Below are positions 1 through 64,000 of a stretch of 64,000 bases of DNA, piece by piece. The position numbers were made by a program, and so were the translations under genes. Position 1 is the first letter of the stretch; every line of letters starts with the position of its first letter. Source of the DNA: Candidatus Segetimicrobium genomatis (GTDB lineage: Bacteria > Sysuimicrobiota > Sysuimicrobiia > Sysuimicrobiales > Segetimicrobiaceae); NCBI GenBank assembly GCA_005882275.1, contig VBAK01000105.1, positions 1 to 64,000 on the forward strand, read 5' to 3'. The notes under the pieces are model-generated. The model had not been told where the DNA came from. It made no database searches and was given only the letters and a program-made list of their open reading frames with translations.

Positions 1-292
<292 letters not shown>

Positions 293-436
293 TAACGCCT
301 TAGGGGTAGCTGTATGGAGCTTGCACCGTGGCTCGGAGTCGCAGGCTAAGGCTCCCATTTGCCAGGGGAGCCGGGATCCGAACGCACGAGCCATGGCTGT
401 ACTTGTGCGGGGCCGCTTTGGCCCCATTGGCTAAGT
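293..436 (+). other. 23S-5S spacer with two hairpins
   Basis: The spacer carries no tRNA. It holds two clear hairpins: GGCTCCC at 350-356 with GGGAGCC at 366-372, and GGGGCC at 409-414 with GGCCCC at 420-425 around a five-base loop. These probably help fold or process the precursor rRNA; that role is inferred from position only. Confidence 0.55.
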
Positions 437-556
<120 letters not shown>

Positions 557-567
557 TAATACCGGCA

Positions 568-600
568 GGGGGAGAGCTCGCGCTCTCCCCCGCCATCTCT
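568..600 (+). terminator. rRNA operon terminator
   Basis: GGGGGAGAGC (568-577) pairs perfectly with GCTCTCCCCC (582-591) around a TCGC loop, followed by the T-rich GCCATCTCTTTCT. This separates the rRNA operon from rpoZ, which starts at 623. Confidence 0.85.
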
Positions 601-622
601 TTCTGGGGGGGAACCGTTCACC

Positions 623-847
623 ATGATGATCAGGCCGCCGCTTGAGTCTCTGCTCGAGAAGATCGAGAACAAGTACGCGCTCGTGGTCAGCGTGGCCAAG
701 CGGGCGCGGGTCCTCAAGGAAGGCCAGCTGCCGATGGTCGACGTGGCCAGCAACAACCCGGTGACGGTCGCGCTCGAGGAGATCGCCGCAGGGAAGATCC
801 GGATCGACAAGCCCAAGGACCAGCCAAAGGAAGAGCGAAGCGCCTAG
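623..847 (+). CDS. rpoZ: DNA-directed RNA polymerase subunit omega
   Basis: 74-residue omega subunit, which helps assemble and stabilise RNA polymerase around beta'. The family core is visible: an N-terminal RPPLESLLEKIENKY segment, VAKRARVLKEG, and the diagnostic NNPVTVALEEIAAGKI near residues 44-59. The length fits the short omega of Firmicutes. ATG at 623 is directly followed by a second ATG (626), and either could be used. The gene stands alone after the rRNA terminator rather than in the usual gmk-rpoZ context. Its stop codon overlaps the stop codon of the convergent ald by 3-4 bases. Confidence 0.93.
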   Translation: MMIRPPLESLLEKIENKYALVVSVAKRARVLKEGQLPMVDVASNNPVTVALEEIAAGKIRIDKPKDQPKEERSA

Positions 848-1956
848 CGGAGCAGCTTTTCGAGCGGCGTGTACGGGAGTTCGTGCGCGGCGGCGACGGC
901 GGGGTGGGTCAGATATCCGTCCGCAGTGTTCACGCCGTGGGCCAGCGCGGGGTCATCGAGCGCGGCCCGTTTCCACCCCTTCCCCGCGATGTCCAGTGCG
1001 TACCGGATCGTCGCGTTGGTCAGGGCGTAGGTGGATGTCCGCGGAAGGGCGCCGGGCATGTTCGTCACCCCGTAGTGCACCACGTCGTGCTTGACGACGA
1101 CCGGGTGCGTGTGCGAGGTGGGCTCGGTGGTCTCGATGCAGCCTCCCTGATCGACAGCGACATCCACGATGACCGATCCCGGCTTCATCGTCCGCACCAT
1201 CGCCTCGGTCACGAGCCGCGGGGCCCGCGCTCCGGCAATGAGGACGGCGCCGATCAGCAGGTCGGAGTAGGCGACGGACTGCTCGAGCGTGACGGGGTTG
1301 CTCATCACCGCCATGACCCGGCCGTGGAGGACGTCGTCGAGGTACGCCATGCGCCGCGGGTTGCGCTCCAGCACCGTCACCTGCGCGCCCATGCCGGTGG
1401 CCACCTTCGCGGCGTTCGTGCCCACGACCCCGCCGCCAAGGATGACCACGTTGGCCGGGGCGACGCCCGTCACTCCTCCGAGCAGCGTGCCTTTGCCGCC
1501 GGCGGTCTTCTTGAGGTAGAACGCCCCTTCCTGAATCGCCATCCGGCCCGCGACCTCGCTCATCGGGGTCAGGAGGGGGAGTTCGCCGTCGGGGAGCTGG
1601 ACCGTCTCGTATGCGATTGTCACGGTCTTCGCCTTCAGGAGGATCCGCGTCAACTCACGGGCCGCCGCCAGGTGCACGTAGGTGAAGAGGATCAGGCCGG
1701 GGCGGAGGTATTCGTATTCCTGGGGGAGCGGTTCTTTGACCTTCATGACCATGGCGGCGCCCCAGGCCTCCGCGGCCGATCGCGCCATCCGGGCGCCCCG
1801 CCGCTCGAAGTCCCGGTCCGAGATCCCGCTCCCCTCGCCGGCGCCGGACTCGATGACGACGGTGTGACCGGCGTCGACAAGTTCGTGGACGCCGGCCGGC
1901 GCGATCCCAACCCGCCCTTCCTGATCTTTCATCTCCTTTGGGACACCGATCAGCAA
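844..1956 (-). CDS. ald: Alanine dehydrogenase
   Basis: 370 residues, full length for the family. It interconverts L-alanine and pyruvate/ammonia with NAD. The N-terminal [17 protein letters not shown], the substrate-side VKEPLPQEY, and the Rossmann signature [17 protein letters not shown] near residue 170 are all typical, as is the C-terminal [18 protein letters not shown] block. Translation starts at a TTG (1954-1956) preceded by a purine-rich AAGGAGCGC. It runs convergently with rpoZ and the stop codons overlap. It has no operon partner in view. Confidence 0.95.
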
Positions 1957-2216
1957 CGCGAGTGCGCTCCTTCCTTCCTGCGTTCCTTCCTGAGGCGGGC
2001 TCGTTTCTCACTCGTCCGCTTCATCTTCATCAATTTCGCTCGATCTTCCTCTGCGTGATCGCCGAGGCGCGCTCACGCGCATGTTCCGACATCATTTCGA
2101 TTTTTCTCCACAGGATATCCCCATCGCCATCTCGCTGAACGGGCGTGTGCGCGCGCAGGCAATCAAACGACAGTTCCGGATTGTGCGCGCGCCTGGAGAT
2201 GTGCTAATCTCTTTCG
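1957..2216. other. Intergenic region upstream of ald
   Basis: This region between ald and the putative RNA at 2217 holds no convincing gene. The part next to ald is purine-rich on the minus strand, with GGAAGGAACGCA-type repeats that include the ald ribosome binding site. The rest has no consensus promoter for ald that I can identify. Confidence 0.5.
2181..2210 (+). promoter_or_regulatory. Putative promoter of the structured RNA
   Basis: TTGTGC (2181-2186), 18 bp, then TGC-TAATCT with the -10 at 2205-2210 and the extended -10 TG motif. The predicted start near 2217 falls just before the long closing stem of the RNA element. The match is moderate and the assignment is inference. Confidence 0.45.
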
Positions 2217-2298
2217 CGTCAGCGAGCGCCGCACCAGGATGAGAGTGAGGTAGCTCTTCGGAGCCAACCCGGCTTAACCTCGTGTGTGGCGCTCGCTG
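2217..2298 (+). ncRNA. Putative structured RNA of unknown class
   Basis: A 15-bp closing stem (2220-2234 with 2284-2298, one G-U pair) encloses a purine-rich bulge (CAGGATGAGAGT), a second stem GAGGT/ACCTC (2247-2251/2277-2281) and an inner UUCG tetraloop hairpin GCTC-TTCG-GAGC (2253-2264). The inner part can refold: GAGCC (2261-2265) can instead pair with GGCTT (2271-2275), which excludes the tetraloop hairpin. A plausible promoter lies just upstream. It lacks the SRP RNA GGAAGGNAGCA loop and does not match any riboswitch I know. There is no oligo-T tail. Confidence 0.45.
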
Positions 2299-2394
2299 AT
2301 TTGCGTCGTCTGCGCGTTCGCAGCCGCCTGCAGGTCCGCCCCGCCGGGCGCGGCCGCGCCGGCTCGCCCGCAGGCACGTCCGGTTCCTCCCTGT

Positions 2395-2400
2395 TATAAT
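2395..2400 (+). promoter_or_regulatory. -10 box of tRNA-Met
   Basis: A perfect TATAAT lies 10 bases before the first base of the tRNA, which fits transcription starting within a few bases of the tRNA 5' end. No good -35 is visible in the GC-rich sequence 17 bp upstream. Confidence 0.6.
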
Positions 2401-2410
2401 GGTTGCGCGT

Positions 2411-2487
2411 GGCGGCGTAGCTCAGGTGGTCAGAGCACGCGGTTCATACCCGCGGAGTCGGGGGTTCGAAGCCCTCCGCCGCCACCA
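2411..2487 (+). tRNA. tRNA-Met (CAU), probably elongator
   Basis: The acceptor stem GGCGGCG/CGCCGCC is fully paired. The D arm GTAGCTCAGGTGGTCAGAGC, the anticodon CAT inside CGCGGTTCATACCCGCG, the T arm GGGGGTTCGAAGCCCTC and an encoded CCA are all visible. The paired first base argues against the initiator, and the overall similarity to E. coli elongator tRNA-Met favours Met over the Ile2 (CAU) reading. Confidence 0.9.
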
Positions 2488-2551
2488 TCATTAGTGTGAT
2501 ACCGGCGCCTGCGGGCTGTAGACACCTCTGGCCTGCGGCGCGACCTACGAT

Positions 2552-4021
2552 GTGCACTCGGGTGTGAGCCGGGACAGATCTGCAGACGCTGACCTGACGC
2601 TGGTCGAGCGGGTCCGCGAGACCCTGCGCCGGTACCGGATGCTGAGCGGCGGAGAGATCGTTGTTGTCGCGGTCTCCGGCGGGCCGGACTCGACGGCGCT
2701 CGCGCACGCGCTGGCATCCCTTCGCGGCGACCTCTCCCTGACCATTGACCTCGCGCACCTCAACCACGGCCTCCGGCCCGATGCCGCCGAGGATGCCGCG
2801 TTCGTCGCAGCGATGAGCCGGACGGTGGGGCTTGGCTTCCACGAGGGGACGGCCGACCCCCGCGCGCTCGCCGGGCGGGAAGGTCTTTCGCTGGAGGACG
2901 CCGGCCGCCGGCTGCGGTACGAGTTCCTGACCCGCGTGGCGCGCGAGATCGGCGCCGGCGTGGTGGCCACCGGCCACACGCTGGACGATCAGGCCGAGAC
3001 GGTGCTGATGCGATTGCTGCGGGGCAGCGGCCTCGAGGGCCTTGCGGGGATCCCACCGGTGCGCGTCGGCGGCGGCGTGCGGATCATCCGGCCGCTCATC
3101 GAGACGAGCCGGGCCGCGGTCCTGGCCTACCTTGGGGCGGTCGGGGCCGGATGGCGCGAGGACGAGACGAACCGAGACACCACCATCCTCCGAAATCGTA
3201 TCCGGATGGTCCTCCTGCCGGCCCTCGAAGGGTATAACCCTGATATACGCCAGGCGCTGGCGCGGTTGGCCGGCCTGCTGCGGGACGAATCGGAGGCGCT
3301 CAGGGCGCTCGCGGCCCCAAAGGTCGCGGAGGCGCTGTCCGCCCGGCCGGGAGCCGTCACCGTCTCGCTCGAACCGTTCGCCCGTATGCCGGTGGCCCTG
3401 CAGCGCCGCGCGCTCCGGGCGGCGGTGCAGCAGGTGCGCGGGAATTTGGGCGCCGTCCGGTTCGTCCACATTGAGGGAGCGCGCCGGCTGGTGCTTGAGG
3501 GCCAGGTCGGATCCTGGCTGGCGCTGCCCGGCGGGGTCCGGATCCTGCGTCTTCCCGAGGCCGCGGAGGTGACCACGGTCGCGGCGATTCCGGGGGGTCC
3601 GGGGAAGCCTGGGGAATACCGGGTGCAGGTTCCCGGAAGGATCATCGCCGTCGAGTTCGGCGTGCAGTTGACGGTGGAGGAGGCCGGCGAGGACCATCTG
3701 GCGGCCTGGGCGCGGGGCGAGAACGCGCAGAGGAACGAAGTTGCGCTCGACGCCGCTTCCATTGGAGGGGAACTGGTCCTGCGCGGGCCTCGGCCCGGCG
3801 ACCGGTTCGCCCCGGCGGGGATGGGGGGACGCACGAAGGCGGTCGCGGATTACCTCAGCGATGAGAAGGTCCCGCGGCACCGCCGGGCGTTCGTCCCGAT
3901 CCTGACAACGAGTGGGGGAGAGGTGCTGTGGATCGTGGGCATGCGGGCCTCGGAGGTTGCGCGGATCACCGATTCCACCACGCGCGCGGTGCGCGTCGTG
4001 GCTCGTTCGCTCCGAGCGTGA
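2552..4021 (+). CDS. tilS: tRNA(Ile)-lysidine synthase
   Basis: Converts C34 of the CAU-anticodon isoleucine tRNA to lysidine, using ATP and lysine, so that AUA is read as Ile. The PP-loop SGGPDS is at residues 42-47, followed by the LNHGLRPDAAEDAAF and TGHTLDDQAETVLMRLLRGSG blocks. The C-terminal TilS domain ends in GDRFAPAGMGGRTKAVADYL and KVPRHRR. Length 489 is normal. The gene follows tRNA-Met(CAU). An upstream GTG or later start cannot be excluded because the first 15 residues are not conserved. ftsH follows after about 100 bp, the same tilS-ftsH order as in Firmicutes (usually with hpt between, absent here). Confidence 0.93.
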   Translation: MHSGVSRDRSADADLTLVERVRETLRRYRMLSGGEIVVVAVSGGPDSTALAHALASLRGDLSLTIDLAHLNHGLRPDAAEDAAFVAAMSRTVGLGFHEGTADPRALAGREGLSLEDAGRRLRYEFLTRVAREIGAGVVATGHTLDDQAETVLMRLLRGSGLEGLAGIPPVRVGGGVRIIRPLIETSRAAVLAYLGAVGAGWREDETNRDTTILRNRIRMVLLPALEGYNPDIRQALARLAGLLRDESEALRALAAPKVAEALSARPGAVTVSLEPFARMPVALQRRALRAAVQQVRGNLGAVRFVHIEGARRLVLEGQVGSWLALPGGVRILRLPEAAEVTTVAAIPGGPGKPGEYRVQVPGRIIAVEFGVQLTVEEAGEDHLAAWARGENAQRNEVALDAASIGGELVLRGPRPGDRFAPAGMGGRTKAVADYLSDEKVPRHRRAFVPILTTSGGEVLWIVGMRASEVARITDSTTRAVRVVARSLRA

Positions 4022-4029
4022 GATGTTTG

Positions 4030-4038
4030 TGCTATAAT
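4030..4038 (+). promoter_or_regulatory. Extended -10 promoter of ftsH
   Basis: TGC directly followed by TATAAT (4033-4038) makes a textbook extended -10. There is no clear -35. The predicted start near 4045 leaves a leader of about 85 nt before the TTG at 4130, but only about 10 nt before the ATG at 4055. Confidence 0.65.
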
Positions 4039-4129
4039 TTTCTGGGTAAGTTTAGTGTACCGGCCGCCCAGGGTCATTTTGCGCCCTTTTCGCGGTCCGG
4101 CGATGAGGAGTCGCCAGGGGGATCGGCGC

Positions 4130-6046
4130 TTGTTTAGCAAGTACATACGGAACCTGATCGTCTGGGCGTTCATTCTGGTGGTGGTGCTGTACCTGGTGCT
4201 GCCGCTGTACCAGAGCCGAGGACCGTCCAGCGAGGAAATCCCCTACAGCGCCTTTGTGTCGGAGGCGCAGCAGGGGCAGATCGATCAGGTGAAGATCGGC
4301 GACGAAGCGGTGACCGGCTCGAAGAAGGACGGCCGGCCGTTCCGCACGTACGTGCCCAAGGGCGACAGCTCGTACATCCAGCTGCTCAGGGATAAGGGCG
4401 TCAAGATCAGCGTCGAACCTCCATCGCGCTCATCGCTGTGGCCCAATCTCCTCTCGACGATGCTCCCCTTCCTGGTGCTGGTCGGCCTGTGGATGCTGAT
4501 GCTCCGGCAGGCGCAGTCGGGATCCAACCAGGCGATGTCCTTCGGAAAGAGCCGGGCGAGGCTGCACACCGAAGCGAAGACCCGCGTGACCTTCGACGAC
4601 GTCGCGGGGGTCGATGAAGCAAAAGAGGAACTGGAGGAGATCATCGAGTTCCTCCGCCACCCCAAGAAGTTCCAGGCGCTGGGGGCGAAGATCCCGCGGG
4701 GCGTCCTCCTGGTGGGACCGCCGGGAAGCGGCAAGACGCTGCTGGCGAAGGCGATCGCCGGCGAGGCCGGGGTTCCGTTCTTCTCGATCTCCGGGAGCGA
4801 GTTTGTGGAGATGTTCGTCGGCGTGGGGGCGAGCCGGGTCCGCGATCTGTTCGATCAGGCGAAGAAGTCGGCCCCGTGCCTCGTGTTCATCGACGAGATC
4901 GACGCGGTGGGACGGCAGCGGGGCGCCGGACTCGGCGGCGGGCACGACGAGCGGGAGCAGACCCTGAACCAGCTGCTGGTGGAGATGGACGGGTTCGACC
5001 CGAACTCGGGGATCATCGTCATCGCGGCGACGAACCGGCCCGACATCCTCGACCCGGCGCTGCTGCGGCCCGGGCGGTTTGACCGGCGGATCGTGGTCGA
5101 CAACCCGGACACGAAGGGGCGGCGGGCGATCCTGGGCGTGCACGTCCGGGGCAAACCGATCGGAGAGGACGCCAACCTGGACGTGCTGGCCCGCAGGACG
5201 CCGGGGTTCAGCGGCGCGGACCTGGCCAACATGGTGAACGAGGCGGCGCTCCTGACCGCGCGGCGCGGGAAGAAGCGGCTCGGGATGTCCGAGTTCGACG
5301 AGGCGATCGAGCGGGTGATCGCCGGCCCGCAGCGCAAGAGCCGGATCCTGTCGCCCAAGGAGCGGGAGCTCACGGCCTATCACGAAGGCGGGCACGCGCT
5401 GCTGGGCAAGCTCGTGCCGCAGGCGAACCCGCCGCACAAGGTGACGATCCTGCCGCGGGGGATGGCGCTGGGGTACACGATCCCGCTGCCGCAGGAGGAG
5501 AAGTATACGGTCACGCGCAGCGAGATCCTGGCGAACATCACCGCGATCCTGGGCGGGCGGGTGGCCGAAGAGATCGTGTTCGGGGAGATCACCACCGGGG
5601 CGGCCAACGACTTCGAGAAAGCCACGGAACTGGCCCGCAAGATGGTGACCGAGTTTGGGATGTCGGACAAGCTGGGGCCGCTGACGCTCGGCACCAAGCA
5701 CGGGCCGGTATTCCTCGGCCGGGATCTGGTGGAGAGCCGGAACTACTCGGAGGAGATCGCCTACGAGATCGACAAGGAAGTGCGCCGGATCATCGACGAG
5801 TGCTACGGACGCGCGCGGGCGGTGCTCACCGAGCACAAGGATGTCCTCGACCGGATCGCCCAGGCGCTGCTCGAGCGGGAGGCCCTCGAGAGCGAAGAGC
5901 TGGACGCGTTGATCGCCGGCCGGGCGCTGCCGCCCGAGGAGCCGGTCGTGGCCCCGCCGGCGCCGGCCCCCACCCAGGAAGTGAAGTCGTTCCCGCGGCC
6001 CGAGACGTCGATCCCGCCGAAGCTGAAGCCCGAGGCGACCGGATAG
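4130..6046 (+). CDS. ftsH: ATP-dependent zinc metalloprotease FtsH
   Basis: Membrane-bound AAA+ protease for damaged and short-lived membrane proteins. Two membrane segments flank the periplasmic domain ([16 protein letters not shown] near the start; [14 protein letters not shown] about 110 residues later). These are followed by Walker A GPPGSGKT (residues 196-203 from this start), Walker B VFIDEID, the second region of homology [20 protein letters not shown], and the zinc site HEGGH (418-422). I chose the TTG at 4130 because AGGGGGA sits about 8 bases upstream and the resulting MFSKYIRN start resembles other FtsH N-termini. In-frame ATGs at 4055 and 4103 lack good ribosome sites. The C-terminal tail is proline-rich. 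Confidence 0.95.
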
Positions 6047-6069
6047 GCGCTGGAGGGTGGACGGATCTC

Positions 6070-6103
6070 CGCGGGGAAGTAGCCGGTGGGCTGCTTCCCC
6101 GCG
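6070..6103 (+). terminator. Terminator-like hairpin after ftsH
   Basis: A 15-bp stem (6070-6084 with 6089-6103, one G-T pair) with a GGTG loop starts 23 bp after the ftsH stop. The downstream sequence is not T-rich, so it may act as an RNA-stabilising or factor-dependent end rather than a classical intrinsic terminator. Confidence 0.6.
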
Positions 6104-6122
6104 TGGCGTTGAGGAGGGCCGG

Positions 6123-6764
6123 GTGAACATCCGCACGAGGAACGACCGCGCGCTCGAGGTGCCGCCGTACACCGTGGAACCCCGGGTCCAGGTCCGGCCC
6201 GGGACCACGGCCCTGATCATCGTGGACATGCAGAACGACTTCGTGGACCCGCAGGGGCGCCTCTCCGTGCCGAGCGCCCGGGAGACCGTGCCGGCGATCC
6301 GCCGGCTCCGCGACCTCGCCCGCGCGCACGGCATCCCCGTCGTCTACACGCAGGACTGGCACCGGCCTGATGATCCCGAGTTCGCGCTGTGGGGAGTGCA
6401 CGCCGTGGAGGGGACGTGGGGAGCCGAGATCTCACCCGACCTGGCGCCCGGACCCGGCGACGTCGTGATCCGCAAGCCGCGGTACGACGCGTTCTACGGC
6501 ACGGCCCTCGAGCACGAGCTCCGGCAGCGGCAGATCGATACGCTGATCGTCACCGGAACGGTGAGCAACATCTGTGTCCTCCACACCGCCGGGAGCGCCG
6601 CGCTGCGCTGGTTTCGGATCGTCGTCCCGGTGGACGCGGTGTCGGCGCTGGAGGAGTTCGACCAGCAGGCGGCCTTTCGCCAGATCGCGTTCTTGTACCG
6701 GGGGACGCTCACGCGGAGCGAGGGCATCGCCGTCCCCGCCGGTGACCCGCCCCGCCCGGGGTGA
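6123..6764 (+). CDS. Isochorismatase-family cysteine hydrolase
   Basis: 213-residue alpha/beta hydrolase of the nicotinamidase/isochorismatase superfamily. The triad is visible as Asp in IIVDMQNDF, Lys in IRKPRYDAF and Cys in GTVSNICVLHTA. True nicotinamidases have a metal site of the form DWHPxxHxSF. Here it reads QDWHRPDDPEF, so the second His is missing and a nicotinamidase call is not safe; biuret, ureidoacrylate or other amide hydrolases are alternatives. The GTG at 6123 follows a strong GGAGGG (6113-6118). It is the first gene of a likely two-gene unit with the membrane-anchored protein at 6777. Confidence 0.8.
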   Translation: MNIRTRNDRALEVPPYTVEPRVQVRPGTTALIIVDMQNDFVDPQGRLSVPSARETVPAIRRLRDLARAHGIPVVYTQDWHRPDDPEFALWGVHAVEGTWGAEISPDLAPGPGDVVIRKPRYDAFYGTALEHELRQRQIDTLIVTGTVSNICVLHTAGSAALRWFRIVVPVDAVSALEEFDQQAAFRQIAFLYRGTLTRSEGIAVPAGDPPRPG

Positions 6765-6776
6765 GGGGAGGCGCCG

Positions 6777-7223
6777 GTGCCGAAGCCCAGGAGCCAGAAG
6801 CTGTTCGATTGGCGGGCGGCGGCGATCTACATCGCCGCCGTGGCGGTCGCGGGCGCCGGGCTGTTCGCGTGGGACCATGCCTACCAGGCCCGGCTGTCCG
6901 GCCCGCGGCTGCGGCCCGAAGCCCTGGCGAAGCGTCTCGTGGAGAGTTTCGTCGGGGACGGGACGGTTCAGGGGTCCACGCTGGACCGCAGCGGGACGCT
7001 CACGATCAGGGTCAAAGACGTCGTCACCGACAAATCGAAGACCCCCGCCCAGAACCGCGAGCTGGTCTCCCGGGAGGGCAGCCAGGCGGTCGAACGGGTC
7101 CTCGGGCTGGTGGCCTTCAAGCAGATCGTCGTTCAGGTGGTGAGGGACGGCAAGGTCCTGGCCACGGTCCGGGGGAAGCCCGGGGCGAAACCCGAGACCG
7201 ACTTCGCTCCCGAGTTCAAGTGA
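6777..7223 (+). CDS. Membrane-anchored hypothetical protein
   Basis: 148 residues with one N-terminal membrane segment (AAAIYIAAVAVAGAGLFAW, residues 14-32) and a soluble remainder probably outside the membrane. I do not recognise a domain. The soluble part is rich in beta-prone Val/Thr stretches (LTIRVKDVVTDKS, IVVQVVRDGKVLATVRG). The GTG start at 6777 has GAGGGGAGG a few bases upstream. It begins 12 bp after the cysteine hydrolase stop and faces the SIMPL gene tail to tail, so it is probably co-transcribed with the hydrolase. Confidence 0.7.
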   Translation: MPKPRSQKLFDWRAAAIYIAAVAVAGAGLFAWDHAYQARLSGPRLRPEALAKRLVESFVGDGTVQGSTLDRSGTLTIRVKDVVTDKSKTPAQNRELVSREGSQAVERVLGLVAFKQIVVQVVRDGKVLATVRGKPGAKPETDFAPEFK

Positions 7224-7269
7224 CGTCTCGAGTTCAAGGACCCTCGCCGCGCTCCCGCCGCGGCCGCGC

Positions 7270-8067
7270 TCAGAACCTGTAGATCGCCATGACCTGCTCG
7301 CTGACGGACAGCGTCCCGGGAGCGACGGGAGTGGCGGTCATGGCGATGTTCGGCGCGTGAATGCCCGCCGCCCGAGGCGGCGCCGACCCCCCGACCTCCT
7401 GGATCCGGACCAGCCGCGGGGGCGTGAGCCCGGCCGCCGATGCCAGGGCGTTCGCCGCCGACCGCGCGTCCTGCATCGCCGCGGCGAGCGCCCGGCTGCG
7501 GGCCGCCGCCGGATCGCGAAGCGTGAAGGTCGCGCCTTCCAGCAGGTTGGCTCCCGCGGCGACCGACGCATCGAGCACGCGGCCCACCAGGGCGAGATCG
7601 TCGAGGGTGACCGTGACCCGCTGCACGGCCTGATAGCCCGAGATGTCGTCCGACTGGGGCCGCCGCTGCGGATAGAGATTGATTTCGATCGTGCGGATGC
7701 GTTCGCGCGGCACCCCCACGGCCGCGATCTGCTCGAGGATCTGGGTCATCGCCCTGCTGGCGCGGTCCTGGGCGTCATTGGCGGTCGGGCGGGTGATCTG
7801 GAAGCCGACGGTGATCATGGCTTGATCCGGCATGGCCTCCACCGTCCCTTGTCCGCTCACCATGATGGTCTGATCGGGGGGCACGGGACCCGGCCCGCCG
7901 TGCGGGGGCATCGGCGCCTGGGCCGCGGCCGTGCCTATGTTCCACCCGTCGATTCGATCGGCGCCCCTGGCCGCGTTGCCGGCGAGGAGGGCGGCCGTCC
8001 CGGCCAGCACGGCGGCCGCGGTGAGCGCGGCGGGAAGCGGGGCGGAGAGCGAGCGGGTCCTGAGCAT
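7270..8067 (-). CDS. SIMPL (DUF541) domain secreted protein
   Basis: 265 residues with an N-terminal signal/anchor segment (about residues 12-35, Ala/Leu-rich, ending near ARGAD). The SIMPL domain follows from about residue 65: ITVSGQGTV-like IMVSGQGTVEAMPDQAMITVGFQ, the coiled RASRAMTQILEQIAAVGV helix, IRTIEINLYPQ and YQAVQRVTVTLDD. Family members are periplasmic or surface proteins of poorly defined role, some linked to oxidative stress. The ATG at 8065-8067 has GGAGGTG about seven bases upstream. The direct repeats at 8208-8309 lie in the gap ahead of it but face the other way. Confidence 0.85.
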   Translation of the reverse strand: MLRTRSLSAPLPAALTAAAVLAGTAALLAGNAARGADRIDGWNIGTAAAQAPMPPHGGPGPVPPDQTIMVSGQGTVEAMPDQAMITVGFQITRPTANDAQDRASRAMTQILEQIAAVGVPRERIRTIEINLYPQRRPQSDDISGYQAVQRVTVTLDDLALVGRVLDASVAAGANLLEGATFTLRDPAAARSRALAAAMQDARSAANALASAAGLTPPRLVRIQEVGGSAPPRAAGIHAPNIAMTATPVAPGTLSVSEQVMAIYRF

Positions 8068-8207
8068 GCATCACCTCCGGAGGATCGCGTCCCCCTCTAT
8101 ACGGGGGGCCGGAAGGACGTGTTCCCCTCGGGCGCGAGAGACAGACCCACGCGGCGTTCGGGCGCGCCGGCGCGCTACCGCGTGGAGGGAAGCAGGACCG
8201 GTGACAC

Positions 8208-8309
8208 GAAAGCCAATCGAAAGCCGATCGAAGGCCGATCGAAGCGTGGAGTAGAGCTAAGGTAAGCGAGGAGTGGAGCCAAGGTAAGCGTGGAGTAGGA
8301 CAAAGGTAA
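8208..8309 (+). repeat. Tandem locus of a dispersed 11-bp/22-bp repeat
   Basis: Three adjacent 11-bp units (8208-8218, 8219-8229, 8230-8240; consensus GAAAGCCGATC) and a GAA are followed by three adjacent 22-bp units (8244-8265, 8266-8287, 8288-8309; consensus GCGtGGAGTAGagCaAAGGTAA). Single copies of the combined unit recur at 15509 and, inverted, at 24904. The array lies 57 bp upstream of the ASCH gene in the same direction. There is no spacer structure as in CRISPR. Confidence 0.85.
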
Positions 8310-8366
8310 GCAAGCCACGCCAAACCAGGTCCGGGGGAGCGGCAGGTCTGGCTGCGGAGGGCCGGC

Positions 8367-8726
8367 ATGTTTGCGCTGAACTTCTACTCGAGCGTGTTTG
8401 CGCAGGCCCTTCGCGAGGGCCGCAAGACGCTGACGATCCGCCTGGGCGACAAGCGCGGCAAATATCAGGATGGACAGCTGGTCTGGGTCACCGTGGGGAG
8501 CCAGTTTGGGACGAAGCAGCAGATCTTCACGGCGATGATCGATCGTGTGGAAGTGAAACCCCTTCGGGACGTGTCCCCCAGGGAGATCGAGCGGGAGAAC
8601 CCCGCAACACGCGAGCACGCCGACCTCATCGACTTCCTCTCCAAGATCTACGGGCGCAGCATCGCGATGGATGACGTGGTGACCGTGATTCATTTCACCC
8701 GCGTCGTCGAGGCGAAGGACGCGTAG
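8367..8726 (+). CDS. ASCH/PUA-like domain protein
   Basis: 119 residues. The N-terminal FYSSVFAQALREGRKTLTIRLGDKRGKY segment and the following beta-rich GQLVWVTVGS look like the ASCH fold, a PUA-related RNA-binding domain often found as a stand-alone small protein. The later part (VIHFTRVVEAKDA) closes the barrel. ATG at 8367 follows GGAGGG at a good distance. It stands alone downstream of the repeat array and upstream of the folate operon (98 bp gap). The substrate or RNA target is unknown. Confidence 0.7.
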   Translation: MFALNFYSSVFAQALREGRKTLTIRLGDKRGKYQDGQLVWVTVGSQFGTKQQIFTAMIDRVEVKPLRDVSPREIERENPATREHADLIDFLSKIYGRSIAMDDVVTVIHFTRVVEAKDA

Positions 8727-8824
8727 CCGGCTCGACCTTCCCGGGCCGCGCCGCAGTCCCACCCGTCCCGGATCCCGCCGCACGCGCGCGCTGCTGCAGC
8801 CGACCCGCGCCCGCCTCCCCGACG

Positions 8825-9715
8825 ATGCCTCGGCCGATCGTTGAGTGCGTCCCGAACTTCAGCGAAGGGCGCCGGCCGGACGTGCTGGAGGCCCTGGCCG
8901 CGGGCATCCGCGGCCCCGGCGTCCGGCTGCTCGACGTGTCCGCCGATCCCGACCACAACCGCGCCGTGTTCACGTTCGTCGGTGAGGGGGAGGCCGTGCT
9001 CGAGGCGGCGTTTCGGAGCGCGGCGGTGGCGGTGGAGCGAATCGACCTGCGCGCGCACCAGGGGGTCCATCCGCGGATCGGGGCCGTCGACGTGATTCCG
9101 TTCGTGCCGCTGGCCGGCGGGTCGATGCCGGTATGCGCGACGCTCGCCCGCCGGCTGGGCGCGCTGCTGGCGGACGACCTGGGCCTGCCGGTCTATCTCT
9201 ATGGTGAGGCCGCGGACCGGCGGCGGCCGCTGGCGGAGATCCGGCGCGGAGAGTTCGAGGGGCTGCGGACGGCGATCGCCGGGCCGGGCCGGCGTCCCGA
9301 CTTCGGGCCGGCCCGCCTCCATCCGTCGGCCGGAGCGGTCGCGGTCGGGGCGCGGGGCGTCCTGATCGCATTCAACGTGAACCTGAACAGCGCCGACGCG
9401 GCGGCCGCGCGGGAGATCGCCCGCGCCGTGCGCGCGTCGTCGGGAGGGCTTCCCGCGGTCCAGGCCATGGGGGTGCCCCTGCGCTCGCGCGGGCTGGCGC
9501 AGGTGTCGATGAACCTGCTCGACTATCGCCAGACGTCCCCGCTCGCGGCCTTCGGACGGGTCGAAGCGGAAGCGGCCCGCCGCGGCCTCGCCGTGGTGGA
9601 CGGCGAGCTCGTGGGGTGCGCCCCCCGGGAGGCGCTTCCGCCCGATCCCGTCGCCGCGCTTCGCCTCCGCGGCCTCCGCCCGGAGCAAATCCTGGACCCG
9701 GCGGCGCTTCAATGA
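8825..9715 (+). CDS. ftcD: Glutamate formimidoyltransferase
   Basis: 296-residue stand-alone formiminotransferase domain, which moves a formimino (or formyl) group between glutamate and tetrahydrofolate. Conserved blocks: VECVPNFSEGRR at the start, LLDVSADPDHNRAVFTFVG, the folate-site HQGVHPRIGAVDVIPFVPL and AVGARGVLIAFNVNL. The cyclodeaminase half of the animal enzyme is absent, as in many bacteria. There is no visible Shine-Dalgarno sequence. Its stop overlaps the folP start (ATGA), so it heads a folate operon rather than a histidine-degradation operon, which suggests a role in one-carbon supply. Confidence 0.9.
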   Translation: MPRPIVECVPNFSEGRRPDVLEALAAGIRGPGVRLLDVSADPDHNRAVFTFVGEGEAVLEAAFRSAAVAVERIDLRAHQGVHPRIGAVDVIPFVPLAGGSMPVCATLARRLGALLADDLGLPVYLYGEAADRRRPLAEIRRGEFEGLRTAIAGPGRRPDFGPARLHPSAGAVAVGARGVLIAFNVNLNSADAAAAREIARAVRASSGGLPAVQAMGVPLRSRGLAQVSMNLLDYRQTSPLAAFGRVEAEAARRGLAVVDGELVGCAPREALPPDPVAALRLRGLRPEQILDPAALQ

Positions 9716-10560
9716 CGCCGCCCCCCATCTGGTGCGGGCCGCTCCACCTGGAGTTCGGCGCGCGCACGTATGTCGTGGGGATCATCAACACGGCGCCGGA
9801 TTCGTTCGCCGGAGACGGCCTGGCGGGCGACGCGGGCGCGGCCGAGGCGCTCGGTCGAACGATGAGGGCCGCGGGCGCCGACATCCTCGATGTCGGGGGG
9901 CGGTCGACCCGGCCGGGCGCGGTGCCCGTCGAGGAGGCGGAGGAAGCCCGCCGGACGGTCCCGGCGGTCCGGCGCCTCGCCGCTGGCGGAGTCCCGGTGA
10001 GCGTGGACACGATCTCGGCGAGGGTCGCCGCGGCGGCCCTGGACGCGGGGGCGGCGATGGTGAACGACGTGTCGGGCCTTCGCGATCCGGGGATGGCTCC
10101 GCTGGTCGCCCGCGCGGGGGTGCCCGTGGTGGTGATGGACTGGAACGATCGCTCGGACGCCCCGGACGTACTGGCGGCGACCGCGGCGTTTCTCCGGGAG
10201 CGGATCGCCGCCGGCGTCGCGGCGGGGATCCCTGAGGGGCGGATCATCATCGACCCGGGGTACGGGTTCGGGCTCACGGTGCCGCAGAACATGGCCCTCC
10301 TCCGGCGCCTCCGGGAACTGACCGCGCTCGGCCGCCCGCTCTTCATTGGGACCTCCCGGAAAGGGAGCATCGGGAGGGTGTTGAACCTTTCGGTCGACGA
10401 CCGGCTGGAGGGGACCGCCGCGACCGTGGCGGTCGCGATCGCCAACGGCGCGGACTTCGTGCGCGTGCACGACGTCGCGGCCATGGTGCGGGTCGCGAGG
10501 ATGACCGACGCGATCGTCCGGGGATGGCCTCCGGCCGCCGGGGGGGCGGCGTCCCCATGA
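9712..10560 (+). CDS. folP: Dihydropteroate synthase
   Basis: Joins p-aminobenzoate to hydroxymethyl-dihydropterin diphosphate in folate synthesis. 282 residues from the ATG that overlaps the ftcD stop. The first pterin motif reads INTAPDSFAGDG instead of the common NVTPDSFSDGG. Other motifs are standard: ILDVGGRSTRPGA, VSVDT, MVNDVSGL, IIDPGYGFG, and PLFIGTSRKGSIG, which binds the pterin. The stop overlaps the folB start by four bases, so expression is translationally coupled. Confidence 0.94.
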   Translation: MTPPPIWCGPLHLEFGARTYVVGIINTAPDSFAGDGLAGDAGAAEALGRTMRAAGADILDVGGRSTRPGAVPVEEAEEARRTVPAVRRLAAGGVPVSVDTISARVAAAALDAGAAMVNDVSGLRDPGMAPLVARAGVPVVVMDWNDRSDAPDVLAATAAFLRERIAAGVAAGIPEGRIIIDPGYGFGLTVPQNMALLRRLRELTALGRPLFIGTSRKGSIGRVLNLSVDDRLEGTAATVAVAIANGADFVRVHDVAAMVRVARMTDAIVRGWPPAAGGAASP

Positions 10561-10922
10561 CCGATCGGATCGTGCTCAGCGAGATGGCCTTCTACGCCTA
10601 CCATGGGCTGAATCCGGATGAGCAGGCCGCCGGCCAGGTCTTCCTCGTCGATGTCGCGGTGGAGGCCAACCTGCACCGGGCCGGCCACACCGACGAGATC
10701 GGTGACACGCTCGACTACCGCGATCTGTATGCGCGGGTTCGGGAGGCCGTGACCGGCGAACGATACCGGCTGCTGGAGGCGGTGGCCGAGGCGGTGGCGC
10801 ACCGGCTGCTGGAGGTCGAACGCGTCGAGGGGGTCACCGTGTCGGTTCGGAAGCCGCATGTCAAGTTGGGCGGGCCGCTGGCGTACGCCGCGGCCGAAGT
10901 GACGCGGCGAAAGCGGCCGTGA
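10557..10922 (+). CDS. folB: Dihydroneopterin aldolase
   Basis: 121 residues, normal length. Cleaves dihydroneopterin to hydroxymethyl-dihydropterin, the substrate of FolK. Typical features: the opening DRIVLSEMAFYAYHGLNPDEQ with the active-site region YHG, the DTLDYRDLY segment, the conserved RLLEAVAEAVA helix and the C-terminal VSVRKPHV with the catalytic Lys. It starts at the ATG that overlaps the folP stop (ATGA). The CDF-like transporter gene follows 10 bp later and separates it from folK. Confidence 0.94.
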   Translation: MTDRIVLSEMAFYAYHGLNPDEQAAGQVFLVDVAVEANLHRAGHTDEIGDTLDYRDLYARVREAVTGERYRLLEAVAEAVAHRLLEVERVEGVTVSVRKPHVKLGGPLAYAAAEVTRRKRP

Positions 10923-10932
10923 CGTTCCGGCC

Positions 10933-11634
10933 GTGAGGCTCCACCCCGCGACGCGCACTCAGCCCGGCGGCGGCCGACCGGCGGCGGCCGGCGGGATCCG
11001 TCCACCGCTCCGGCGGGCGATCGTTCTGGAGTGGGTGTCCATCGTGTGGATGACCCTTGAGGGAGGGATCTCGATCGCGGCCGGCGTGGCCGCCGGGAGC
11101 CTGGCGCTCGAGGTGTTTGGGCTGGACAGCCTGATCGAGATCGTCGCCGCGGCGATCGTGCTGTGGCGCCTCGGGGTGGAGGCCCGGGTCGAGGTCGCAG
11201 CCGGCTCCACGGATTCTGCCCTCGAGACGGCCGCGGCATCGCGCGTGGCGGCGGCCGAACGGCTGTCGGCGCGCGTGGTGGCCGTGAGCCTGCTCGCTCT
11301 GGCGGTCTACATCGTGATCGGCGCCGCCTCGACCCTGCGGGCTCATGGAGTGGCCCACCCCGGCGTCTGGGGGTTCGCCGTCTCCATCGTCGCCGCGGGG
11401 GGGATGCCGTTGCTGTCCATCGCGAAGCAGCGGGCCGCCCGCGCCCTCGACAGCGAGGCGCTGCGCGAGGACGCGATCGGGAACCTGGCGTGCGGGCTGA
11501 TGGCGCTGATCGTCCTCGCCGGCCTCGTCGCCCAGCGCGGCGGCCTGTGGTGGGCCGACCCGGCGGCGGCGCTGGTCCTCGGCGTGTTCGTGCTCCGGGA
11601 AGGGCGCGAGGGATGGGAGCGGGCCGGTGAGTGA
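10933..11634 (+). CDS. Cation-diffusion-facilitator-like membrane protein
   Basis: 233 residues from a GTG. Several membrane segments are visible (LEWVSIVWMTLEGGISIAAGVAAG, LDSLIEIVAAAIVLW, VVAVSLLALAVYIVIGAA, GFAVSIVAAGGMPLLSIA, NLACGLMALIVLAGLVA). The FGLDSLIE and DSEALREDAIGNL motifs resemble the metal-site helices of CDF transporters, but the standard HxxxD pair is not present and there is no long cytoplasmic C-terminal domain. A short, divergent CDF relative is the best reading; the substrate is unknown. It sits inside the folate operon between folB and folK and overlaps folK by eight bases. Confidence 0.72.
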   Translation: MRLHPATRTQPGGGRPAAAGGIRPPLRRAIVLEWVSIVWMTLEGGISIAAGVAAGSLALEVFGLDSLIEIVAAAIVLWRLGVEARVEVAAGSTDSALETAAASRVAAAERLSARVVAVSLLALAVYIVIGAASTLRAHGVAHPGVWGFAVSIVAAGGMPLLSIAKQRAARALDSEALREDAIGNLACGLMALIVLAGLVAQRGGLWWADPAAALVLGVFVLREGREGWERAGE

Positions 11635-12142
11635 GCCCCGGGTGTTCCTGGGGCTTGGCTCCAACCTCGGCGACCGCGCGGAGATGCTGTCGCGCGCGCG
11701 CGCGCTCCTCGAGGGGCCCGACCTGGGCATGGTCGGGGTCTCCCGCGTCTATGAGTCCCCACCCTGGGGGATGGCCGACCAGCCCTGGTTCCTCAATCAG
11801 GCGGTGGAGATCCGCACGAGCCTGCCTCCCCGCGCGCTGCTGTCACGGTGCCTGGAGATCGAGGCGCGGCTGGGGCGCGTGAGGACGGTCCGGTGGGGAC
11901 CGCGGACGATCGATATCGACATCCTCCTCTACGGGGGACTGGAGATGAACGCCCCGGATCTCATCATCCCGCACCCGCGGCTCCGCCGGCGGGCGTTCGC
12001 GCTCATCCCGCTCGAAGAACTGGCCCCGGGATTGATCCTGCCCGACGGGACGGCGGTTGAGTCCGCGCTGGCCGCCCTCCCGGATCGCGCGGGCGTTCAG
12101 GAGTACGTCCCGGGGCGGGATCCGGCGAGGACCGACCGGTGA
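11627..12142 (+). CDS. folK: Hydroxymethyl-dihydropterin pyrophosphokinase
   Basis: 171 residues. Transfers diphosphate from ATP to 6-hydroxymethyl-dihydropterin. Signatures: VFLGLGSNLGDR at the start, VYESPPWG, WFLNQAVEI, and the metal/ATP loop RWGPRTIDIDILLYGG followed by IPHPRLRRRAFALIPL. The GTG at 11627 lies inside the end of the transporter gene, and its own stop overlaps the birA start. With folP and folB it gives three consecutive steps of dihydropteroate synthesis; folE is not in view. Confidence 0.95.
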   Translation: MSEPRVFLGLGSNLGDRAEMLSRARALLEGPDLGMVGVSRVYESPPWGMADQPWFLNQAVEIRTSLPPRALLSRCLEIEARLGRVRTVRWGPRTIDIDILLYGGLEMNAPDLIIPHPRLRRRAFALIPLEELAPGLILPDGTAVESALAALPDRAGVQEYVPGRDPARTDR

Positions 12143-12912
12143 GCGCACACAGGCTTCCCCACATCGGCACCCGCCTGATCGGCCGATACATCCGCTGGCA
12201 CGAATCCCTCCCATCCACGAACGACGTGGCGATGCGGCTCGCGGACGTCGGGGTCCCCGAGGGGACCGTCGTCGTGGCGGAAGAGCAGACCGCAGGGCGG
12301 GGACGGCGGGGGCGCGCATGGGCCTCGCCCCGCGGGGGCCTCTGGTTCTCGGTGATCCTCCATCCGGGGATCCCGGTCGAGCGGGTCTCGCTGGTCGCCC
12401 TCTCGGCCGCCGCCGCCACGGCCCGGGCAGTTCGCGAGGCCACCGGGCTCCCGGCCCGGGTGAAGTGGCCCAACGATGTCCTCATCGACGGGAAGAAGAT
12501 CGTCGGCATCCTCGCCGAGGCCGGCGCCGGCGGTGAGTGGGTGGTGGTTGGGATCGGCATCAACGCCAACATTCCGCTCGAGGCGCTTCCCCAGACGGCC
12601 GGGTCTCCTGCGACGTCCCTTCAGGCGCTCGGCCATCCCGTGGACCGGGATGCGCTGCTCCGGGTGGTGCTGCGCGAACTGGAGGACGGGTACGACCTCC
12701 TGAAATCCGGCGGGTTCCGCGCCACGCTCCGGCGGTGGCGGGAGATGGCGGACACGCTCGGCCGGCCGGTTCGCGTGGAGATGCCGGATGCCACGATCGA
12801 GGGGGTCGCGCAGGACATCGATGAGACCGGGGCGCTGCTCGTCCGGCTCGAGGGGGGAAGCGTCCGGCGGGTCGTCGCCGGCGACCTCCGGGTGCGGGAG
12901 GCGGGTCCGTGA
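12139..12912 (+). CDS. birA: Biotin--[acetyl-CoA-carboxylase] ligase
   Basis: 257 residues, the catalytic-only form: there is no N-terminal DNA-binding domain, so it should not act as a repressor. It forms biotinyl-AMP and biotinylates carboxylase carrier proteins. The biotin-binding loop GRGRRGRAWASPRGGLWFSVIL and KWPNDVLIDGKKIVGILAE are complete, and a C-terminal SH3-like domain ends the protein. The GTG start overlaps the folK stop and its stop overlaps the next gene, so it is embedded in the folate operon. Confidence 0.94.
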   Translation: MSAHRLPHIGTRLIGRYIRWHESLPSTNDVAMRLADVGVPEGTVVVAEEQTAGRGRRGRAWASPRGGLWFSVILHPGIPVERVSLVALSAAAATARAVREATGLPARVKWPNDVLIDGKKIVGILAEAGAGGEWVVVGIGINANIPLEALPQTAGSPATSLQALGHPVDRDALLRVVLRELEDGYDLLKSGGFRATLRRWREMADTLGRPVRVEMPDATIEGVAQDIDETGALLVRLEGGSVRRVVAGDLRVREAGP

Positions 12913-13868
12913 TCACCGATGTGGCAGGGATCACCGTCGGCCACGCCACCGACCTGGAGCACCTGACCGGATGCACCGCGGTCGTCTGCGGGGATGGGGC
13001 TGTGGCCGGCGTCGCGGTCCTGGGCGGCGCGCCCGGGACCCGGGAGACCGACTCCCTTCGCCCGGAGAACCTGGTGGACCGGGTGCACGCGATCCTACTG
13101 TGCGGGGGAAGCGCGTTCGGTCTGGCCGCCGCGGACGGGGCGGTCCGATATCTCGAGGCTCAGGGGGTCGGGTTTCCCACCCCCGCGGCGCGCGTTCCGC
13201 TCGTGCCCGCGGCCGTCATCTACGATCTGGGGATCGGCAGCGCCGGCGTCCGGCCCGATGCGGCGATGGGGGAGGCCGCGTGCCGGGCGGCGCGGTCGGG
13301 ACCGGTTGGTGAAGGCTGCGTCGGCGCGGGCACCGGCGCGACGGTGGGCAAGCTCTTCGGGGTCCGCGGGGCGATGAAATCTGGGATCGGCACGTGGGGC
13401 ACCCGCGTCGCCGGGGGCGCCGCCGTCGCGGCCCTGGTCGTCACCAACGCGTTCGGCGACGTCCTGGATGTCCGCACCGGGAAGGTGCTGGCGGGCGCTC
13501 GGTACCCCGGCCACGGGGGCTTTGTCGGAACCGCGGACTACCTGAGAACCCATGGTTTCCCCGAAGGGCCCGGTGTCCCATTCGGGGTTCCCGCCCATAC
13601 GACGATCGGCGTGGTCGCGACGGACGCGGCGCTGACGAAAGCCCAGGCGACCCGTCTGGCGCTGCTCGCCCATGCGGGGCTGGCCCGCGCCGTCTCCCCC
13701 TCCCACACCTCGGTGGACGGCGATGCGTTCTTCGTCGTGAGCACGCGGGATGCCCCCGCCGACTGGTTCGCGCTTCAGGCGGCGGTGCCGGAGACCGTGG
13801 CAGAAGCCGTGATGCGGTCGGTGAGGACTGCCAGGACCATGGGGGGCGTGCCCGGCCTCGCGTCCTAG
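12909..13868 (+). CDS. P1 (S58) family peptidase
   Basis: 319 residues of the DmpA/L-aminopeptidase D-esterase family, which self-cleaves into two chains with a new N-terminal nucleophile. Visible blocks: MITDVAGITVGHATDLE, VLGGAPGTRETDSLRPEN, LLCGGSAFGLAAADG, GEGCVGAGTGATVGKLFG, and HTTIGVVATDAALTKAQA, where the nucleophile (here Thr) and autoprocessing site are expected. Its natural substrate is not predictable. The GTG start overlaps the birA stop; it ends the operon and converges with the RDD gene. Confidence 0.88.
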   Translation: MITDVAGITVGHATDLEHLTGCTAVVCGDGAVAGVAVLGGAPGTRETDSLRPENLVDRVHAILLCGGSAFGLAAADGAVRYLEAQGVGFPTPAARVPLVPAAVIYDLGIGSAGVRPDAAMGEAACRAARSGPVGEGCVGAGTGATVGKLFGVRGAMKSGIGTWGTRVAGGAAVAALVVTNAFGDVLDVRTGKVLAGARYPGHGGFVGTADYLRTHGFPEGPGVPFGVPAHTTIGVVATDAALTKAQATRLALLAHAGLARAVSPSHTSVDGDAFFVVSTRDAPADWFALQAAVPETVAEAVMRSVRTARTMGGVPGLAS

Positions 13869-13922
13869 CCTCACGGGAGAGCGAAGGACGGCTCTGTGAG
13901 TACGCGGACTGCGGATTCCGGC

Positions 13923-14432
13923 TTACGCGCGAGCCACGGCGATGAGGGGCATCGCCCCCTTCTCCACCACGTACGTTGCCACAAATTTGTCATGCCATGC
14001 CTGGCGGTCCTTGTCGATCAGGATCCACAAGAAGCCCAGGCCGAAGATCAACCCAGAGATCCACTTGCCGATCCATTCCCGGACAAACATGATGAAGAAT
14101 CCCACGGGCTGTCCGGTTTCATGCACCACTTCCAGGCCCAACACCCGTTTCCCGGGCGTGGTCCCGTGAGCGAACAGCGCGATCGCCCAGATCCCATACC
14201 CGACCAACAGAAGGAGACCCAGCAGGACCCCCTCGCCACCCGTCGCCGCCGCCCCGAAGGCCAGGCTCAGTGCCACCGCCAGGAGCACCCACTCCATGAG
14301 CGTGGCTCCAAGACGGCGTGCCGGCGACGCCAGCCGTCCCACGTTGGGGTTCGACACGAACGTGTGACACAGCGGGCAAAAGCGGCTTCCGGGCGGGAGC
14401 GCCGCCCGACACGATGGGCACTCGGTCGCCAT
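13923..14432 (-). CDS. Zinc-ribbon RDD family membrane protein
   Basis: 169 residues. An N-terminal zinc ribbon (CPSC ... CPLC, residues 5-22) is followed by an RDD-type membrane domain. The RDD signature Arg-Arg is in SPARRLGATLMEW, then two or three hydrophobic segments (LLAVALSLAFGAA, LLGLLLLVGYGIWAIALF) and the TPGKRVLGLEVV loop. The final DKDRQAWHDKFVATYVV is typical of the family. RDD proteins are poorly characterised; some act in ion exchange. It has a good GGGGGAGG upstream of the ATG and faces the P1 peptidase. Confidence 0.85.
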   Translation of the reverse strand: MATECPSCRAALPPGSRFCPLCHTFVSNPNVGRLASPARRLGATLMEWVLLAVALSLAFGAAATGGEGVLLGLLLLVGYGIWAIALFAHGTTPGKRVLGLEVVHETGQPVGFFIMFVREWIGKWISGLIFGLGFLWILIDKDRQAWHDKFVATYVVEKGAMPLIAVARA

Positions 14433-14580
14433 CCGATTCCTCCCCCGGCGGGATGATTCGATCGGGCCGGCGGATGCAGACGCGCCATTCGCTGGCGCCC
14501 CCGCCGTTTCCTCGGCCTCTCCCCGTGCGGGGCCGGCGGTGTGTCGAGGCGGAGCGGATCACGGTGCGCCGGCCGGCCGC

Positions 14581-14609
14581 TTGCCCGGCGCGCCCGGGTC
14601 TGCTACGCT
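14581..14609 (+). promoter_or_regulatory. Putative coaX promoter
   Basis: TTGCCC (14581-14586), 17 bp, then TACGCT (14604-14609) preceded by TGC. The spacing is ideal and the extended -10 is present, but both hexamers are imperfect. The leader to the coaX ATG would be about 90 nt. Confidence 0.45.
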
Positions 14610-14704
14610 ACCACTGGCCGGCACACGCCGTTGGCCGGACCCTACGTCTGCGCAGTCGGTCCGTCCGGTACTGCATCGCAGACTGGAACGGAGGAACAGG
14701 CTCG

Positions 14705-15493
14705 ATGCTCCTCGCCGTCAGTGTCGGGAACACCCGCATCAAGCTCGCCCTGTACCGCGGCCGCGCCCTGCTGGCCAACTGGGTGATCGCCACCGTCAGG
14801 GAGAGCACCACCGATGAATACGCGATGCTCTGGCGCCAGTTGTGCCGCCACGCCGGATACGACTTCGAAGACATCACGGGCGTGGCGATCGCGTGCGTCG
14901 TGCCGCAGCTGGCGGCCACGCTGCGGCGCCTCTCCCGGACCTACCTCGGGCGCCCGCCGCTGGAGGTCGGCCCAGGCATCCGGACCGGGATGCGCGTGCT
15001 CTACGAGAACCCGCGCGAGGTCGGCGCGGACCGGATCACGAACGCGATCGCCGCCTACGCCGCCTACAAGGGCCCGGCGATCGTGGTGGACTTCGGCACC
15101 GCCATGACGTTCACGGTGGTCTCCGCGGAAGGCGATTTCCTCGGCGGAGCGATCGCCCCGGGGGTCGACATCTCCATGGACGCCCTCGCCCTCCACGCCG
15201 CGCAGCTCCGCAAGGTCGAGATCACGCGGCCGCCGTCGGTCATCGCCCGGAACACGGTCGCGGCGATCCAGTCCGGCGTCCTGTTCGGGTTCGCCGGCCA
15301 GGTCGACGGGATGGTGGAGCGGATGCAGCGCGAGTTGGGCGGACAGGCGGCCGTTGTCGCGACGGGCGGGTTCGCGGAGCTGATCGCTCCGGAGACCCGG
15401 TCGATCGCCCACGTGGATCCGCTGCTCGGATTGGAAGGCCTGCGCATCCTGTACGAGCGCAACGCCCCGGTGGAAGGAGAGGCAAGGGAGTGA
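14705..15493 (+). CDS. coaX: Type III pantothenate kinase-like protein (first catalytic Asp replaced)
   Basis: 262 residues, normal for CoaX, which phosphorylates pantothenate in coenzyme A synthesis. Two of the expected acidic motifs are intact: GADRITNA (Asp109) and VVDFGTAMTF (Asp129). A later G-rich AVVATGGFAELI is also present. However, the N-terminal phosphate motif normally reads DVGNT and here reads SVGNT (codon AGT at residue 6). That Asp is reported as essential in characterised CoaX enzymes. The start at 14705 is fixed by MLLAVSVGN matching the family N-terminus. It is either a kinase with altered chemistry or a diverged paralogue. Confidence 0.8.
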   Translation: MLLAVSVGNTRIKLALYRGRALLANWVIATVRESTTDEYAMLWRQLCRHAGYDFEDITGVAIACVVPQLAATLRRLSRTYLGRPPLEVGPGIRTGMRVLYENPREVGADRITNAIAAYAAYKGPAIVVDFGTAMTFTVVSAEGDFLGGAIAPGVDISMDALALHAAQLRKVEITRPPSVIARNTVAAIQSGVLFGFAGQVDGMVERMQRELGGQAAVVATGGFAELIAPETRSIAHVDPLLGLEGLRILYERNAPVEGEARE

Positions 15494-15508
15494 GTCTAAG
15501 AACCATCC

Positions 15509-15544
15509 GAATGCCGATCGAAGCGAGGAGTAGAACAAAGGTAA
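15509..15544 (+). repeat. Dispersed repeat copy abutting a start codon
   Basis: One 11-bp unit GAATGCCGATC (15509-15519), GAA, then one 22-bp unit (15523-15544) ending in AAAGGTAA. The last A of the repeat is the A of the ATG of the next gene, so the element supplies the whole ribosome-binding region. This is the same unit as at 8208-8309 and 24904-24939. Confidence 0.85.
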
Positions 15545-16455
15545 TGAAGCGCGTGGTCAGCGTGAGCCTGGGAAGCAGCACGCGCGACAAGCGCGTGGAA
15601 ACGGAGATCCTCGGCGAGCGCTTCATCATTGAGCGGATCGGCACCGACGGCGACACGGCCCGCTACCGGAGATTGGTGGAGGAACTCGACGGCCAGGTCG
15701 ATGCGATCGGCATGGGCGGCATCGACCTCTACCTTCAGGCGGGGCGGGCCCGGTACAAGATCCGCGATGCGGCCCGGTTGATCCGGGGCGTCCGCCGGAC
15801 GCCGGTGGTGGACGGCGGGGGCATCAAGAACTCCTGGGAAAAGTACGTCATTCTCGAGTACCTCCCCAAGGAGGCCGGCATCTCGTTCGCCGGGCGCCGG
15901 GTGCTGCAGGTCAGCAGCGTCGACCGGTACGGGATGGCCGAGGCGTTTGCCCAGGCCGGGGCGCAGACGCTGTTCGGGGATTTCTACTTCGCCCTCGGGC
16001 TGCCCATCCCGATGCGGTCGCTCACCACGGTGCGGTTCCTGGCGGCGTGCCTGCTCCCGGTCCTGACCAAGCTCCCGTTCCAGTGGCTGTATCCGACGGG
16101 GGCGAAGCAGGAGCAGCACGCCCCCCGCTACCCGCACGTGTTCCGGTGGGCCGAGGTCCTGGCCGGAGACTTCCACTTTATCCGGCGGTACATGCCGGAG
16201 GACCTGAGCGGGAAGACGGTCCTGACCCAGACGGTGACCGCGCAGGACGCCGAGGACCTGCGGCGCCGCCGCGTGCGGACGCTGATCACCGTCTCGCCGG
16301 AGATGGAGGGCCGGTCGCTCGGGACGAACGTGCTGGAGGGCATCGTCCTGGCGCTGTCGGGGCGGCGGAGCGCCGACCTCAAGCCGGAGGACTATGTGCA
16401 ATGGCTGCTGCGGGCCGGGTTTCGCCCGCGGGTCGAAACGCTGACGGCGGCATGA
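15544..16455 (+). CDS. Quinate 5-dehydrogenase-like protein
   Basis: 303 residues. The N-terminus (MKRVVSVSLGSSTRDKRVE, LGERFIIERIGTDGD) and IDAIGMGGIDLYL-like DAIGMGGIDLYLQAG match proteins that are annotated in Firmicutes as quinate 5-dehydrogenase; that name is a database habit and I know of no biochemical proof. A nucleotide-binding middle part contains GRRVLQVSSVDRYGMAEAFAQAG. The C-terminal half has VLTQTVTAQDAEDLRRR and VSPEMEGRSLGTNVLEG. The ribosome site is unusual: GAGGAG is 13 bases from the ATG and AAAGG only two. Its stop overlaps the next gene (ATGA), so the two products probably work together. Confidence 0.65.
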   Translation: MKRVVSVSLGSSTRDKRVETEILGERFIIERIGTDGDTARYRRLVEELDGQVDAIGMGGIDLYLQAGRARYKIRDAARLIRGVRRTPVVDGGGIKNSWEKYVILEYLPKEAGISFAGRRVLQVSSVDRYGMAEAFAQAGAQTLFGDFYFALGLPIPMRSLTTVRFLAACLLPVLTKLPFQWLYPTGAKQEQHAPRYPHVFRWAEVLAGDFHFIRRYMPEDLSGKTVLTQTVTAQDAEDLRRRRVRTLITVSPEMEGRSLGTNVLEGIVLALSGRRSADLKPEDYVQWLLRAGFRPRVETLTAA

Positions 16456-17576
16456 GCGCGCCCATCGGGCGATTCGCCTTCGTCCTGCATCCCCTGTACG
16501 TGGCGCAGTACGCGCAGAAATTTCCCTTTACCCGCTTCCTGCCCGAGCGCCTCGTCGAGGCGGCCTTCCGCGCGGTGCCGCCGTTCGAGGCGTCGCACAT
16601 CACCGGCATCGTCTCGCCCACGGGAGCGCGGGCCGAGGGATGGTTCATCGCCCTCCCGTGGACCCCCCGGGTCATCCTCGCGGCGCCGCCCGAGGTGGTC
16701 TACCGGCGCCTCATCCAGGCCGGCCGGATCGCGGAACGCCTGGGGGCCGGCATCCTCGGCCTCGGGGCGTTCACCAAGGTCGTCGGGGATCGCGGGGTGA
16801 CCGTGGCCGAGGCGCTGCGGATCGGCGTCACCACGGGCAACAGCCTCACCGTCGCCACCGCGATCGAAGGCGCGCTGCTCGGCGCGGCGCGGATGGGCAT
16901 CGACCCGCGTCTGGCGGAGGTCGCGGTGGTGGGCGCGACGGGGGCGATCGGAGCGGCCTGCTGCCGGATCCTCGCGCACCAGGTGGGCGGGCTGATTCTG
17001 GCGGCCCGCACCCGGGACCGGCTCGACGCCCTGGCGGCCCGTCTCCGCAGCGAAGCCCCCGCGCGTGTGCAGGTGACCTCAGACGTCCGCCGGGCGGTGG
17101 GGGCCGCCGACCTGGTGATCACGGTCAGCACGGCGACCGACGTGCTGATCGAGCCCGAGGATCTGCGCCCCGGCGCCGTGGTCTGCGACGTCTCGCGCCC
17201 CAGGAACGTCTCCCGGCAGGTCTACGAGCGGCGCGGCGATGTGCTCGTGATCGACGGAGGGGTCATCGAGGTCCCGGGCCCGGTCGAGTTCGGGCTGGAC
17301 TTCGGGTTCCCGCCGCGGTCGTGCGAGGCGTGCATGGCGGAGACCATCCTCCTCGCGCTCGAGCACCGCTACGACGATTATACCCTCGGGGGAGACGTGC
17401 ACCTCGACAGGGTCGAGGAGATCCACGCGCTGATGCGCCGGCACGGATTCCAGATGTCGGGGTTCCGGCGGTTCGAGCGGAAGATCTCAGACGCCGAGGT
17501 GGACGCGATCCGGCAGGCCGCGCGGGCGGGAGGAGCCGCGCCGGGCGCACGCGCGCCGGCCTCGCAGGGCCTTTGA
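16452..17576 (+). CDS. Acyl-ACP reductase-like NAD(P)-dependent dehydrogenase
   Basis: 374 residues. It resembles cyanobacterial long-chain acyl-ACP reductase and the predicted amino acid dehydrogenases of COG5322. Matching parts: LGLGAFTKVVGD, VTTGNSLTVATAIEG, the Rossmann loop VGATGAIGAACCRIL (near residue 160), ITVSTATDV, VIDGGVIEVPGP, and PPRSCEACMAETILLALE. In the last block Cys294 aligns with the catalytic cysteine of the cyanobacterial enzyme. No aldehyde deformylating oxygenase is nearby, so hydrocarbon synthesis is not implied. It could reduce a thioester or act on an amino acid-like substrate. It overlaps the upstream gene by four bases. Confidence 0.7.
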   Translation: MSAPIGRFAFVLHPLYVAQYAQKFPFTRFLPERLVEAAFRAVPPFEASHITGIVSPTGARAEGWFIALPWTPRVILAAPPEVVYRRLIQAGRIAERLGAGILGLGAFTKVVGDRGVTVAEALRIGVTTGNSLTVATAIEGALLGAARMGIDPRLAEVAVVGATGAIGAACCRILAHQVGGLILAARTRDRLDALAARLRSEAPARVQVTSDVRRAVGAADLVITVSTATDVLIEPEDLRPGAVVCDVSRPRNVSRQVYERRGDVLVIDGGVIEVPGPVEFGLDFGFPPRSCEACMAETILLALEHRYDDYTLGGDVHLDRVEEIHALMRRHGFQMSGFRRFERKISDAEVDAIRQAARAGGAAPGARAPASQGL

Positions 17577-17601
17577 CAATGTTTTCCTCATCCGTTATAC
17601 T
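17573..17601 (+). promoter_or_regulatory. greA promoter (sigma-A consensus)
   Basis: TTGACA (17573-17578), exactly 17 bp, then TATACT (17596-17601). This is one of the strongest promoters in the window. The -35 overlaps the stop codon of the preceding gene. The predicted start is near 17608, giving a leader of about 105 nt. Confidence 0.88.
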
Positions 17602-17620
17602 ACCTGGCGTCATGCGAGGT

Positions 17621-17647
17621 CGAGACTGAGGGCGTTCCTCAGTCTCG
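17621..17647 (+). promoter_or_regulatory. Hairpin in the greA leader
   Basis: CGAGACTGAGG (17621-17631) pairs perfectly with CCTCAGTCTCG (17637-17647) around a five-base loop, about 13 nt into the transcript. It is followed by the pyrimidine-rich TCCCCTCTTC. It could be an attenuator or a stabilising 5' stem; the position recalls the terminator-containing greA leader of E. coli. Confidence 0.6.
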
Positions 17648-17713
17648 TCCCCTCTTCAGGACGGGAACGGCGTTTCAGAGCGGTGCGAACTCCTCTCAGG
17701 TGAGCCGAGCGGT

Positions 17714-18187
17714 ATGGATGAAAAAGAAACGATTTTAACGCCCGAGGGCCTGCGCAAGCTCGAGGAAGAACTCGAGTTCCTCAAGACCGTCAAGCGCAAG
17801 GAGGTCGCCGAGCGGATCAAGCAATCGAAAGAGTTCGGCGACCTCATGGAGAACTCCGAGTACGAGGACGCGAAGAACGAGCAGGCCTTCATCGAAGGCC
17901 GGATCCTCACCCTCGAAGGGATGCTCCGCAACGCCAAGGTCATCAACGACCACGAAGTCCGCTCGGATGTGGTCACGGTCGGCAGCACGGTCCACCTGGC
18001 CGACGAGGCCGGGGAGGAATTGACCTATACCATCGTCGGATCGCCCGAGGCGGACCCCCGCCGTGATCGGATCAGCAACGAGTCGCCGGTCGGCCGGGCG
18101 CTCCTCGGCAAGCGCCGGGGGGAGACCGTCACGGTCAAAGCCCCCGGCGGGACCATCAGGTACACGATCAAGGCGATCAAGCGCTGA
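17714..18187 (+). CDS. greA: Transcription elongation factor GreA
   Basis: 157 residues, normal length. Binds in the RNA polymerase secondary channel and stimulates cleavage of backtracked RNA. The N-terminal coiled coil has the signature [16 protein letters not shown] and the acidic tip at [23 protein letters not shown] (the D and E residues that act on the active site). The C-terminal FKBP-like domain includes [11 protein letters not shown] and [20 protein letters not shown]. It is a monocistronic gene with a strong promoter, a leader hairpin and its own terminator. Confidence 0.96.
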
Positions 18188-18207
18188 ACCATCCCCCGGC
18201 GGCTGTT

Positions 18208-18227
18208 CCGACCCGCCGGTCGGTTTT
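18208..18227 (+). terminator. greA terminator
   Basis: CCGACC (18208-18213), loop CGCC, GGTCGG (18218-18223), then TTTT and a further CTCC. It is a short but classical intrinsic terminator 20 bp after the greA stop. Confidence 0.8.
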
Positions 18228-18791
18228 CTCCGCGGATCGTGGTGTCCCCCCGTTTCGATCTCCCTGATGATTGAGTGTTATGTGGCGGCCTCCGGGCGGT
18301 GTCGACCTTTTCCGTCCGTGCCTGGCGGTCTTGGACGGCGCCACGGGGGGCGTTGTCAGGTCTGTACCCGATCCCCCGACGTACGCCGCCTCTCCCACGA
18401 AGGGATGACTTTCGGGTTTGGAAGATCGAATCTACGTTGTCCGGGCGTGACAGCGCCGGGGCATACTACTGTGAGGACGCGATCAACGCGCCGCCGGAGG
18501 CCGTCCGGCAGGAGTCGGCAGGCAGGCGAAGAAGAGAACAGCCCAGGCCTTCGATGGTGCGGGGACTGACCAGCGGGAATGGCCGGGGGAGGGGACACGT
18601 ACTCTAAGTAGCAGGGAAGATGGTCCACGTGGAGGGGTCGCCTTCACGCTCTGCCGGGCCCCGAGGTCGCTGAGCGGCACGGACTTTCGGGGATGATGAA
18701 CAGCGGGATGGTTCGGTCCGTAGAAGTAGCAGGCAGCGGGATCAGCGGATGACGTCGCGCGCAACCTGGCAGGGAGGAGGTCAGCCGCGAG
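18228..18791. other. Long intergenic region before clpC
   Basis: About 560 bp without a convincing gene. I find no CtsR operator (GGTCAAA repeats) and no HrcA CIRCE element. A weak promoter-like pair, TTGTCC at 18437 and CATACT at 18462, is spaced 19 bp. The sequence AGTAGCAGG occurs twice (near 18607 and 18726). The clpC ribosome site GGGAGGAGG is at its end. The length suggests an extended clpC leader or unseen regulatory sites. Confidence 0.5.
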
Positions 18792-21251
18792 ATGTTTGAA
18801 CGATTCACTGAGCGTGCCCGTCGAGTCATCATCCTCGCCCAAGAGGAAGCCAAGCGGCTGAACCACAGCGCGGTGGGGACGGAGCACATCCTGCTCGGGA
18901 TCGTTCGCGAGGGGGAGGGCGTCGCCAGCAAGGTCCTGGAATCCCTCAACATCAGCCCCGAGCGCGTGCGCGCCGAGATCGAGAGCGCGATCGGCCGCGG
19001 CGAGCGGACGCCGCACGAGGAAGTCACGTTCACCCCAAGAGCCAAGAAGGTGCTGGAGCTGGCGCTCGACGAGGCGCGCCGGCTGGGCCACAACTACATC
19101 GGGACGGAGCACCTCCTCCTCGGCTTGATCCGCGAGGGCGAGGGCGTGGCCGCGCGCGTGCTGGAGGCGATGGGGGCGGATCTGGAGCGGGTCCGCTCGC
19201 AGGTGGTCTACCTCCTCGGCGAAGAAGGCACCGCGTCCTACACCAAGCAGGCCAGCAAGACGCCGACCCTGGACGAGTTCGGGCGGGATCTCACCAAACT
19301 CGCCCGTGAGAACAAGCTCGATCCGGTGATCGGCCGGGAGCGCGAGATCGAACGGGTCATCCAGGTGCTCTCCCGCCGCACCAAGAACAACCCGGCCCTG
19401 ATCGGCGAGCCGGGCGTGGGGAAGACGGCGATCACCGAGGGGCTCGCCCAGCGGATCGTCCGCGGCGACGTGCCGGAGGTCCTCCGGAACAAGCGCGTGG
19501 TCCAGCTCGACCTGGCCGCGCTCGTGGCCGGCACGAAGTATCGCGGCGAGTTCGAAGAGCGGATGAAGAAGGTGATGGAGGAGATTCGCAAAGCCCAGGG
19601 CGAGGTCATCCTGTTCGTGGACGAGCTGCACACCCTCGTCGGCGCGGGCGCGGCGGAAGGCGCGATCGACGCGAGCAACATCCTGAAGCCGTCGCTGTCG
19701 CGGGGCGAGCTGCAGTGCATCGGGGCCACGACCCTCGACGAGTACCGCAAATACGTCGAGCGCGACGCGGCGCTGGAGCGGCGGTTCGCGCCGATCCTGG
19801 TGGCGGAGCCCAACGTCGAGCAGACCGTGGAAATCCTGCGCGGGCTGCGCGAGCGGTACGAGGCCCACCACGGGGTGAAGATCAGCGACGAAGCGCTGGT
19901 CGCCGCGGCGACGCTGGCCGACAAGTACATCTCGGACCGGTTCCTGCCGGACAAGGCCATCGACCTGATGGACGAGGCGGCGAGCAAGATCCGCCTGCAG
20001 GCCAGCTTCCTCCCGCAGGAAGTCCGCCAGGCGCTCGACAAGGCGGAGCGGGTGCGCCGCGAGAAGGAAGAGGCGATCAAGGGACAGGACTTCGAAAAGG
20101 CCGCCAGCCTGCGGGACAAGGAGAAGGTCCTCCGGCAGAAGCTCGAAGAGCTGGAGAGCTCCTGGAAGACCGACAAGGGCCGGGACATCACCACGGTCAG
20201 CGGCGACGACATCGCGGACATCGTGTCGAGCTGGACGGGGATCCCGGTGATGCGCCTGGTCGAGGAGGAGACGGAGAAGCTCCTCCGCATGGAAGACTCG
20301 CTCCACCACCGCATCGTCGGCCAGGACGAGGCGGTGCACGCCGTGTCCCGCGCGGTCCGGCGGGCGCGCGCCGGCCTCAAGGACGCCCGGCGGCCGATCG
20401 GCTCGTTCATCTTCCTGGGCCCCACCGGCGTCGGCAAGACCGAGCTCACGCTCGCGCTCGCGGAGTTCCTCTTCGGGGACGAAGGCGCGGTCGTCCGCAT
20501 CGACATGTCCGAGTACACCGAGCGCCACACCGTGTCCCGGCTCGTCGGGGCTCCTCCGGGCTATGTCGGGTACGAGGAGGGAGGGCAGCTCACCGAGCAG
20601 GTCCGGCGTCGGCCCTATTCGGTCGTGCTTCTCGACGAGATCGAGAAGGCCCACCCCGAGATCTTCAACGTCCTCCTGCAGATCCTGGAAGACGGACGCC
20701 TCACCGACGCCCAGGGGCGGACCGTCGATTTCAAGAACTGCGTCATCATCATGACCAGCAACGTGGGCGCGCCGCAGATCCAGCGGGATACCGGGTTCGG
20801 CTTCCGCGGGACCGGCAACGATCAACTGGAGGCCGACCGCTCCTACGACCGGATGAAGATGCACGTGATGGAAGAGCTGCGGCGGACGTTCCGGCCGGAG
20901 TTCCTCAACCGGGTCGATGAGATCATCGTGTTCCGTCCGCTGAGCCGCGAGCAGATCAAGGCGATCGTGGAGATCCTGCTGGACCGGCTGAAGCGGGAGA
21001 TCCGCGGCCAGGGGATGTCGCTCGTGATGACCGACGCCGCGCGGGAGCTCCTCGCCGGCGAGGGGTTCGACCCGCAGTACGGGGCGCGGCCGCTGCGGCG
21101 CGCCATCCAGCGCCTGGTGGAGGACCCGCTCTCGGACGACATGCTGCGCGGCAAGTTCCACGCGGGCGACGAGATCGTGCTCGATGCCCGCGACGGCATG
21201 GTGGTCTTCGAGAAGCGGCGCGAGCCGGTCGCGGCCGACAAAGCGACGTAG
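18792..21251 (+). CDS. clpC: ATP-dependent Clp protease ATPase subunit ClpC
   Basis: 819-residue Hsp100 unfoldase that feeds ClpP. The domain order is complete: two N-terminal Clp repeats ([13 protein letters not shown]..., then [11 protein letters not shown]), the first AAA domain with Walker A GEPGVGKT (205-212), a middle domain with a UVR motif ([19 protein letters not shown], about 425-445) that marks ClpC rather than ClpB, the second AAA domain with GPTGVGKT, and a C-terminal D2-small domain. The ClpP-docking loop region is in the normal place. In Firmicutes it is the last gene of ctsR-mcsA-mcsB-clpC; those three are absent here, so regulation must differ. radA follows. Confidence 0.96.
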
Positions 21252-21275
21252 CACGCGGCGCACAGTGGGAGCGAT

Positions 21276-21311
21276 GGCGACGGCCCGGGCAGCGCTGCCC
21301 GGGCCGTCGCC
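21276..21311 (+). terminator. 36-bp perfect palindrome between clpC and radA
   Basis: GGCGACGGCCCGGGCAGC (21276-21293) is followed directly by its exact reverse complement (21294-21311). As RNA it forms a very stable hairpin with a tight loop. There is no T tract. It could reduce read-through from clpC to radA or protect the clpC mRNA end. Confidence 0.65.
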
Positions 21312-21335
21312 TCTGACGGGCGGACGGGAGCGGCG

Positions 21336-22733
21336 GTGAGGCGGGGGCGGGGCGGGGACGCCGCGGGCGCGGGCCGCGTCGCGTACGTGTGCCAGGAGTG
21401 CGGGTACGAGTCCGCCAAGTGGCTCGGCCGCTGCCCGGGCTGCGAAGCCTGGAGCACCCTCGTCGAAGAGCCGGTCGCGGAGCCCGGCGCGCCCCGGCGG
21501 GCGTGGCGCGCCCGCCCGTCCGATGCGTCGGCCCCGACGCCGATCGGGGAGGTGACCCTCGAGCGCGAACCGCGCCTGGCGGTGGGGCTCGGCGAAGTGG
21601 ATCGTGTGCTGGGCGGCGGGCTGGTGCCGGGGTCCCTCGTGCTGCTCGGCGGCGACCCGGGCATCGGGAAGTCCACGCTGGCGCTTCAGGTCGCGCACCA
21701 CCTCGCCCCCACCCGGACGGTCCTCTACGTGTCCGGCGAGGAGTCGGTCCGGCAGACGAAGATGCGGGCGGCGCGGCTGGGCATCGACGCGCCCCGCCTC
21801 CTCGTCCTCGCCGAGACCAATCTCGAGGAGATCACGGCCCGGGTCGCGGAGGCGCAGCCCACCCTGCTGGTGATCGATTCGATCCAGACCATCTATCGCC
21901 CCGACCTGCCGGCGGCGCCGGGGAGCGTCGGCCAGATCCGGGAGTGCACCGGCGATCTCCTCCGCGTCGCCAAATCGGACGGCGGGCCCGCGATCCTGAT
22001 CGTCGGCCATGTCACCAAGGAGGGGGCGATCGCCGGTCCGCGGGTCCTCGAGCACATGGTGGATACGGTGCTGTACTTTGAAGGCGAGCGTCATCACGCC
22101 TACCGCCTGCTGAGAGTGACGAAGAACCGTTTCGGGTCGACGAACGAGATCGGGATCTTCTCCATGAGCGGCCGGGGGCTGGCCGAGGTGTCGGATCCGT
22201 CGGCGCTGTTCCTCTCCGAGCGCCCGCTCGACGCCCCCGGCTCGGTCGTCGTCTGCGCCGTGGAGGGATCGCGGCCGCTGCTGCTCGAGGTCCAGGCGCT
22301 CGTCACCCGGACCCCGTTCGGCCTGCCCCGCCGGACGGCGGCCGGCGTGGACACCAACCGGATGCTGCTGCTCCTGGCGGTCCTGGAAAAACGGGCGGGA
22401 TTCCACCTCGCCGCCTTCGACGTCTACGTGAGCGTCGCGGGCGGCGTTCAGGTGGAAGAGCCGGCGGTGGACCTGGGGGTCGCCCTCGCGGTCGCGAGCT
22501 CCCACCGGGAGCGCCCGGCGGATCCCGGAACGGCCGTGGTCGGCGAAGTGGGGCTCGGCGGAGAGATCCGGGCGGTGAGCCGGATCGCCGGCCGGGTCGC
22601 GGAGGCGGCGAAGCTCGGGTTCCGGCGGGTCATCCTGCCGCGCGCCAACCTGTCGGGGATCGAGGATCGCGGAGGGCTGGAGCTCGCCGGTGTGGGGGAC
22701 ATCCGGGAGGCCCTCGACCTCCTGATCGGCTAG
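21336..22733 (+). CDS. radA: DNA repair protein RadA (Sms)
   Basis: 465 residues, normal length. RecA-like branch-migration helicase for recombination intermediates. Order: zinc finger with Cys19, Cys22, Cys33, Cys36; Walker A GDPGIGKST (106-114); the RadA signature KNRFGSTNEIGIF; and a C-terminal Lon-protease-like domain (VYVSVAGGVQVEEPAVDLGVALA). The start is a GTG at 21336, and the first 15 residues are low-complexity, so a later start is possible. Its place directly after clpC is conserved in Firmicutes; disA, the usual next gene, is missing. Confidence 0.95.
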   Translation: MRRGRGGDAAGAGRVAYVCQECGYESAKWLGRCPGCEAWSTLVEEPVAEPGAPRRAWRARPSDASAPTPIGEVTLEREPRLAVGLGEVDRVLGGGLVPGSLVLLGGDPGIGKSTLALQVAHHLAPTRTVLYVSGEESVRQTKMRAARLGIDAPRLLVLAETNLEEITARVAEAQPTLLVIDSIQTIYRPDLPAAPGSVGQIRECTGDLLRVAKSDGGPAILIVGHVTKEGAIAGPRVLEHMVDTVLYFEGERHHAYRLLRVTKNRFGSTNEIGIFSMSGRGLAEVSDPSALFLSERPLDAPGSVVVCAVEGSRPLLLEVQALVTRTPFGLPRRTAAGVDTNRMLLLLAVLEKRAGFHLAAFDVYVSVAGGVQVEEPAVDLGVALAVASSHRERPADPGTAVVGEVGLGGEIRAVSRIAGRVAEAAKLGFRRVILPRANLSGIEDRGGLELAGVGDIREALDLLIG

Positions 22734-22792
22734 CGCACCGGACACGCCGGCGCCGCGCGGGCTCCCTCGAGGACTCCCCGGAGGCGGTCCTC

Positions 22793-23335
22793 CTAGGGCT
22801 CCGCCGGCGCGGTCACAACGCCTTTACCCCTCGGCCGGTTGGGCACGGGCAGCGCCAGCTTGACGTTCAGATACGCATAGGCCGGCCCGATGGCATTCAT
22901 GATGATGACGGCGATCCACGCGGTGAACGGGTTGTGCGCGATGGGCCCCCAGCCTCCAAAGTAGGTGGCGAAGAAGGAGGAAAATCCGAAGAACATTCCG
23001 GGAACGAAGCCCACGGCTTTGATTCGGCCCGTGTACATGAGCGCGGTGTTGAGCAGGAAGATGGTCGCCATGGTGTCCGCCTGGGCGCCCCAGAAGGAGA
23101 GGCGGCCGCTGGTGGCCTGCACGACGAGCACGATCAGCAGGGCGTAGGTGGAGCCGATCGGCATCGTCTTCCACAGCTTCGTCAAGTTCTCCGCGCGCGG
23201 CCCGCCCGCCGCGAAGCAGCCGGCCCAGCTCACAAACACGGCCCAGGGCGGCAGGTTGAGCGGGGGGAGCGACAGGATCACGGTGGACGCGGCGAGCACG
23301 GAGGCGACGATCTCGGTGGGGAGACGTGTGTTCAT
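22793..23335 (-). CDS. DUF1097 family membrane protein
   Basis: 180 residues with about five or six membrane segments (EIVASVLAASTVILSLP, PWAVFVSWAGCFAAGG, YALLIVLVVQATSG, TIFLLNTALMYTG, VGFVPGMFFGFSSFFATYFGG, AWIAVIIMNAIGPAYAYL). The WAVFVSWAGCFAAGG and PGMFFGFSSFFATYFGG stretches look like DUF1097, a family of unknown function. The ATG overlaps the stop of the upstream amidohydrolase (ATGA), with AAGGAGGGG inside that gene. This tight coupling suggests it transports the substrate or product of the hydrolase. Confidence 0.75.
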   Translation of the reverse strand: MNTRLPTEIVASVLAASTVILSLPPLNLPPWAVFVSWAGCFAAGGPRAENLTKLWKTMPIGSTYALLIVLVVQATSGRLSFWGAQADTMATIFLLNTALMYTGRIKAVGFVPGMFFGFSSFFATYFGGWGPIAHNPFTAWIAVIIMNAIGPAYAYLNVKLALPVPNRPRGKGVVTAPAEP

Positions 23336-24663
23336 CTCGGAACCCCTCCTTCCCGTATTCGGTCGGCCTGACGGGACGGTCCTGCGGCCGGCCGTTCGCC
23401 CGAGCGCGTGCCCGGGCCCCGATGGACTTCGACAGTGCGATGCGTGGTGACCGTCACCTGTCCCCGCTTGACGACGTAGAGACGATCGGGTTGGTCGACC
23501 AGGACGTCGGCGACCCGCTCGGTGTCCAGGACGAGGAGATCCGCCTGACGGCCGGCGGCAAGACCGTAGACGTCTCCGATGCCGATCGCCCGGGCCGCGT
23601 TCACCGTCGCCATCCGCAGCACCGCCATCTGCTCGCCCGGCGACCCCATGTGGGCCGTGTGGCAGAGCAGGAGTCCGATCTGCAGCATGTCGGCCAGCCC
23701 AAACGGCGTGAACGCGTTGCGAATGTTGTTCGAGGAGATGGCCACGTTGACGCCGGCGGCCAGCAACTCCTTTGCGGGGGCCAGGCCTCTGCGCACGGTG
23801 CGGCGGTCTTTGCGCCCGCTGAGGTGCAGATCCGTCGCGGGGAGCATCACGATCGAGATGCCGGCCTGGGCCAGGAGCTCGAAGAGAGACGCGCGCGCCT
23901 CCGGCGCCACGGCGCCAAGCGTGGTCACGTGGCCCAGGCTGACGCGGCCCTGATACCCCTCGGCGATCGTCTTGCGGGCAATGTACTCGGCCGTCGTGTA
24001 CCGGGGATCGTCCACGTCGTCCGCAAAGTCGACGTGCATGTCGATCGGAAGGCCGTGCTGCGCCGCGAGCCGGAAACAGATATCGATATGGCGCCGGGTC
24101 TCCGTGATGCCCGCCTCGTTGTACGGGCATCCGCCCACGGCATCGGCCCCGAGCCGGATCGCCTCGCGCATCAACTCCTCCGTCCCGGGCGCTTTGATGA
24201 TGCCTTCCTGAGGAAAGGCGACGATCTGCAGGTCGAGCACGTCGGCGTACGCCTGACGCAGCGCCAGCAGGGCCTCGACGCCCATCAGCTTCTCGATGGG
24301 ATCGACGTCCGGATGGGCGCGCAGGGTCGTGGTCCCCCGCCGAACGGCCCACTCGAGGACGCGCTCCGCGCGCTCACGCACATCCTCCGCTGTGTACCGC
24401 GCTTTGAGCGCGGCCGTATTGCGAATGGCCTCTTCCAGGGTCCCCGAGCGGTTGGGCATCTTTTGCTCGAGGAACGCCTTGTCCGGATGGATATGGGGCT
24501 CGATGAGCCCGGGAATCACCACCTTGCCGCCGGCATGGAGCTCCCGGCGGGCCTCTTCGCGAACGGCTGGGGCTACCTGGTCAATACGCCCGTCCCGCAC
24601 TCCGATGTCGGCCAACGGGCCTTCGTCATCAACGCGTCCCTGGCGAATGATCAGGTCCAGCAT
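23332..24663 (-). CDS. Cytosine-deaminase-like metal-dependent amidohydrolase
   Basis: 443 residues of the amidohydrolase superfamily, closest in layout to CodA. Metal-site motifs: EPHIHPDKAF (HxH), MHVDFADDVDD and GHVTTLG. Compared with E. coli CodA, the catalytic Glu of the HCDE motif is Phe (HVDF) and the metal Asp of the GHDD motif is replaced (ISSNN), so cytosine deamination is doubtful. The C-terminal part LAAGRQADLLVLDTERVADVLVDQP is standard. The ATG at 24663 was chosen because GGAGGGG lies upstream; a start 63 bases earlier is possible. It is coupled to the DUF1097 gene. Confidence 0.78.
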   Translation of the reverse strand: MLDLIIRQGRVDDEGPLADIGVRDGRIDQVAPAVREEARRELHAGGKVVIPGLIEPHIHPDKAFLEQKMPNRSGTLEEAIRNTAALKARYTAEDVRERAERVLEWAVRRGTTTLRAHPDVDPIEKLMGVEALLALRQAYADVLDLQIVAFPQEGIIKAPGTEELMREAIRLGADAVGGCPYNEAGITETRRHIDICFRLAAQHGLPIDMHVDFADDVDDPRYTTAEYIARKTIAEGYQGRVSLGHVTTLGAVAPEARASLFELLAQAGISIVMLPATDLHLSGRKDRRTVRRGLAPAKELLAAGVNVAISSNNIRNAFTPFGLADMLQIGLLLCHTAHMGSPGEQMAVLRMATVNAARAIGIGDVYGLAAGRQADLLVLDTERVADVLVDQPDRLYVVKRGQVTVTTHRTVEVHRGPGTRSGERPAAGPSRQADRIREGGVPR

Positions 24664-24985
24664 TGGCGTCCCCTCCCCCCCGGGAGCCGCAATGCTGACC
24701 CGATTCTCCTCCTTCCGTTCCCCCACCTTCCGCCCTGCGCAAACGACTTGAGCGAAAGAGAATGCTCCTATGGCGACGAGACTGGGATGTCGGGTCCCGA
24801 TTGAGGAAGGCGGGTCCGGATGTGCCGGCGCGGCTGCGGTCGGGCTCCGGCGGCAGCCGGAATCAGCGCGCGGCCGTAAAGTGACGAGTCCGTCTGACGC
24901 GGCTTACCTTGGTTCTACTCCTCGCTTCGATTGGCTTTGCGGACGCCGTTGAGCAACCCCGCCGGGGGTGACGCCCCGACCGAAC
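24664..24985. other. Intergenic region with an inverted repeat copy
   Basis: About 320 bp between two minus-strand genes. It holds the third copy of the dispersed repeat (24904-24939) and the amidohydrolase ribosome site. I see no clear promoter and no gene in the rest. Confidence 0.5.
24904..24939 (-). repeat. Dispersed repeat copy (minus orientation)
   Basis: Read on the minus strand: AAAGCCAATC, GAA, then a 22-bp unit (complement of 24904-24925) ending in CAAGGTAA. It matches the units at 8208-8309 and 15509-15544. Its direction is the same as the amidohydrolase that starts 240 bp further on. Confidence 0.85.
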
Positions 24986-25378
24986 TCAGGTGAGGTTGTA
25001 GATGCCGAGGCTCTTGATCCGGCTGTGCTGCTTATCCAAGATTTCGTCCAGCTTGAGGTCCAGGAGGCTGCAGAGGCCCGCGGTGTAAAAGAGGGCCGAT
25101 CCGATCTCGGTCTCGATCGTCTCCCGGCACCGCTCGCACAGCGACCCGGTGAGATGACTGGCCAGGAATGCCTTGAGTTCCGCGAGGCCCACATCGGACG
25201 GAAACTCCTGCTTGCTGGCGTCGATCGTGATGCAGCCGCACGAGGTTACAGCCTTCACCACGGAGCGATTGACGCGGGCGCCGGATTCCTGGAGCTTGCT
25301 CAGCACATCGAGGATGCTCCGGTGACGGATGAGATGCGCCTCGACCTGATCCTGGAAAGACGGTTCGATCCCTCTCAT
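24986..25378 (-). CDS. DUF1573-like conserved Firmicutes-type protein
   Basis: 130 residues from the ATG at 25378. It resembles small proteins that in Clostridia lie between disA and the PIN/TRAM gene and are usually labelled DUF1573; I recall this label from genome annotations and cannot verify it here. Visible features: an N-terminal helix (VEAHLIRHRSILDVLSKLQESGARVNRSVVKAV), then CGC and a CERC motif that could bind metal, and a C-terminal helical segment (YTAGLCSLLDLKLDEIL) like MazG-type proteins. It has its own strong promoter and is transcribed away from the PIN/TRAM gene. Confidence 0.7.
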   Translation of the reverse strand: MRGIEPSFQDQVEAHLIRHRSILDVLSKLQESGARVNRSVVKAVTSCGCITIDASKQEFPSDVGLAELKAFLASHLTGSLCERCRETIETEIGSALFYTAGLCSLLDLKLDEILDKQHSRIKSLGIYNLT

Positions 25379-25441
25379 GCGGCGCCCGCCTCCCGTCTGG
25401 ACTCTTGCGCGAACGATCGATTTCGCGAGAAGATCGGCCTC

Positions 25442-25470
25442 ATTATAGGAATGCAGTGGGGGGATGTCAA
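25442..25470 (-). promoter_or_regulatory. Promoter of the DUF1573-like gene
   Basis: On the minus strand TTGACA (complement of 25465-25470), exactly 17 bp, and TATAAT (complement of 25442-25447): a perfect sigma-A promoter. The predicted start near 25435 leaves about 57 nt to the ATG at 25378, which supports that start. Confidence 0.9.
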
Positions 25471-25525
25471 GGTTTTCACGCGCACGCCTCGGCGATCGGA
25501 GTTGCACTCTCCGACCGGTTACCCA

Positions 25526-25534
25526 TGGTATAAT
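25526..25534 (+). promoter_or_regulatory. Extended -10 promoter of the PIN/TRAM gene
   Basis: TGG directly before TATAAT (25529-25534), an extended -10. No well-spaced -35 is present (TTGCAC is 21 bp away). It lies about 60 bp from, and faces away from, the promoter of the DUF1573-like gene. Confidence 0.7.
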
Positions 25535-25598
25535 GAACTGTCATTTATCATCTTCCCACCCGACCAGGCCGTGCGGTCGCGGAATTTGGTGAGCGGCG

Positions 25599-26693
25599 AT
25601 GATTCGTCTCGTTCGAGCGCTCGGAGTTCTCATTGGATCCCTCGTCGGGTACCAGATCGCCGATCTCGTCCGGAACGAGATGCTGCGCGGCGGCGGCCAA
25701 CCGGCGCCGCGGCTCAGCGCGCTCGCGATCGGGATCACGCTCGGGGCCCTGGTCGGCTGGCTGGCGGCGCCGCCCGTGCGCCGCTGGTTCGTGGCGTCGA
25801 TGATGTGGGTCCTGCACCACCTGGGCGGGGTGCCGCTCAGGGACGTGCTCGCGGGGGCCGCCGGGCTGATCCTGGGGCTGCTGGTCGCGTTCCTGGTGAG
25901 CATTCCCCTGTTGGGCGTGCCGATCATCGGACGGTACATCATCCCCCTGTGCGCGGTGCTCGTCTTTGGATACCTGGGGCTCCACCTCGGGATCCAGCGG
26001 CGCGAGGATTTCCTCGCGGCGTTCCCGCGCCTCGCCGAACGGTTGGCGGGCCGGGACCGGAAGTTGCGGCGCACCAGCGTCCCCAAGCTGCTGGACACGA
26101 GCGTCATCATCGACGGGCGAATCGCCGACATCTCGGAAACAGGGTTCCTCGAAGGGCCGATTCTGGTTCCGCGGTCGGTGCTGGCCGAGCTGCAGCGCAT
26201 CGCCGACGCGAGCGACCAGATCCGCCGGAACCGGGGCCGGCGGGGGCTCGATATCCTGAACAGGATGCAGAAGAAGCAGCAGACGGTGCAGATCTACGAG
26301 GAGGAGGACGACTTCGCCCTGGGGCAGGTGGACGCCCAGCTCGTCCGCCTGGCGCGGGCGATCGGGGCCTGGATCGTCACCAACGACTACAACCTGAACA
26401 AGATCGCGGAGCTGCAGGGGGTCCGCGTCCTGAACGTCAACGAACTGGCGAACGCGATCAAGCCGGCGATGATCCCGGGCGAAGAACTGTCCGTGCACGT
26501 CATCAAAGACGGCAAGGAAGCCGGCCAGGGGGTGGGCTACCTCGACGACGGGACGATGATCGTCGTCGAGGGCGGGAAGCGGCACATCGGCGAGACCCTG
26601 GACACGGTCGTGACCAGCGTCCTGCAGACGGTGGCGGGGCGGATGATCTTCGCCCGCCCGAAGGCGCTGGAGAAGGACGGCGCCACCCGGTGA
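25599..26693 (+). CDS. Membrane-anchored PIN/TRAM domain protein
   Basis: 364 residues, YacL-like. Four hydrophobic segments in the first 130 residues anchor it. A PIN nuclease-like domain follows (KLLDTSVIIDGRIADI with its first Asp, PRSVLAELQRIAD, VDAQLVRLA, WIVTNDYNLNKIAEL with the later acidic residues), then a C-terminal TRAM domain (PGEELSVHVIKDGKEAGQGVGYLDDG). It probably binds and perhaps cleaves RNA; no enzymatic activity is assured. It opens the PIN/TRAM-ispDF-cysS-rlmB cluster, and its stop overlaps the ispDF start. Confidence 0.92.
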   Translation: MIRLVRALGVLIGSLVGYQIADLVRNEMLRGGGQPAPRLSALAIGITLGALVGWLAAPPVRRWFVASMMWVLHHLGGVPLRDVLAGAAGLILGLLVAFLVSIPLLGVPIIGRYIIPLCAVLVFGYLGLHLGIQRREDFLAAFPRLAERLAGRDRKLRRTSVPKLLDTSVIIDGRIADISETGFLEGPILVPRSVLAELQRIADASDQIRRNRGRRGLDILNRMQKKQQTVQIYEEEDDFALGQVDAQLVRLARAIGAWIVTNDYNLNKIAELQGVRVLNVNELANAIKPAMIPGEELSVHVIKDGKEAGQGVGYLDDGTMIVVEGGKRHIGETLDTVVTSVLQTVAGRMIFARPKALEKDGATR

Positions 26694-27898
26694 ACGCCGG
26701 GGTTCGGACGGCGGCCGTCGTTCCGGCGGCCGGGCGCGGCGAGCGGCTCGGAGCGGCGACCCCCAAGTCGCTGGTGATGCTGCACGGTCGCCCCCTCGTC
26801 CACCACGCGCTCGCGACCCTCCAGCAGGTCGATGAGATCGAGACGATCGCCGTGGTGGTCCCGCACGATGCGGTCTCGACGATCCAGGAGATGGCGCGGC
26901 GCTCGGGGCTCACCAAGGTCGCGGCGGTCGTGCCGGGGGGAGCCGACCGGCAGGCCTCGGTGGCGTGCGGGCTCCAGGTCCTTCCTCCGGGTCCGGATCT
27001 GGTGCTCGTCCACGACGGCGCCCGGCCCTTTCTCTCGCGCCCGCTGGCCTCGGAGGTGATCGCGGCGGGGGCCCGCGCCGGCGCGGCGACGGCCGCCCTG
27101 CCGGTCGGCGAGACGGTCAAGCGAGGCGAGGGCGGGTGGGCCCTGGAAACCCTCGATCGAGGCTCCCTCTATCGGATTCAGACCCCCCAGGCGTTTCACC
27201 GCGCGCTCCTCGCGCGCGCGCACGAGGCGGCGGCGCGGGAGGGGTTTCGCGGGTCCGACGACGCGGTGCTGGTGGAGCGATTGGGGATTCCCGTCCGGCT
27301 CGTCCCCGGCGATCCCACCAACCTGAAGGTGACCGTGCCCGAAGACCTGGCGCTGGCCGAGGCCCTGCTCGCCCGCGACGCGGATGCCGGCCGCATGCTG
27401 CGGGTGGGCGTCGGGTTCGACGCGCACCGGTTCGGGCCCGGGCGCCCCCTCGTGCTCGGCGGGGTGGAGATTCCCCACGCCCGAGGACTGGTCGGACACT
27501 CCGACGCAGACGTGATCGTGCATGCCGTGATGGACGCCCTGCTGGGCGCCGCGGGGCTCGGCGATATCGGCCACCATTTCCCGCCGACCGATCCGGCCTA
27601 TCAGGACGCGAACAGCCTGGTCCTCCTGGCCCGGGTGTCCGCCCTGCTCGGCGAGCACGGGTGGCGGCCGGCGCACGTTGACGTCGTGGTTCTCGCGGAA
27701 GCCCCCCGCCTCGCCCCCCACGTCCAGGCGATGCGCGCGGCGATCAGCGGCATCCTCCACGTTGCCCACGATCGCGTGAACGTCAAGGCGACGACGACCG
27801 AGGGCATGGGCGCCATCGGCCGGGAAGAAGGCATCGCCGCGCAGGCGGTGGCCAGCCTGGAGCCTGCCCCGCCCCGGCCGCGGGGCGCCGCCGGATGA
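26690..27898 (+). CDS. ispDF: Bifunctional IspD/IspF isoprenoid enzyme
   Basis: 402 residues fusing two steps of the MEP pathway. IspD (1 to about 230; cytidylyltransferase): AAVVPAAGRGERLG, PKSLVMLHGRPL, VLVHDGARPF and NLKVTVPEDLALAE. IspF (about 235 to 395; 2,4-cyclodiphosphate synthase): VGVGFDAHRFGPGRPLVLGG with the zinc Asp/His pair, GHSDADVIVHAVMDALLGAAGLGDIGHHFP, and ATTTEGMGAIGREEGIAAQA. The GTG start overlaps the PIN/TRAM stop (GTGA). The usual IspE step is not in view. Such fusions are known in some bacteria, but Firmicutes normally have two separate genes. Confidence 0.95.
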   Translation: MNAGVRTAAVVPAAGRGERLGAATPKSLVMLHGRPLVHHALATLQQVDEIETIAVVVPHDAVSTIQEMARRSGLTKVAAVVPGGADRQASVACGLQVLPPGPDLVLVHDGARPFLSRPLASEVIAAGARAGAATAALPVGETVKRGEGGWALETLDRGSLYRIQTPQAFHRALLARAHEAAAREGFRGSDDAVLVERLGIPVRLVPGDPTNLKVTVPEDLALAEALLARDADAGRMLRVGVGFDAHRFGPGRPLVLGGVEIPHARGLVGHSDADVIVHAVMDALLGAAGLGDIGHHFPPTDPAYQDANSLVLLARVSALLGEHGWRPAHVDVVVLAEAPRLAPHVQAMRAAISGILHVAHDRVNVKATTTEGMGAIGREEGIAAQAVASLEPAPPRPRGAAG

Positions 27899-28245
27899 CG
27901 TCCGGGCCGCGCTCCGGGGACCACGACGGGCGGCGGCCGCGCCATCCCCATCTTATCCTGATCGAACGCCGGGTCCTCGCCGAGCCCATCGTGGTCGAGA
28001 CGGAGCCCGCGGGCCGCCGTCCCCGCCCCACCGGGTTCTGGCGGGGCACCGCCTTCTATCGGATCGTGCGCATCCTCGAGCGGCGCTGGGAGCGAGGCGA
28101 GTCGCGCCTCCGCGTGCTGGCCGATCGGGGGTGCTTCGATCTCCGCCGCGTGACCGACGTGGATCCCTGGACGTGGCGAACCGAAGGCCGGTGGGAACTC
28201 ACGGCGGAGTTGACGGCCGTGCCCGTCCGGCGGCCGTTGTTCTGA
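27895..28245 (+). CDS. Small conserved protein (possibly DUF6504-like)
   Basis: 116 residues. The start overlaps the ispDF stop (ATGA), so it is translated from the same message. I do not recognise it firmly. The central part (LAEPIVVETEP, FWRGTAFYRIVRILERRWERGESRLRVLADRGCFDLRR) recalls small actinobacterial DUF6504 proteins, which also have an RWRG-type core. It is Arg-rich and probably cytoplasmic. Placement between ispDF and cysS suggests a conserved housekeeping link, but its function is unknown. Confidence 0.6.
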   Translation: MTSGPRSGDHDGRRPRHPHLILIERRVLAEPIVVETEPAGRRPRPTGFWRGTAFYRIVRILERRWERGESRLRVLADRGCFDLRRVTDVDPWTWRTEGRWELTAELTAVPVRRPLF

Positions 28246-28276
28246 TCCGGTCATCCTGCGTGCCGAGGGCCGGGTG

Positions 28277-29896
28277 ATGGCGATCCGCGTCTACAATACC
28301 CTCTCCAGGCGCGCGGAAGAGCTCGTGCCCCTGCACGCCGGCGAAGTGCGCATGTATATCTGCGGCCCGAACCTCTACGGCCCCGCCCACGTCGGCCACG
28401 CCCTCTCCTTCCTGGTCTTCGACGTGATCCGCCGGTATCTGGAATATCGGGGCTACCGCGTCACGCTCGTCCAGAACTTCACCGATATCGAAGACCGGAT
28501 CATCGAGACCGCCCGGGAGCGGGGCATCACGGTGGAGGCGCTGGCGGCGGAATACGCCGAACGCTTCCTCCGGGAGATGGATTGGCTCGGCATCCGGCGG
28601 GCCGACCACTACCCGCGCGCGACCGCCGCGGTGCCGAAGATGCTGGAGATGATCCAGGCCCTCGTGAATCGGGGCCTGGCCTACGCCGTCGATGGGGATG
28701 TGTTCTTCCGGGTGACGAAATTTCCGGATTACGGCCGGCTCTCCGGCCGCTCGCTCGAAGAGATGCAGGCCGGCGCCCGCATCGACGTGGATCCGAGAAA
28801 AGAGCACCCGATGGATTTTGTCCTCTGGAAGGCGGCGAAGCCCGGGGAGCCGGCCTGGGACAGTCCCTGGGGGCGGGGCCGCCCCGGGTGGCACATCGAG
28901 TGCTCGGCGATGTCGCTGTCCCTCCTCGGCCAGCAGCTCGACGTCCACGGCGGAGGCCAGGACCTCATCTTCCCCCACCACGAGAACGAGATCGCCCAGT
29001 CCGAGGGGGTCACGGGCAAGAAGCCGTTCGTCCGCTACTGGGTGCACAACGGGCTGCTCCGTCCTTCCGAGGGCCAGGAGAAGATGACGCGCCACCTCGG
29101 GAACATCGTGACGATCGAGGCGGCCGGGGAGCGCTACCAGCCCGATGCCATCCGGCTGTTTGTGTTGTCCTCCCATTACCGCAGCCCGGCGACGTGGACC
29201 GAGGAGGCGCTCGACGCGGCCACACGGGGAGCGGAGCGGCTGCGCACCGCGGTGGAGCACGTGGAGACCGTCCTGCGCGGCGACGGTCCCCGCGGCGGCG
29301 CGGCGGCCGCCCCGGCCCGGCCGGCCGCCCACGCCGGCGGAGAGGCCGCGGAATCACCGGGGGATCCGGCGGGCCTGATCCGCGCCGCCGCAGCGGCGGG
29401 GGAGGTGTTTACCGCGGCGATGGACGACGACTTCAACACGCCCCGGGCCCTCGCCGCGATCTTCGATCTGGCAACGGCGGTCAACAGGGCCGCGGACGCC
29501 GCGGCCAAGGCCGGCGGGCATCCCTCGCCCGCGGCGCTCGCCGGGCTCCGGGCCGGCCGGGAAGCGCTCCGCACGCTGGCCGGCGTGCTCGGCTTCCGCC
29601 TGACGGCCGCGGTGACGGCGGAGCAGCGCAGGTCGCTCTACCGGCTGGCCCGGGACCTCGTCAATGAACGGCCCGACCTGTTCGGCTCCGCCCACCCCCT
29701 GCTGGCACGACTCCGGGGAGAGGGACCGGCCGACGAGATCTCGGGGGACGATCTCGTGGCGTTGATCGCGGAGGGCCGCATGCGGGCGCGGCGGCAAAAG
29801 GACTGGGCCACCAGCGATGCGATCCGGTCCCGCCTCCAGGCCGTGGGCGTGCTTCTCGAAGACGCTCCGACCGGGTGGACCTGGCGGCTCCGCTGA
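28277..29896 (+). CDS. cysS: Cysteinyl-tRNA synthetase (divergent KMSKS)
   Basis: 539 residues from the ATG at 28277 (a GTG at 28274 is an alternative). Class I synthetase that charges tRNA-Cys. The HIGH motif is HVGH (38-41). Zinc ligands Cys29, Cys209, His234 and Glu238 are all present, and the GWHIECSAMS block is intact. Two departures: CGPTVYD reads CGPNLYG, and the KMSKS loop reads KMTRH (269-273), losing the second Lys. An alanine-rich insertion near 335-370 explains the extra length. The stop overlaps the rlmB start (TGATG). The usual mini-ribonuclease III gene between cysS and rlmB is missing. Confidence 0.9.
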   Translation: MAIRVYNTLSRRAEELVPLHAGEVRMYICGPNLYGPAHVGHALSFLVFDVIRRYLEYRGYRVTLVQNFTDIEDRIIETARERGITVEALAAEYAERFLREMDWLGIRRADHYPRATAAVPKMLEMIQALVNRGLAYAVDGDVFFRVTKFPDYGRLSGRSLEEMQAGARIDVDPRKEHPMDFVLWKAAKPGEPAWDSPWGRGRPGWHIECSAMSLSLLGQQLDVHGGGQDLIFPHHENEIAQSEGVTGKKPFVRYWVHNGLLRPSEGQEKMTRHLGNIVTIEAAGERYQPDAIRLFVLSSHYRSPATWTEEALDAATRGAERLRTAVEHVETVLRGDGPRGGAAAAPARPAAHAGGEAAESPGDPAGLIRAAAAAGEVFTAAMDDDFNTPRALAAIFDLATAVNRAADAAAKAGGHPSPAALAGLRAGREALRTLAGVLGFRLTAAVTAEQRRSLYRLARDLVNERPDLFGSAHPLLARLRGEGPADEISGDDLVALIAEGRMRARRQKDWATSDAIRSRLQAVGVLLEDAPTGWTWRLR

Positions 29897-30720
29897 TGGC
29901 GGCCGAGGACGCTCCGGCCCCGCTGCTCGGGCGGCGGGCGGTGCTCGAGGCGCTGCGGGCCGGCCGGCCGGTGTCCCGCGTGCTGGTGGCCGGCGGCGCG
30001 GATGCCCGGGGGTCGCTCGGGGAGATCCTGCACGAAGCCCATGTCCGCCGGGTGGTCGTCCAGACCGTGGACCGGCGACGCCTGGATACGCTTGCGCGCG
30101 GCCTGGTCCACCAGGGGGTCGCGGCGCTGGTCGCGGCCGCGCCCCTCGCGACCGTAGACGATCTCCTCCGGCGCGCCCGGGACCGCGGGGAGGCGCCGTT
30201 TTTGATCGCGCTCGACGGCGTCGAGGATCCCCACAACCTCGGCGCCGTGATCCGGACGGCCGAGGCCGCCGGCGCGCACGGTGTCATCATCCCGCGGCGG
30301 CGGGCGGCGGGACTGAGCCCCGCGGTCGCGCGGGCGTCGGCGGGTGCGCTCGCCCACTGTCTCGTGGCGCAGGCCGGCAATCTCGTGGCCGCGCTGGGCC
30401 ACCTGAAGGCGCAGGGCGTGTGGGTCGTGGGGGCTGATCCCGCGGGAGGGGAACGATACGATGAGGTCTCCCTGGCCCCCCCGGTCGCCCTGGTGGTGGG
30501 CGGCGAGGGTCGCGGTCTCCACCGGCTGGTTCGGGAGCGGTGCGACCGTGTGGTGCGGATTCCCCTCCGAGGGGTGGTGGCGTCGCTCAACGTCTCCGTG
30601 GCCGCCGCCTTGCTGCTCTTCGAAGTGGCGCGGCATCTCCCCGCGGCCGCTGCGGGCGGCGGGGCGCGCGCCGGCGCCCGCCCCGGCGCGGCCTCTGCGC
30701 GCCCCGCGCGCGAGTCTTGA
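29896..30720 (+). CDS. rlmB: 23S rRNA 2'-O-methyltransferase RlmB-type (SpoU family)
   Basis: 274 residues. SPOUT/TrmH-family methyltransferase, most likely for G2251 of 23S rRNA. The N-terminal substrate-binding domain includes LGRRAVLEALRAGRPV. The catalytic knot shows LIALDGVEDPHNLGAVIRTAEAAGAHGVI, VALVVGGEGRGLHRLVRERCD and IPLRGVVASLNVSVAAALLLFE. The C-terminus is a low-complexity Ala/Gly/Arg tail. I chose the ATG that overlaps the cysS stop; a GTG seven codons upstream is possible. The sigH promoter begins at its stop codon. Confidence 0.92.
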   Translation: MAAEDAPAPLLGRRAVLEALRAGRPVSRVLVAGGADARGSLGEILHEAHVRRVVVQTVDRRRLDTLARGLVHQGVAALVAAAPLATVDDLLRRARDRGEAPFLIALDGVEDPHNLGAVIRTAEAAGAHGVIIPRRRAAGLSPAVARASAGALAHCLVAQAGNLVAALGHLKAQGVWVVGADPAGGERYDEVSLAPPVALVVGGEGRGLHRLVRERCDRVVRIPLRGVVASLNVSVAAALLLFEVARHLPAAAAGGGARAGARPGAASARPARES

Positions 30721-30751
30721 CATTGACTTGACAGTGGTGCGTTCGTATAAT
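30717..30751 (+). promoter_or_regulatory. sigH promoter with three TTGAC repeats
   Basis: TATAAT is at 30746-30751. Three overlapping -35-like hexamers precede it: TTGACA 30717-30722, TTGACT 30723-30728 and TTGACA 30728-30733. Only the middle one has the ideal 17-bp spacing. The leader to the sigH GTG is about 160 nt. Confidence 0.85.
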
Positions 30752-30915
30752 ATGACTAACTTGCGGCAGCAGCCACAAGCAGCGCCCAGCGGGGCAGGCG
30801 ATCGTCCGACACGACCGGGTGATCCGGCGCCCCGACGAAGAGAGTCGATGCTAACATCCGAGATGCATCACGAGTCGTCTGACACAATCGAACATTCGGG
30901 GCGGAGGCGAGAGGC

Positions 30916-31557
30916 GTGGTAGTTGCGCGCAGGCCAGTCGTACCCGTGTATCAGGAAATGGTCGATGAGCAGTTAGTCGATTGTGCCAAGAGTGGAGACG
31001 AGTTCGCCGCCGAGTTCCTCATCAACAAATACCGCAACTTCGTCAGGGTCAAAGCCAAGGCGTACTTCCTCATCGGGGCCGATCGCGAGGACATCATCCA
31101 GGAAGGGATGATCGGCCTCTACAAAGCGATCCGGGATTTCCGGCGGGACAAGCTCTCGTCGTTCCGGGCCTTCGCCGAGCTGTGCATCACCCGCCAGATC
31201 ATCACCGCGATCAAGACGGCGACCCGGCAGAAGCACATCCCGCTCAACTCGTACATCTCCCTGAACAAGCCGATCTACGATGAAGACTCCGACCGCACCC
31301 TCCTGGATGTGATCAGCAGCATCAAGGTGTCCGATCCCGAAGAGCTCGTGATCAACCAGGAAGCCTCGCTCACCATGCGCGAGCGCATCCGGAAGAACTT
31401 GAGCGATCTGGAGTGCCGGGTGCTGACGGCCTATCTGGAAGGGAAGTCGTACCAGGAGATGGCGACCGAGCTCCACCGCCACGTCAAGTCCATCGACAAC
31501 GCCCTGCAGCGCGTCAAGCGCAAGCTCGAACGGAACCTGGAGGGCGAGGAAGAGTAA
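30916..31557 (+). CDS. sigH: RNA polymerase sigma factor SigH
   Basis: 213 residues of the sigma-70 family, SigH/Spo0H type. Region 2: DIIQEGMIGLYKAIRDFRRDK and FRAFAELCITRQIITAIKTATRQKH (core binding and -10 recognition). Region 4: LSDLECRVLTAYLEGKSYQEMATELHRHVKSIDNALQRVKRKLE. In Firmicutes SigH controls competence and entry into sporulation, and sits after rlmB as here. Whether this organism sporulates cannot be seen in the window. The GTG has GGAGGCGAGAGG upstream; an in-frame ATG at 30958 is a possible later start. Confidence 0.93.
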   Translation: MVVARRPVVPVYQEMVDEQLVDCAKSGDEFAAEFLINKYRNFVRVKAKAYFLIGADREDIIQEGMIGLYKAIRDFRRDKLSSFRAFAELCITRQIITAIKTATRQKHIPLNSYISLNKPIYDEDSDRTLLDVISSIKVSDPEELVINQEASLTMRERIRKNLSDLECRVLTAYLEGKSYQEMATELHRHVKSIDNALQRVKRKLERNLEGEEE

Positions 31558-31586
31558 GCGGCCCCCACGCGGCGGGCGCGCGTTTC

Positions 31587-31615
31587 GGACGCCACCCGGC
31601 GACCGGGTGGCGTCC
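31587..31615. terminator. Hairpin between convergent sigH and LuxR-type gene
   Basis: GGACGCCACCCGG (31587-31599), loop CGA, CCGGGTGGCGTCC (31603-31615): 13 perfect pairs. It lies between two convergent genes and could end transcription from both sides, although neither side has a strong T tract. Confidence 0.65.
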
Positions 31616-31645
31616 GGCGTTGCTCCATCGTCACCCGCGCGGCGC

Positions 31646-32431
31646 CTAGCGCACGTACCCCCCGCGGATCGCAAAGGCGGCGGCCTGGGCGCGGCCCCGC
31701 ACCTCGATCTTGCTGAAGATGCTCCTCAACCGGCTCTTGACCGTGCTTTCGGAGATGAACAGTTTGTGCGCGATTTCCCTGTTGGGCAGCCCCCGAGCGA
31801 CCTCGGCGAGGATTTCGGCCTCCCGGTCGGTCAGATGCTCACCGAGCACCGGGCCGCCGTTCCCGTCTTTCGAGAAATGCGTGAGCCGGTTGAGCATCCG
31901 CCGCGCGATGCCGGGATGGACCAGCGCCTGCCCCCGCCGGACCGCGTGGATCGCCTGCAGGAGGTTGTCGGGCGTGATGTCCTTGAGCACGTATCCCGCC
32001 ACGCCCGCGCCGACGGCTCCGAAGATGCTGGCGTCGTCGTCGCAGGCGGTGAGCATCAGCACGTCCACATCCGGGGCGGACCGCTTGACGGTCCGGCAGA
32101 GCTCGATGCCGGACATGTCCGGCAGGGTCACCTCGGTGATCAGGACCGACGGGTGGGTGGACGCGCAGAGTGCCAGCGCGTCCCTGCCGGTGTGGCACGT
32201 TCCCACCAGTTCCAGCGCCGGATCCGACCGCAGCACGGACTCCAGCCCCACCACCGTGATCGGCTGCGCATCCGCGACCAGCACTTTCGCGCGCGCGCCC
32301 GATGCCGGGATGCGACTCGCCGCGGGCGCCGGGTCGGGGGCCGGTCGATCAAGGGAGGGCAGCGCAGGCCCCGCGGGGGTCCCGTGATGCCGCGCCGGGT
32401 CCCCGGTGAGTCCGGAGAGGGGAGCGTTCAC
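31646..32431 (-). CDS. LuxR-type response regulator with Glu at the phospho-acceptor site
   Basis: 261 residues from a GTG that overlaps the STAS stop. A proline-rich 45-residue leader precedes a receiver domain (AKVLVADAQPITVVGLESVL) and a C-terminal LuxR helix-turn-helix (LTDREAEILAEVARGLPNREIAHKLFISESTVKSRLRSIFSKI). The phospho-acceptor normally reads D-x-x-x-P; here ITEVTLPDMSG puts Glu100 there, and one Asp of the acidic pair is Ala53 (VADA). It may be permanently active or respond to a partner instead of phosphorylation. The conserved Lys (YVLKD) remains. Confidence 0.88.
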   Translation of the reverse strand: MNAPLSGLTGDPARHHGTPAGPALPSLDRPAPDPAPAASRIPASGARAKVLVADAQPITVVGLESVLRSDPALELVGTCHTGRDALALCASTHPSVLITEVTLPDMSGIELCRTVKRSAPDVDVLMLTACDDDASIFGAVGAGVAGYVLKDITPDNLLQAIHAVRRGQALVHPGIARRMLNRLTHFSKDGNGGPVLGEHLTDREAEILAEVARGLPNREIAHKLFISESTVKSRLRSIFSKIEVRGRAQAAAFAIRGGYVR

Positions 32432-32808
32432 GCGTTCGGAACTGCGGGGGACACAGGAATGACCTGGTCCAGCTTGAGCAGCCTGAGCAGCCTGCCGACG
32501 TAGGGCGACGGGGCGGCCAGGATCACGCGGCATCCGTGGCGGCGGGCGCGCTGATCGCACGTCTCCAGGACGCGAAAGCCGGCGGCATCGATCCTGGTGA
32601 CGTTGGACATGTCCAGGACCACGTTCTTGGAACTGTCAACGGCCGGTTCCAACGCATTCCTCAGGATTGGAGCCGTGTCGTGATCGAGATTTCCCGAAAG
32701 GCGAAGCACGGTGGCCTGTCCGGCGTCTTCGACCCACAGGGTGAGCCCTTCTCCGGTCTGACGCCGGCCTGCAACCGTCGCCCCAGCAGCGTGTCCACGC
32801 CTGTTCAT
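32428..32808 (-). CDS. STAS domain protein without phospho-serine
   Basis: 126 residues of the anti-sigma-factor antagonist (SpoIIAA/RsbV) fold: VLRLSGNLDHDTAPILRNALE, NVVLDMSNVTRIDAAGFRVLE, RVILAAPSPYVGRLLRLLKLD. The phosphorylation motif is normally DSSG or DSTG; here it is DAAG (74-77), so no Ser or Thr can be phosphorylated. The protein should be locked in the unphosphorylated-like state or have another role. No cognate anti-sigma kinase is visible. Its stop overlaps the start of the LuxR-type regulator. Confidence 0.85.
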   Translation of the reverse strand: MNRRGHAAGATVAGRRQTGEGLTLWVEDAGQATVLRLSGNLDHDTAPILRNALEPAVDSSKNVVLDMSNVTRIDAAGFRVLETCDQRARRHGCRVILAAPSPYVGRLLRLLKLDQVIPVSPAVPNA

Positions 32809-32992
32809 CCATCGGAGAGTCCGCTCCTTGCCCAGAGATCAATTGGCTCGGGTCAACTCACCGCCGCGCCGTGGAAGCGGACTACCCCCCCTGTTCAATC
32901 TACGCGGAGAGGCGTCAAACGGATGACAAGAAAGGGCGCCGATCTCGTCAAGAAAGTGTCAAGACCTCAGGGCAGACCCTCAGGGGACTGTC

Positions 32993-33679
32993 CTAATTCC
33001 CCAATCGGTAGCCGATTCTGGACTCCGTGAGGATGTAATGCGGGTGCGCGGGATCGCGCTCAAGTTTGCGCCGGAGGTTGCTGATGTTGACTCGGAGGAG
33101 GTGAGGTTCCTTGGCATAGCCGGGTCCCCAAACCTGCCGGAGGAGCTGCTGATGGGTCAGCACCTTGCCGCGGGCCAGGACGAAGGCTTTGAGCAGCTCG
33201 TATTCGGTGGGGGTCAGGCGGGCGGCGGTGCCGGCGACCTTGACGAGGCGGCGTCCCAGGTCGATTTCGAGATCCCCGTGCCGGAACGGCTCTCCCGTGC
33301 CCTCCCCGGCAAGACGCCGGAGCAGCACCCGGATGCGGGCGAGCAGCTCCCCGACGGCGAACGGCTTCGTCAGGTAGTCGTCGGCCCCCCCGTCGAGCGC
33401 CGCAACCTTCTCCTCTTCCTGGTCGCGGACCGAGAGGATGAGGATCGGGGTATTCCCCTGCGCCCTGAGGCGGCGGGTGACCTCGACGCCGTCCCCATCG
33501 GGCAGCCCCAGGTCCAGGATGACGATGTCCGGACGCACGGCGGCGGCCGTCGCCAGCGCGGCCCCGGCGGTTCCCTCTTCGAAGACCGTGTAGGCCTGTC
33601 TCCCAAGCACGATGCGCAGCAGCCGCCGGAGCGCGGGGTCATCGTCGACGACGAGGACGCGAAGGCCGTGGGGGCTCAT
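32993..33679 (-). CDS. OmpR/KdpE-type response regulator
   Basis: 228 residues. Receiver domain with the acidic pair VVDDDP, phospho-acceptor Asp56 in ILDLGLPDGDG, and KPF. A winged-helix output domain ends in LTPTEYELLKAFVLARGKVLTHQQLLRQVWG and LRVNISNLRRKLE. The sequence pattern (SVRDQEEEKVAALDGGADDYLTKPF) is KdpE-like, but no kdpFABC potassium pump is in the window. The ATG at 33679 lies six bases after the end of the sensor kinase gene, so they form a two-component pair. Confidence 0.92.
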   Translation of the reverse strand: MSPHGLRVLVVDDDPALRRLLRIVLGRQAYTVFEEGTAGAALATAAAVRPDIVILDLGLPDGDGVEVTRRLRAQGNTPILILSVRDQEEEKVAALDGGADDYLTKPFAVGELLARIRVLLRRLAGEGTGEPFRHGDLEIDLGRRLVKVAGTAARLTPTEYELLKAFVLARGKVLTHQQLLRQVWGPGYAKEPHLLRVNISNLRRKLERDPAHPHYILTESRIGYRLGN

Positions 33680-33684
33680 CGGCC

Positions 33685-35616
33685 TCACGCGATGGGGAGG
33701 CTCACGTTGACGACCAAGCCGCCTCCCTCCCGCCGCGCCGCCCAGATGCGGCCCTGGTGGGCTTCTACGAACCCTCTGGCGATGGTGAGGCCGAGCCCGG
33801 ACCCCCGCGCCCGGTCGGACGTGAGCGGCCCATTCGGGTGCCCCGACGCCAGGAACACCTGATTGAGGTGCTCGGGGGAGACCCCGTTCCCCTGGTCGGC
33901 GATACTGACGACGACGTGCCCGTCCTCCACGTGAGCGCCCACGTCGATCGGGGTCTGGGGGGCGGAGTACTTGACGGCGTTGTCCAGCAGATTGATCAGC
34001 ACATGAGACACGAGCAGGGGGTCCATGGGGATCAACGGGAGACCGTCGGGGAGGTCGACCCGGCAGCGCGCCCGGTCCTGTTTGCCCGACGCTTCCTCGA
34101 CGGCTTCCTGCACCACGTCCGCCAGATTCGCCGGTGCCCGCCTCAGCTGCACGATGCCCGTTTCGAGCCGCCTCATCTGAAGGACGCCGGTGACCAGCCG
34201 GGCAAAACGCTTCACCCCCTGGTGCGCGATGGTCAGGAGTTCCCGGCGCGCCGCGGGCTCGAGCCGGTGGCCTTCGGTGAGGACCGTGTCGAGGCAGCCC
34301 TGAACGGTCGTCAGCGGGGTCTTGAGATCGTGGGCGATCGCATTCAACAGGGTCTTCTGAAGGCGCTCGCTCTCGGCCCACGAGCGGATTTCGCGCTCCT
34401 GGAGGCGCGCCCGTTCGAGCGCCTGAGCCCCCAGGTGCGCCAGGTTCAGGGTGAAACTTCGCTCGTCCTTCGTGAGCCCGCGTCCTTCCGGAAGAATGAA
34501 GACCAGGGCGCCGATCGAATGCCGGCCCGACAGGAGCGGCAGCACGGTCCACACGCGGTCGCGGAGAATGGTCTGGACGCCCAGGAGCAGCGGGTCGTCC
34601 CCCGGGGCCGCCGCGTCGGGATCCGGGAAGATCGGCGCGCCCGTGCGAATGACCTGCGTCACCGCCGTGGGCGCGGAGAGCGGGAACTGCCGCCAGCGCC
34701 TGCGCACGCCCTCCGGAATGCCGACCGCGTGGACGAGCGCCACCGCGGTCCCGTCGTCGCTCAGCAGGTTCATGGAGGCCGCCGCCGCTCCCAGGGCCTG
34801 CGCTCCCCGATCGACGATCACCGCAGCCACCTGATCGGGCGTCCGGGCTTCGGCCAGGGCGGCGGTGATGGCCTGCAGCCGCACGATGAGTTGTGTGCCT
34901 TCCGCGGCGCGCGCCTGTACGGCGTGCAGCGCGTGCACGTGGGCGAGGAGCTCATGCCGCGAGAGCTGCGACAGGGCGCGCACGGGCGTGCGCGCGCGGA
35001 CCAGCGGCGTGAGGTCCGCCGGGAGGCGATGGCTCCGCTCTCCCGCCGGGCCGTCGGCGGTGGCGTCGCGGACGATCCAGTGCATCCGGGCGACATGTCC
35101 TCTGCGATCGCGGGCCACGATCACCGTCAGCGCCGCGTCGAACGGCGCCCCGCTGCGCGGCTGCAGCCGGAGGAACCACTTCCGAAAGGGACCCTCCGCG
35201 TCGCCGCGGGCGAGCCACCGGCGCAAGGGTGGACGCAGGTCGGGGACGACGTAGAGGATCAGCGGCCTGCCGGCCAGATAGTGCGCGGGGGTATGGAGCA
35301 GGGTGCAGGCGGTGAAGTTGGCGTCCTGGATCACTCCATTGGCATCGGTCGCCAGATACCCCTCGGGCACCAGCTCGAGGAGTCTCCTGGCGTGGGCGAG
35401 GTTGGCCTCAGCCGATCGCCAGGCGCGGGTGAGGATCGCGTGCTCCCGACGCAGCGCGTCCGCGGAAGCCTTCAGCGCCGCGAGCGCGGTCGAGGCCTCA
35501 CCCGGCCGGCTCTGCGCGCCGGGCAGGCGGACCGTTCGGTCCGCCGTGTCCGGCGGGGAGGACGCCGGGCTTGTCCCGCCGCTCCGGCGGCCGGAGATCG
35601 TTCGTGTCACGCGCAC
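33685..35616 (-). CDS. PAS-GAF sensor histidine kinase
   Basis: 643 residues and no membrane segment, so a cytoplasmic sensor. Order: PAS-like domain (about 75-185, LLELVPEGYLATDANGVIQDAN), GAF-like domain (about 245-405), HisKA with the phospho-acceptor His429 in AIAHDLKTPLTTVQG, and the ATPase domain with NLLDNAVKYS, ADQGNGVSPEHL and GSGLGLTIARGFVEAH. The C-terminal kinase core resembles KdpD. The start is GTG (35614-35616) behind GGGGGAGG. It lies between the CheR-like gene (31 bp) and its response regulator (5 bp). Confidence 0.9.
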   Translation of the reverse strand: MRVTRTISGRRSGGTSPASSPPDTADRTVRLPGAQSRPGEASTALAALKASADALRREHAILTRAWRSAEANLAHARRLLELVPEGYLATDANGVIQDANFTACTLLHTPAHYLAGRPLILYVVPDLRPPLRRWLARGDAEGPFRKWFLRLQPRSGAPFDAALTVIVARDRRGHVARMHWIVRDATADGPAGERSHRLPADLTPLVRARTPVRALSQLSRHELLAHVHALHAVQARAAEGTQLIVRLQAITAALAEARTPDQVAAVIVDRGAQALGAAAASMNLLSDDGTAVALVHAVGIPEGVRRRWRQFPLSAPTAVTQVIRTGAPIFPDPDAAAPGDDPLLLGVQTILRDRVWTVLPLLSGRHSIGALVFILPEGRGLTKDERSFTLNLAHLGAQALERARLQEREIRSWAESERLQKTLLNAIAHDLKTPLTTVQGCLDTVLTEGHRLEPAARRELLTIAHQGVKRFARLVTGVLQMRRLETGIVQLRRAPANLADVVQEAVEEASGKQDRARCRVDLPDGLPLIPMDPLLVSHVLINLLDNAVKYSAPQTPIDVGAHVEDGHVVVSIADQGNGVSPEHLNQVFLASGHPNGPLTSDRARGSGLGLTIARGFVEAHQGRIWAARREGGGLVVNVSLPIA

Positions 35617-35647
35617 CGTGCCTCCCCCGCCATCCGCCTGTGCGATG

Positions 35648-37513
35648 TCAGGAGGACGTTTCGTCCGCGGGTTCGTGGAGCATCATGACCACCCCGCGGA
35701 TGTCCTTCCCCGCCACGACGAGCGGCGCGCAGTCCACCACGCACTGAAACGTCTTCCCCCGGCGGTTGACGGCCGGCACCGTGATCGTGCGGGCCTCGGC
35801 ATCCCCGGCGAGGCAGACCCGGACCGGCGCCCGCAGCTGTTCGACCGGCAGGCCGATGTCGAGGTTGAGCAGATTCTTCCCCAGGGCCTCCTCGCTGCGA
35901 AGGCCCCACAGATCCCGGGCCTTGGGGTTCCACGCGAGCACTTTCATGTCGCGGTCTACGACGATCACCGCGCTGCGCACGCTGGACATCACGGTTTCAA
36001 GGAACGCGTTCGTTTCGTTCAGTTCGTCGGTCCGCACCCGCAACTGCTCATTGACGGTGTGCAGCTCTTCGTTGGTGGACTGCAGTTCTTCGTTCATGGT
36101 CTCCAGCTCTTCATTCGTGGACTGGAGCTCCTCGTTGGTCGTTTCCAGCTCCTCCACGGTGGACTGGAGCTCCTCGTTGGTGGTCTCGAGTTCTTCGTTC
36201 GTCGACTGCAGTTCCTCGTAGGCGGTTTCCACTTCCTGCTTCGTCAGGCGGAGCTGGTCCTCCGCGCGCTTGTAGGTGGTCACGTCGACGAACGAGAGGC
36301 CCGCGCCCAGCAGACGGCCGCCGGGACCCGCCAGGGGCTTCACCCGCACCTGGAGGGTGAGTTCGTCCTTGCCGGCGGGCGAGACCCACTGAACGTCCTC
36401 CAGGTTGACCGTGCGGCGCTCACCGAGCGCCTGCGCGACGGCGGCGCGCAGATCACCGAGGCGGAAGGTGATCTTCAGGTCCTGGAACGAACTCCCGAGA
36501 TCCCGGTGACTCAGGTCGAAGAGGACCCGCGCGCGCTCGTTCGCGAACAGCAGGGTCTCGTTGAGATCCAGGATCATCTGCGCGGTCTGGCTGGTTTCCA
36601 ACGCCGACAGATAGACGTCGGGCTCCCCGACCGCCGCGGGAGCGGCGTTCCCTCCGTGGTTGGCCCGGGCCGGGAGCTGCCCGCGGCCGCCGGACGTGTT
36701 CTTCGGTCCCTTCCGAAAAATCCGCCGGGTCAGGTCGCTGGGCTCGAAGGTATTGCCGTAGGTCAGCAGCATCTCCGCCCTGCCCAGAAAGAGCACTCCG
36801 CCGTCGTTGAGCGCGAAGTGGAATCGGGCCAGGATCTTCTCCTGGGTCTCTGCGTTGAAGTACATCAAGACGTTGCGGCAGATCAGGATGTCCACGTGTG
36901 AGATGGGGGCGTCCTGGACCAGGTCGTGGCGGCCGAAGATCACCGACCGGCGCAGGTCCTTGTGAAAGATGAACCGCCCGTTTTCCCGATAAAAATACTT
37001 CTCCACCAGGGCAGGCAGGACCGCCTCCACATCGCCGGGCCCGTAGCCTGCCTGGCGGGCGGTGTTCAGCGCCTCCTCATCCACATCGGTGGCATACACC
37101 TTGACGCGTTCTCGGAATTGCTCGATCCCCAGCGCCTCCGCCAGGATGATGGCGGCGGTGTAGGCCTCCTCTCCGGAGGAACACCCGGCGCTCCAGACCC
37201 TGACCGGGTCCTGGGGCGCCTTCGCCGCGAGGATGGCCGGGAGGGCGTCTTTGGCCAGGCTTTCCCAGTGCGGCTGATCGCGGAAGAACGAGGTCACATT
37301 GATCAGAATGGTATTGAACAGGTGGTTGAACTCGACCGGATGGACCTCGAGGAAGTCGAGATACTGATTGGTGTTTTCGAGGCCGAGCGCCTGCAGCCGC
37401 TTGTCGATCCGCCGCGCGAGCGTCGCCCGCTTGTAGGCGGTGAAATCGAATCCGCGGCTCTTCTTCAGGTACTCGAGCAGCGGCTCGAGCCCGAGATCGT
37501 CAGCGCCGTTCAC
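35648..37513 (-). CDS. CheR-type methyltransferase with PAS domains and coiled coil
   Basis: 621 residues. CheR methyltransferase (about 1-270: FNHLFNTILINVTSFFRD, VRVWSAGCSSGEEAYT for SAM binding, ILICRNVLMYFN), a PAS domain (about 310-425), a strikingly regular coiled coil (about 430-500, repeats of TNEELQSTNEELE), and a second PAS domain. CheB-CheR-PAS proteins sit at the head of hybrid signalling systems in many soil bacteria. Here CheB is a separate gene overlapping by 14 bases. The target of methylation is unknown because no chemoreceptor is in view. Confidence 0.92.
   Translation of the reverse strand: MNGADDLGLEPLLEYLKKSRGFDFTAYKRATLARRIDKRLQALGLENTNQYLDFLEVHPVEFNHLFNTILINVTSFFRDQPHWESLAKDALPAILAAKAPQDPVRVWSAGCSSGEEAYTAAIILAEALGIEQFRERVKVYATDVDEEALNTARQAGYGPGDVEAVLPALVEKYFYRENGRFIFHKDLRRSVIFGRHDLVQDAPISHVDILICRNVLMYFNAETQEKILARFHFALNDGGVLFLGRAEMLLTYGNTFEPSDLTRRIFRKGPKNTSGGRGQLPARANHGGNAAPAAVGEPDVYLSALETSQTAQMILDLNETLLFANERARVLFDLSHRDLGSSFQDLKITFRLGDLRAAVAQALGERRTVNLEDVQWVSPAGKDELTLQVRVKPLAGPGGRLLGAGLSFVDVTTYKRAEDQLRLTKQEVETAYEELQSTNEELETTNEELQSTVEELETTNEELQSTNEELETMNEELQSTNEELHTVNEQLRVRTDELNETNAFLETVMSSVRSAVIVVDRDMKVLAWNPKARDLWGLRSEEALGKNLLNLDIGLPVEQLRAPVRVCLAGDAEARTITVPAVNRRGKTFQCVVDCAPLVVAGKDIRGVVMMLHEPADETSS
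36045..36220 (-). repeat. Coding repeats for a heptad coiled coil
   Basis: About eight imperfect 21-base repeats (one heptad each) encode the alternating EELQSTN/EELETTN stretch of the CheR-type protein. On DNA level they look like an array, but they are in frame and part of a gene. Confidence 0.85.
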
Positions 37514-38201
37514 TGGGGCTTCCCCTGACCAGGGTCACCAGAGCGGGGGCGATCTCGTTCAACGGCAGGACGAAATCGACGCTTTTGGTGTCGATGGCCG
37601 ACCCGGGCATGCCGAAGAACTCGGACGACGCCTCGTCCTGCGCAATCACCGTGCCTTTCATCTTCTTGATGGCCCGCACTCCCATCGTCCCATCGCTGCC
37701 CGAACCGGTGAGCACGACGGCAATCGCCCGGTCCTTGAAGCTCGCCGCGACCGACTCGAAGAGCAGATCGGCCGAGGGCCGCACAAAGTGGACCAGTTCC
37801 GAGCGGGACAGAGAGAGCGCGCCGTCCGGATTGACGAGCAGGTGGTGGTCGGGAGGAGCGATATAGATCATCCCGGGCCGGATGGTTTCGCCGTCCTCCG
37901 CCTCTTTCACCCGCAGGGAGGTGCGGCGGCTGAGGATGTCCGCCATGAGGCTTCGGTGCCGGGGATCCAGGTGTTGGACCACGACGATCGCCGCGCCGAA
38001 TTCCGAAGGCAGACCCGACAGGACCTGGCTCAGCGCGTTCAGTCCGCCGGCAGAGGCCGCCACGGCGACGATATCGAAGGCGATCCCTCCGTCGCTCTCG
38101 GGCCTCCCCGGTGGGTGGATTGAATTTTCTGACAGAGGTCGAGCGGGGTTCCCGTCTCGTGTGGGGCGCAGTTCCCATCGGTCACGCTGCGTGTCCCCCA
38201 T
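37500..38201 (-). CDS. CheB-type protein-glutamate methylesterase (no receiver domain)
   Basis: 233 residues: only the catalytic CheB domain. The triad is Ser50 (VAASAGGL), His77 (VVQHLDPRHRS) and Asp170 (LTGSGSDGTMG); the ending GMPGSAIDTKSVDFVLPL is typical. The first 38 residues are not conserved, so the true start may be later; the ATG has GAGGAG upstream. With no receiver domain it cannot be controlled by direct phosphorylation. It is the first gene of a minus-strand operon with CheR-PAS, sensor kinase and response regulator. Confidence 0.9.
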   Translation of the reverse strand: MGDTQRDRWELRPTRDGNPARPLSENSIHPPGRPESDGGIAFDIVAVAASAGGLNALSQVLSGLPSEFGAAIVVVQHLDPRHRSLMADILSRRTSLRVKEAEDGETIRPGMIYIAPPDHHLLVNPDGALSLSRSELVHFVRPSADLLFESVAASFKDRAIAVVLTGSGSDGTMGVRAIKKMKGTVIAQDEASSEFFGMPGSAIDTKSVDFVLPLNEIAPALVTLVRGSPSERR

Positions 38202-38428
38202 GGCCCCCCGCTCCTCGTTCCCGTCTTGACCACCGACGACACCGTTCTCCGTCGGGAGGACAAGTCCCTCGGGTCACCCGTACAGGTGTTCGCAAGTCGG
38301 CGCCGATTTCGCGCCCCGATGCGCCCTTCATGATCTCGCAGAGCCCTGACCGCTGGCACAAGACGCTCGCGCGGTGATCGCGGCCCGCAGGATCGGCCGC
38401 CGTGTGGGGGACGAACTTGACTCGACCT

Positions 38429-39403
38429 CTATCCGCCGATCTGCGACATGATCCGGCGCTGCGGAATGACGCCACGGGCCAGCCCGTGGCCCCAGGGCTT
38501 TCGATACGCCGCCGCCCGGAATCGCTCCCGGATCTCCTCGTAGGCCGCGCCGGTGCGCAGCAGCGCGCGGAGGTCGGTTTCGTCGTCCCGGAGGAGGCAC
38601 GGCCGGAGCCGCCCCTCGGCCGTGAGCCTGAGCCGCCCGCACTGGGCGCAGAACGGCTGGCTCACCGAACTGATGAACCCGAGCGTGCCCCGGGCGCCCT
38701 CCAGGCGGTAGGTCCGCGCCGGATCGTATCCGGTCACATCGATGGGGTGCAGGGGACCCAGGGCGGCTTCGATCCGGTCCATCGTTTCCCGGCTGGGCAC
38801 GTACGCGTTCGTCTGGAACCCGGCCACGCTGCCGAACGGCATCATCTCGATGAACCGCACGCCCCAGTCGTGCGCCAGGGTGAGGCGGGCGAGGCCGGCA
38901 ACGTCGTCCTCGTTGAAGCCTCGAACGACGACGGCGTTGACCTTGATCGGGTGCAGCCCCGCCGCCTCGGCGGCGTCCAGCCCGGCGAGCACGTCCCCGA
39001 GGTCTCCCCAGCGCGTGATCGCCCGGAACTTCGCGGGGTCGAGGCTGTCCAGGCTGACGTTGATGCGGCGCAGCCCGGCGGCTGCGAGCGGCCGGGCCAG
39101 GTCGGCGAGCCGGATGCCGTTCGTCGTCATCGCCAGATCCTGGATCCCGGGCACCTTGGCGATCCGGCCGGTCAGCTCCACGATGTTGGCGCGGACCGTC
39201 GGTTCTCCACCCGTGAGGCGGATCTTCCTGACCCCGAGCTCTGCGGCCGCCCGGATGACCAGCAGCAGCTCATCGTCCGTCAGGATCTCGTCGCGGGGTT
39301 TGAACTCCATCGCCTCGGGCATGCAGTAGACGCACCGAAGGTTGCAGCGGTCGGTCAGAGACACCCGCAGGTCCCGGATCTCGCGTCCGTACTGATCCCG
39401 CAT
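38429..39403 (-). CDS. moaA: GTP 3',8-cyclase MoaA
   Basis: 324 residues, radical SAM enzyme for the first step of molybdenum cofactor synthesis. The N-terminal cluster is CNLRCVYC (after LRVSLTDR). The Ser/Gly-rich RLTGGEPTVR binds SAM, and the C-terminal cluster uses FCAQCGRLRL and the later RPCLL. The C-terminal GG tail (SQIGG) is present. In-frame ATGs at 39460 and upstream exist, but the -10 box at 39471-39476 would leave almost no leader for them, and MRDQYGREIRDLRVS matches the family N-terminus. No other moa gene is nearby. Confidence 0.93.
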   Translation of the reverse strand: MRDQYGREIRDLRVSLTDRCNLRCVYCMPEAMEFKPRDEILTDDELLLVIRAAAELGVRKIRLTGGEPTVRANIVELTGRIAKVPGIQDLAMTTNGIRLADLARPLAAAGLRRINVSLDSLDPAKFRAITRWGDLGDVLAGLDAAEAAGLHPIKVNAVVVRGFNEDDVAGLARLTLAHDWGVRFIEMMPFGSVAGFQTNAYVPSRETMDRIEAALGPLHPIDVTGYDPARTYRLEGARGTLGFISSVSQPFCAQCGRLRLTAEGRLRPCLLRDDETDLRALLRTGAAYEEIRERFRAAAYRKPWGHGLARGVIPQRRIMSQIGG

Positions 39404-39470
39404 CCCCACGCCGGGGGCAGGGACCTGGTGCCGGGTGTCGGGGACGACGGAGGCGGACATCTCAACAGCT

Positions 39471-39479
39471 ATTATACCA
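39471..39479 (-). promoter_or_regulatory. Extended -10 promoter of moaA
   Basis: On the minus strand TGG precedes TATAAT (complement of 39471-39476). It gives a start near 39464 and about 60 nt of leader to the ATG at 39403. No -35 match is seen. Confidence 0.65.
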
Positions 39480-39567
39480 GTTTGCTCCACCGCGCAGGGC
39501 CACCGGCAGGACCCGCCCCCCACGGCGCGAAACACGGCGCCTGAAGCCGGGGGAGGGCGGGGGAGTC

Positions 39568-40323
39568 ATGACAGCGCAGATGCTGGCCGGCCGTGTGGCG
39601 CTCGTGACCGGAGGGGCCCGCGGGATCGGCCTGGCCTGCGCGACCGCGCTCGGCCGGGCCGGCGCCGCGGTGGTGATCACCGACCGGCTCGACCGGGAGG
39701 GAGAGGCCGCCGCGCGGGCGATTGGCGCGGGAGGAGGCAAGGCCGCGTTCGTCCACGCCGATCTCTCGCGCACCCCTGAGATCGCGCGGGCCGTTGAGGA
39801 GGCCGGCCGCGCCTTCGGCCGGCTCGACATTTTAGTGAACAACGCTGGCATCATCAGCGAAGTCCCGAGCGAGGCGCTCACCGAGGAACAGTGGGACCGT
39901 CTCATGGCGATCAACCTCAAGGCGGTGTTCTTCGTGAGCCAGGCGGTCCTGCCGTGGATGGTCCGCCAGGGCGGCGGGGCGATCGTGAGCCTCTCCTCCC
40001 TGGCCGCCCGGGTGGGCGGGATCGTGACCGCGCCCGACTACGCCACGAGCAAGGCGGGCGTGATCGGCCTGACGCGGACGCTGGCCCGACAGTACGGGCC
40101 CAAGGGGATTCGGGTCAACGCGGTGGCGCCCGGCCCGATCATGACCGAGATGACCCGCCACTGGTCGGAGGACGTCCGCAGGGAGTTCATCGCCCGCATT
40201 CCCCTCCGGCGCCTCGGCACCGCGGACGACGTCGCCTCCGTGGTGGTCTTCCTGGCCGGCCCGGAGTCCGGCTATATCACCGGGGCCACGATCGATATCA
40301 ACGGCGGCCTCCACATGAGCTGA
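39568..40323 (+). CDS. SDR-family oxidoreductase (FabG-like)
   Basis: 251 residues, classical short-chain dehydrogenase. Cofactor motif TGGARGIG (15-22), NNAG, catalytic Ser in IVSLSSLAARVGG, and YATSK. The ending ESGYITGATIDINGG is typical. The acidic ITDR after the second strand favours NAD over NADP. Annotation as 3-oxoacyl-ACP reductase would be possible but the substrate is unknown. It stands alone, divergent from moaA, with GGAGGGCGGGGG before the ATG. Confidence 0.9.
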   Translation: MTAQMLAGRVALVTGGARGIGLACATALGRAGAAVVITDRLDREGEAAARAIGAGGGKAAFVHADLSRTPEIARAVEEAGRAFGRLDILVNNAGIISEVPSEALTEEQWDRLMAINLKAVFFVSQAVLPWMVRQGGGAIVSLSSLAARVGGIVTAPDYATSKAGVIGLTRTLARQYGPKGIRVNAVAPGPIMTEMTRHWSEDVRREFIARIPLRRLGTADDVASVVVFLAGPESGYITGATIDINGGLHMS

Positions 40324-40382
40324 GGGCGGGGCGGCCTGCGCAGCATGCGCGCCCTGGGCAGCCTGTGGAGCCTGCGCGATCC

Positions 40383-40410
40383 TTGCAAGCCGCCCGCGCC
40401 GCTGTTAGAC
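40383..40410 (+). promoter_or_regulatory. Putative promoter of tRNA-Thr
   Basis: TTGCAA (40383-40388), 16 bp, TTAGAC (40405-40410). The predicted start is about 10 bases before the tRNA. The -10 match is modest. Confidence 0.4.
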
Positions 40411-40426
40411 TACGAGTTGCACAGGT

Positions 40427-40503
40427 GCCCTCGTAGCTCAACTCGGTAGAGCTCCTCACTTGTAATGAGGGGGTTACCGGTTCGAATCCGGTCGAGGGCT
40501 CCA
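40427..40503 (+). tRNA. tRNA-Thr (UGU)
   Basis: Acceptor stem GCCCTCG/CGAGGGC with discriminator T and encoded CCA. Anticodon stem CCTCA-CTTGTAA-TGAGG has TGT in the loop centre. The T arm ACCGGTTCGAATCCGGT is complete. All arms pair well. Confidence 0.93.
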
Positions 40504-40605
40504 GATCTTACGGGACGGCACGAGGCCTCACGTCTGACTGTCATGACCCCGCCTGGAGCCCCAACGGACCCGCCGCCTGCCCGGTGCCCCGCGCCTATGC
40601 CTCCA

Positions 40606-42129
40606 TCAAAACGGGGGGAGCGGGAGTGGGGGGATGATCGAGCCTCCCGGTTGGGGCAGCGGGGGGATCGCGGGCGGGGCGATGATCGAGCCGCCCGTCT
40701 GGGGCTGGGGCAACGGGAGTATCGCGGGTGGGGCGATGGTTGGGCCTCCCGTCTGGATCGTGAAATACGTCTGCGTCAGGGGAATGCCGGAACCGTCGGT
40801 CTGGTGATCATCCGCGTAGGCGATATAGGCCAGCCCGCGCGAGTCGACGGCGACCATGAACAGGTCCGCCAGATCACGGTTTCCCGTGCATCCGGCGCCG
40901 CTCTCGCAGATCGCCCCCGTGTGGATGATGTGGTCGCTCGCCACCGCCTGCGCGAAGGTTGGGGTCGCGGAGGTCGCATTCAGAGACTGCGCGAAGAACA
41001 CGCGCCACTGCGCGGCGTTGTCGTCCGCGGAGGCGGCGCTCGTCCCATACCAGACGAGGTCGACGGCGCCATTCTGCCCCGCGGCGATCCAGGGGAAGAT
41101 GCTGGTCTGCAGCTGGGCCGAATTCCGGCTCACCTGGTGGGGCGCGCTCCACGTGTTCCCGTGATCCGTGGAGGCGCTCAAGAACACGTCCCGGCCGTCG
41201 GACCAGACGGCGTACACGTTCCCCGCGGCGTCCACGGCCGCGGCCGGGAAGATGTTGGCGAACGATGCCGCGGGCGGACCCGCGAAGACCCGGTGGTCGG
41301 TCCAGGTCTGCCCGCCGTCCGCCGACACGCCCATGTAGACCGCGTTCGCGGGCGAGCCGGTCAGGTTCTGCAGGGCGTCCGCCGGCGCCGCAAACACCTG
41401 ATAGAAGATGTGGTTGATCGGATCGAGCTGGATCTCGCCGGCCGTGTTGCCCGTGGCGGTGGGCAGCACCCCCAGTGCGGCCGGGGCCGTCGCGGCGTCG
41501 ATGGCCGTCCCAACCGGAAGCCAGGTCATCCCGCCGTCCTGCGAGCGAAGCACGTCGATGTTCGAGGTCGCCGCATCGTGGAAGGTCATATAGAACGTGC
41601 TGGGACCGTCGGCCACCACCCACTGCCGGTCATCGGCCGGGATCGGAGACGCGAGCGGGTTGGTGAAAAACGTCCGGCCGCCGTCTATGGAGCTCACCAC
41701 GGTGATGTCCCCCAGCCAGAGACTGGCCACGACGAGCGTCCCGGGGCTTCCCGGCCCGGACGAGCCGATGGCATGATCTTCGTCGCCGCCGCCCGGCGCA
41801 AGCCCCGTCGGGTTCTGCGCGGAGTCGACTTCTCCGAGGAACTGGAAGGCGCAGCCGAAGTTGGTGCAGCTCCCGGCCGGGGCCTTCCACATGACGGTGC
41901 CGCCCGGAAGGCCGTGAATGGCGCCGACGTACACGTTGTCGGCGCTGTCGATCTTGATCCCCGGTTCGGTGTCGGAGTTGGTGAAGAGTAGCAGAGAGTT
42001 CAGCGGGTTCGCGGGTTCGATCAGCCGCTGGTTGGGGCTGAAGGAGAAGCCGGGCGCCTGGGCCGTTACCGCCGGCACGCCCAACACGACAGCGAGGAGT
42101 GCGGCGATCAAGAACCACACGGTCAGCAT
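40606..42129 (-). CDS. Secreted BNR/Asp-box repeat protein with proline-rich tail
   Basis: 507 residues. Signal peptide at 1-23 (WFLIAALLAVVLGVPAVTAQA). The body has Asp-box motifs of sialidase-like beta-propellers (SIDGGRTFF, SQDGGMTWLP, SADGGQTWTD, STDHGNTWS), separated by repeats of regular length. The last 50 residues are a Pro-rich repeat (GGxIIAPPAIPPLPQP, about three copies), probably a flexible or wall-associated tail. No sialidase catalytic Arg triad is obvious, so a binding role is as likely as hydrolysis. It is divergent from the MHS transporter across an AT-richer operator-like region. Confidence 0.82.
   Translation of the reverse strand: MLTVWFLIAALLAVVLGVPAVTAQAPGFSFSPNQRLIEPANPLNSLLLFTNSDTEPGIKIDSADNVYVGAIHGLPGGTVMWKAPAGSCTNFGCAFQFLGEVDSAQNPTGLAPGGGDEDHAIGSSGPGSPGTLVVASLWLGDITVVSSIDGGRTFFTNPLASPIPADDRQWVVADGPSTFYMTFHDAATSNIDVLRSQDGGMTWLPVGTAIDAATAPAALGVLPTATGNTAGEIQLDPINHIFYQVFAAPADALQNLTGSPANAVYMGVSADGGQTWTDHRVFAGPPAASFANIFPAAAVDAAGNVYAVWSDGRDVFLSASTDHGNTWSAPHQVSRNSAQLQTSIFPWIAAGQNGAVDLVWYGTSAASADDNAAQWRVFFAQSLNATSATPTFAQAVASDHIIHTGAICESGAGCTGNRDLADLFMVAVDSRGLAYIAYADDHQTDGSGIPLTQTYFTIQTGGPTIAPPAILPLPQPQTGGSIIAPPAIPPLPQPGGSIIPPLPLPPF
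40611..40760 (-). repeat. Coding repeats for a proline-rich tail
   Basis: Two to three direct repeats of about 50 bases (core ATCGCGGGnGGGGCGATG on the plus strand) encode the IIAPPAIPPLPQP tail of the secreted protein. They are in-frame coding repeats. Confidence 0.75.
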
Positions 42130-42149
42130 CCTCGGCCCCCCCTTTGTTC

Positions 42150-42280
42150 GAGCTGGTTAGGAATATTCGGAATACCTGAAGTATGCAGTCGGTCAAGGAA
42201 CCAAAGGATCAGGTATTCACCTGAAGATTTGATGTAAAAACCCTGGAACTTTTGACCCGAATGAAATGAATACTCATTCA
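42150..42280. promoter_or_regulatory. Operator-like palindromes in a divergent promoter region
   Basis: The least GC-rich stretch of the window. It holds TCAGGT-ATTC-ACCTGA (42209-42224), TGAAT-ACTC-ATTCA (42267-42280), GGAATATTC near 42161, and a second ACCTGAAG near 42173. It separates the secreted BNR protein from the MHS transporter. On the minus strand a TTGACC lies about 16 bp from TATTCC. Such palindromes suit dimeric repressors, but no repressor gene is adjacent. Confidence 0.6.
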
Positions 42281-42386
42281 GGCAAAGACCATAGGGGGCT
42301 GAGCGATCGCGTCAACATAACTTTGGGCGGGAACGACCCTCCCCGACGAGGTCTGGGCATCGCGGTCGGCGAAGACGACCTTCGCC

Positions 42387-43844
42387 ATGAAGTCCGACCG
42401 GCAGGCCATGTTCGGTGGGACGTCGGATGGCCCGCCGGCTCACGAGGCCGTGACGTCTCGTGTTCTTGCGCTCCTCGCGTTCTCTGCCACGGCGGGCGTC
42501 CTCGTCGAGTTCTACGACTTCTTCATTTATGGGTACGCTGCCGCGAGCGCTTTTCCCGCGGTGTTCTTTCCGGGACTGCCCGCGACCGAAGCCCTCGTGT
42601 TCTCCTACCTGGCCTTTGGCGCCGGGTTCCCGGCCCGGGTGTTGGGGGCGTTCATCTTCGGCCACTACGGCGACACGGTGGGCCGGAAGTACTCGTTTGT
42701 GATCAACATCCTCGTGGTGGGCCTCGTCACATTCGCAACGGGGATCTTGCCTGGGTACGCGACACTGGGGATTGCGGCTCCGGTGCTCCTGGTCGTCCTG
42801 CGCATCGTCCAGGGGATCGGGCTCGGGGGCGAGTTCGGCGGAGCGTCGTCGCTGCTGGCGGAATTTGGCGCGCAGCGGAAGGTGCGGGCGTTCTGGGTCT
42901 CGCTCGCCAACCTGGGCATTCCGCTGGGCGCCATGGCGGCCAGCGGCGTCCTGCTCGTGTTCAGCCGGACCTTCGCGACGACCGGGTGGCGGATCGCCAT
43001 GATGCTCTCCGCAGTGATCGTGATCCCCGCGCTCCTGGCACGGTACAGGCTCGCCGAAAGCCCGCTCTTCGAAAGAATCCGACACGCCGAGCAGACGGCC
43101 AGAACGCCGAGCCTCGCCGTCTTCAAACGATACTCGGCCCCCATCGTCCTGCTGGCGCTGGTGTCGGCCTTCCAGCAGATGGACGGATACGTGAGCGGCA
43201 CGTACATCATCTCCTTCATGCGGTTCGCCGGCATCCCGTTGGGGGTCACCGCCGTCATCATTTTGCTCAGCCGGATCGGGGATGTGCTGGGGGTCGTGCT
43301 CAGCGGGCCGTTCGCCGACCTGTTCAGGAGAAGGACGGTGGCCTACGCCGCCATCGGCCTGACGACGCTGCTCTCATATCCGTTCGCGCTGGCGATCATC
43401 CACAAGAACATCCCGCTCGTCATGCTCTTGCAGTTTCTGATCACGTTCTTCGGGATCGGGCTGATGCACGGGCTCGCCCCCATCCTCACCTCGGAGAGCT
43501 TCCCCACGCGGTTCCGGTACTCCGGCACGGGCCTCTCCTACAACTTCTCTGCCATTCTCGGGGGCATGATTGCCCCTCCCGTGCTGGCCGGACTCATCGG
43601 CAGCGATGTCATCGGCAGGTGGTACTACGTCCCGGTCGTCTACGTCATCTACTGCGCGGCGGCGATGACGGGTGTGCGCTTCGTGCGGGAGACGCGGGAC
43701 CTGCGCATCGACGATCTCGACGAGCAGGAGGGCCGTCCGCCGGGGGACCCTCGCGGCAGCCGCGACGGGCTCGTGCCGCCTGTGGTTTCACCCCGCGCCG
43801 TTGGTCAGAGTGGGGGACCCCTCGGGGGAACGCGAGGAGGCTGA
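42387..43844 (+). CDS. MHS-family MFS transporter
   Basis: 485 residues with about twelve membrane segments. The metabolite:H+ symporter subfamily is indicated by VLVEFYDFFIYGYAAA in helix 1, FGHYGDTVGRKYS in the loop 2-3 signature, and RIVQGIGLGGEFGGA in helix 4. Likely substrates of the subfamily are organic acids or osmolytes (shikimate, alpha-ketoglutarate, proline, betaine), but the exact one cannot be read. The C-terminal 50 residues are hydrophilic and low-complexity. It is transcribed away from the secreted BNR protein. Confidence 0.9.
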   Translation: MKSDRQAMFGGTSDGPPAHEAVTSRVLALLAFSATAGVLVEFYDFFIYGYAAASAFPAVFFPGLPATEALVFSYLAFGAGFPARVLGAFIFGHYGDTVGRKYSFVINILVVGLVTFATGILPGYATLGIAAPVLLVVLRIVQGIGLGGEFGGASSLLAEFGAQRKVRAFWVSLANLGIPLGAMAASGVLLVFSRTFATTGWRIAMMLSAVIVIPALLARYRLAESPLFERIRHAEQTARTPSLAVFKRYSAPIVLLALVSAFQQMDGYVSGTYIISFMRFAGIPLGVTAVIILLSRIGDVLGVVLSGPFADLFRRRTVAYAAIGLTTLLSYPFALAIIHKNIPLVMLLQFLITFFGIGLMHGLAPILTSESFPTRFRYSGTGLSYNFSAILGGMIAPPVLAGLIGSDVIGRWYYVPVVYVIYCAAAMTGVRFVRETRDLRIDDLDEQEGRPPGDPRGSRDGLVPPVVSPRAVGQSGGPLGGTRGG

Positions 43845-43881
43845 GCGAAGGGCGCGGGTCGGGCGGGATCTCCGGCGCCCG

Positions 43882-46800
43882 CTACGACCCGGCGCTGGGG
43901 ACGGGCGGTGTGATGCGGGCGTCGACCTCGCGCGCAAAGAACGCGCAGCCCATCCCGGCGAAGAGGTCCCGCGCGCGCCGGAGCACCGGCGCGGCGCGAT
44001 CCCGCCGTTTGAGCACGAGCAGCGCCTCGCCGTACTTGAGGAGCGCCAGCGCAAGGTCGACCACGTATTCCGACGGTTCCAGCACCCTCAGGCCCGCCTC
44101 GAAGAGCCGCTCCGCTTCCGCCTCGCGACCCTGTGAGGCGCGCACCCGGGCCAGCGTGACGCCGTGGGTGGCTTTGGCCAGCTGGTCGAAGTCGGAGACC
44201 GCCCGCATCGCCTTCTCCGCGTACTCGGCCGCCTGGAGCAGGTTGCCTCTCGCCAGCGACGCCTCCGCCAGCCCGCGGAGGATCACGGCGGACTCTGATC
44301 GGGCGCCGTACTCCGCCCGAAGCGCTCGGGCCCGCTGGAGCGCCGCGTCGGCTTCGTCGACGGCTCCCATGCGGAGGTGGTGCATCCCGAGGTGACGGTG
44401 CGCGCTTGCCGCGCCCATCAGATCCCCGAGTTCGAGATAGATCGCGATCGCCTCCTGATACCGGTCGACCGCCGCCGCCGGCTTGCCGGTCAGGTGCGCG
44501 ACGATGGCCAGCCCGACCACGGCGCCGGCCTCGCTGATGCGCTCGTGGGACTGTCGGGCGAGCTGCAGGGCGCCGGCGAGCAGCTGTTCGGCGCGATGGA
44601 TCTCTCCGGCGTTGACCAGGCAGCGGCCGAGCCGCACGCTCGTCCGGGCGACGCCCTGCGCGTTGCCGATTTCCCCATAGCGCTGCAGGGCCCGCCGGTA
44701 CGCCTCGCCGGCGGAGGTCAGTTTGCCGCGCAGGTCTTCGGTGGTGAAGCCGAGCATCTCCAGCGTCTCGGCCTCGCCCTGCCGGTCGCCGAGGGAGCGA
44801 AACAGCGTTTCAGCCCGCTGCAGCGCGTCTTCGGCCTCGTGCAGCCGCCCCCGATCGTTCGCGGCGAACGCCCGGTTCAGCCACGCCCGCGCCAGCAGGT
44901 CCTCGCGCCCCGCCGCCCCGGCCGCGTCGACGATCCTCTGGGTATCCTCGAAGACCACGTCGGGGACGTCGAGCCACTTGACGACTTCGCATCGGTCCGT
45001 CAGGAGTTCGAGGAGGAGGGGGACATCGGTGTCCAGTCCCGCCGTGTGCAGGATCCTCAGGGCCCGGTCGCAGAGGCGGCGGGCTTCCGGGAGCGTCCAG
45101 CGGGCCTTCGCGCGCGCCGACGCCCTGCGGATCGTGTGAATCGCCTTCCGCGCCGTGTCTTGCGCCTCCTCCCCCGTCTCGAACCGGTACCGCCACGCGT
45201 CCTCGTAATGGTGCGCCAGCACCTCGAGGAACTCGTCCGCATAGTGCGCGACCCCTTCGAGCCAGCCGGCGAACCTGAGGTGTTTCGCGCTGCGCATGGT
45301 CTTGGAGAGCGTCGCGTAGGCGACTTCGGGGATGAGCGCGTGGGTGAACGCGTATTCCCGTTCTCCCGCCACCGTGGAACTCGCGTGTTCCTCGACCAGG
45401 TCCCGGTCCCGCAGGTGCTCGAGCGCCGCCAGCGCCTCGGGGGCGGGCAGGCCCATCGCGGTGATGCTGCCCAACCAGAAGACGCGGCCGGCGACGGATC
45501 CATCCTGGACCACCCGCCGTTCCAACGGCGGCAGCAGGTCGATCCGCGACAGGATGATGCCGTGCACGGTGTCCGGGATGCGAATGTCCACCGGATCGCC
45601 GCTCCAACGCCATCCGCCGCCGGCATCGCGCACGAGATGCCGGTTGTCGATGAGCATGCGGAGCGTCTCCCCGATAAAGAAGGGGTTGCCTTCGGTTTTC
45701 GCCTGGATCCGCACGCGTATGTCGGGAGGGATCGACTCGCCTTTGAGCAGTTCCGTGATGAGCTGGTGGCTCTGCGCGGTCGACAGCGGGGGCAGCGACA
45801 TCGTGGCATAGTTGCGGACGTGCTGACCCCAGGTGGGATGCCGCTCCAGCAATTCCGGGCGCGCGAGGCAGAGGATGAGGAGCGGCGCGTCGATGCCCCG
45901 CGCGCCGAGCTGCTCCAGCAGGTCCAGCAGGCTCTCCTCCGCCCAGTGCAGGTCCTCAAACAGGAGGATCAGCGGCACGGAGTCTGCCTTGGCCTTGAGG
46001 AACTTCCTGAGCGATTGGAACAGCGTCGTGCTGGCCGACCCGGGATCGTCGCCTTCGCGCGGGTCCGGCAGGCTGACGCGCCGCTCGGCGGACTCGAGCG
46101 CCAGCAGCACCCCCAGCCCCGCGGCGACGGCCCGGCTCTCCTCCGGGCCGTGCGGCGCGCAGACACGATCGACCGCCGCAAACAGTTTCTCAGAGGCGGC
46201 CGCCGGGGAGTCGCTCTCCGAAATCTGACACTCCTGCTCCAGCATTTCGGCCAGCGGCCAGAAGGTCAACCCGTCGCCGTAGGCCGGACAGCGCCCGCGC
46301 AGGATCGTGGGGGGCCTGCGCCCGCGCGAGAGGGCGTCCAGCACCTCTTCCGCCAGACGCGTCTTCCCGATCCCGGCGGGCCCGATCAGCGCGACCAGGT
46401 GGTGCCGGCGGTTTTCGACCGTGTGCCGGTACATCGCGAGGAGCAGCTGCACCTCGTCGGCGCGCCCCAGCAGCGGGGCGCTGAGGCGCTTGATCTGGGC
46501 GCCGTCGATGGCGCGAAAGACCAGCCAGCGAGGCCGGTTGGCGAAATCCCCCTCCTTGGGGGCCGCCAGCGGAGTGTAGCGGACAAAGGAATGGGTGGCG
46601 GCGCGCGTGCGGTCGTCCGCCACGATCGCATCCGGGGGCGCGGCCTGCTGGAGCCGGGCGGCGAAGTTCACGGTTTCACCGGTCGCGATGAATTCACCCG
46701 CGGGCCCGGCTTTGGGATTGGCGATGACCTCCCCCGTGCTGATGCCGATCCGGATGTGCACCTCCCCGATCTTCGTCCGCAGCGCGGCCATGCGGCGCTG

Positions 46801-47211
46801 CATCGCGACCGCGGCCCGAACCGCCCGGTGGGGGTCGTCCTCATGCGCCTGCGGGAGGCCGAAGACCGCCATGATCGCGTCGCCGACGAACTTTTCCACG
46901 GTGCCGCCGTGGCGGGAGGCCTCCTCGCGCATGGCCGACGAGAACTCACCGAGGATCCCGCGCACCGACTCGGGATCCATCCGGCTCGCCAGGGATGTCG
47001 ATCCGACGATGTCGGCGAAGACGACGCTGATGATCCGCCGTTCCGTCGTTTCCGCGCCGGCGAGGGACGCGCCGCAGGTCAGACAGTAGCCCGCGCCGAG
47101 CGGATTCTCCGTCCCGCAGGCCCCGCACGGCTGCGAAAGCCTGGCGCCGCACGCCATGCAGAACCGCGCCTCGCGGGGGTTCTCCCTGCCGCATCTCGGA
47201 CACATCATCAT
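43882..47211 (-). CDS. Class III cyclase / AAA-type ATPase / TPR regulator
   Basis: 1109 residues. Two zinc ribbons (CPRC...CMAC, CGAC...CLTC, 4-46) precede a nucleotide cyclase domain (58-195) with metal Asp67 (FADIVGSTS) and Asp111 (FVGDAIMAVFG), Lys107, and the Asn182/Arg186 pair (TVNFAARL), so it looks catalytically complete. A large STAND-like ATPase follows with Walker A GPAGIGKT (about 283) and LLFEDLHWAEESLLDLL. The C-terminal third is TPR-like helical repeats. Such proteins couple signal sensing to cAMP output or act as scaffolds. Three ATGs in a row start the gene, behind GGGAG. EamA lies 22 bp upstream on the same strand. Confidence 0.9.
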   Translation of the reverse strand: MMMCPRCGRENPREARFCMACGARLSQPCGACGTENPLGAGYCLTCGASLAGAETTERRIISVVFADIVGSTSLASRMDPESVRGILGEFSSAMREEASRHGGTVEKFVGDAIMAVFGLPQAHEDDPHRAVRAAVAMQRRMAALRTKIGEVHIRIGISTGEVIANPKAGPAGEFIATGETVNFAARLQQAAPPDAIVADDRTRAATHSFVRYTPLAAPKEGDFANRPRWLVFRAIDGAQIKRLSAPLLGRADEVQLLLAMYRHTVENRRHHLVALIGPAGIGKTRLAEEVLDALSRGRRPPTILRGRCPAYGDGLTFWPLAEMLEQECQISESDSPAAASEKLFAAVDRVCAPHGPEESRAVAAGLGVLLALESAERRVSLPDPREGDDPGSASTTLFQSLRKFLKAKADSVPLILLFEDLHWAEESLLDLLEQLGARGIDAPLLILCLARPELLERHPTWGQHVRNYATMSLPPLSTAQSHQLITELLKGESIPPDIRVRIQAKTEGNPFFIGETLRMLIDNRHLVRDAGGGWRWSGDPVDIRIPDTVHGIILSRIDLLPPLERRVVQDGSVAGRVFWLGSITAMGLPAPEALAALEHLRDRDLVEEHASSTVAGEREYAFTHALIPEVAYATLSKTMRSAKHLRFAGWLEGVAHYADEFLEVLAHHYEDAWRYRFETGEEAQDTARKAIHTIRRASARAKARWTLPEARRLCDRALRILHTAGLDTDVPLLLELLTDRCEVVKWLDVPDVVFEDTQRIVDAAGAAGREDLLARAWLNRAFAANDRGRLHEAEDALQRAETLFRSLGDRQGEAETLEMLGFTTEDLRGKLTSAGEAYRRALQRYGEIGNAQGVARTSVRLGRCLVNAGEIHRAEQLLAGALQLARQSHERISEAGAVVGLAIVAHLTGKPAAAVDRYQEAIAIYLELGDLMGAASAHRHLGMHHLRMGAVDEADAALQRARALRAEYGARSESAVILRGLAEASLARGNLLQAAEYAEKAMRAVSDFDQLAKATHGVTLARVRASQGREAEAERLFEAGLRVLEPSEYVVDLALALLKYGEALLVLKRRDRAAPVLRRARDLFAGMGCAFFAREVDARITPPVPSAGS

Positions 47212-47233
47212 GGCCGCTCCCGTCAGCCCGACG

Positions 47234-48214
47234 TCACGGGGAATCGCAGTATGAGGGATCCAGGGCCAGCAGGGCCGGCGCCGGCGCCCGCTGCGCCGCG
47301 TCCGTTGACGGCCGGGGGCTGGGCGCCGTGCGGCCGGTGATCATGAGCGCCACGCCGAGGAGGGTGACCCCCATCGCCAGGAGCGTGCGCGGTGTGAGGG
47401 GCTCGCCGAGCAGGCCCCATCCCACGAGGACCGCGACCACCGGCGCCGCGTAGGCCACGGTCGATGCCACCGTGATCGGGAATTGTTCGAGGAGCCAGAT
47501 GTAGACGACAAACCCGATCAAACTGCTGAAGAACGTCAGGTACGCGAGGGCGATCCCGGCCCGCCAGGCCCAGTGGACGTGAGAGCGTTCGCCCGCGACC
47601 AGACCCACCGCGAGCAGCACGGCGCCGGACGCGAGCATCTGCAGGCTGGCCGACATCACCGCCCGCTTCGGGAGCGAGACCCGGGGGGCGTAGACGGAGC
47701 CGACCGCCCACAGCACGGCCGCCGCGAGGGCGGCCCCTGTTCCGAGCAGGTTGAGATGCTCCGTCCCGGCGGGCCGGATGAGCAGGACCAGGCCCGCGAG
47801 ACCCAAGGCGAGGCCGGCCACCGTCGGCCACGAGACGTCTTCGCCGAACACGCCACGGCTGATCAGCACGGCCCACACGGGCGCGGTCGAGACCAGGAGC
47901 GCCGCGATCCCCGAGGGCAGGAACTGCTCGGCGAAGGCGACCCCCCCGATGCCTCCCACGATCACCATCCCGCCGATGAAGAGCGCGCTCTTCCAGTGAT
48001 CCGGCGTCGGGCGTTCGCCGGACCGGCCTTCCCGCCGGATCGCCCAGGCATACAGGATCGCGCCCGCCACCGTCCACCGGATCCCCAGCGCCAGGAACGG
48101 CGGCATGGCCTCCAGCACGATCTTGATGGCCGCAAAACTCGACCCCCAGAGCACGTACAATGCGAGCAGCGCGGGCGCGACCACGAGTGCCGGTGTTTCC
48201 CGACGTGATCTCAC
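47234..48214 (-). CDS. EamA/DMT-family transporter
   Basis: 326 residues with ten membrane segments arranged as two EamA repeats (ALYVLWGSSFAAIKIVLE at the start of the first; LNLLGTGAALAAAVLWAVGSVYAPR at the start of the second). Typical inner features are FLALGIRWTVAGAI and the GEPLTPRTLLAMGVTLLGVAL ending. Family members export metabolites or amino acids; the substrate is open. The GTG start has AAGGAGGCC upstream. It is likely co-transcribed with the cyclase regulator downstream. Confidence 0.9.
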   Translation of the reverse strand: MRSRRETPALVVAPALLALYVLWGSSFAAIKIVLEAMPPFLALGIRWTVAGAILYAWAIRREGRSGERPTPDHWKSALFIGGMVIVGGIGGVAFAEQFLPSGIAALLVSTAPVWAVLISRGVFGEDVSWPTVAGLALGLAGLVLLIRPAGTEHLNLLGTGAALAAAVLWAVGSVYAPRVSLPKRAVMSASLQMLASGAVLLAVGLVAGERSHVHWAWRAGIALAYLTFFSSLIGFVVYIWLLEQFPITVASTVAYAAPVVAVLVGWGLLGEPLTPRTLLAMGVTLLGVALMITGRTAPSPRPSTDAAQRAPAPALLALDPSYCDSP

Positions 48215-48404
48215 GGTGGTGACCTGGCCTCCTTCTTCCTGGTGTGCCGTGTCTCGGTGCCTCGAGGGACACTCTCAGGGCGGCAAGAGACCGGCGCGAA
48301 AAGACCGGCACGGGGCGACCTACTTCAATGATGTAACCGAGGCGGCGCCGCCTCTATTCCTGAGTCCGGAACCGGGGTGATCGTCTGGCGCGGAGGCCCC
48401 CGGA

Positions 48405-49154
48405 CTACCCCACGATGGTGCAGTGGGCCGTGTGCACAGCGCCGGCGGGCCGGTGGGTGGTGTTGTCGCCCCAGTAGACCTTGATGGTGTGAGTGCCCGT
48501 CGACAGCGAGGGCAATTCGAACCGGTAGCGGTGCGAACCCACCCTGGTCAACTGCTTCGCCCAGGGCATGAACGTCGCATTGTCGACGACGACATGGAGG
48601 TGCACCCGCGGTCCCATGCGGCTCATGCCTGCCATCCCGCCCCCCAGCGTCAACCGGGAGATGTCCCCCGGCGTCTCGATGATCAGGGCCACGGGGTTCC
48701 TCAGGCGGGGGTTGTTCGCGGGGGCGATGAGGTGCAGCGGCGGCAGGCCCGCCGCGGGCGGCCTGGGCGCGAGGGCGCCCGCTCCAACCGAGAACCGGAA
48801 CGAGCCTTGCTCCACGTTATTGTCGTCCGCGGAGATGGCATGCCATCGAACCACATATGTGCCGGACGCGAGGTGGGGCGGCACGATCTTCATCACGTCG
48901 TGCGTCTTCACGCTCGTGTCAACGCCGCCCGCCGCGATCTGCTTCTGACGGGGATCAAACAGTTTCAAGGTGCTCCCTTTGACGGCCAGCTCATCGTTGA
49001 ACCAGGCGCGGATCACCGGCGGGGCCTTCGTGAGAGAGGCGCCGTTGGCCGGAACCGACTTGACCAGCGCGGCGTGGCCCCACGCCGGGGGAGCGGGCCG
49101 GGACAACACGGTCGCGAGCATGACACACGCCGCGGTGATCCGGAAGGTGTTCAC
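48405..49154 (-). CDS. CopC-domain secreted protein
   Basis: 249 residues from a GTG with GGAGGCGG upstream. A signal peptide (about 1-26) ends at WGHAALVKSVPANGASL, so the mature protein begins with the His that binds copper in CopC. The CopC domain includes PPVIRAWFNDELAVKGSTLKL and GTYVVRWHAISADDNNVEQGSFRFSV. The second half (after 125) is an extra beta-rich domain with several Met and His (GGMAGMSRMGPRVHLHV), possibly a second metal site. No CopD membrane domain is fused or adjacent. Confidence 0.88.
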   Translation of the reverse strand: MNTFRITAACVMLATVLSRPAPPAWGHAALVKSVPANGASLTKAPPVIRAWFNDELAVKGSTLKLFDPRQKQIAAGGVDTSVKTHDVMKIVPPHLASGTYVVRWHAISADDNNVEQGSFRFSVGAGALAPRPPAAGLPPLHLIAPANNPRLRNPVALIIETPGDISRLTLGGGMAGMSRMGPRVHLHVVVDNATFMPWAKQLTRVGSHRYRFELPSLSTGTHTIKVYWGDNTTHRPAGAVHTAHCTIVG

Positions 49155-49413
49155 CTGCGTCCGCCTCCCAAGGAATCCGGCCTCACGAGCGCCTCGAGGA
49201 TGTGGCCGCCCCGGGCCACCCCTGTCCCCCCGCGAATATACCACCCGTGCGGCCGCCAGAACAATGTGTCCAAAGTCGTAGAGACGCCTTCCACCCTGTC
49301 GCTTAGAATAGGACCTAAAATGGGAACACCTGGTACGGAGCTCCCTCCTCGCACCAGCCCCACGGCTGGCGGAGGGAGCGGCCACCGACCTCAAGCAAAG
49401 GGGGACACCGGAT

Positions 49414-50070
49414 ATGGCACGCTCCGTGGGTGTGCGGTTAACGGCAGTGTTGGCGATCCTGGGGATCGTGGTCGCACTTGCCGGCCCCGCCGCGGCCCAC
49501 GAGCGCCGCAAGGTGGGAGCGTATGTGATGAGCGTGGGATGGGCGGATGAGCCCCCCTACGCCGGCGTCAAGAACGGCGTCCAGTTGCTGCTCAGGGACG
49601 CCTCCGGGAGGGCCGTGACGGATCTCCCGGAGGATCTCAAGGTCGAGATCATTTTCGGCGAGCAGAAGATGGGCCCGCTGCCGCTCGAAGCGGCCTTCGG
49701 CCGGAGCGTTGGGACCCCGGGCGACTTCCGTGCGGACGTGATCCCAACGCGCCCGGGAAATTACACCTTCCACTTTATCGGATCGCTCAACGGCCAGCCG
49801 ATCGATCAATCGTTTACGAGTTCAGACAAGACGTTCGACCCCGTCCAGGAAGCCGCCGCGATCGAGTTCCCGGCCAAGGATCCGTCGCCCGGCGAAATGG
49901 CGACCCTGCTGGAGCGGCTCGGCGCCCGGGTCGAGTCCACGCAGTCGTCCGCCCGCGAGGCGGCGGCCGCCGCGGGCCGGGCGGGAACGCTGGCGGTCGT
50001 GGGCATCGTGGTCGGAGCCGCCGGTCTGGTCATGAGCCTTGCCTGGAACCGGAAGCGGGCGGCCCGGTGA
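49414..50070 (+). CDS. Secreted, C-terminally anchored protein of unknown function
   Basis: 218 residues. Signal peptide (1-28, VRLTAVLAILGIVVALAGPAAA) followed by HERRKVGAY, a beta-rich domain (GVQLLLRDASGRAVTD, KVEIIFGEQ, GNYTFHFIGSLNG), a linker, a helical stretch (LLERLGARVESTQSSAREAAAAAG) and a membrane anchor (LAVVGIVVGAAGLVMSLAW) with a basic tail. The mature N-terminal His after signal cleavage recalls copper-binding proteins. Beside CopC and DoxX it may belong to a metal or redox module, which is inference. It overlaps the convergent DoxX gene by 41 bases. Confidence 0.72.
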   Translation: MARSVGVRLTAVLAILGIVVALAGPAAAHERRKVGAYVMSVGWADEPPYAGVKNGVQLLLRDASGRAVTDLPEDLKVEIIFGEQKMGPLPLEAAFGRSVGTPGDFRADVIPTRPGNYTFHFIGSLNGQPIDQSFTSSDKTFDPVQEAAAIEFPAKDPSPGEMATLLERLGARVESTQSSAREAAAAAGRAGTLAVVGIVVGAAGLVMSLAWNRKRAAR

Positions 50071-50521
50071 TCTCCGACCGGGAGCCTCCGCCCCAGATGA
50101 GACCGTCCAGCGAGGCTGCTCCGGGACCCGCCAGCGCCAGGATCGCGCCGAGGACCGCGAAGATGAGCGGGACCTCGGCCCCGCCCTTTGTCCAGTAGAA
50201 TCCGCGGGGGAGATTCACGGTGAGCCCCGCAACGATCATTTCGACGGCGATCAGGGCGGCCGCCGCGCGCGTGAAGAGCCCGGCGCACAGGCAGATCCCG
50301 CCGGCAAACTCGACCAGCGTCACGACCCAGGCCCAGAACACGCCAGGGTGGAAGCCGATGGCGTCCACCGATTTCGTGAAGCCCGGGATGTGAGGATCCT
50401 GAATCGCAGCCGCGAGCTTGCCCGATCCGTGCACGATGAAGAGCGCACCCAGCAACACCCGGAGAACCAGCGGGATCCATCGCCCCGTGCCGTCGCGCAC
50501 CGCGTGGAGCACCCCCTTCAC
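50030..50521 (-). CDS. DoxX-family membrane protein
   Basis: 163 residues with four membrane segments. DoxX signature: LVLRVLLGALFIVHGSGKL, then FWAWVVTLVEFAGGICLCAGLFTRAAAALIAVEMIVA and PLIFAVLGAILALAGPG. DoxX-like proteins are associated with quinone or redox-linked membrane complexes and detoxification. Its 3' end overlaps the convergent gene at 50030-50070. The small membrane protein gene 25 bp upstream probably shares its transcript. Confidence 0.88.
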   Translation of the reverse strand: MKGVLHAVRDGTGRWIPLVLRVLLGALFIVHGSGKLAAAIQDPHIPGFTKSVDAIGFHPGVFWAWVVTLVEFAGGICLCAGLFTRAAAALIAVEMIVAGLTVNLPRGFYWTKGGAEVPLIFAVLGAILALAGPGAASLDGLIWGGGSRSEITGPPASGSRQGS

Positions 50522-50546
50522 CTCCTTCGCCCGGCTTTGTGGACGC

Positions 50547-51038
50547 TCACTCCCTCCGCCCGGCCCACGCGGGGACCAGGATGGCCACGGCGACGGCGGT
50601 CGTGTAGTGCATCAGCGTATCCGCCGCCAGATTCGCCGCGGGGAAGTGGCGTTCGCCGAGCCGGCCGATCCCAACGAGAGCCGCCAGCTGCCTCAGCGGC
50701 ACGATGAGGCCCACAATGGGCAGGCGCACGGGGCTGGCTCCCGCCGGCATCGGCAGGAAGGCGATGAGCGCGCTGTCGATGGTCGCCAGCGCAAGGGTGA
50801 TGATCCAGAAGGCCGGAGCGGGGCGGTTGAGCAGCCGGCTCAACCATGCATAGAGCAGCCCCCCGAGGACGCCCGCCGCGAACGCGGACCACGCCACGAA
50901 GAGTGGCGGCGGGATGCTCGCCCGCATGGCCGCGCCCACGGCCAGGCCCGCCAGGGCGGCCACCACCCCCGCGCCAACGCCCGCCAGCAACCCGGATCCC
51001 CATCCCACAACGTTGCGGGCATGACTCCCCTGCATCAT
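50547..51038 (-). CDS. Hypothetical membrane protein
   Basis: 163 residues from the ATG at 51038, chosen because GGGAGGTGG is about seven bases upstream. Four to five membrane segments (GLLAGVGAGVVAALAGLAVGAAM, FVAWSAFAAGVLGGLLYAWL, FWIITLALATIDSALIAFLP, LADTLMHYTTAVAVAILVP). I do not recognise a family. It precedes doxX on the same strand by 25 bp. Its last part contains a His-Tyr pair (LMHYTT) in a membrane helix that could matter for cofactor binding, but this is speculation. Confidence 0.65.
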   Translation of the reverse strand: MMQGSHARNVVGWGSGLLAGVGAGVVAALAGLAVGAAMRASIPPPLFVAWSAFAAGVLGGLLYAWLSRLLNRPAPAFWIITLALATIDSALIAFLPMPAGASPVRLPIVGLIVPLRQLAALVGIGRLGERHFPAANLAADTLMHYTTAVAVAILVPAWAGRRE

Positions 51039-51163
51039 GGCGGCACCACCTCCCATGTCTTCCTTTGGCGTGCGCGGCAAAGATCCTCCGGCGGCCGATG
51101 CGGCTCGAAGGCGGGTGGCCGCCTGGTGGGAGATGGGTGGATGGCGCGTCGCCCGACGCGCCG

Positions 51164-51478
51164 TCAGTCGGGGAAGGCTCTGCGGAAAATGAAGTAGAGC
51201 ATGAAGGCGACGAGCCCGATCGGCGAGATCACGATGCCGAGCACGTGCCCCACCACGAGCGCCGGCGTGAACGAGATGCCAAACACGTTGATCGTGACCC
51301 GGGTCAGCCAGCCGATGTTCGGATCGAATCCCAGCGCCCCGATCAGCGTCGTCACGTGGGTGTCACTGCTCCGGACCACGTCGATGAAGGGACCTGAAAA
51401 CGTCAGGGTCAAGGTGATGAAGGCCAGGCAGACGCTGTACCCGATGAGGTGTCGCGCGCCTGTCAGGAAGTATCTCAT
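51164..51478 (-). CDS. Small hypothetical membrane protein
   Basis: 104 residues from the ATG at 51478. Two hydrophobic segments (HLIGYSVCLAFITLTLTF; VVGHVLGIVISPIGLVAFMLYFIF) flank an outer part with FDPNIGWLTRVTINVFGISFTPAL. I do not recognise the family. Good hydrophobic pattern and codon use support it as a real gene, but no strong ribosome site is visible. It is 126 bp from the next minus-strand gene and divergent from the ABC transporter. Confidence 0.5.
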   Translation of the reverse strand: MRYFLTGARHLIGYSVCLAFITLTLTFSGPFIDVVRSSDTHVTTLIGALGFDPNIGWLTRVTINVFGISFTPALVVGHVLGIVISPIGLVAFMLYFIFRRAFPD

Positions 51479-51661
51479 GCCCACCACCAGCGCCAGGATG
51501 CCGGATCTCGCACATTCACTATGCCCACGGTCCGCCTCTCGCAGACACGGTCGATCGCGCCGTGCGCCGCCCCGAGCCCGGCGCGCTGCGGCCAGGGCAG
51601 GGACGGCCTCGGCGTATGCCGAACACGCGTGTGTCAGATTCGTGCTCCGGAGGTGGTGCGA

Positions 51662-53263
51662 TTGAGGCGGTTGCCGATCGGCGTGCTCGCCTGCATCCTG
51701 CTGGCTTCGTGGGCCGCGGCGCCCGGGGGGCTCGCGGCCGGTTACGGGCCGCAACAGACCGTGGTCATCGCGCTGGACATCACCGACGCCGTCACGCTCG
51801 ATCCCAACCTCGCCTACGAGCTCAGCGCCACGATGGCCGACCACCAGATGTACTCGAATCTCGTGACGTTTGCCCGCGGGAACCTGACTCAGCCCAGGCC
51901 CGAGGTGGCGCAATCGTGGGACGTGAGCAAGGATGGCCGGATCTACACCTTCCACCTGAAGCGGGGGATCGTGTTCAGCAGCGGCAATTCCCTGACCGCG
52001 GACGACGTCGTCTACACGTTCCAGCGCGTGGTCAGTCTCCCCAAGGACCCCGCGGCGTGGCTGATCACCCAGATGGGGATCGACGACAAGAATGTCTCGA
52101 GCGCGGTCACCGCTCCGGATCCCTCCACGGTCGTCGTCGCGCTGCCCAAACCGTTCAGCCCGGGGGCGTTCCTCTCCATCATGGCCAACCCGGTCGCCGG
52201 GATCGTGGACAGCGCGACGGTGAAGGCGCACGTCGTGAACAACGACTGGGGCAACGGCTGGCTGACCGACCATTCGGCGGGCAGCGGCCCGTTCCAGCTC
52301 GCCCGGTGGGAGCGTCAGGTGGCGATCGAGCTGGTGGAAAACCCCCGATACAACCTCGGTCCAGCGCCGCAGGTCAAGCGGATCATCTTCCCCAACATCC
52401 TGGAGAACACCGTGCAGCGGGAAATGCTCGGCCGCGGCGACGCGGACGTCGCCTGGAACCTGTCCGCGGCCCAGCTCGCCGCCGTCAGGAGCGACCCGCG
52501 CCTGTACGTCGTCCAGACCCCGGACCTGGCGATGGAGTACCTGGGGATGGACGTGAAGAACGTGCCGGCGTTCGCCAAGGCGGAGGTCCGGCGCGCCGTC
52601 AAGTACGCGATCGACTACGACGGCATCATCAACGACCTCTTGAACGGGAACGGCACGCCGCTGCAGGGGGTGATCCCGAAGGGGTTGTTCGGGTACGAGC
52701 CGACGCTCTGGTTCAAGCACGACCCGGCCAAGGCGAAGAGCCTGCTCGCGGAAGCGGGGGTCGGCGCCGGCTTCACCGCCGAACTGCTGACCTCGACCGG
52801 ACCGGCCGCGGGCGGCATCTCCTCGGGGGACCTGGCCGCCAAGGTCAAGAACGACCTGGGAGCGGTCGGCATCACGATCAACGTCCGCCAGGTGGCCACG
52901 AGCGAGCTCCTGAAGACCTACCGCGGCCAGCAGTCCCAGATGGTGATGCTCTCCTGGTTCGTGGACTACCCCGATCCCGATGACTTTGCCAAGCCGTTCG
53001 GCGACTATACGCAGAAGTCGCTGGCCTGGCGGCTTCAATACTATAACGACCCGCTGGTGAAGCTCGTGGGGCAGGCCGCGGAGATGCAGAACACGCCCGA
53101 GCGCGGGGCGATCTACACGAAGGTCAACGAAACGATGGCCCAGGACGGTCCGTTCGCCATCCTCTACCAGCCGGTGCTCTCGCTGGCGGTGTCGAAGCGC
53201 CTGCAGAACTTCCTCTTCGACCCGGTGAACTTTATCGACTTCCTGTCGCTGACCAAGCACTAA
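51662..53263 (+). CDS. ABC transporter substrate-binding protein (SBP family 5)
   Basis: 533 residues from a TTG placed 8 bases after GGAGG; GTG codons at 51653 and 51656 are less well spaced. Signal peptide (about 1-26). The family 5 peptide/nickel-binding layout is complete: DAVTLDPNLAYEL, the YSNLVTFARGNLTQPRPEVAQSWDVSKDGRIYTFHLKRGIVFSSG core, GSGPFQLARWE, VRRAVKYAIDYDGIIN, and MVMLSWFVDYPDPDDFAKPF. The ligand may be a peptide, an opine or another small molecule. No lipobox Cys is visible. Two permease genes follow; the ATPase subunits are not in the window. Confidence 0.92.
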   Translation: MRRLPIGVLACILLASWAAAPGGLAAGYGPQQTVVIALDITDAVTLDPNLAYELSATMADHQMYSNLVTFARGNLTQPRPEVAQSWDVSKDGRIYTFHLKRGIVFSSGNSLTADDVVYTFQRVVSLPKDPAAWLITQMGIDDKNVSSAVTAPDPSTVVVALPKPFSPGAFLSIMANPVAGIVDSATVKAHVVNNDWGNGWLTDHSAGSGPFQLARWERQVAIELVENPRYNLGPAPQVKRIIFPNILENTVQREMLGRGDADVAWNLSAAQLAAVRSDPRLYVVQTPDLAMEYLGMDVKNVPAFAKAEVRRAVKYAIDYDGIINDLLNGNGTPLQGVIPKGLFGYEPTLWFKHDPAKAKSLLAEAGVGAGFTAELLTSTGPAAGGISSGDLAAKVKNDLGAVGITINVRQVATSELLKTYRGQQSQMVMLSWFVDYPDPDDFAKPFGDYTQKSLAWRLQYYNDPLVKLVGQAAEMQNTPERGAIYTKVNETMAQDGPFAILYQPVLSLAVSKRLQNFLFDPVNFIDFLSLTKH

Positions 53264-53324
53264 GGCCGGCAGGGTCGGGACGGGGGCAGGGGCGCCACCT
53301 GCCCCCGCCCCGGCTTGGTGAGCG

Positions 53325-54338
53325 ATGAACCTCCTCCGCTACGTCGCGCGCAGGGCCGGCCTGACGGTCTTCGTTATCTTCGGGATCACGTTGATCACGT
53401 TCGTGATCTCCCACGTGGTCCCGGCGGACCCCGTGGTGTCCTACCTCGGCGAGCACGCGCCGCCGGATCTGGTCGAAAAGGTGCGCCACCAGATGGGGCT
53501 CGACCGGCCGCGCCACATTCAATACCTGCTCTATCTCCGCGACCTGATCCACGGCAACCTCGGCGTCTCGATCATGGACAACCGTCCGGTGAGCCGCGAC
53601 CTGGCGCAGTACCTCCCGGCCACGGTGGAGCTCTCCACGGCCGCGATGGTCGTGGCGATCGTGATCGGGGTGCCCACCGGTATCGTCTCCGCGCTGTACA
53701 AGGACCGCTGGCCCGATCAGGTCGCGCGGGTGTTCGCCCTCGGCGGGACGTCGCTGCCGGTGTTCTATGTGGCGCTCCTGCTCCTGGGGCTCCTGTACTC
53801 CCGCCTGGGGATCCTCCCGGGACCCGGCCAGCTCGGGATTTACACGCCGCCGCCCCCGCACATCACGGGGATGGTGGCGGTCGACGCGCTGCTCTCGGGC
53901 AGCTGGGCCACCCTCGGAGACGCCCTGCAGCATCTCATCCTGCCCGCCTTCGTCCTCGGCTATTACTCGGCCGGCCTCATCACACGGATGACGCGCGGCA
54001 GCCTGCTCGAGGTCCTGCGCCAGGACTATGTGCGCACCGCCCGCGCGAAAGGGGTGGCCGAGCCGCGGGTGGTGCTGCGGCACGCCCTGCGAAACGCGCT
54101 CCTGCCGACGGTGACCGTGATTGGGCTGACCTACGGGGGCCTGCTCTCGGGCGCGGTGCTGACCGAGACCATCTTTTCCTGGCCCGGCCTGGGCCGCTAC
54201 GTCACCAACTCCATGATCAGCGTCGATATCCCGGCGGTCCTCGGCGTGACGCTGGTGATCGCGCTGATCTATTCGGCCGCCAACCTGATCGTCGACGTCC
54301 TCTACGCCTACCTGGATCCGCAGATCCGGTACACCTGA
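53325..54338 (+). CDS. ABC transporter permease (DppB/OppB type)
   Basis: 337 residues, six membrane segments. The N-terminal RYVARRAGLTVFVIFGITLITFVISHVVPADPV and the periplasmic loop are typical of the first permease of peptide transporters. The cytoplasmic EAA loop reads EVLRQDYVRTARAKGVAEPRVVLRHALRNALLP, which docks the ATPase. It starts with ATG 61 bp after the binding protein gene. The second permease follows. Confidence 0.94.
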   Translation: MNLLRYVARRAGLTVFVIFGITLITFVISHVVPADPVVSYLGEHAPPDLVEKVRHQMGLDRPRHIQYLLYLRDLIHGNLGVSIMDNRPVSRDLAQYLPATVELSTAAMVVAIVIGVPTGIVSALYKDRWPDQVARVFALGGTSLPVFYVALLLLGLLYSRLGILPGPGQLGIYTPPPPHITGMVAVDALLSGSWATLGDALQHLILPAFVLGYYSAGLITRMTRGSLLEVLRQDYVRTARAKGVAEPRVVLRHALRNALLPTVTVIGLTYGGLLSGAVLTETIFSWPGLGRYVTNSMISVDIPAVLGVTLVIALIYSAANLIVDVLYAYLDPQIRYT

Positions 54339-54380
54339 CGGCCGTTCGAGGGGCGGGCCACGGACCTTATCTGGCAGGCG

Positions 54381-55193
54381 GTGCGGAGAAGCCCGCTGAC
54401 GATGGCCGGCGGGATCATCGTCGCCGGCTTCCTCGTGATCGCGCTCGCCGGGCCGGTCCTGGCCCCCCAGGACCCGCTGGCGCAGGACCTGGGGCGGCGG
54501 CTCAGCGGTCCCACCCGCGACCATCCGTTCGGCAGGGACTCGCTGGGCAGGGACGTGTTCACCCGCGTCATCTACGGCGCGCGGATCTCCGTGGTCTCGG
54601 GAACCGCGGTGGTCCTGGCGGCGACGGCCTTCGGGATCGTGACCGGCATGCTGGCCGGGTGGAAGGGGGGCTGGTGGGACGAGACGCTGATGCGGATCAC
54701 CGACATGTTCCTGGCGTTTCCGAGCCTGATCCTGGCGATGGCGATCTCCGCCATCCTCCGCCCCAACCTCACCAATGCGCTGTTGGCCATCGCGGTCACC
54801 TCGTGGCCCGTGTACGCCCGGATCGCCCGAGGCCAGGTTCTCACGCTGCGCACGCGGGACTACGTCGAGGCGGCCCGGGCGGAGGGGGCGACCGACGCGG
54901 CGATCCTGACGCGCCACCTGATCCCCAACGCCGTGGCGCCCATCCTGGTGCAGGCCACGGTCGACATCGGCAACATCGTCCTCATCTCGGCGGGCCTGTC
55001 GTTCATCGGATTCGGCGCCCAGCCTCCCACGCCTGAGTGGGGGGTGATGGTCTCGGAGGGGCGCCGGTTCCTGATGGATCAGTGGTGGATCGCGACGTTT
55101 CCCGCGATCGCCATTCTGCTCCTGGTGCTGGGGTTCAACCTCGTCGGGGACGGGGTACGGGATCTGCTCGATCCGCGCCTGCGAAAGCTCTAG
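54381..55193 (+). CDS. ABC transporter permease (DppC/OppC type)
   Basis: 270 residues from the GTG at 54381. Standard second permease: GDPLAQDL-like QDPLAQDLGRRL, HPFGRDSLGRDVFTRVIYGARIS, and the EAA loop TRDYVEAARAEGATDAAILTRHLIPNAVAPI. The start is odd: the codons before 54381 (reading DLIWQA) fit the family N-terminus, but no ATG, GTG or TTG lies in frame between them and the upstream stop at 54336. GAGGGGCGGG at 54348-54357 is too far for the GTG. A non-standard start (ATC at 54369) is possible. Confidence 0.9.
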   Translation: MRRSPLTMAGGIIVAGFLVIALAGPVLAPQDPLAQDLGRRLSGPTRDHPFGRDSLGRDVFTRVIYGARISVVSGTAVVLAATAFGIVTGMLAGWKGGWWDETLMRITDMFLAFPSLILAMAISAILRPNLTNALLAIAVTSWPVYARIARGQVLTLRTRDYVEAARAEGATDAAILTRHLIPNAVAPILVQATVDIGNIVLISAGLSFIGFGAQPPTPEWGVMVSEGRRFLMDQWWIATFPAIAILLLVLGFNLVGDGVRDLLDPRLRKL

Positions 55194-55208
55194 CGGAGGC
55201 GCTTCGGG

Positions 55209-55571
55209 TTAGTACACGCTGTGACGCGCCAGCCGAGCGTCCTCGAGCGTCTCGTTCGCCTTGAGCCCTGCGTAGACCATGACAAAGGGGAGCAGGATGC
55301 CGCCGGAGAGCATGAGCATGAAGGTGAAGATGATGGTGTAGGTCCAGAGACCCTGGAGCAAATACCAGACCGGCCCCAGGAAGAACGCGCCCCAGTTCCA
55401 GCCGAGCTTGGGCGGGGTCGCGCGTCCGCCGAGGTCGCGCTCGACCGCGGCCCCCGGACCGTGCGCCGCCGGGACGCGCGGATAGGCCGCCACCGCCTGC
55501 GCCAGCCAGACCGCCAGCGCCAGCAGGCCGATGATTATGAGGATCAGGACGATCGTGGTCGTCGTGCCCAT
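55209..55571 (-). CDS. DUF2628-like small membrane protein
   Basis: 120 residues. An N-terminal membrane segment (TIVLILIIIGLLALAVWLAQAVAAY) is followed by PPKLGWNWGAFFLGPVWYLLQGLWTYTIIFTFMLML, the NWGAFFxGPxWYL pattern of DUF2628-type proteins, and a final hydrophobic part before YAGLKANETLEDARL. Function is not known. GAGGGGAGC precedes the ATG. It converges with the DppC-type permease and is divergent from the SDR gene. Confidence 0.75.
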   Translation of the reverse strand: MGTTTTIVLILIIIGLLALAVWLAQAVAAYPRVPAAHGPGAAVERDLGGRATPPKLGWNWGAFFLGPVWYLLQGLWTYTIIFTFMLMLSGGILLPFVMVYAGLKANETLEDARLARHSVY

Positions 55572-55755
55572 CCGCGCGCTCCCCTCGGGTGCGTGCCATG
55601 CCGGCCACGCGGTAATTCGCCGGACGAGGGCGAATCTCCTCACGGGGCGACGTCGGGGACCGGAGGGAGGCGGCCGGGGCCGGAGGCACGAGGGCAGGTC
55701 GCGGGGAGAGGCAGAGGATCGCAGGCGCAGACACGCAGACAATCGGAGGTGCGAG

Positions 55756-56538
55756 ATGGGCGATCGCGATTTTTCCGGGAAGGGCGTCCTCGTCACCGGC
55801 GCCGGCAGCGGGATCGGCCGGGGGATCGCCGCGGCCTTCACGCGGGAGGGGGCCGCGGTCGCCGTGGTGGATCTTCACCGGGACCGGACGGAGGAGACCG
55901 TCCGGGTGCTCGACGGCGGCCCGGGGCGGGCCGTTGCCGTGCCCGGGGACGTCCGCACGGCCGAGGGGGTCGATCGAATCGTCGAGGAAGCGACCCGGCG
56001 CCTCGGCCAGGTGGATGTCCTGGTCAATGACGCGGGCGTGTACCCCAACTGTCCGGTCGTCGAGATGCCCGAGGACCAGTGGGACGACGTGATGGATACC
56101 AACCTGAAAGGGACGTTCCTGATGTCCCGCGCCGTGGCGCGACGGATGATTGCCCGGGGCCAGGGCGGGCACATCGTGAACATCGCCTCGGGCGCCTACA
56201 AGTCGGCGCGCCGGGGCGCCTCGCATTACTGCGCGTCCAAAGCGGGGATCGTCATGTTCAGCAAGGTGCTTGCGCAGGAACTCGCCGAGCACCGGATCCA
56301 TGTCAACGTCGTCTCGCCGGGCCTGATCGATGTGGGGCGGCGGGCCGACGTGAACCCGGGGTACCGGGAGACGCTGATGACGACGATCCCGTGGGGGCGG
56401 ATGGGCCAGCCGTCGGAGATCGCCGCCGCGGTGCTGTTCCTGGCCTCGCCGGGCGCCGAGTACATCACCGGCACGGTGCTGGATGTGGACGGCGGCTCGA
56501 GCGCCGGCCGGTTCTTCCTGCCCTACAGCCGGGGATAG
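55756..56538 (+). CDS. SDR-family oxidoreductase
   Basis: 260 residues from the ATG behind GGAGGTG. Cofactor loop TGAGSGIG (15-22), VVDLHRD with an acidic residue after strand two (NAD preferred), active-site Ser in NIASGAY, and YCASK. The NNAG motif is changed to NDAG (VLVNDAGVYP), which may alter the proton relay. The C-terminal YITGTVLDVDGGSSAG is standard. The luciferase-like gene follows 68 bp downstream in the same direction and may share a pathway. Confidence 0.88.
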   Translation: MGDRDFSGKGVLVTGAGSGIGRGIAAAFTREGAAVAVVDLHRDRTEETVRVLDGGPGRAVAVPGDVRTAEGVDRIVEEATRRLGQVDVLVNDAGVYPNCPVVEMPEDQWDDVMDTNLKGTFLMSRAVARRMIARGQGGHIVNIASGAYKSARRGASHYCASKAGIVMFSKVLAQELAEHRIHVNVVSPGLIDVGRRADVNPGYRETLMTTIPWGRMGQPSEIAAAVLFLASPGAEYITGTVLDVDGGSSAGRFFLPYSRG

Positions 56539-56606
56539 GGGGGCAGCGCGCTCGGGCGCGGCGGCCGCCGTAGCCGGCATCGCGCGATGATGGGAGGGGG
56601 GATGGC

Positions 56607-57569
56607 ATGACCCGCATCGGGATCATGATCGAAGGGCAGGAGGGGCTGACCTGGCCCCGGTGGCGGCGCATCGCCGAGACGGTGGACACCCTGGGATTCG
56701 AGTCGCTCTGGCGGTCGGATCATCTGTTCTCGCTCTTCGACGTGCCGGACCGGCCGGGCCTCGACACCTGGGCGTCGTTGACGGCCCTGGCGATGATGAC
56801 GCGGCGGATCCGCTTCGGGCCGCTGGTGTGCCCGATCACCTTCCACCATCCGTCGCTGCTCGCGCGTCAGGCGGCGGCCGTGGATGAACTGTCCGGAGGC
56901 CGCCTGGAGCTCGGCGTCGGGGCGGGTTGGCACGATCGCGAGCACCAGGCCTTCGGGATCCCCTACCCGCCCGTGGGCGAGCGGATCCGGCGGCTGGACG
57001 AGGCCGTCCGCGTCATCAGAGCGCTCTGGCAGGACGGCCCCGCCCAATTCGCCGGACGGTTCTATCGCCTCGACGGGGCCGTCGGATGGCCGAAACCCGT
57101 TCAGCGGCCGCGAATCCCCGTGATCATCGGCGGCAAAGGGCCGCGCGTGCTGGAGGTGGTCGCCAGACACGCGGACGAATGGAACTGCGGCGGCAGCCGG
57201 CCCCCGGCCGATGTCCGCGCGAAGACGGAGATCCTGGCGGCGGCCTGCGGGAAGATCGGCCGCGACCCGAAGACGATCCGCCGGTCGTGGATGGGCGCGT
57301 TCCTGATCGGCGAGAACGGCGCGGCGCTGGAGCGGCGCGCCCGCAAGATCCAGGAGGTCCTCCCGCGGTGGCGGTCCACGCCCGCCGCCGGGCTCCCCGC
57401 CGCCCTCCGGAAGGAGGGGTGGCTGGTCGGCTCGCCCGAGGAGATCGTCGGGCAGATTCGCGACCTCAACGCGGAGGGGATGGAGCGGTACATGCTGCAG
57501 TTCTTCGATCAGGAAGACCTGGACGCGCTCCACCTGCTGGCGCGGGAGGTGGTCATGCGGGTCACCTAG
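56607..57569 (+). CDS. Luciferase-like (probably F420-dependent) oxidoreductase
   Basis: 320 residues of the bacterial luciferase-like monooxygenase superfamily. Blocks: IAETVDTLGFESLWRSDHLF, FGPLVCPITFHHPSLLARQAAAVDELSGGRLELGVGAGWHDREHQAFG, RLDEAVRVIRALW, RPRIPVIIGGKGPRVLEVVARHADEWN. The GAGWHDREHQAFG part is common in F420-dependent members, but FMN cannot be excluded. ATG at 56607 has GGGAGGGGGG upstream. It follows the SDR and precedes tRNA-Tyr. Confidence 0.88.
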   Translation: MTRIGIMIEGQEGLTWPRWRRIAETVDTLGFESLWRSDHLFSLFDVPDRPGLDTWASLTALAMMTRRIRFGPLVCPITFHHPSLLARQAAAVDELSGGRLELGVGAGWHDREHQAFGIPYPPVGERIRRLDEAVRVIRALWQDGPAQFAGRFYRLDGAVGWPKPVQRPRIPVIIGGKGPRVLEVVARHADEWNCGGSRPPADVRAKTEILAAACGKIGRDPKTIRRSWMGAFLIGENGAALERRARKIQEVLPRWRSTPAAGLPAALRKEGWLVGSPEEIVGQIRDLNAEGMERYMLQFFDQEDLDALHLLAREVVMRVT

Positions 57570-57660
57570 GCCGCGCGGAATGCACCCGGACCTCCGCGCC
57601 CGGCGCCGCGCCGGCCCGGCCCCCCGTCGCCCCCGCCTCCGTCGGCTCCGGCCCGTCTCG

Positions 57661-57689
57661 TTGACAGGGGGCGGCCGCGCTTCTAAACT
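57661..57689 (+). promoter_or_regulatory. Promoter of tRNA-Tyr
   Basis: TTGACA (57661-57666), exactly 17 bp, TAAACT (57684-57689). The predicted start is 5-6 bases before the mature tRNA. Confidence 0.85.
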
Positions 57690-57700
57690 CACAGAGGATC

Positions 57701-57787
57701 GGGGAGGTACCCAAGCGGCCAAAGGGGGCTGACTGTAGATCAGCTGGCGGAATGCCTTCAGAGGTTCGAATCCTCTCCTCCCCACCA
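57701..57787 (+). tRNA. tRNA-Tyr (GUA)
   Basis: Long class II tRNA of 87 nt. Acceptor GGGGAGG/CCTCCCC, anticodon stem-loop CTGACTGTAGATCAG with GTA, a long variable arm (CTGGCGGAATGCCTTCAG) and T arm GAGGTTCGAATCCTC. CCA is encoded. Confidence 0.95.
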
Positions 57788-57908
57788 CGCGCCCACCCGC
57801 ATCGCCCGCGCCACACCGGTTCGGTCTATCCTTCCCGCATTCGGGGCATCTACCGGGCAAGACGGAGCCCGTTCGGGCGCGTTCCGTCTACTTGGTCGTG
57901 GGCCCCGC

Positions 57909-58478
57909 GTGATGCGGCTGGCGCACTGGGTGGGGGTCTTCCTGGACGTCTCGGTCGTACACGGTCAGCACAACGGGGCGCGGTGTTTCAAGTGCCCGAA
58001 GGTCCGCCGGCAGAACGATGCGGGATGGTATTTTGTCGAACTGCAAGAATCCTGGAAGGTGGCGGGTCCCTCCCGCATGTATGTCTGCCCGGACGATTAT
58101 CTGAAATTTGCCGCGGCCGAACGGCGCCGGTGGAACCCGGTCCTCGACGGATCGGGGGAGAGCCAGGAGCAGGCACCGCCCCATGAACCCGCGAAGGATG
58201 CGGTCCAAGACGGCGCAAATCACACCGCTCCTCCTCAGGCCCCCGCCCGCACCGTCGACGAACTGGTCACGCTGCTCACGAAGCGGGGCCTTTCCGGGTG
58301 GGCGTTCCTGGTCCGCGATGTCGCCGCCGGCCGGGTCCGGCGCGTGCACCTTCGCCAGCTGCCGGCGGAGCGCGAGGTCCGGGATGCGCTGCTCGCGTAC
58401 CTGCACAGCGCAGGCGCTGTCGTCACCGTGAGCCGCCACTTCCTCCACGCCGATCAGCGCGTCCGCCAGGGCGAGTAG
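57909..58478 (+). CDS. Hypothetical protein with Cys motif
   Basis: 189 residues from GTG (ATG is the next codon). An N-terminal part (about 1-75) has GARCFKCPKVR and MYVCPDDYLKFA, three Cys that could bind a metal. A hydrophilic Pro/Ala linker (about 80-112) joins it to a C-terminal domain (TVDELVTLLTKRGLSGWAFLVRDVAAGRVRRVHLRQLPAEREVRDALLAYL). No family is recognised. No good ribosome site is visible. It lies between two tRNA genes. Confidence 0.6.
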   Translation: MMRLAHWVGVFLDVSVVHGQHNGARCFKCPKVRRQNDAGWYFVELQESWKVAGPSRMYVCPDDYLKFAAAERRRWNPVLDGSGESQEQAPPHEPAKDAVQDGANHTAPPQAPARTVDELVTLLTKRGLSGWAFLVRDVAAGRVRRVHLRQLPAEREVRDALLAYLHSAGAVVTVSRHFLHADQRVRQGE

Positions 58479-58605
58479 GCGAGTGGAGTCGGCGAGTCGA
58501 TGATGGCGTAAGCCCACCGAGGCAACGCCGCACAAAGAGGGCCTCCGCGGTCAGTCCGCGGGGGTCTTGCCGTTCTCCCCCGATGTGGGAAAACGCCTCG
58601 CATCC

Positions 58606-58614
58606 TGCTATAGT
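58606..58614 (+). promoter_or_regulatory. Extended -10 promoter of tRNA-Gly
   Basis: TGC followed by TATAGT (58609-58614). The predicted start near 58621 is about 17 bases before the mature tRNA. Confidence 0.6.
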
Positions 58615-58637
58615 AGTGGCCAACCATGCGCCCTCGG

Positions 58638-58711
58638 GCGGGAGTAGCTCAATGGTAGAGTGCCAGCCTTCCAAGCTGGCGATGTGGGTTCGATTCCCAT
58701 CTCCCGCTCCA
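58638..58711 (+). tRNA. tRNA-Gly (UCC)
   Basis: Acceptor GCGGGAG/CTCCCGC, D arm TAGCTCAATGGTAGAG, anticodon stem GCCAGC-CTTCCAA-GCTGGC with TCC, T arm GTGGGTTCGATTCCCAT, encoded CCA. Discriminator T. Confidence 0.95.
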
Positions 58712-58784
58712 CCTTTCCCACCGTGTTGCCCGCGGCGTTGAGCCGAGCCATCCGACCCGCTCCATCGTAAACCGGAGTCACACC

Positions 58785-59645
58785 GTGACCGCGAAGGTTC
58801 TCGACGGCCGAGCCCTGGCGCAGGCGCGATCCCGGGAACTCGCCGGGCAGGTCGCGGCGTTCACGGCCCGGCATCGGGTGGCGCCCGGCCTCGCGGCGGT
58901 GCTCGTGGGGGGCGATCCCGCATCGAAGATGTACGTCGACAGCAAGGCGCGGGCGGCGGGCAGGGTGGGGATCCGCTCGGAGACGTTCCACCTGGCCGGC
59001 GACACGACCGCCGGCGACTACCTCGCCCTCATCGACGACCTCAACCGCCGCGACGACGTCCACGGGATCCTCCCGCAATTGCCGCTGCCCCCGCAGATCG
59101 ACCCGCAGGCGGTCTTCGAGCGGATCGATCCGGAGAAGGACGTGGACGGGTTGAGCCCGGCCAACGCCGGACGGCTCGCGCTCGGGCGCCCCCGATTGAT
59201 CCCCGCCACCCCCCTCGGGATCCTCGTCCTGATCGAGCACGCCGGGGCGTCTGTGGAGGGCGCCGAGGCGGTCATCGTGGGGCGGAGCAATATCGTCGGC
59301 AGGCCGACGGCGCTGCTGCTGCTCGCCCGGAACGCGACGGTGACGATCTGCCACTCCCGGACCGCGGACCTGGGGGCGCACACCCGGCGGGCGGGGATCC
59401 TCGTCAGCGCGGTGGGGGAGCCCCGGTTGATCCGGCGGGAGATGGTCCGCCCCGGAGCCGTCGTGATCGATGTCGGCAACAGCCACGCCGGCGGGAAACT
59501 CGTGGGGGACGTCGACTTCGAGGCCGTGAAGGAGGTCGCGGCCGCGATCACGCCGGTGCCGGGAGGCGTGGGACCCATGACGATCGCCATGCTGCTGGAA
59601 AATACCCTGGCCGCCGCGCGGCTCCAGGCGGAGGGCCGGCCGTGA
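58785..59645 (+). CDS. folD: Methylene-THF dehydrogenase / methenyl-THF cyclohydrolase
   Basis: 286 residues. Interconverts methylene-, methenyl- and formyl-tetrahydrofolate. The active site Tyr/Lys pair is in SKMYVDSKARA. GILPQLPLPPQID, KDVDGLSPANAG, the cofactor loop VGRSNIVGRPTALLLLARNATVTICHSRT and ITPVPGGVGPMTIAMLLENT are all present. The GTG start follows tRNA-Gly by 74 bp, and the stop overlaps the folC start (GTGA). Together they form a second folate operon, separate from folP-folB-folK. Confidence 0.95.
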   Translation: MTAKVLDGRALAQARSRELAGQVAAFTARHRVAPGLAAVLVGGDPASKMYVDSKARAAGRVGIRSETFHLAGDTTAGDYLALIDDLNRRDDVHGILPQLPLPPQIDPQAVFERIDPEKDVDGLSPANAGRLALGRPRLIPATPLGILVLIEHAGASVEGAEAVIVGRSNIVGRPTALLLLARNATVTICHSRTADLGAHTRRAGILVSAVGEPRLIRREMVRPGAVVIDVGNSHAGGKLVGDVDFEAVKEVAAAITPVPGGVGPMTIAMLLENTLAAARLQAEGRP

Positions 59646-60973
59646 CCTACGCCGCGGCGCTGGCCTTCCTCGACAGCCTGATCGCGGCGGACCGCCCGAG
59701 ACCGCCGTACAGCGAGGTCAAGCTGGCGCGGATGCGCCACCTCCTCGGGCTGGTCGGCGATCCCCACCGGCGGGTGAAGAGCGTGCTGGTCGCGGGGACC
59801 AAGGGCAAGGGCTCGACCGCGGTGATGATCGCCGGCATGCTGCGCGCGCAGGGGCTGCGGGCCGGGCTGACGGTGAAGCCGCACCTCGTGGAGTACCGGG
59901 AGCGCATCCAGATCAACGGCCAGATGATCCCGCAGGCGGAGCTGGCCGCGCTGGTCGAGATCCTCCGGCCCGCCGTCGACCGGCTGTCGGGGCTGCCGTC
60001 GGGGGCGCCCACCTATGTGGAGGCCACGGTGGCGCTCGCGCTGCTGCACTTCGTTCGCCGCGAGGTCGATCTCGCCGTCGTCGAGGTGGGGATCGGCGGC
60101 CGCCTCGACGCGACCAATGTCCTCGACCCGCTGGTCTCGGTCATCACGCCGATCAGCTACGATCACATGGAGATCCTCGGCGAGACGCTCACGGAGATCG
60201 CCTCGGAAAAGGCCGGCATCATCCGTCCGGGGGGCCGCGTCGTCTCGGCGCCGCAGCCCGAGGAGGCCGCCGCGACGATCGAGCGGGTGTGCCGGGCGCA
60301 GCAGGCCCGGCTCGTCCAGGTGGGGCGCGAGGTCGAGGTGCGGGCCACCGCGTCCACGCTCACCGGGGTGCAGGCGACCGTGCGGGGGCTGCGGGCCGCC
60401 TATCCGATCACCGTCCCGCTGCTGGGGCGCCATCAGGCGACCAACGCGGGGACCGCCATCGCCGCCGTCGAGGCGCTGGCGGAATGCGGGATCACGGTCG
60501 CGCCCGACGCGGTGCGGAGGGGGATCGAGGCGGTGCGGTGGCCCGCGCGCATCGAGGTGATCGACTCGCGGCCGCTCACCATCATCGATGTCGGCCACAA
60601 CCCCGCCTCGATGGCCGCGCTGCGCGAGACCCTGCGGGAGCTCCTGGGCGGCCGGCGCCTGGTGCTGGTGTTCGGGATGCTGGCCACAAAGGACTACCGG
60701 TCGGTCACCGCGCTGATCGCCCCGATGGCGGACGTGGTCGTCACGACCACGCCCCACAACCCTCACGCGCTGTCCGCTGAGGCGCTGGCCGAGGAGGTCC
60801 GCACATACGCGCCCACGGTCATCGCCGTGCCCGACCTGCTCCCGGCCGTCGAGCGCGCGCAGACGCTCGCCGCCCCCGAGGACGTGCTCGTCATCACCGG
60901 CTCATTTTATCTCGTGGGCGAGGCCCGGGAGTGGCTCCGCCGGAGGAAGCCCGCGGCGCCGGCGAGAACGTAG
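59642..60973 (+). CDS. folC: Dihydrofolate/folylpolyglutamate synthase
   Basis: 443 residues, Mur-ligase fold. Adds glutamate to folates and probably to dihydropteroate. Walker-type loop GTKGKGSTA (about 52-60), KPHLVEYRERIQING, VVEVGIGGRLDATNV, ITPISYDHMEILG, and the C-terminal IIDVGHNPASM with VFGMLATKDY. The start GTG overlaps folD. Length is normal. lysK starts four bases after its stop, so the operon continues. Confidence 0.94.
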   Translation: MTYAAALAFLDSLIAADRPRPPYSEVKLARMRHLLGLVGDPHRRVKSVLVAGTKGKGSTAVMIAGMLRAQGLRAGLTVKPHLVEYRERIQINGQMIPQAELAALVEILRPAVDRLSGLPSGAPTYVEATVALALLHFVRREVDLAVVEVGIGGRLDATNVLDPLVSVITPISYDHMEILGETLTEIASEKAGIIRPGGRVVSAPQPEEAAATIERVCRAQQARLVQVGREVEVRATASTLTGVQATVRGLRAAYPITVPLLGRHQATNAGTAIAAVEALAECGITVAPDAVRRGIEAVRWPARIEVIDSRPLTIIDVGHNPASMAALRETLRELLGGRRLVLVFGMLATKDYRSVTALIAPMADVVVTTTPHNPHALSAEALAEEVRTYAPTVIAVPDLLPAVERAQTLAAPEDVLVITGSFYLVGEAREWLRRRKPAAPART

Positions 60974-60977
60974 GGCC

Positions 60978-62540
60978 ATGTGGGTCGACCTCCTCGTCGA
61001 GGAGCTGCGCGGGCAGCATCCCGGTCCGCACACCGTCAACGACGCCAAGACGCCCTCCGGGCCGGTCCCGGTGGGCAGCCTGCGCGGCGTGATCATGCAC
61101 GACTGCGTGACCCGCGGCCTGCGCGAATCCGGCGCGGCGGCCGAGTTCCTGTACGGGTTCGACGACTACGACCCGATGGATGGGCTCCCCCCGGGGCTTC
61201 CCCAGTACGCCCGCTACATGGGGATGCCGTTTGCGAACATCCCGTCCCCGGACGGGAAGGCGCCGAGCTACGGGCATTACTTCGCGGCGGAGTTTGCCGG
61301 CGTGTTCGAGCGGCTGGGCGCGCACCCGCGAATCTATCGGACCTCCGAGATGTACCGGTCCGGGGCGTTTGACGCGGCCATCCGGCTCGCCCTCGATCAC
61401 GTCGAGGTGATTCGCGAGATCTACCGCGAGGTGACGCACAGCACGCGCATCGACGATCACTGGTGGCCGATCCAGGTGCTGTGCGAGCAGTGCGGGCGGA
61501 TCGGCACCACCACCGTCGTGTCCTGGTCGGGCGGCGAGGTCGAGTATCTCTGCGCGCCGGACAAAGTGGCCTGGGCCGAGGGATGCGGCCACCGCGGCCG
61601 GCGGCCGCCGTTCGGGGGCGGCGCGAAGCTGCTCTACCGCGTGGAGTGGCCGGCGAAGTGGTCGGTCCTGGGCGTGACCGTCGAGGGCGCCGGCAAGGAC
61701 CACATGACCCGGGGGGGCACGCACGATGTCGCCCGCGCCGTCAGCGTCCGGGTGTTTGGCCGGCCGGCGCCGTTCGCCTTCCCGTACGAGTTCCTCCTGT
61801 TCGGCGGCAAGAAGATGAGCACGTCCAAGGCGGTGGGGGTGACCGCCGCGGAGATCCTGGAGGTGCTGCGGCCGGAGCTGGCGCGGTTTCTCATCGTCCG
61901 GCCCGTCCCGCGCCGGCAGCTGGAGTTCGATCCCGGCGGCGAGACGATCCCGGCGCTCTACGACGAATATGACCGCGCGGCGGCCGCCTACTTCCACGAG
62001 GTGGAGAATCCCGATCTGGCGCGCACCTTCCACTACTCGCGCATCGCCGGCGAGCCGGTCCGGTGCTACCGGCCGCGGTTCGCCAAGGTGGCCTACCTCC
62101 TCCAGATGCCCTCTGTGGATCTCGGGCGGGCCGTGGCGCGCGAGAAGGGGGCGCCGCTCACCGAAGCCGATCGCGAGGAGCTCGAGCACCGCGCGGTGGA
62201 CGCCCGCCGGTGGCTCGACGCCTATGCGCCCGCGCACTACAAGTTCGAGATCCCTGCCAGCCTGCCCACGACCGTGGCCGCCCTCACGGCGCCGCAGCGG
62301 CAGTACCTCGCGCGCGTCGCCGAGAGCGTCGGGGCCCGGACCTGGACCGGGGAGGAGCTGCACGCGCACCTGCACGATCTCAAAGCCGAGATGAACCTCA
62401 GCCCGCGCGAGGCGTTCGGGGCGATCTACCAGGTGTTCCTCGGGAAGGACTCCGGCCCCCAGGCGGGGTGGTTCCTCACGGCCCTCGACCGGCAGTTTGT
62501 CCTGCGGCGGCTCCGGGAGGGCGCGCAAGATGCCGCCTGA
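60978..62540 (+). CDS. lysK: Lysyl-tRNA synthetase, class I
   Basis: 520 residues of the class I (archaeal-type) enzyme, structurally unrelated to the class II LysRS used by most bacteria. HIGH-like motif in TPSGPVPVGSLRG (25-37), the GFDDYDPMDGLP segment, a zinc-ribbon-like CEQCGRIG ... CAPDKVAWAEGCGH, GAGKDHMTRGGTHD, and the KMSKS-like GGKKMSTSKAVG. Class I LysRS occurs in archaea, spirochaetes, most alphaproteobacteria and scattered other lineages. Whether a class II copy exists elsewhere cannot be seen. Confidence 0.94.
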   Translation: MWVDLLVEELRGQHPGPHTVNDAKTPSGPVPVGSLRGVIMHDCVTRGLRESGAAAEFLYGFDDYDPMDGLPPGLPQYARYMGMPFANIPSPDGKAPSYGHYFAAEFAGVFERLGAHPRIYRTSEMYRSGAFDAAIRLALDHVEVIREIYREVTHSTRIDDHWWPIQVLCEQCGRIGTTTVVSWSGGEVEYLCAPDKVAWAEGCGHRGRRPPFGGGAKLLYRVEWPAKWSVLGVTVEGAGKDHMTRGGTHDVARAVSVRVFGRPAPFAFPYEFLLFGGKKMSTSKAVGVTAAEILEVLRPELARFLIVRPVPRRQLEFDPGGETIPALYDEYDRAAAAYFHEVENPDLARTFHYSRIAGEPVRCYRPRFAKVAYLLQMPSVDLGRAVAREKGAPLTEADREELEHRAVDARRWLDAYAPAHYKFEIPASLPTTVAALTAPQRQYLARVAESVGARTWTGEELHAHLHDLKAEMNLSPREAFGAIYQVFLGKDSGPQAGWFLTALDRQFVLRRLREGAQDAA

Positions 62541-63498
62541 GCCGGCGGCGGGCCGGCCCTGCGTGGTGGCCGTGCTCCGGACGGTGCGCGACCGTCACGT
62601 CGCCGCGATCGAGGCGGTCGATCCGAAGGTGCGCGTGGTCCGCGTCACGGACCGGACGACGTGGCGTGAGGAGGCGCCGGAGACGGAGGTCATCATGGGC
62701 TTCCGCCCGCTGCGCGACGGCGCCCTGGGATCCCGGCATCTGCGATGGGTGCAGGCGCTCGGGGCCGGGGTCGAGAACCTCTGCCAGGACGTGGCCGGCA
62801 CCGACATCCGGGTGACCAACAACCACGTCCACGGCGATGCGATCGCGGATCACGTCTTCGGGTTCGTCTTGACGCACACGCGGCGGCTCTGGGAGGCCCG
62901 CGACTGCCAGGCCGCGCGCCGGTGGGTCCACGACGAACTGCGGGGCGCGGTGCTGGCGGGACGCACGATGGGGATCCTGGGCCTCGGCACGATCGGCGCC
63001 CAGGTGGCCCGGCGGGCGGCGGCGTTTGGGATGCGCGTCGTGGGGACCGCGCGGCGCCCGCGGCCGATCCCGGGCGTGGAGCGCGTGTATCCGCCGGACG
63101 AGATCGACGCCGTGCTGCGGGCGGCGGCGGTGCTGGTCATCGCCCTGCCCCTGACGCCCGTGACGCGGGGGATCGTGGGCGCGCGCGAACTGGCGGCGCT
63201 GCCGGACGGGGCGTTCCTGGTCAACATCGGGCGGGGCGGGCTCGTCGACGAGGCGGCGCTCCTGGCGGCCCTCCGGGCCGGGCGGCTGGGCGGCGCCGGC
63301 CTCGATGTCTTCGACACGGAACCGCTCCCCGCCGACAGCCCGCTGTGGGCGGCCCCGCGGTTGATCATCACCCCCCACGTCGCCGGGGATTTCCCCGGAT
63401 ACCTGGATCGGGTCATCCCGCTCTTCTGCGAGAACCTGAGGCGGTATCTCGGAGGGCAGCCGCTGCTGAACGTGGTCGATCCGGTCCTCGGGTATTAG
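62530..63498 (+). CDS. D-2-hydroxyacid dehydrogenase
   Basis: 322 residues from the ATG that overlaps lysK by 11 bases. NAD-dependent reduction of a 2-keto acid is the likely reaction. The Rossmann loop is GILGLGTIGAQVARRAAAFGM. Catalytic residues appear in NIGRGGLVDEAAL (Arg), FDTEPLPADSPLW (Glu) and ITPHVAG (His). The N-terminal domain is divergent, so the substrate (glyoxylate, phosphoglycerate analogue, other) is open. Confidence 0.9.
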   Translation: MPPEPAAGRPCVVAVLRTVRDRHVAAIEAVDPKVRVVRVTDRTTWREEAPETEVIMGFRPLRDGALGSRHLRWVQALGAGVENLCQDVAGTDIRVTNNHVHGDAIADHVFGFVLTHTRRLWEARDCQAARRWVHDELRGAVLAGRTMGILGLGTIGAQVARRAAAFGMRVVGTARRPRPIPGVERVYPPDEIDAVLRAAAVLVIALPLTPVTRGIVGARELAALPDGAFLVNIGRGGLVDEAALLAALRAGRLGGAGLDVFDTEPLPADSPLWAAPRLIITPHVAGDFPGYLDRVIPLFCENLRRYLGGQPLLNVVDPVLGY

Positions 63499-63541
63499 GG
63501 CCGCTCCAGCATGCCGTGAGGGGCGGCCGGGAGGGGTGGTC

Positions 63542-64000
63542 GTGAAGCGATACGCGGCCGACAAGATCCGGAACATCGCCGTCGCCGGACACGGCGGAAC
63601 GGGGAAGACCTCCCTGGTCGAAGCGATGCTGTTCGCGGCCAAGGCGGTGGACCGGCTCGGCCGGGTGGAGGATGGGACCACCACCACGGATTTCGACCCC
63701 GAGGAGATCCGCCGGAAGATCACCGTCAACGCCGCGCTCGCGCCGCTCGAGTGGAAGGACGCGAAACTGAACCTCATCGACACCCCGGGGTATCCCGACT
63801 TCATCGGCGAAGTCGTCGGCGCGTTTCGGGCCGTGGAGAGCGTCCTCATCACGGTCGACGCGACCGCGGGCGCGGAGGTGCAGACCGACAAGGCCTGGAG
63901 CCTCGCCGCCCGGGAGCGCCTGAGCCGGATCGTGGTGGTCACGAGGATGGACCGGGAGAACGCGGCGTTCGCCAGGGTCGTCGACGGCCTGGCGGAACGC
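63542..64000 (+). CDS. EF-G-like translational GTPase (partial)
   Basis: First 153 codons of a gene that runs off the window. The GTG at 63542 is preceded by GGGAGGGG. G1 is GHGGTGKTS (16-24), G2 region RKITVNAALAPLEW, G3 DTPGYPDF (80-87). The G4 box, normally NKxD, reads TRMD (134-137), followed by RENAAFARVV as in EF-G-like (FusA2) proteins. These paralogues lack clear ribosome-translocation function. The altered G4 could weaken guanine specificity. A true fusA is expected elsewhere. Confidence 0.85.
   Translation, partial: MKRYAADKIRNIAVAGHGGTGKTSLVEAMLFAAKAVDRLGRVEDGTTTTDFDPEEIRRKITVNAALAPLEWKDAKLNLIDTPGYPDFIGEVVGAFRAVESVLITVDATAGAEVQTDKAWSLAARERLSRIVVVTRMDRENAAFARVVDGLAER

Follow-up and report, generated by a model that had tools for sequence, protein, structure and literature searches.

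The window analysed here, a stretch of 64,000 nucleotides from a genome designated G000 in the following, carries six minus-strand genes between those for the sigma factor SigH and for MoaA (Table 1), in the order CheB, CheR-PAS, sensor kinase, OmpR/KdpE-like regulator and, following a gap of 184 nt, STAS protein and LuxR-type regulator. Receptor, CheA and CheW are absent among the six genes. A preliminary description had drawn attention to the last two, and what it read from the letters was confirmed: in translation, residues 74-77 of the STAS protein are DAAG instead of DSSG, the receiver of the regulator contains Glu100 in place of Asp (I98-T99-E100-V101), its acidic pair is broken (D54-A55), and stop and start of the two genes overlap in GTGA.

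Table 1. Location of the six genes, their flanks and comparable gene rows. Positions are those of the window unless a locus (L071 to L073) is named.
Feature	Position	Strand	Remarks
SigH sigma factor, left flank	30916..31557	+	domain matches
Block not present between sigH and moaA in relatives	31614..38428	.	ends as aligned with G004, a single relative
LuxR/NarL-type response regulator with pseudo-receiver	31646..32431	-	261 aa, GTG start, D54-A55, E100, T128, K150
GTGA start-stop overlap, STAS/regulator	32428..32431	-	STAS stop 32430-32428, regulator start 32431-32429
STAS protein, single-domain	32428..32808	-	126 aa, DAAG where DS(S/T)G expected
184-nt gap, OmpR-type regulator to STAS	32809..32992	-	simple site scan, Rfam, fold z
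OmpR/KdpE-like response regulator, canonical	32993..33679	-	domain matches
PAS-GAF-HisKA-HATPase sensor kinase	33685..35616	-	domain matches
CheR methyltransferase with fused coiled coil and PAS domains	35648..37513	-	domain matches
CheB methylesterase domain, no receiver domain match	37500..38201	-	domain matches
MoaA, right flank	38429..39535	-	open frame from first possible start; true start may be shorter
Kinase-regulator-pseudo-receiver rows, CmrRST-like layout	L071:3757-7447, L072:3400-7095, L073:1406-5061		

The overlap likely couples translation of the regulator to that of the STAS protein. It involves the regulator start that we infer at GTG 32431, the frame offering further starts upstream at GTG 32560 and ATG 32533. 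Third-position G+C contents of 0.76 (STAS) and 0.89 (regulator) are consistent with coding genes. A simple scan of positions 31500-33300, which include the 184-nt gap, detected no promoter- or terminator-like sites, and nothing reached the Rfam gathering score across 31400-38600. The gap, the fold z of which is -1.43, may contain a promoter for the STAS gene.

The STAS protein consists of its domain over the entire 126 residues (PF01740, 76 bits, above the cut-off) and also exceeds the cut-off of TIGR00377. Its loop lacks the phosphorylatable Ser of the DSxG pattern. In a sample of search matches comprising 35 rows, 33 of them distinct and 32 without the window STAS, the first place of the loop is occupied by Ser in 19 and by another residue in 13 of the 32 other sequences, six of which have neither Ser nor Thr at either loop place. 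Judged by these sequences, the STAS half of the observation appears not unusual. G000 contains eight PF01740 matches, with the loops DAAG (window), DSLG, DSTA, DSFA (three cases) and DAT (two cases). The best relative of the window STAS among the matches listed from 386 genomes is 39% identical, stems from G007, carries DAGG and has different neighbors, while related proteins in 18 plasmid records reach 30-38% identity. In none of the 36 loci of other STAS matches was a LuxR-type regulator found (E <= 1e-5) within about 1.5 kb on each side, or less at contig ends.

In the regulator, a receiver (Response_reg PF00072, 71.3 bits vs. a cut-off of 30.2) is followed by a GerE helix-turn-helix domain (PF00196, 62.3 bits vs. 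23.5), which identifies the protein as NarL/LuxR-type, and VraR is its nearest relative among solved sequences (E 6.4e-36). The biofilm regulator CsgD (NF007505) was rejected as its identity, the match of 66.1 bits lying below the equivalog cut-off of 250. The pocket reads V52 A53 D54 A55 Q56 P57; as in pseudo-receivers, a receiver fold is thus present with the second acid replaced, here by Ala55, and the acceptor site occupied by Glu100, while T128 and K150 are retained. Three plasmid records contain relatives of the regulator at E <= 1e-30, the best with 41% identity. As stated in the available part of a treatment of such receivers, the second acid (DD2) binds the metal directly, and Glu can mimic phosphate (PMC12632262).

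To delimit the group to which the regulator belongs, all 43 genomes of the order were searched, which are at the same time the phylum-wide set. Eleven intact members were recovered at 362-423 bits, the next match scoring 267 bits, and they form a clade with a support of 100/99 in a tree of 35 of the 131 aligned sequences (11 members and the 24 best others). The clade occurs in seven of the 43 genomes: five intact copies reside in G000 (the window regulator and those on C156, C90, C70 and C136), two in G004 and one each in G014, G028, G031 and G010, and the seventh genome, G003, harbors a broken copy. This twelfth copy, excluded from the residue counts below, is split between frames, with 220 bits for one piece, and its pieces read a DP pair and a Glu acceptor; it is located at approximately 5967-6555 of L079 (G003:C465), and the same contig has a run translating to X. 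The closest paralogue of the window regulator in its own genome (C156) is 72% identical and has an Asp acceptor. Within the genomes searched, the family was seen in this order only, going by sequence matches. L112, a contig of a Bacillota metagenome-assembled genome, is the sole member-like locus among 80 matches listed, with 52% identity vs. at most 39% in the other 79.

The receiver alignment comprised 137 sequences, of which 131 were kept after removal of four short and two duplicate ones, i.e., the 11 clade members and 120 other LuxR-type receivers, all of them search matches and not a random sample. The second acid, the position of the direct metal ligand, is Pro in eight and Ala in three clade members and acidic in none of the 11; among the 120 others it is acidic in 116, non-acidic in three (Pro, Ser, Ala) and a gap in one. 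At the acceptor place an acid occurs in all 11 members, six times Glu and five times Asp, compared with 118 Asp and two Glu outside the clade. The conserved Thr is present in ten members (Ser in one), and so is the conserved Lys (Thr in one). The residue at T+1 is invariably small (Ala 8, Ser 2, Gly 1; Ala in 4/120 others), and an aromatic residue at T+2 is found in 0/11, as compared to Phe or Tyr in 75/120. All 11 share four further residues that also occur outside the clade: Tyr at K-3 (93/120), Ile at K+2 (22/120), Pro at D+4 (110/120) and Gly at D+8 (115/120). For the clade, the altered second acid (11/11 vs. 3/120) and the Glu acceptor (6/11 vs. 2/120) are more frequent than expected by chance. 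A separate case is L025 (G012:C14), where a LuxR-type regulator that is not a clade member combines an Asp-Ser acidic pair with a Glu acceptor.

When the trait columns were masked, at least three changes between Asp and Glu had to be placed inside the clade and four on the whole 35-sequence tree, and a single origin of the Glu acceptor was rejected (p-AU 5.7e-6 for the six Glu sequences held together). Loss of the metal ligand is therefore common to the clade, while the acceptor switched repeatedly between Asp and Glu. Most simply, an acid would be needed at this place but its phosphorylation would not. In seven pairs of clade genes dN/dS ranges from 0.16 to 0.53 and is thus always below 1, so the genes are not decaying. 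The highest values (0.53 and 0.48) concern the window copy, which may be under weaker constraint. Because the metal-ligand position has been lost throughout the clade (11/11) and the acceptor is Glu in 6/11, it is very probable that the receiver of the regulator operates in another way than through ordinary phosphorylation of Asp. To this extent, the proposal of a phosphorylation-independent switch in the preliminary description stands; its further step, that STAS protein and receiver together form one such switch, is not supported, as detailed below. Conservation of Glu100, one of its suggested checks, is ruled out by the Asp of five clade members, the closest paralogue included.

With regard to gene neighborhoods, one Glu member (L071) and two Asp members (L072, L073) exhibit an identical order of kinase, canonical LuxR-type regulator and pseudo-receiver; the kinase domains, scanned on L071, are HD_5 and HisKA_3. 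ABC-transporter-like genes, named by eye, precede the rows in L071 and L072. Among the 11 intact loci, five have exopolysaccharide-type genes within about 7 kb, namely UDP-glucose dehydrogenase and a glycosyltransferase (L074), exosortase and a family-4 glycosyltransferase (L075), UDP-glucose dehydrogenase and a chain-length-like protein (L076 by Pfam, with a GNVR match slightly below cut-off, and L078 by sequence likeness) and polysaccharide export and flippase proteins (L077), which may hint at targets of the clade regulators. A DNA target common to the clade genes did not emerge: no 8-mer is shared by more than three of the seven groups formed by 11 upstream stretches, some of which follow alignment-derived starts and are maybe intragenic; in shuffled stretches, an 8-mer was shared by three groups in 41/50 and by four in 8/50 cases. 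In 5.8-14 kb around each clade copy other than that of the window (11 copies, counting the broken one in G003), no STAS protein was detected (hmmsearch, E <= 1e-3); the same profile did detect the window STAS, itself part of the profile, as well as the STAS proteins of L246 and L247, neither of which is part of it. CheB or CheR (blastp, E <= 1e-6) were likewise not found in the stretches examined near other clade copies, among them five intact ones with Glu.

The origin of the six genes can be narrowed down by comparison with relatives. SigH was located in nine other genomes of the family, and MoaA follows it directly in eight of the nine regions, the contig ending in the ninth (G006). In G004, sigH and moaA are spaced by 101 bp, and alignment with the window is interrupted from ~31613 to ~38429. 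A stretch of about 6.8 kb comprising all six genes is absent from the junction in 8/8 readable relatives, and this block is therefore special to G000 among the genomes compared. A homologue of the sensor kinase at E <= 1e-80 was found in none of the other 11 family genomes. The two stretches compared for flanking repeats yielded none (longest shared word eight bases) and thus no sign of a mobile element there. Because the window regulator resembles the genome's own copies (72% identity to C156), the block was probably assembled from local and other parts.

The company kept by the STAS protein points in another direction than the regulator. In the window, it lies 2.8 kb from CheR, with kinase and OmpR-type regulator genes in between, and STAS genes are near CheR-PAS in all three genomes of the order with a CheR-PAS match at E <= 1e-120, i.e., the window genome, G003 and G009. 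In G003 (L246, DTSG) and G009 (L247, DGAG) a STAS gene directly adjoins CheR-PAS or CheB, and a pseudo-receiver was not found (blastp) beside CheB/CheR-PAS in either genome. The row in G009 (L247:5876-10107) consists of two tandem HATPase_c_2 genes, STAS, CheB and CheR-PAS, possibly a link of anti-sigma kinases to CheB/CheR. On the other hand, no STAS gene accompanies a partial CheR-PAS match in G000 (C149, E 5e-53) within its 3.9-kb locus, nor four CheR-PAS matches outside the order, among the matches listed, in 16-17 kb around each. Although cases are few, the STAS protein thus accompanies CheB/CheR more often than it does the regulator.

The preliminary description had read the loss of both phosphosites in one operon as a sign of a phosphorylation-independent switch. 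That the two sites were lost jointly was rejected, because loss of the metal ligand is clade-wide, Ser-less STAS loops are common among the STAS sequences compared (13/32) and the pair was found in G000 only; for the proposed comparison of Ala-Ala and Glu, the 43 genomes of the order yielded no second, orthologous pair of STAS and regulator. Each of the two sites seems to have been lost in a history of its own, and losses of either kind are already known.

Based on these data and by analogy to described regulators, we consider it rather probable that the window regulator is a CmrT/GlnR-like pseudo-receiver protein with a fixed charge, the output of which is set by its amount, and that it adjoins a phosphorylation-independent STAS protein of a CheB/CheR/kinase module. 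The acceptor acid, Asp or Glu, would hold the receiver in a dimer-forming state, for which the accessible parts of the literature offer a precedent, described for GlnR and proposed for CmrT. Output would then depend on protein amount and on partners instead of phosphate, the STAS protein would serve the CheB/CheR-PAS/kinase module by binding, and its co-expression with the regulator would follow from coupled translation. Going by gene order, the upstream kinase and OmpR-type regulator could turn on both genes in a CmrRST-like manner. A fixed-charge pseudo-receiver is suggested because the window regulator fits the CmrT pattern, with a LuxR-type output, and independence from phosphate because gene settings are alike for a Glu member (L071) and Asp members (L072/L073). 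Against a fixed charge stands the Asp kept by five of 11 members. As the T+1 residues are small, the site is left open, unlike in many pseudo-receivers, and weak phosphorylation without the usual metal ligand is possible in this clade. Ile at K+2 is said to favor the active state; it adds little, because it is common outside the clade, too.

Among other explanations, it is conceivable, if doubtful, that the STAS protein antagonizes, in a constitutively active form, an anti-sigma kinase whose gene lies elsewhere, and that the regulator is unrelated to the STAS protein. Constitutive activity would follow because DAAG cannot be inactivated by phosphorylation. The best matches of the protein among solved structures are anti-sigma factor antagonists (E 4.4e-8), HATPase_c_2 (PF13581) and SpoIIE (PF07228) matches are present on other contigs of G000, and in G009 two HATPase_c_2 genes precede the CheB/CheR-linked STAS gene. 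However, the block contains no such kinase: the only PF13581 match on the window contig is the HisKA sensor kinase, and SpoIIE phosphatase has zero matches there.

It is unlikely that the regulator family is mixed in the sense that Asp members still take phosphate and Glu members are constitutive 'on' copies. The persistence of Asp in 5/11 members, the kinase adjoining the Asp members in L072 and L073 (with domains known from the L071 relative) and the small T+1 residues speak for this, but the direct metal ligand is gone from every intact member and the same kinase and canonical regulator also adjoin the Glu member in L071.

Direct binding between the neighbors, with the STAS protein gating DNA binding by the pseudo-receiver as a partner switch free of phosphorylation, is decidedly improbable. 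It would account for the GTGA overlap and co-location and for the fact that both sites are non-phosphorylatable in G000, and the available part of a review describes regulator-STAS pairs elsewhere, PA3346/PA3347 and SypE/SypA (PMC8256260). Yet these pairs act on a STAS Ser that the window STAS is missing, the window pair was seen in a single genome only, with no STAS in the stretches examined around the 11 other clade copies, and two STAS relatives directly adjoin CheB/CheR.

We regard as very unlikely the wider proposal that the last two parts of the block are phosphate-free as a unit, with the DAAG STAS protein gating a co-translated pseudo-receiver whose acceptor acid would be a fixed or CheR-methylated charge, in a family constituting a natural series of Asp/Glu swaps without the metal ligand. 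Switching of Glu100 as a methyl ester by the CheR and CheB of the block is extremely improbable: CheB and CheR do occur there while genes for a receptor, CheA and CheW are lacking from the six, and methylation of Glu in receivers of this type has been put forward (PMC4395418), but neither protein was found in the stretches examined around the other clade copies, five intact Glu ones included, and the acceptor is Asp in some members and Glu in others.

The clade provides natural paralogues, five of them in G000, with fixed ligand loss and either Asp or Glu at the acceptor of otherwise similar proteins, even in similar gene settings; whether charge or chemistry matters at this site is therefore directly testable. 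We consider this natural swapping of Asp and Glu on a receiver without metal ligand the most useful part of the results. It bears on the on/off control of pseudo-receivers, called a mystery in the available part of PMC12632262. The STAS partner serves as a caution that losses co-occurring in neighboring genes need not be one event.

No STAS/pseudo-receiver pair became apparent among the literature matches listed, as judged by titles and the starts of abstracts, and a text search returned no paper with both 'pseudo-receiver' and 'STAS domain'. With the regulators termed PsR, ALR or ARR the clade shares, going by the available parts of the sources, Glu, which is the most frequent replacement of the acceptor in aspartate-less receivers (26%; PMC4395418), and a second acid that is far more variable than the first (PMC12632262, PMC4395418). 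In contrast to these, it is a LuxR-type clade seen in one order, has lost the metal ligand in all 11 intact members and carries either acid, Asp or Glu, as its acceptor residue.

Like the antagonists SpoIIAA and RsbV, the window STAS is a single domain that matches solved antagonists; unlike these, it has DAAG without a phospho-Ser, and its contig contains neither HATPase_c_2, the HisKA kinase aside, nor SpoIIE matches. SypE is a response regulator. In PA3346/PA3347 and SypE/SypA, according to the review section available, a regulator with kinase and phosphatase activity acts with a single-domain STAS protein, the Ser of which is phosphorylated and dephosphorylated, and STAS-only proteins active when unphosphorylated are reviewed in the same place (PMC8256260). 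The pairing of a regulator with a single-domain STAS protein is common to these systems and the window, whereas the window regulator is devoid of enzyme domains and its STAS partner of Ser.

GlnR of actinomycetes, unlike the window regulator, retains Asp. The proposed likeness lies in the role of the acceptor, since in GlnR and RamR the D residue matters for dimers to form rather than as a site of phosphorylation (PMC12632262). The closest counterpart in layout is CmrT of the CmrRST system from Clostridioides difficile, which has Glu53, D9-G10-D11, T80 and K102 and shares its operon with kinase and canonical-regulator genes (PMC12548384); its authors call this substitution pattern common among such receivers. 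Glu acceptor, altered second acid, retained Thr and Lys and the company of kinase and canonical regulator are common to both proteins. CmrT, however, is OmpR-type and the window regulator GerE LuxR/NarL-type; the window adds STAS, CheB and CheR, and its operon is predicted from the genes. A CmrRST-like arrangement of kinase, canonical regulator and pseudo-receiver on one strand is nevertheless found in the window (31646-35616), where STAS lies between the two regulators, and also in L071-L073.
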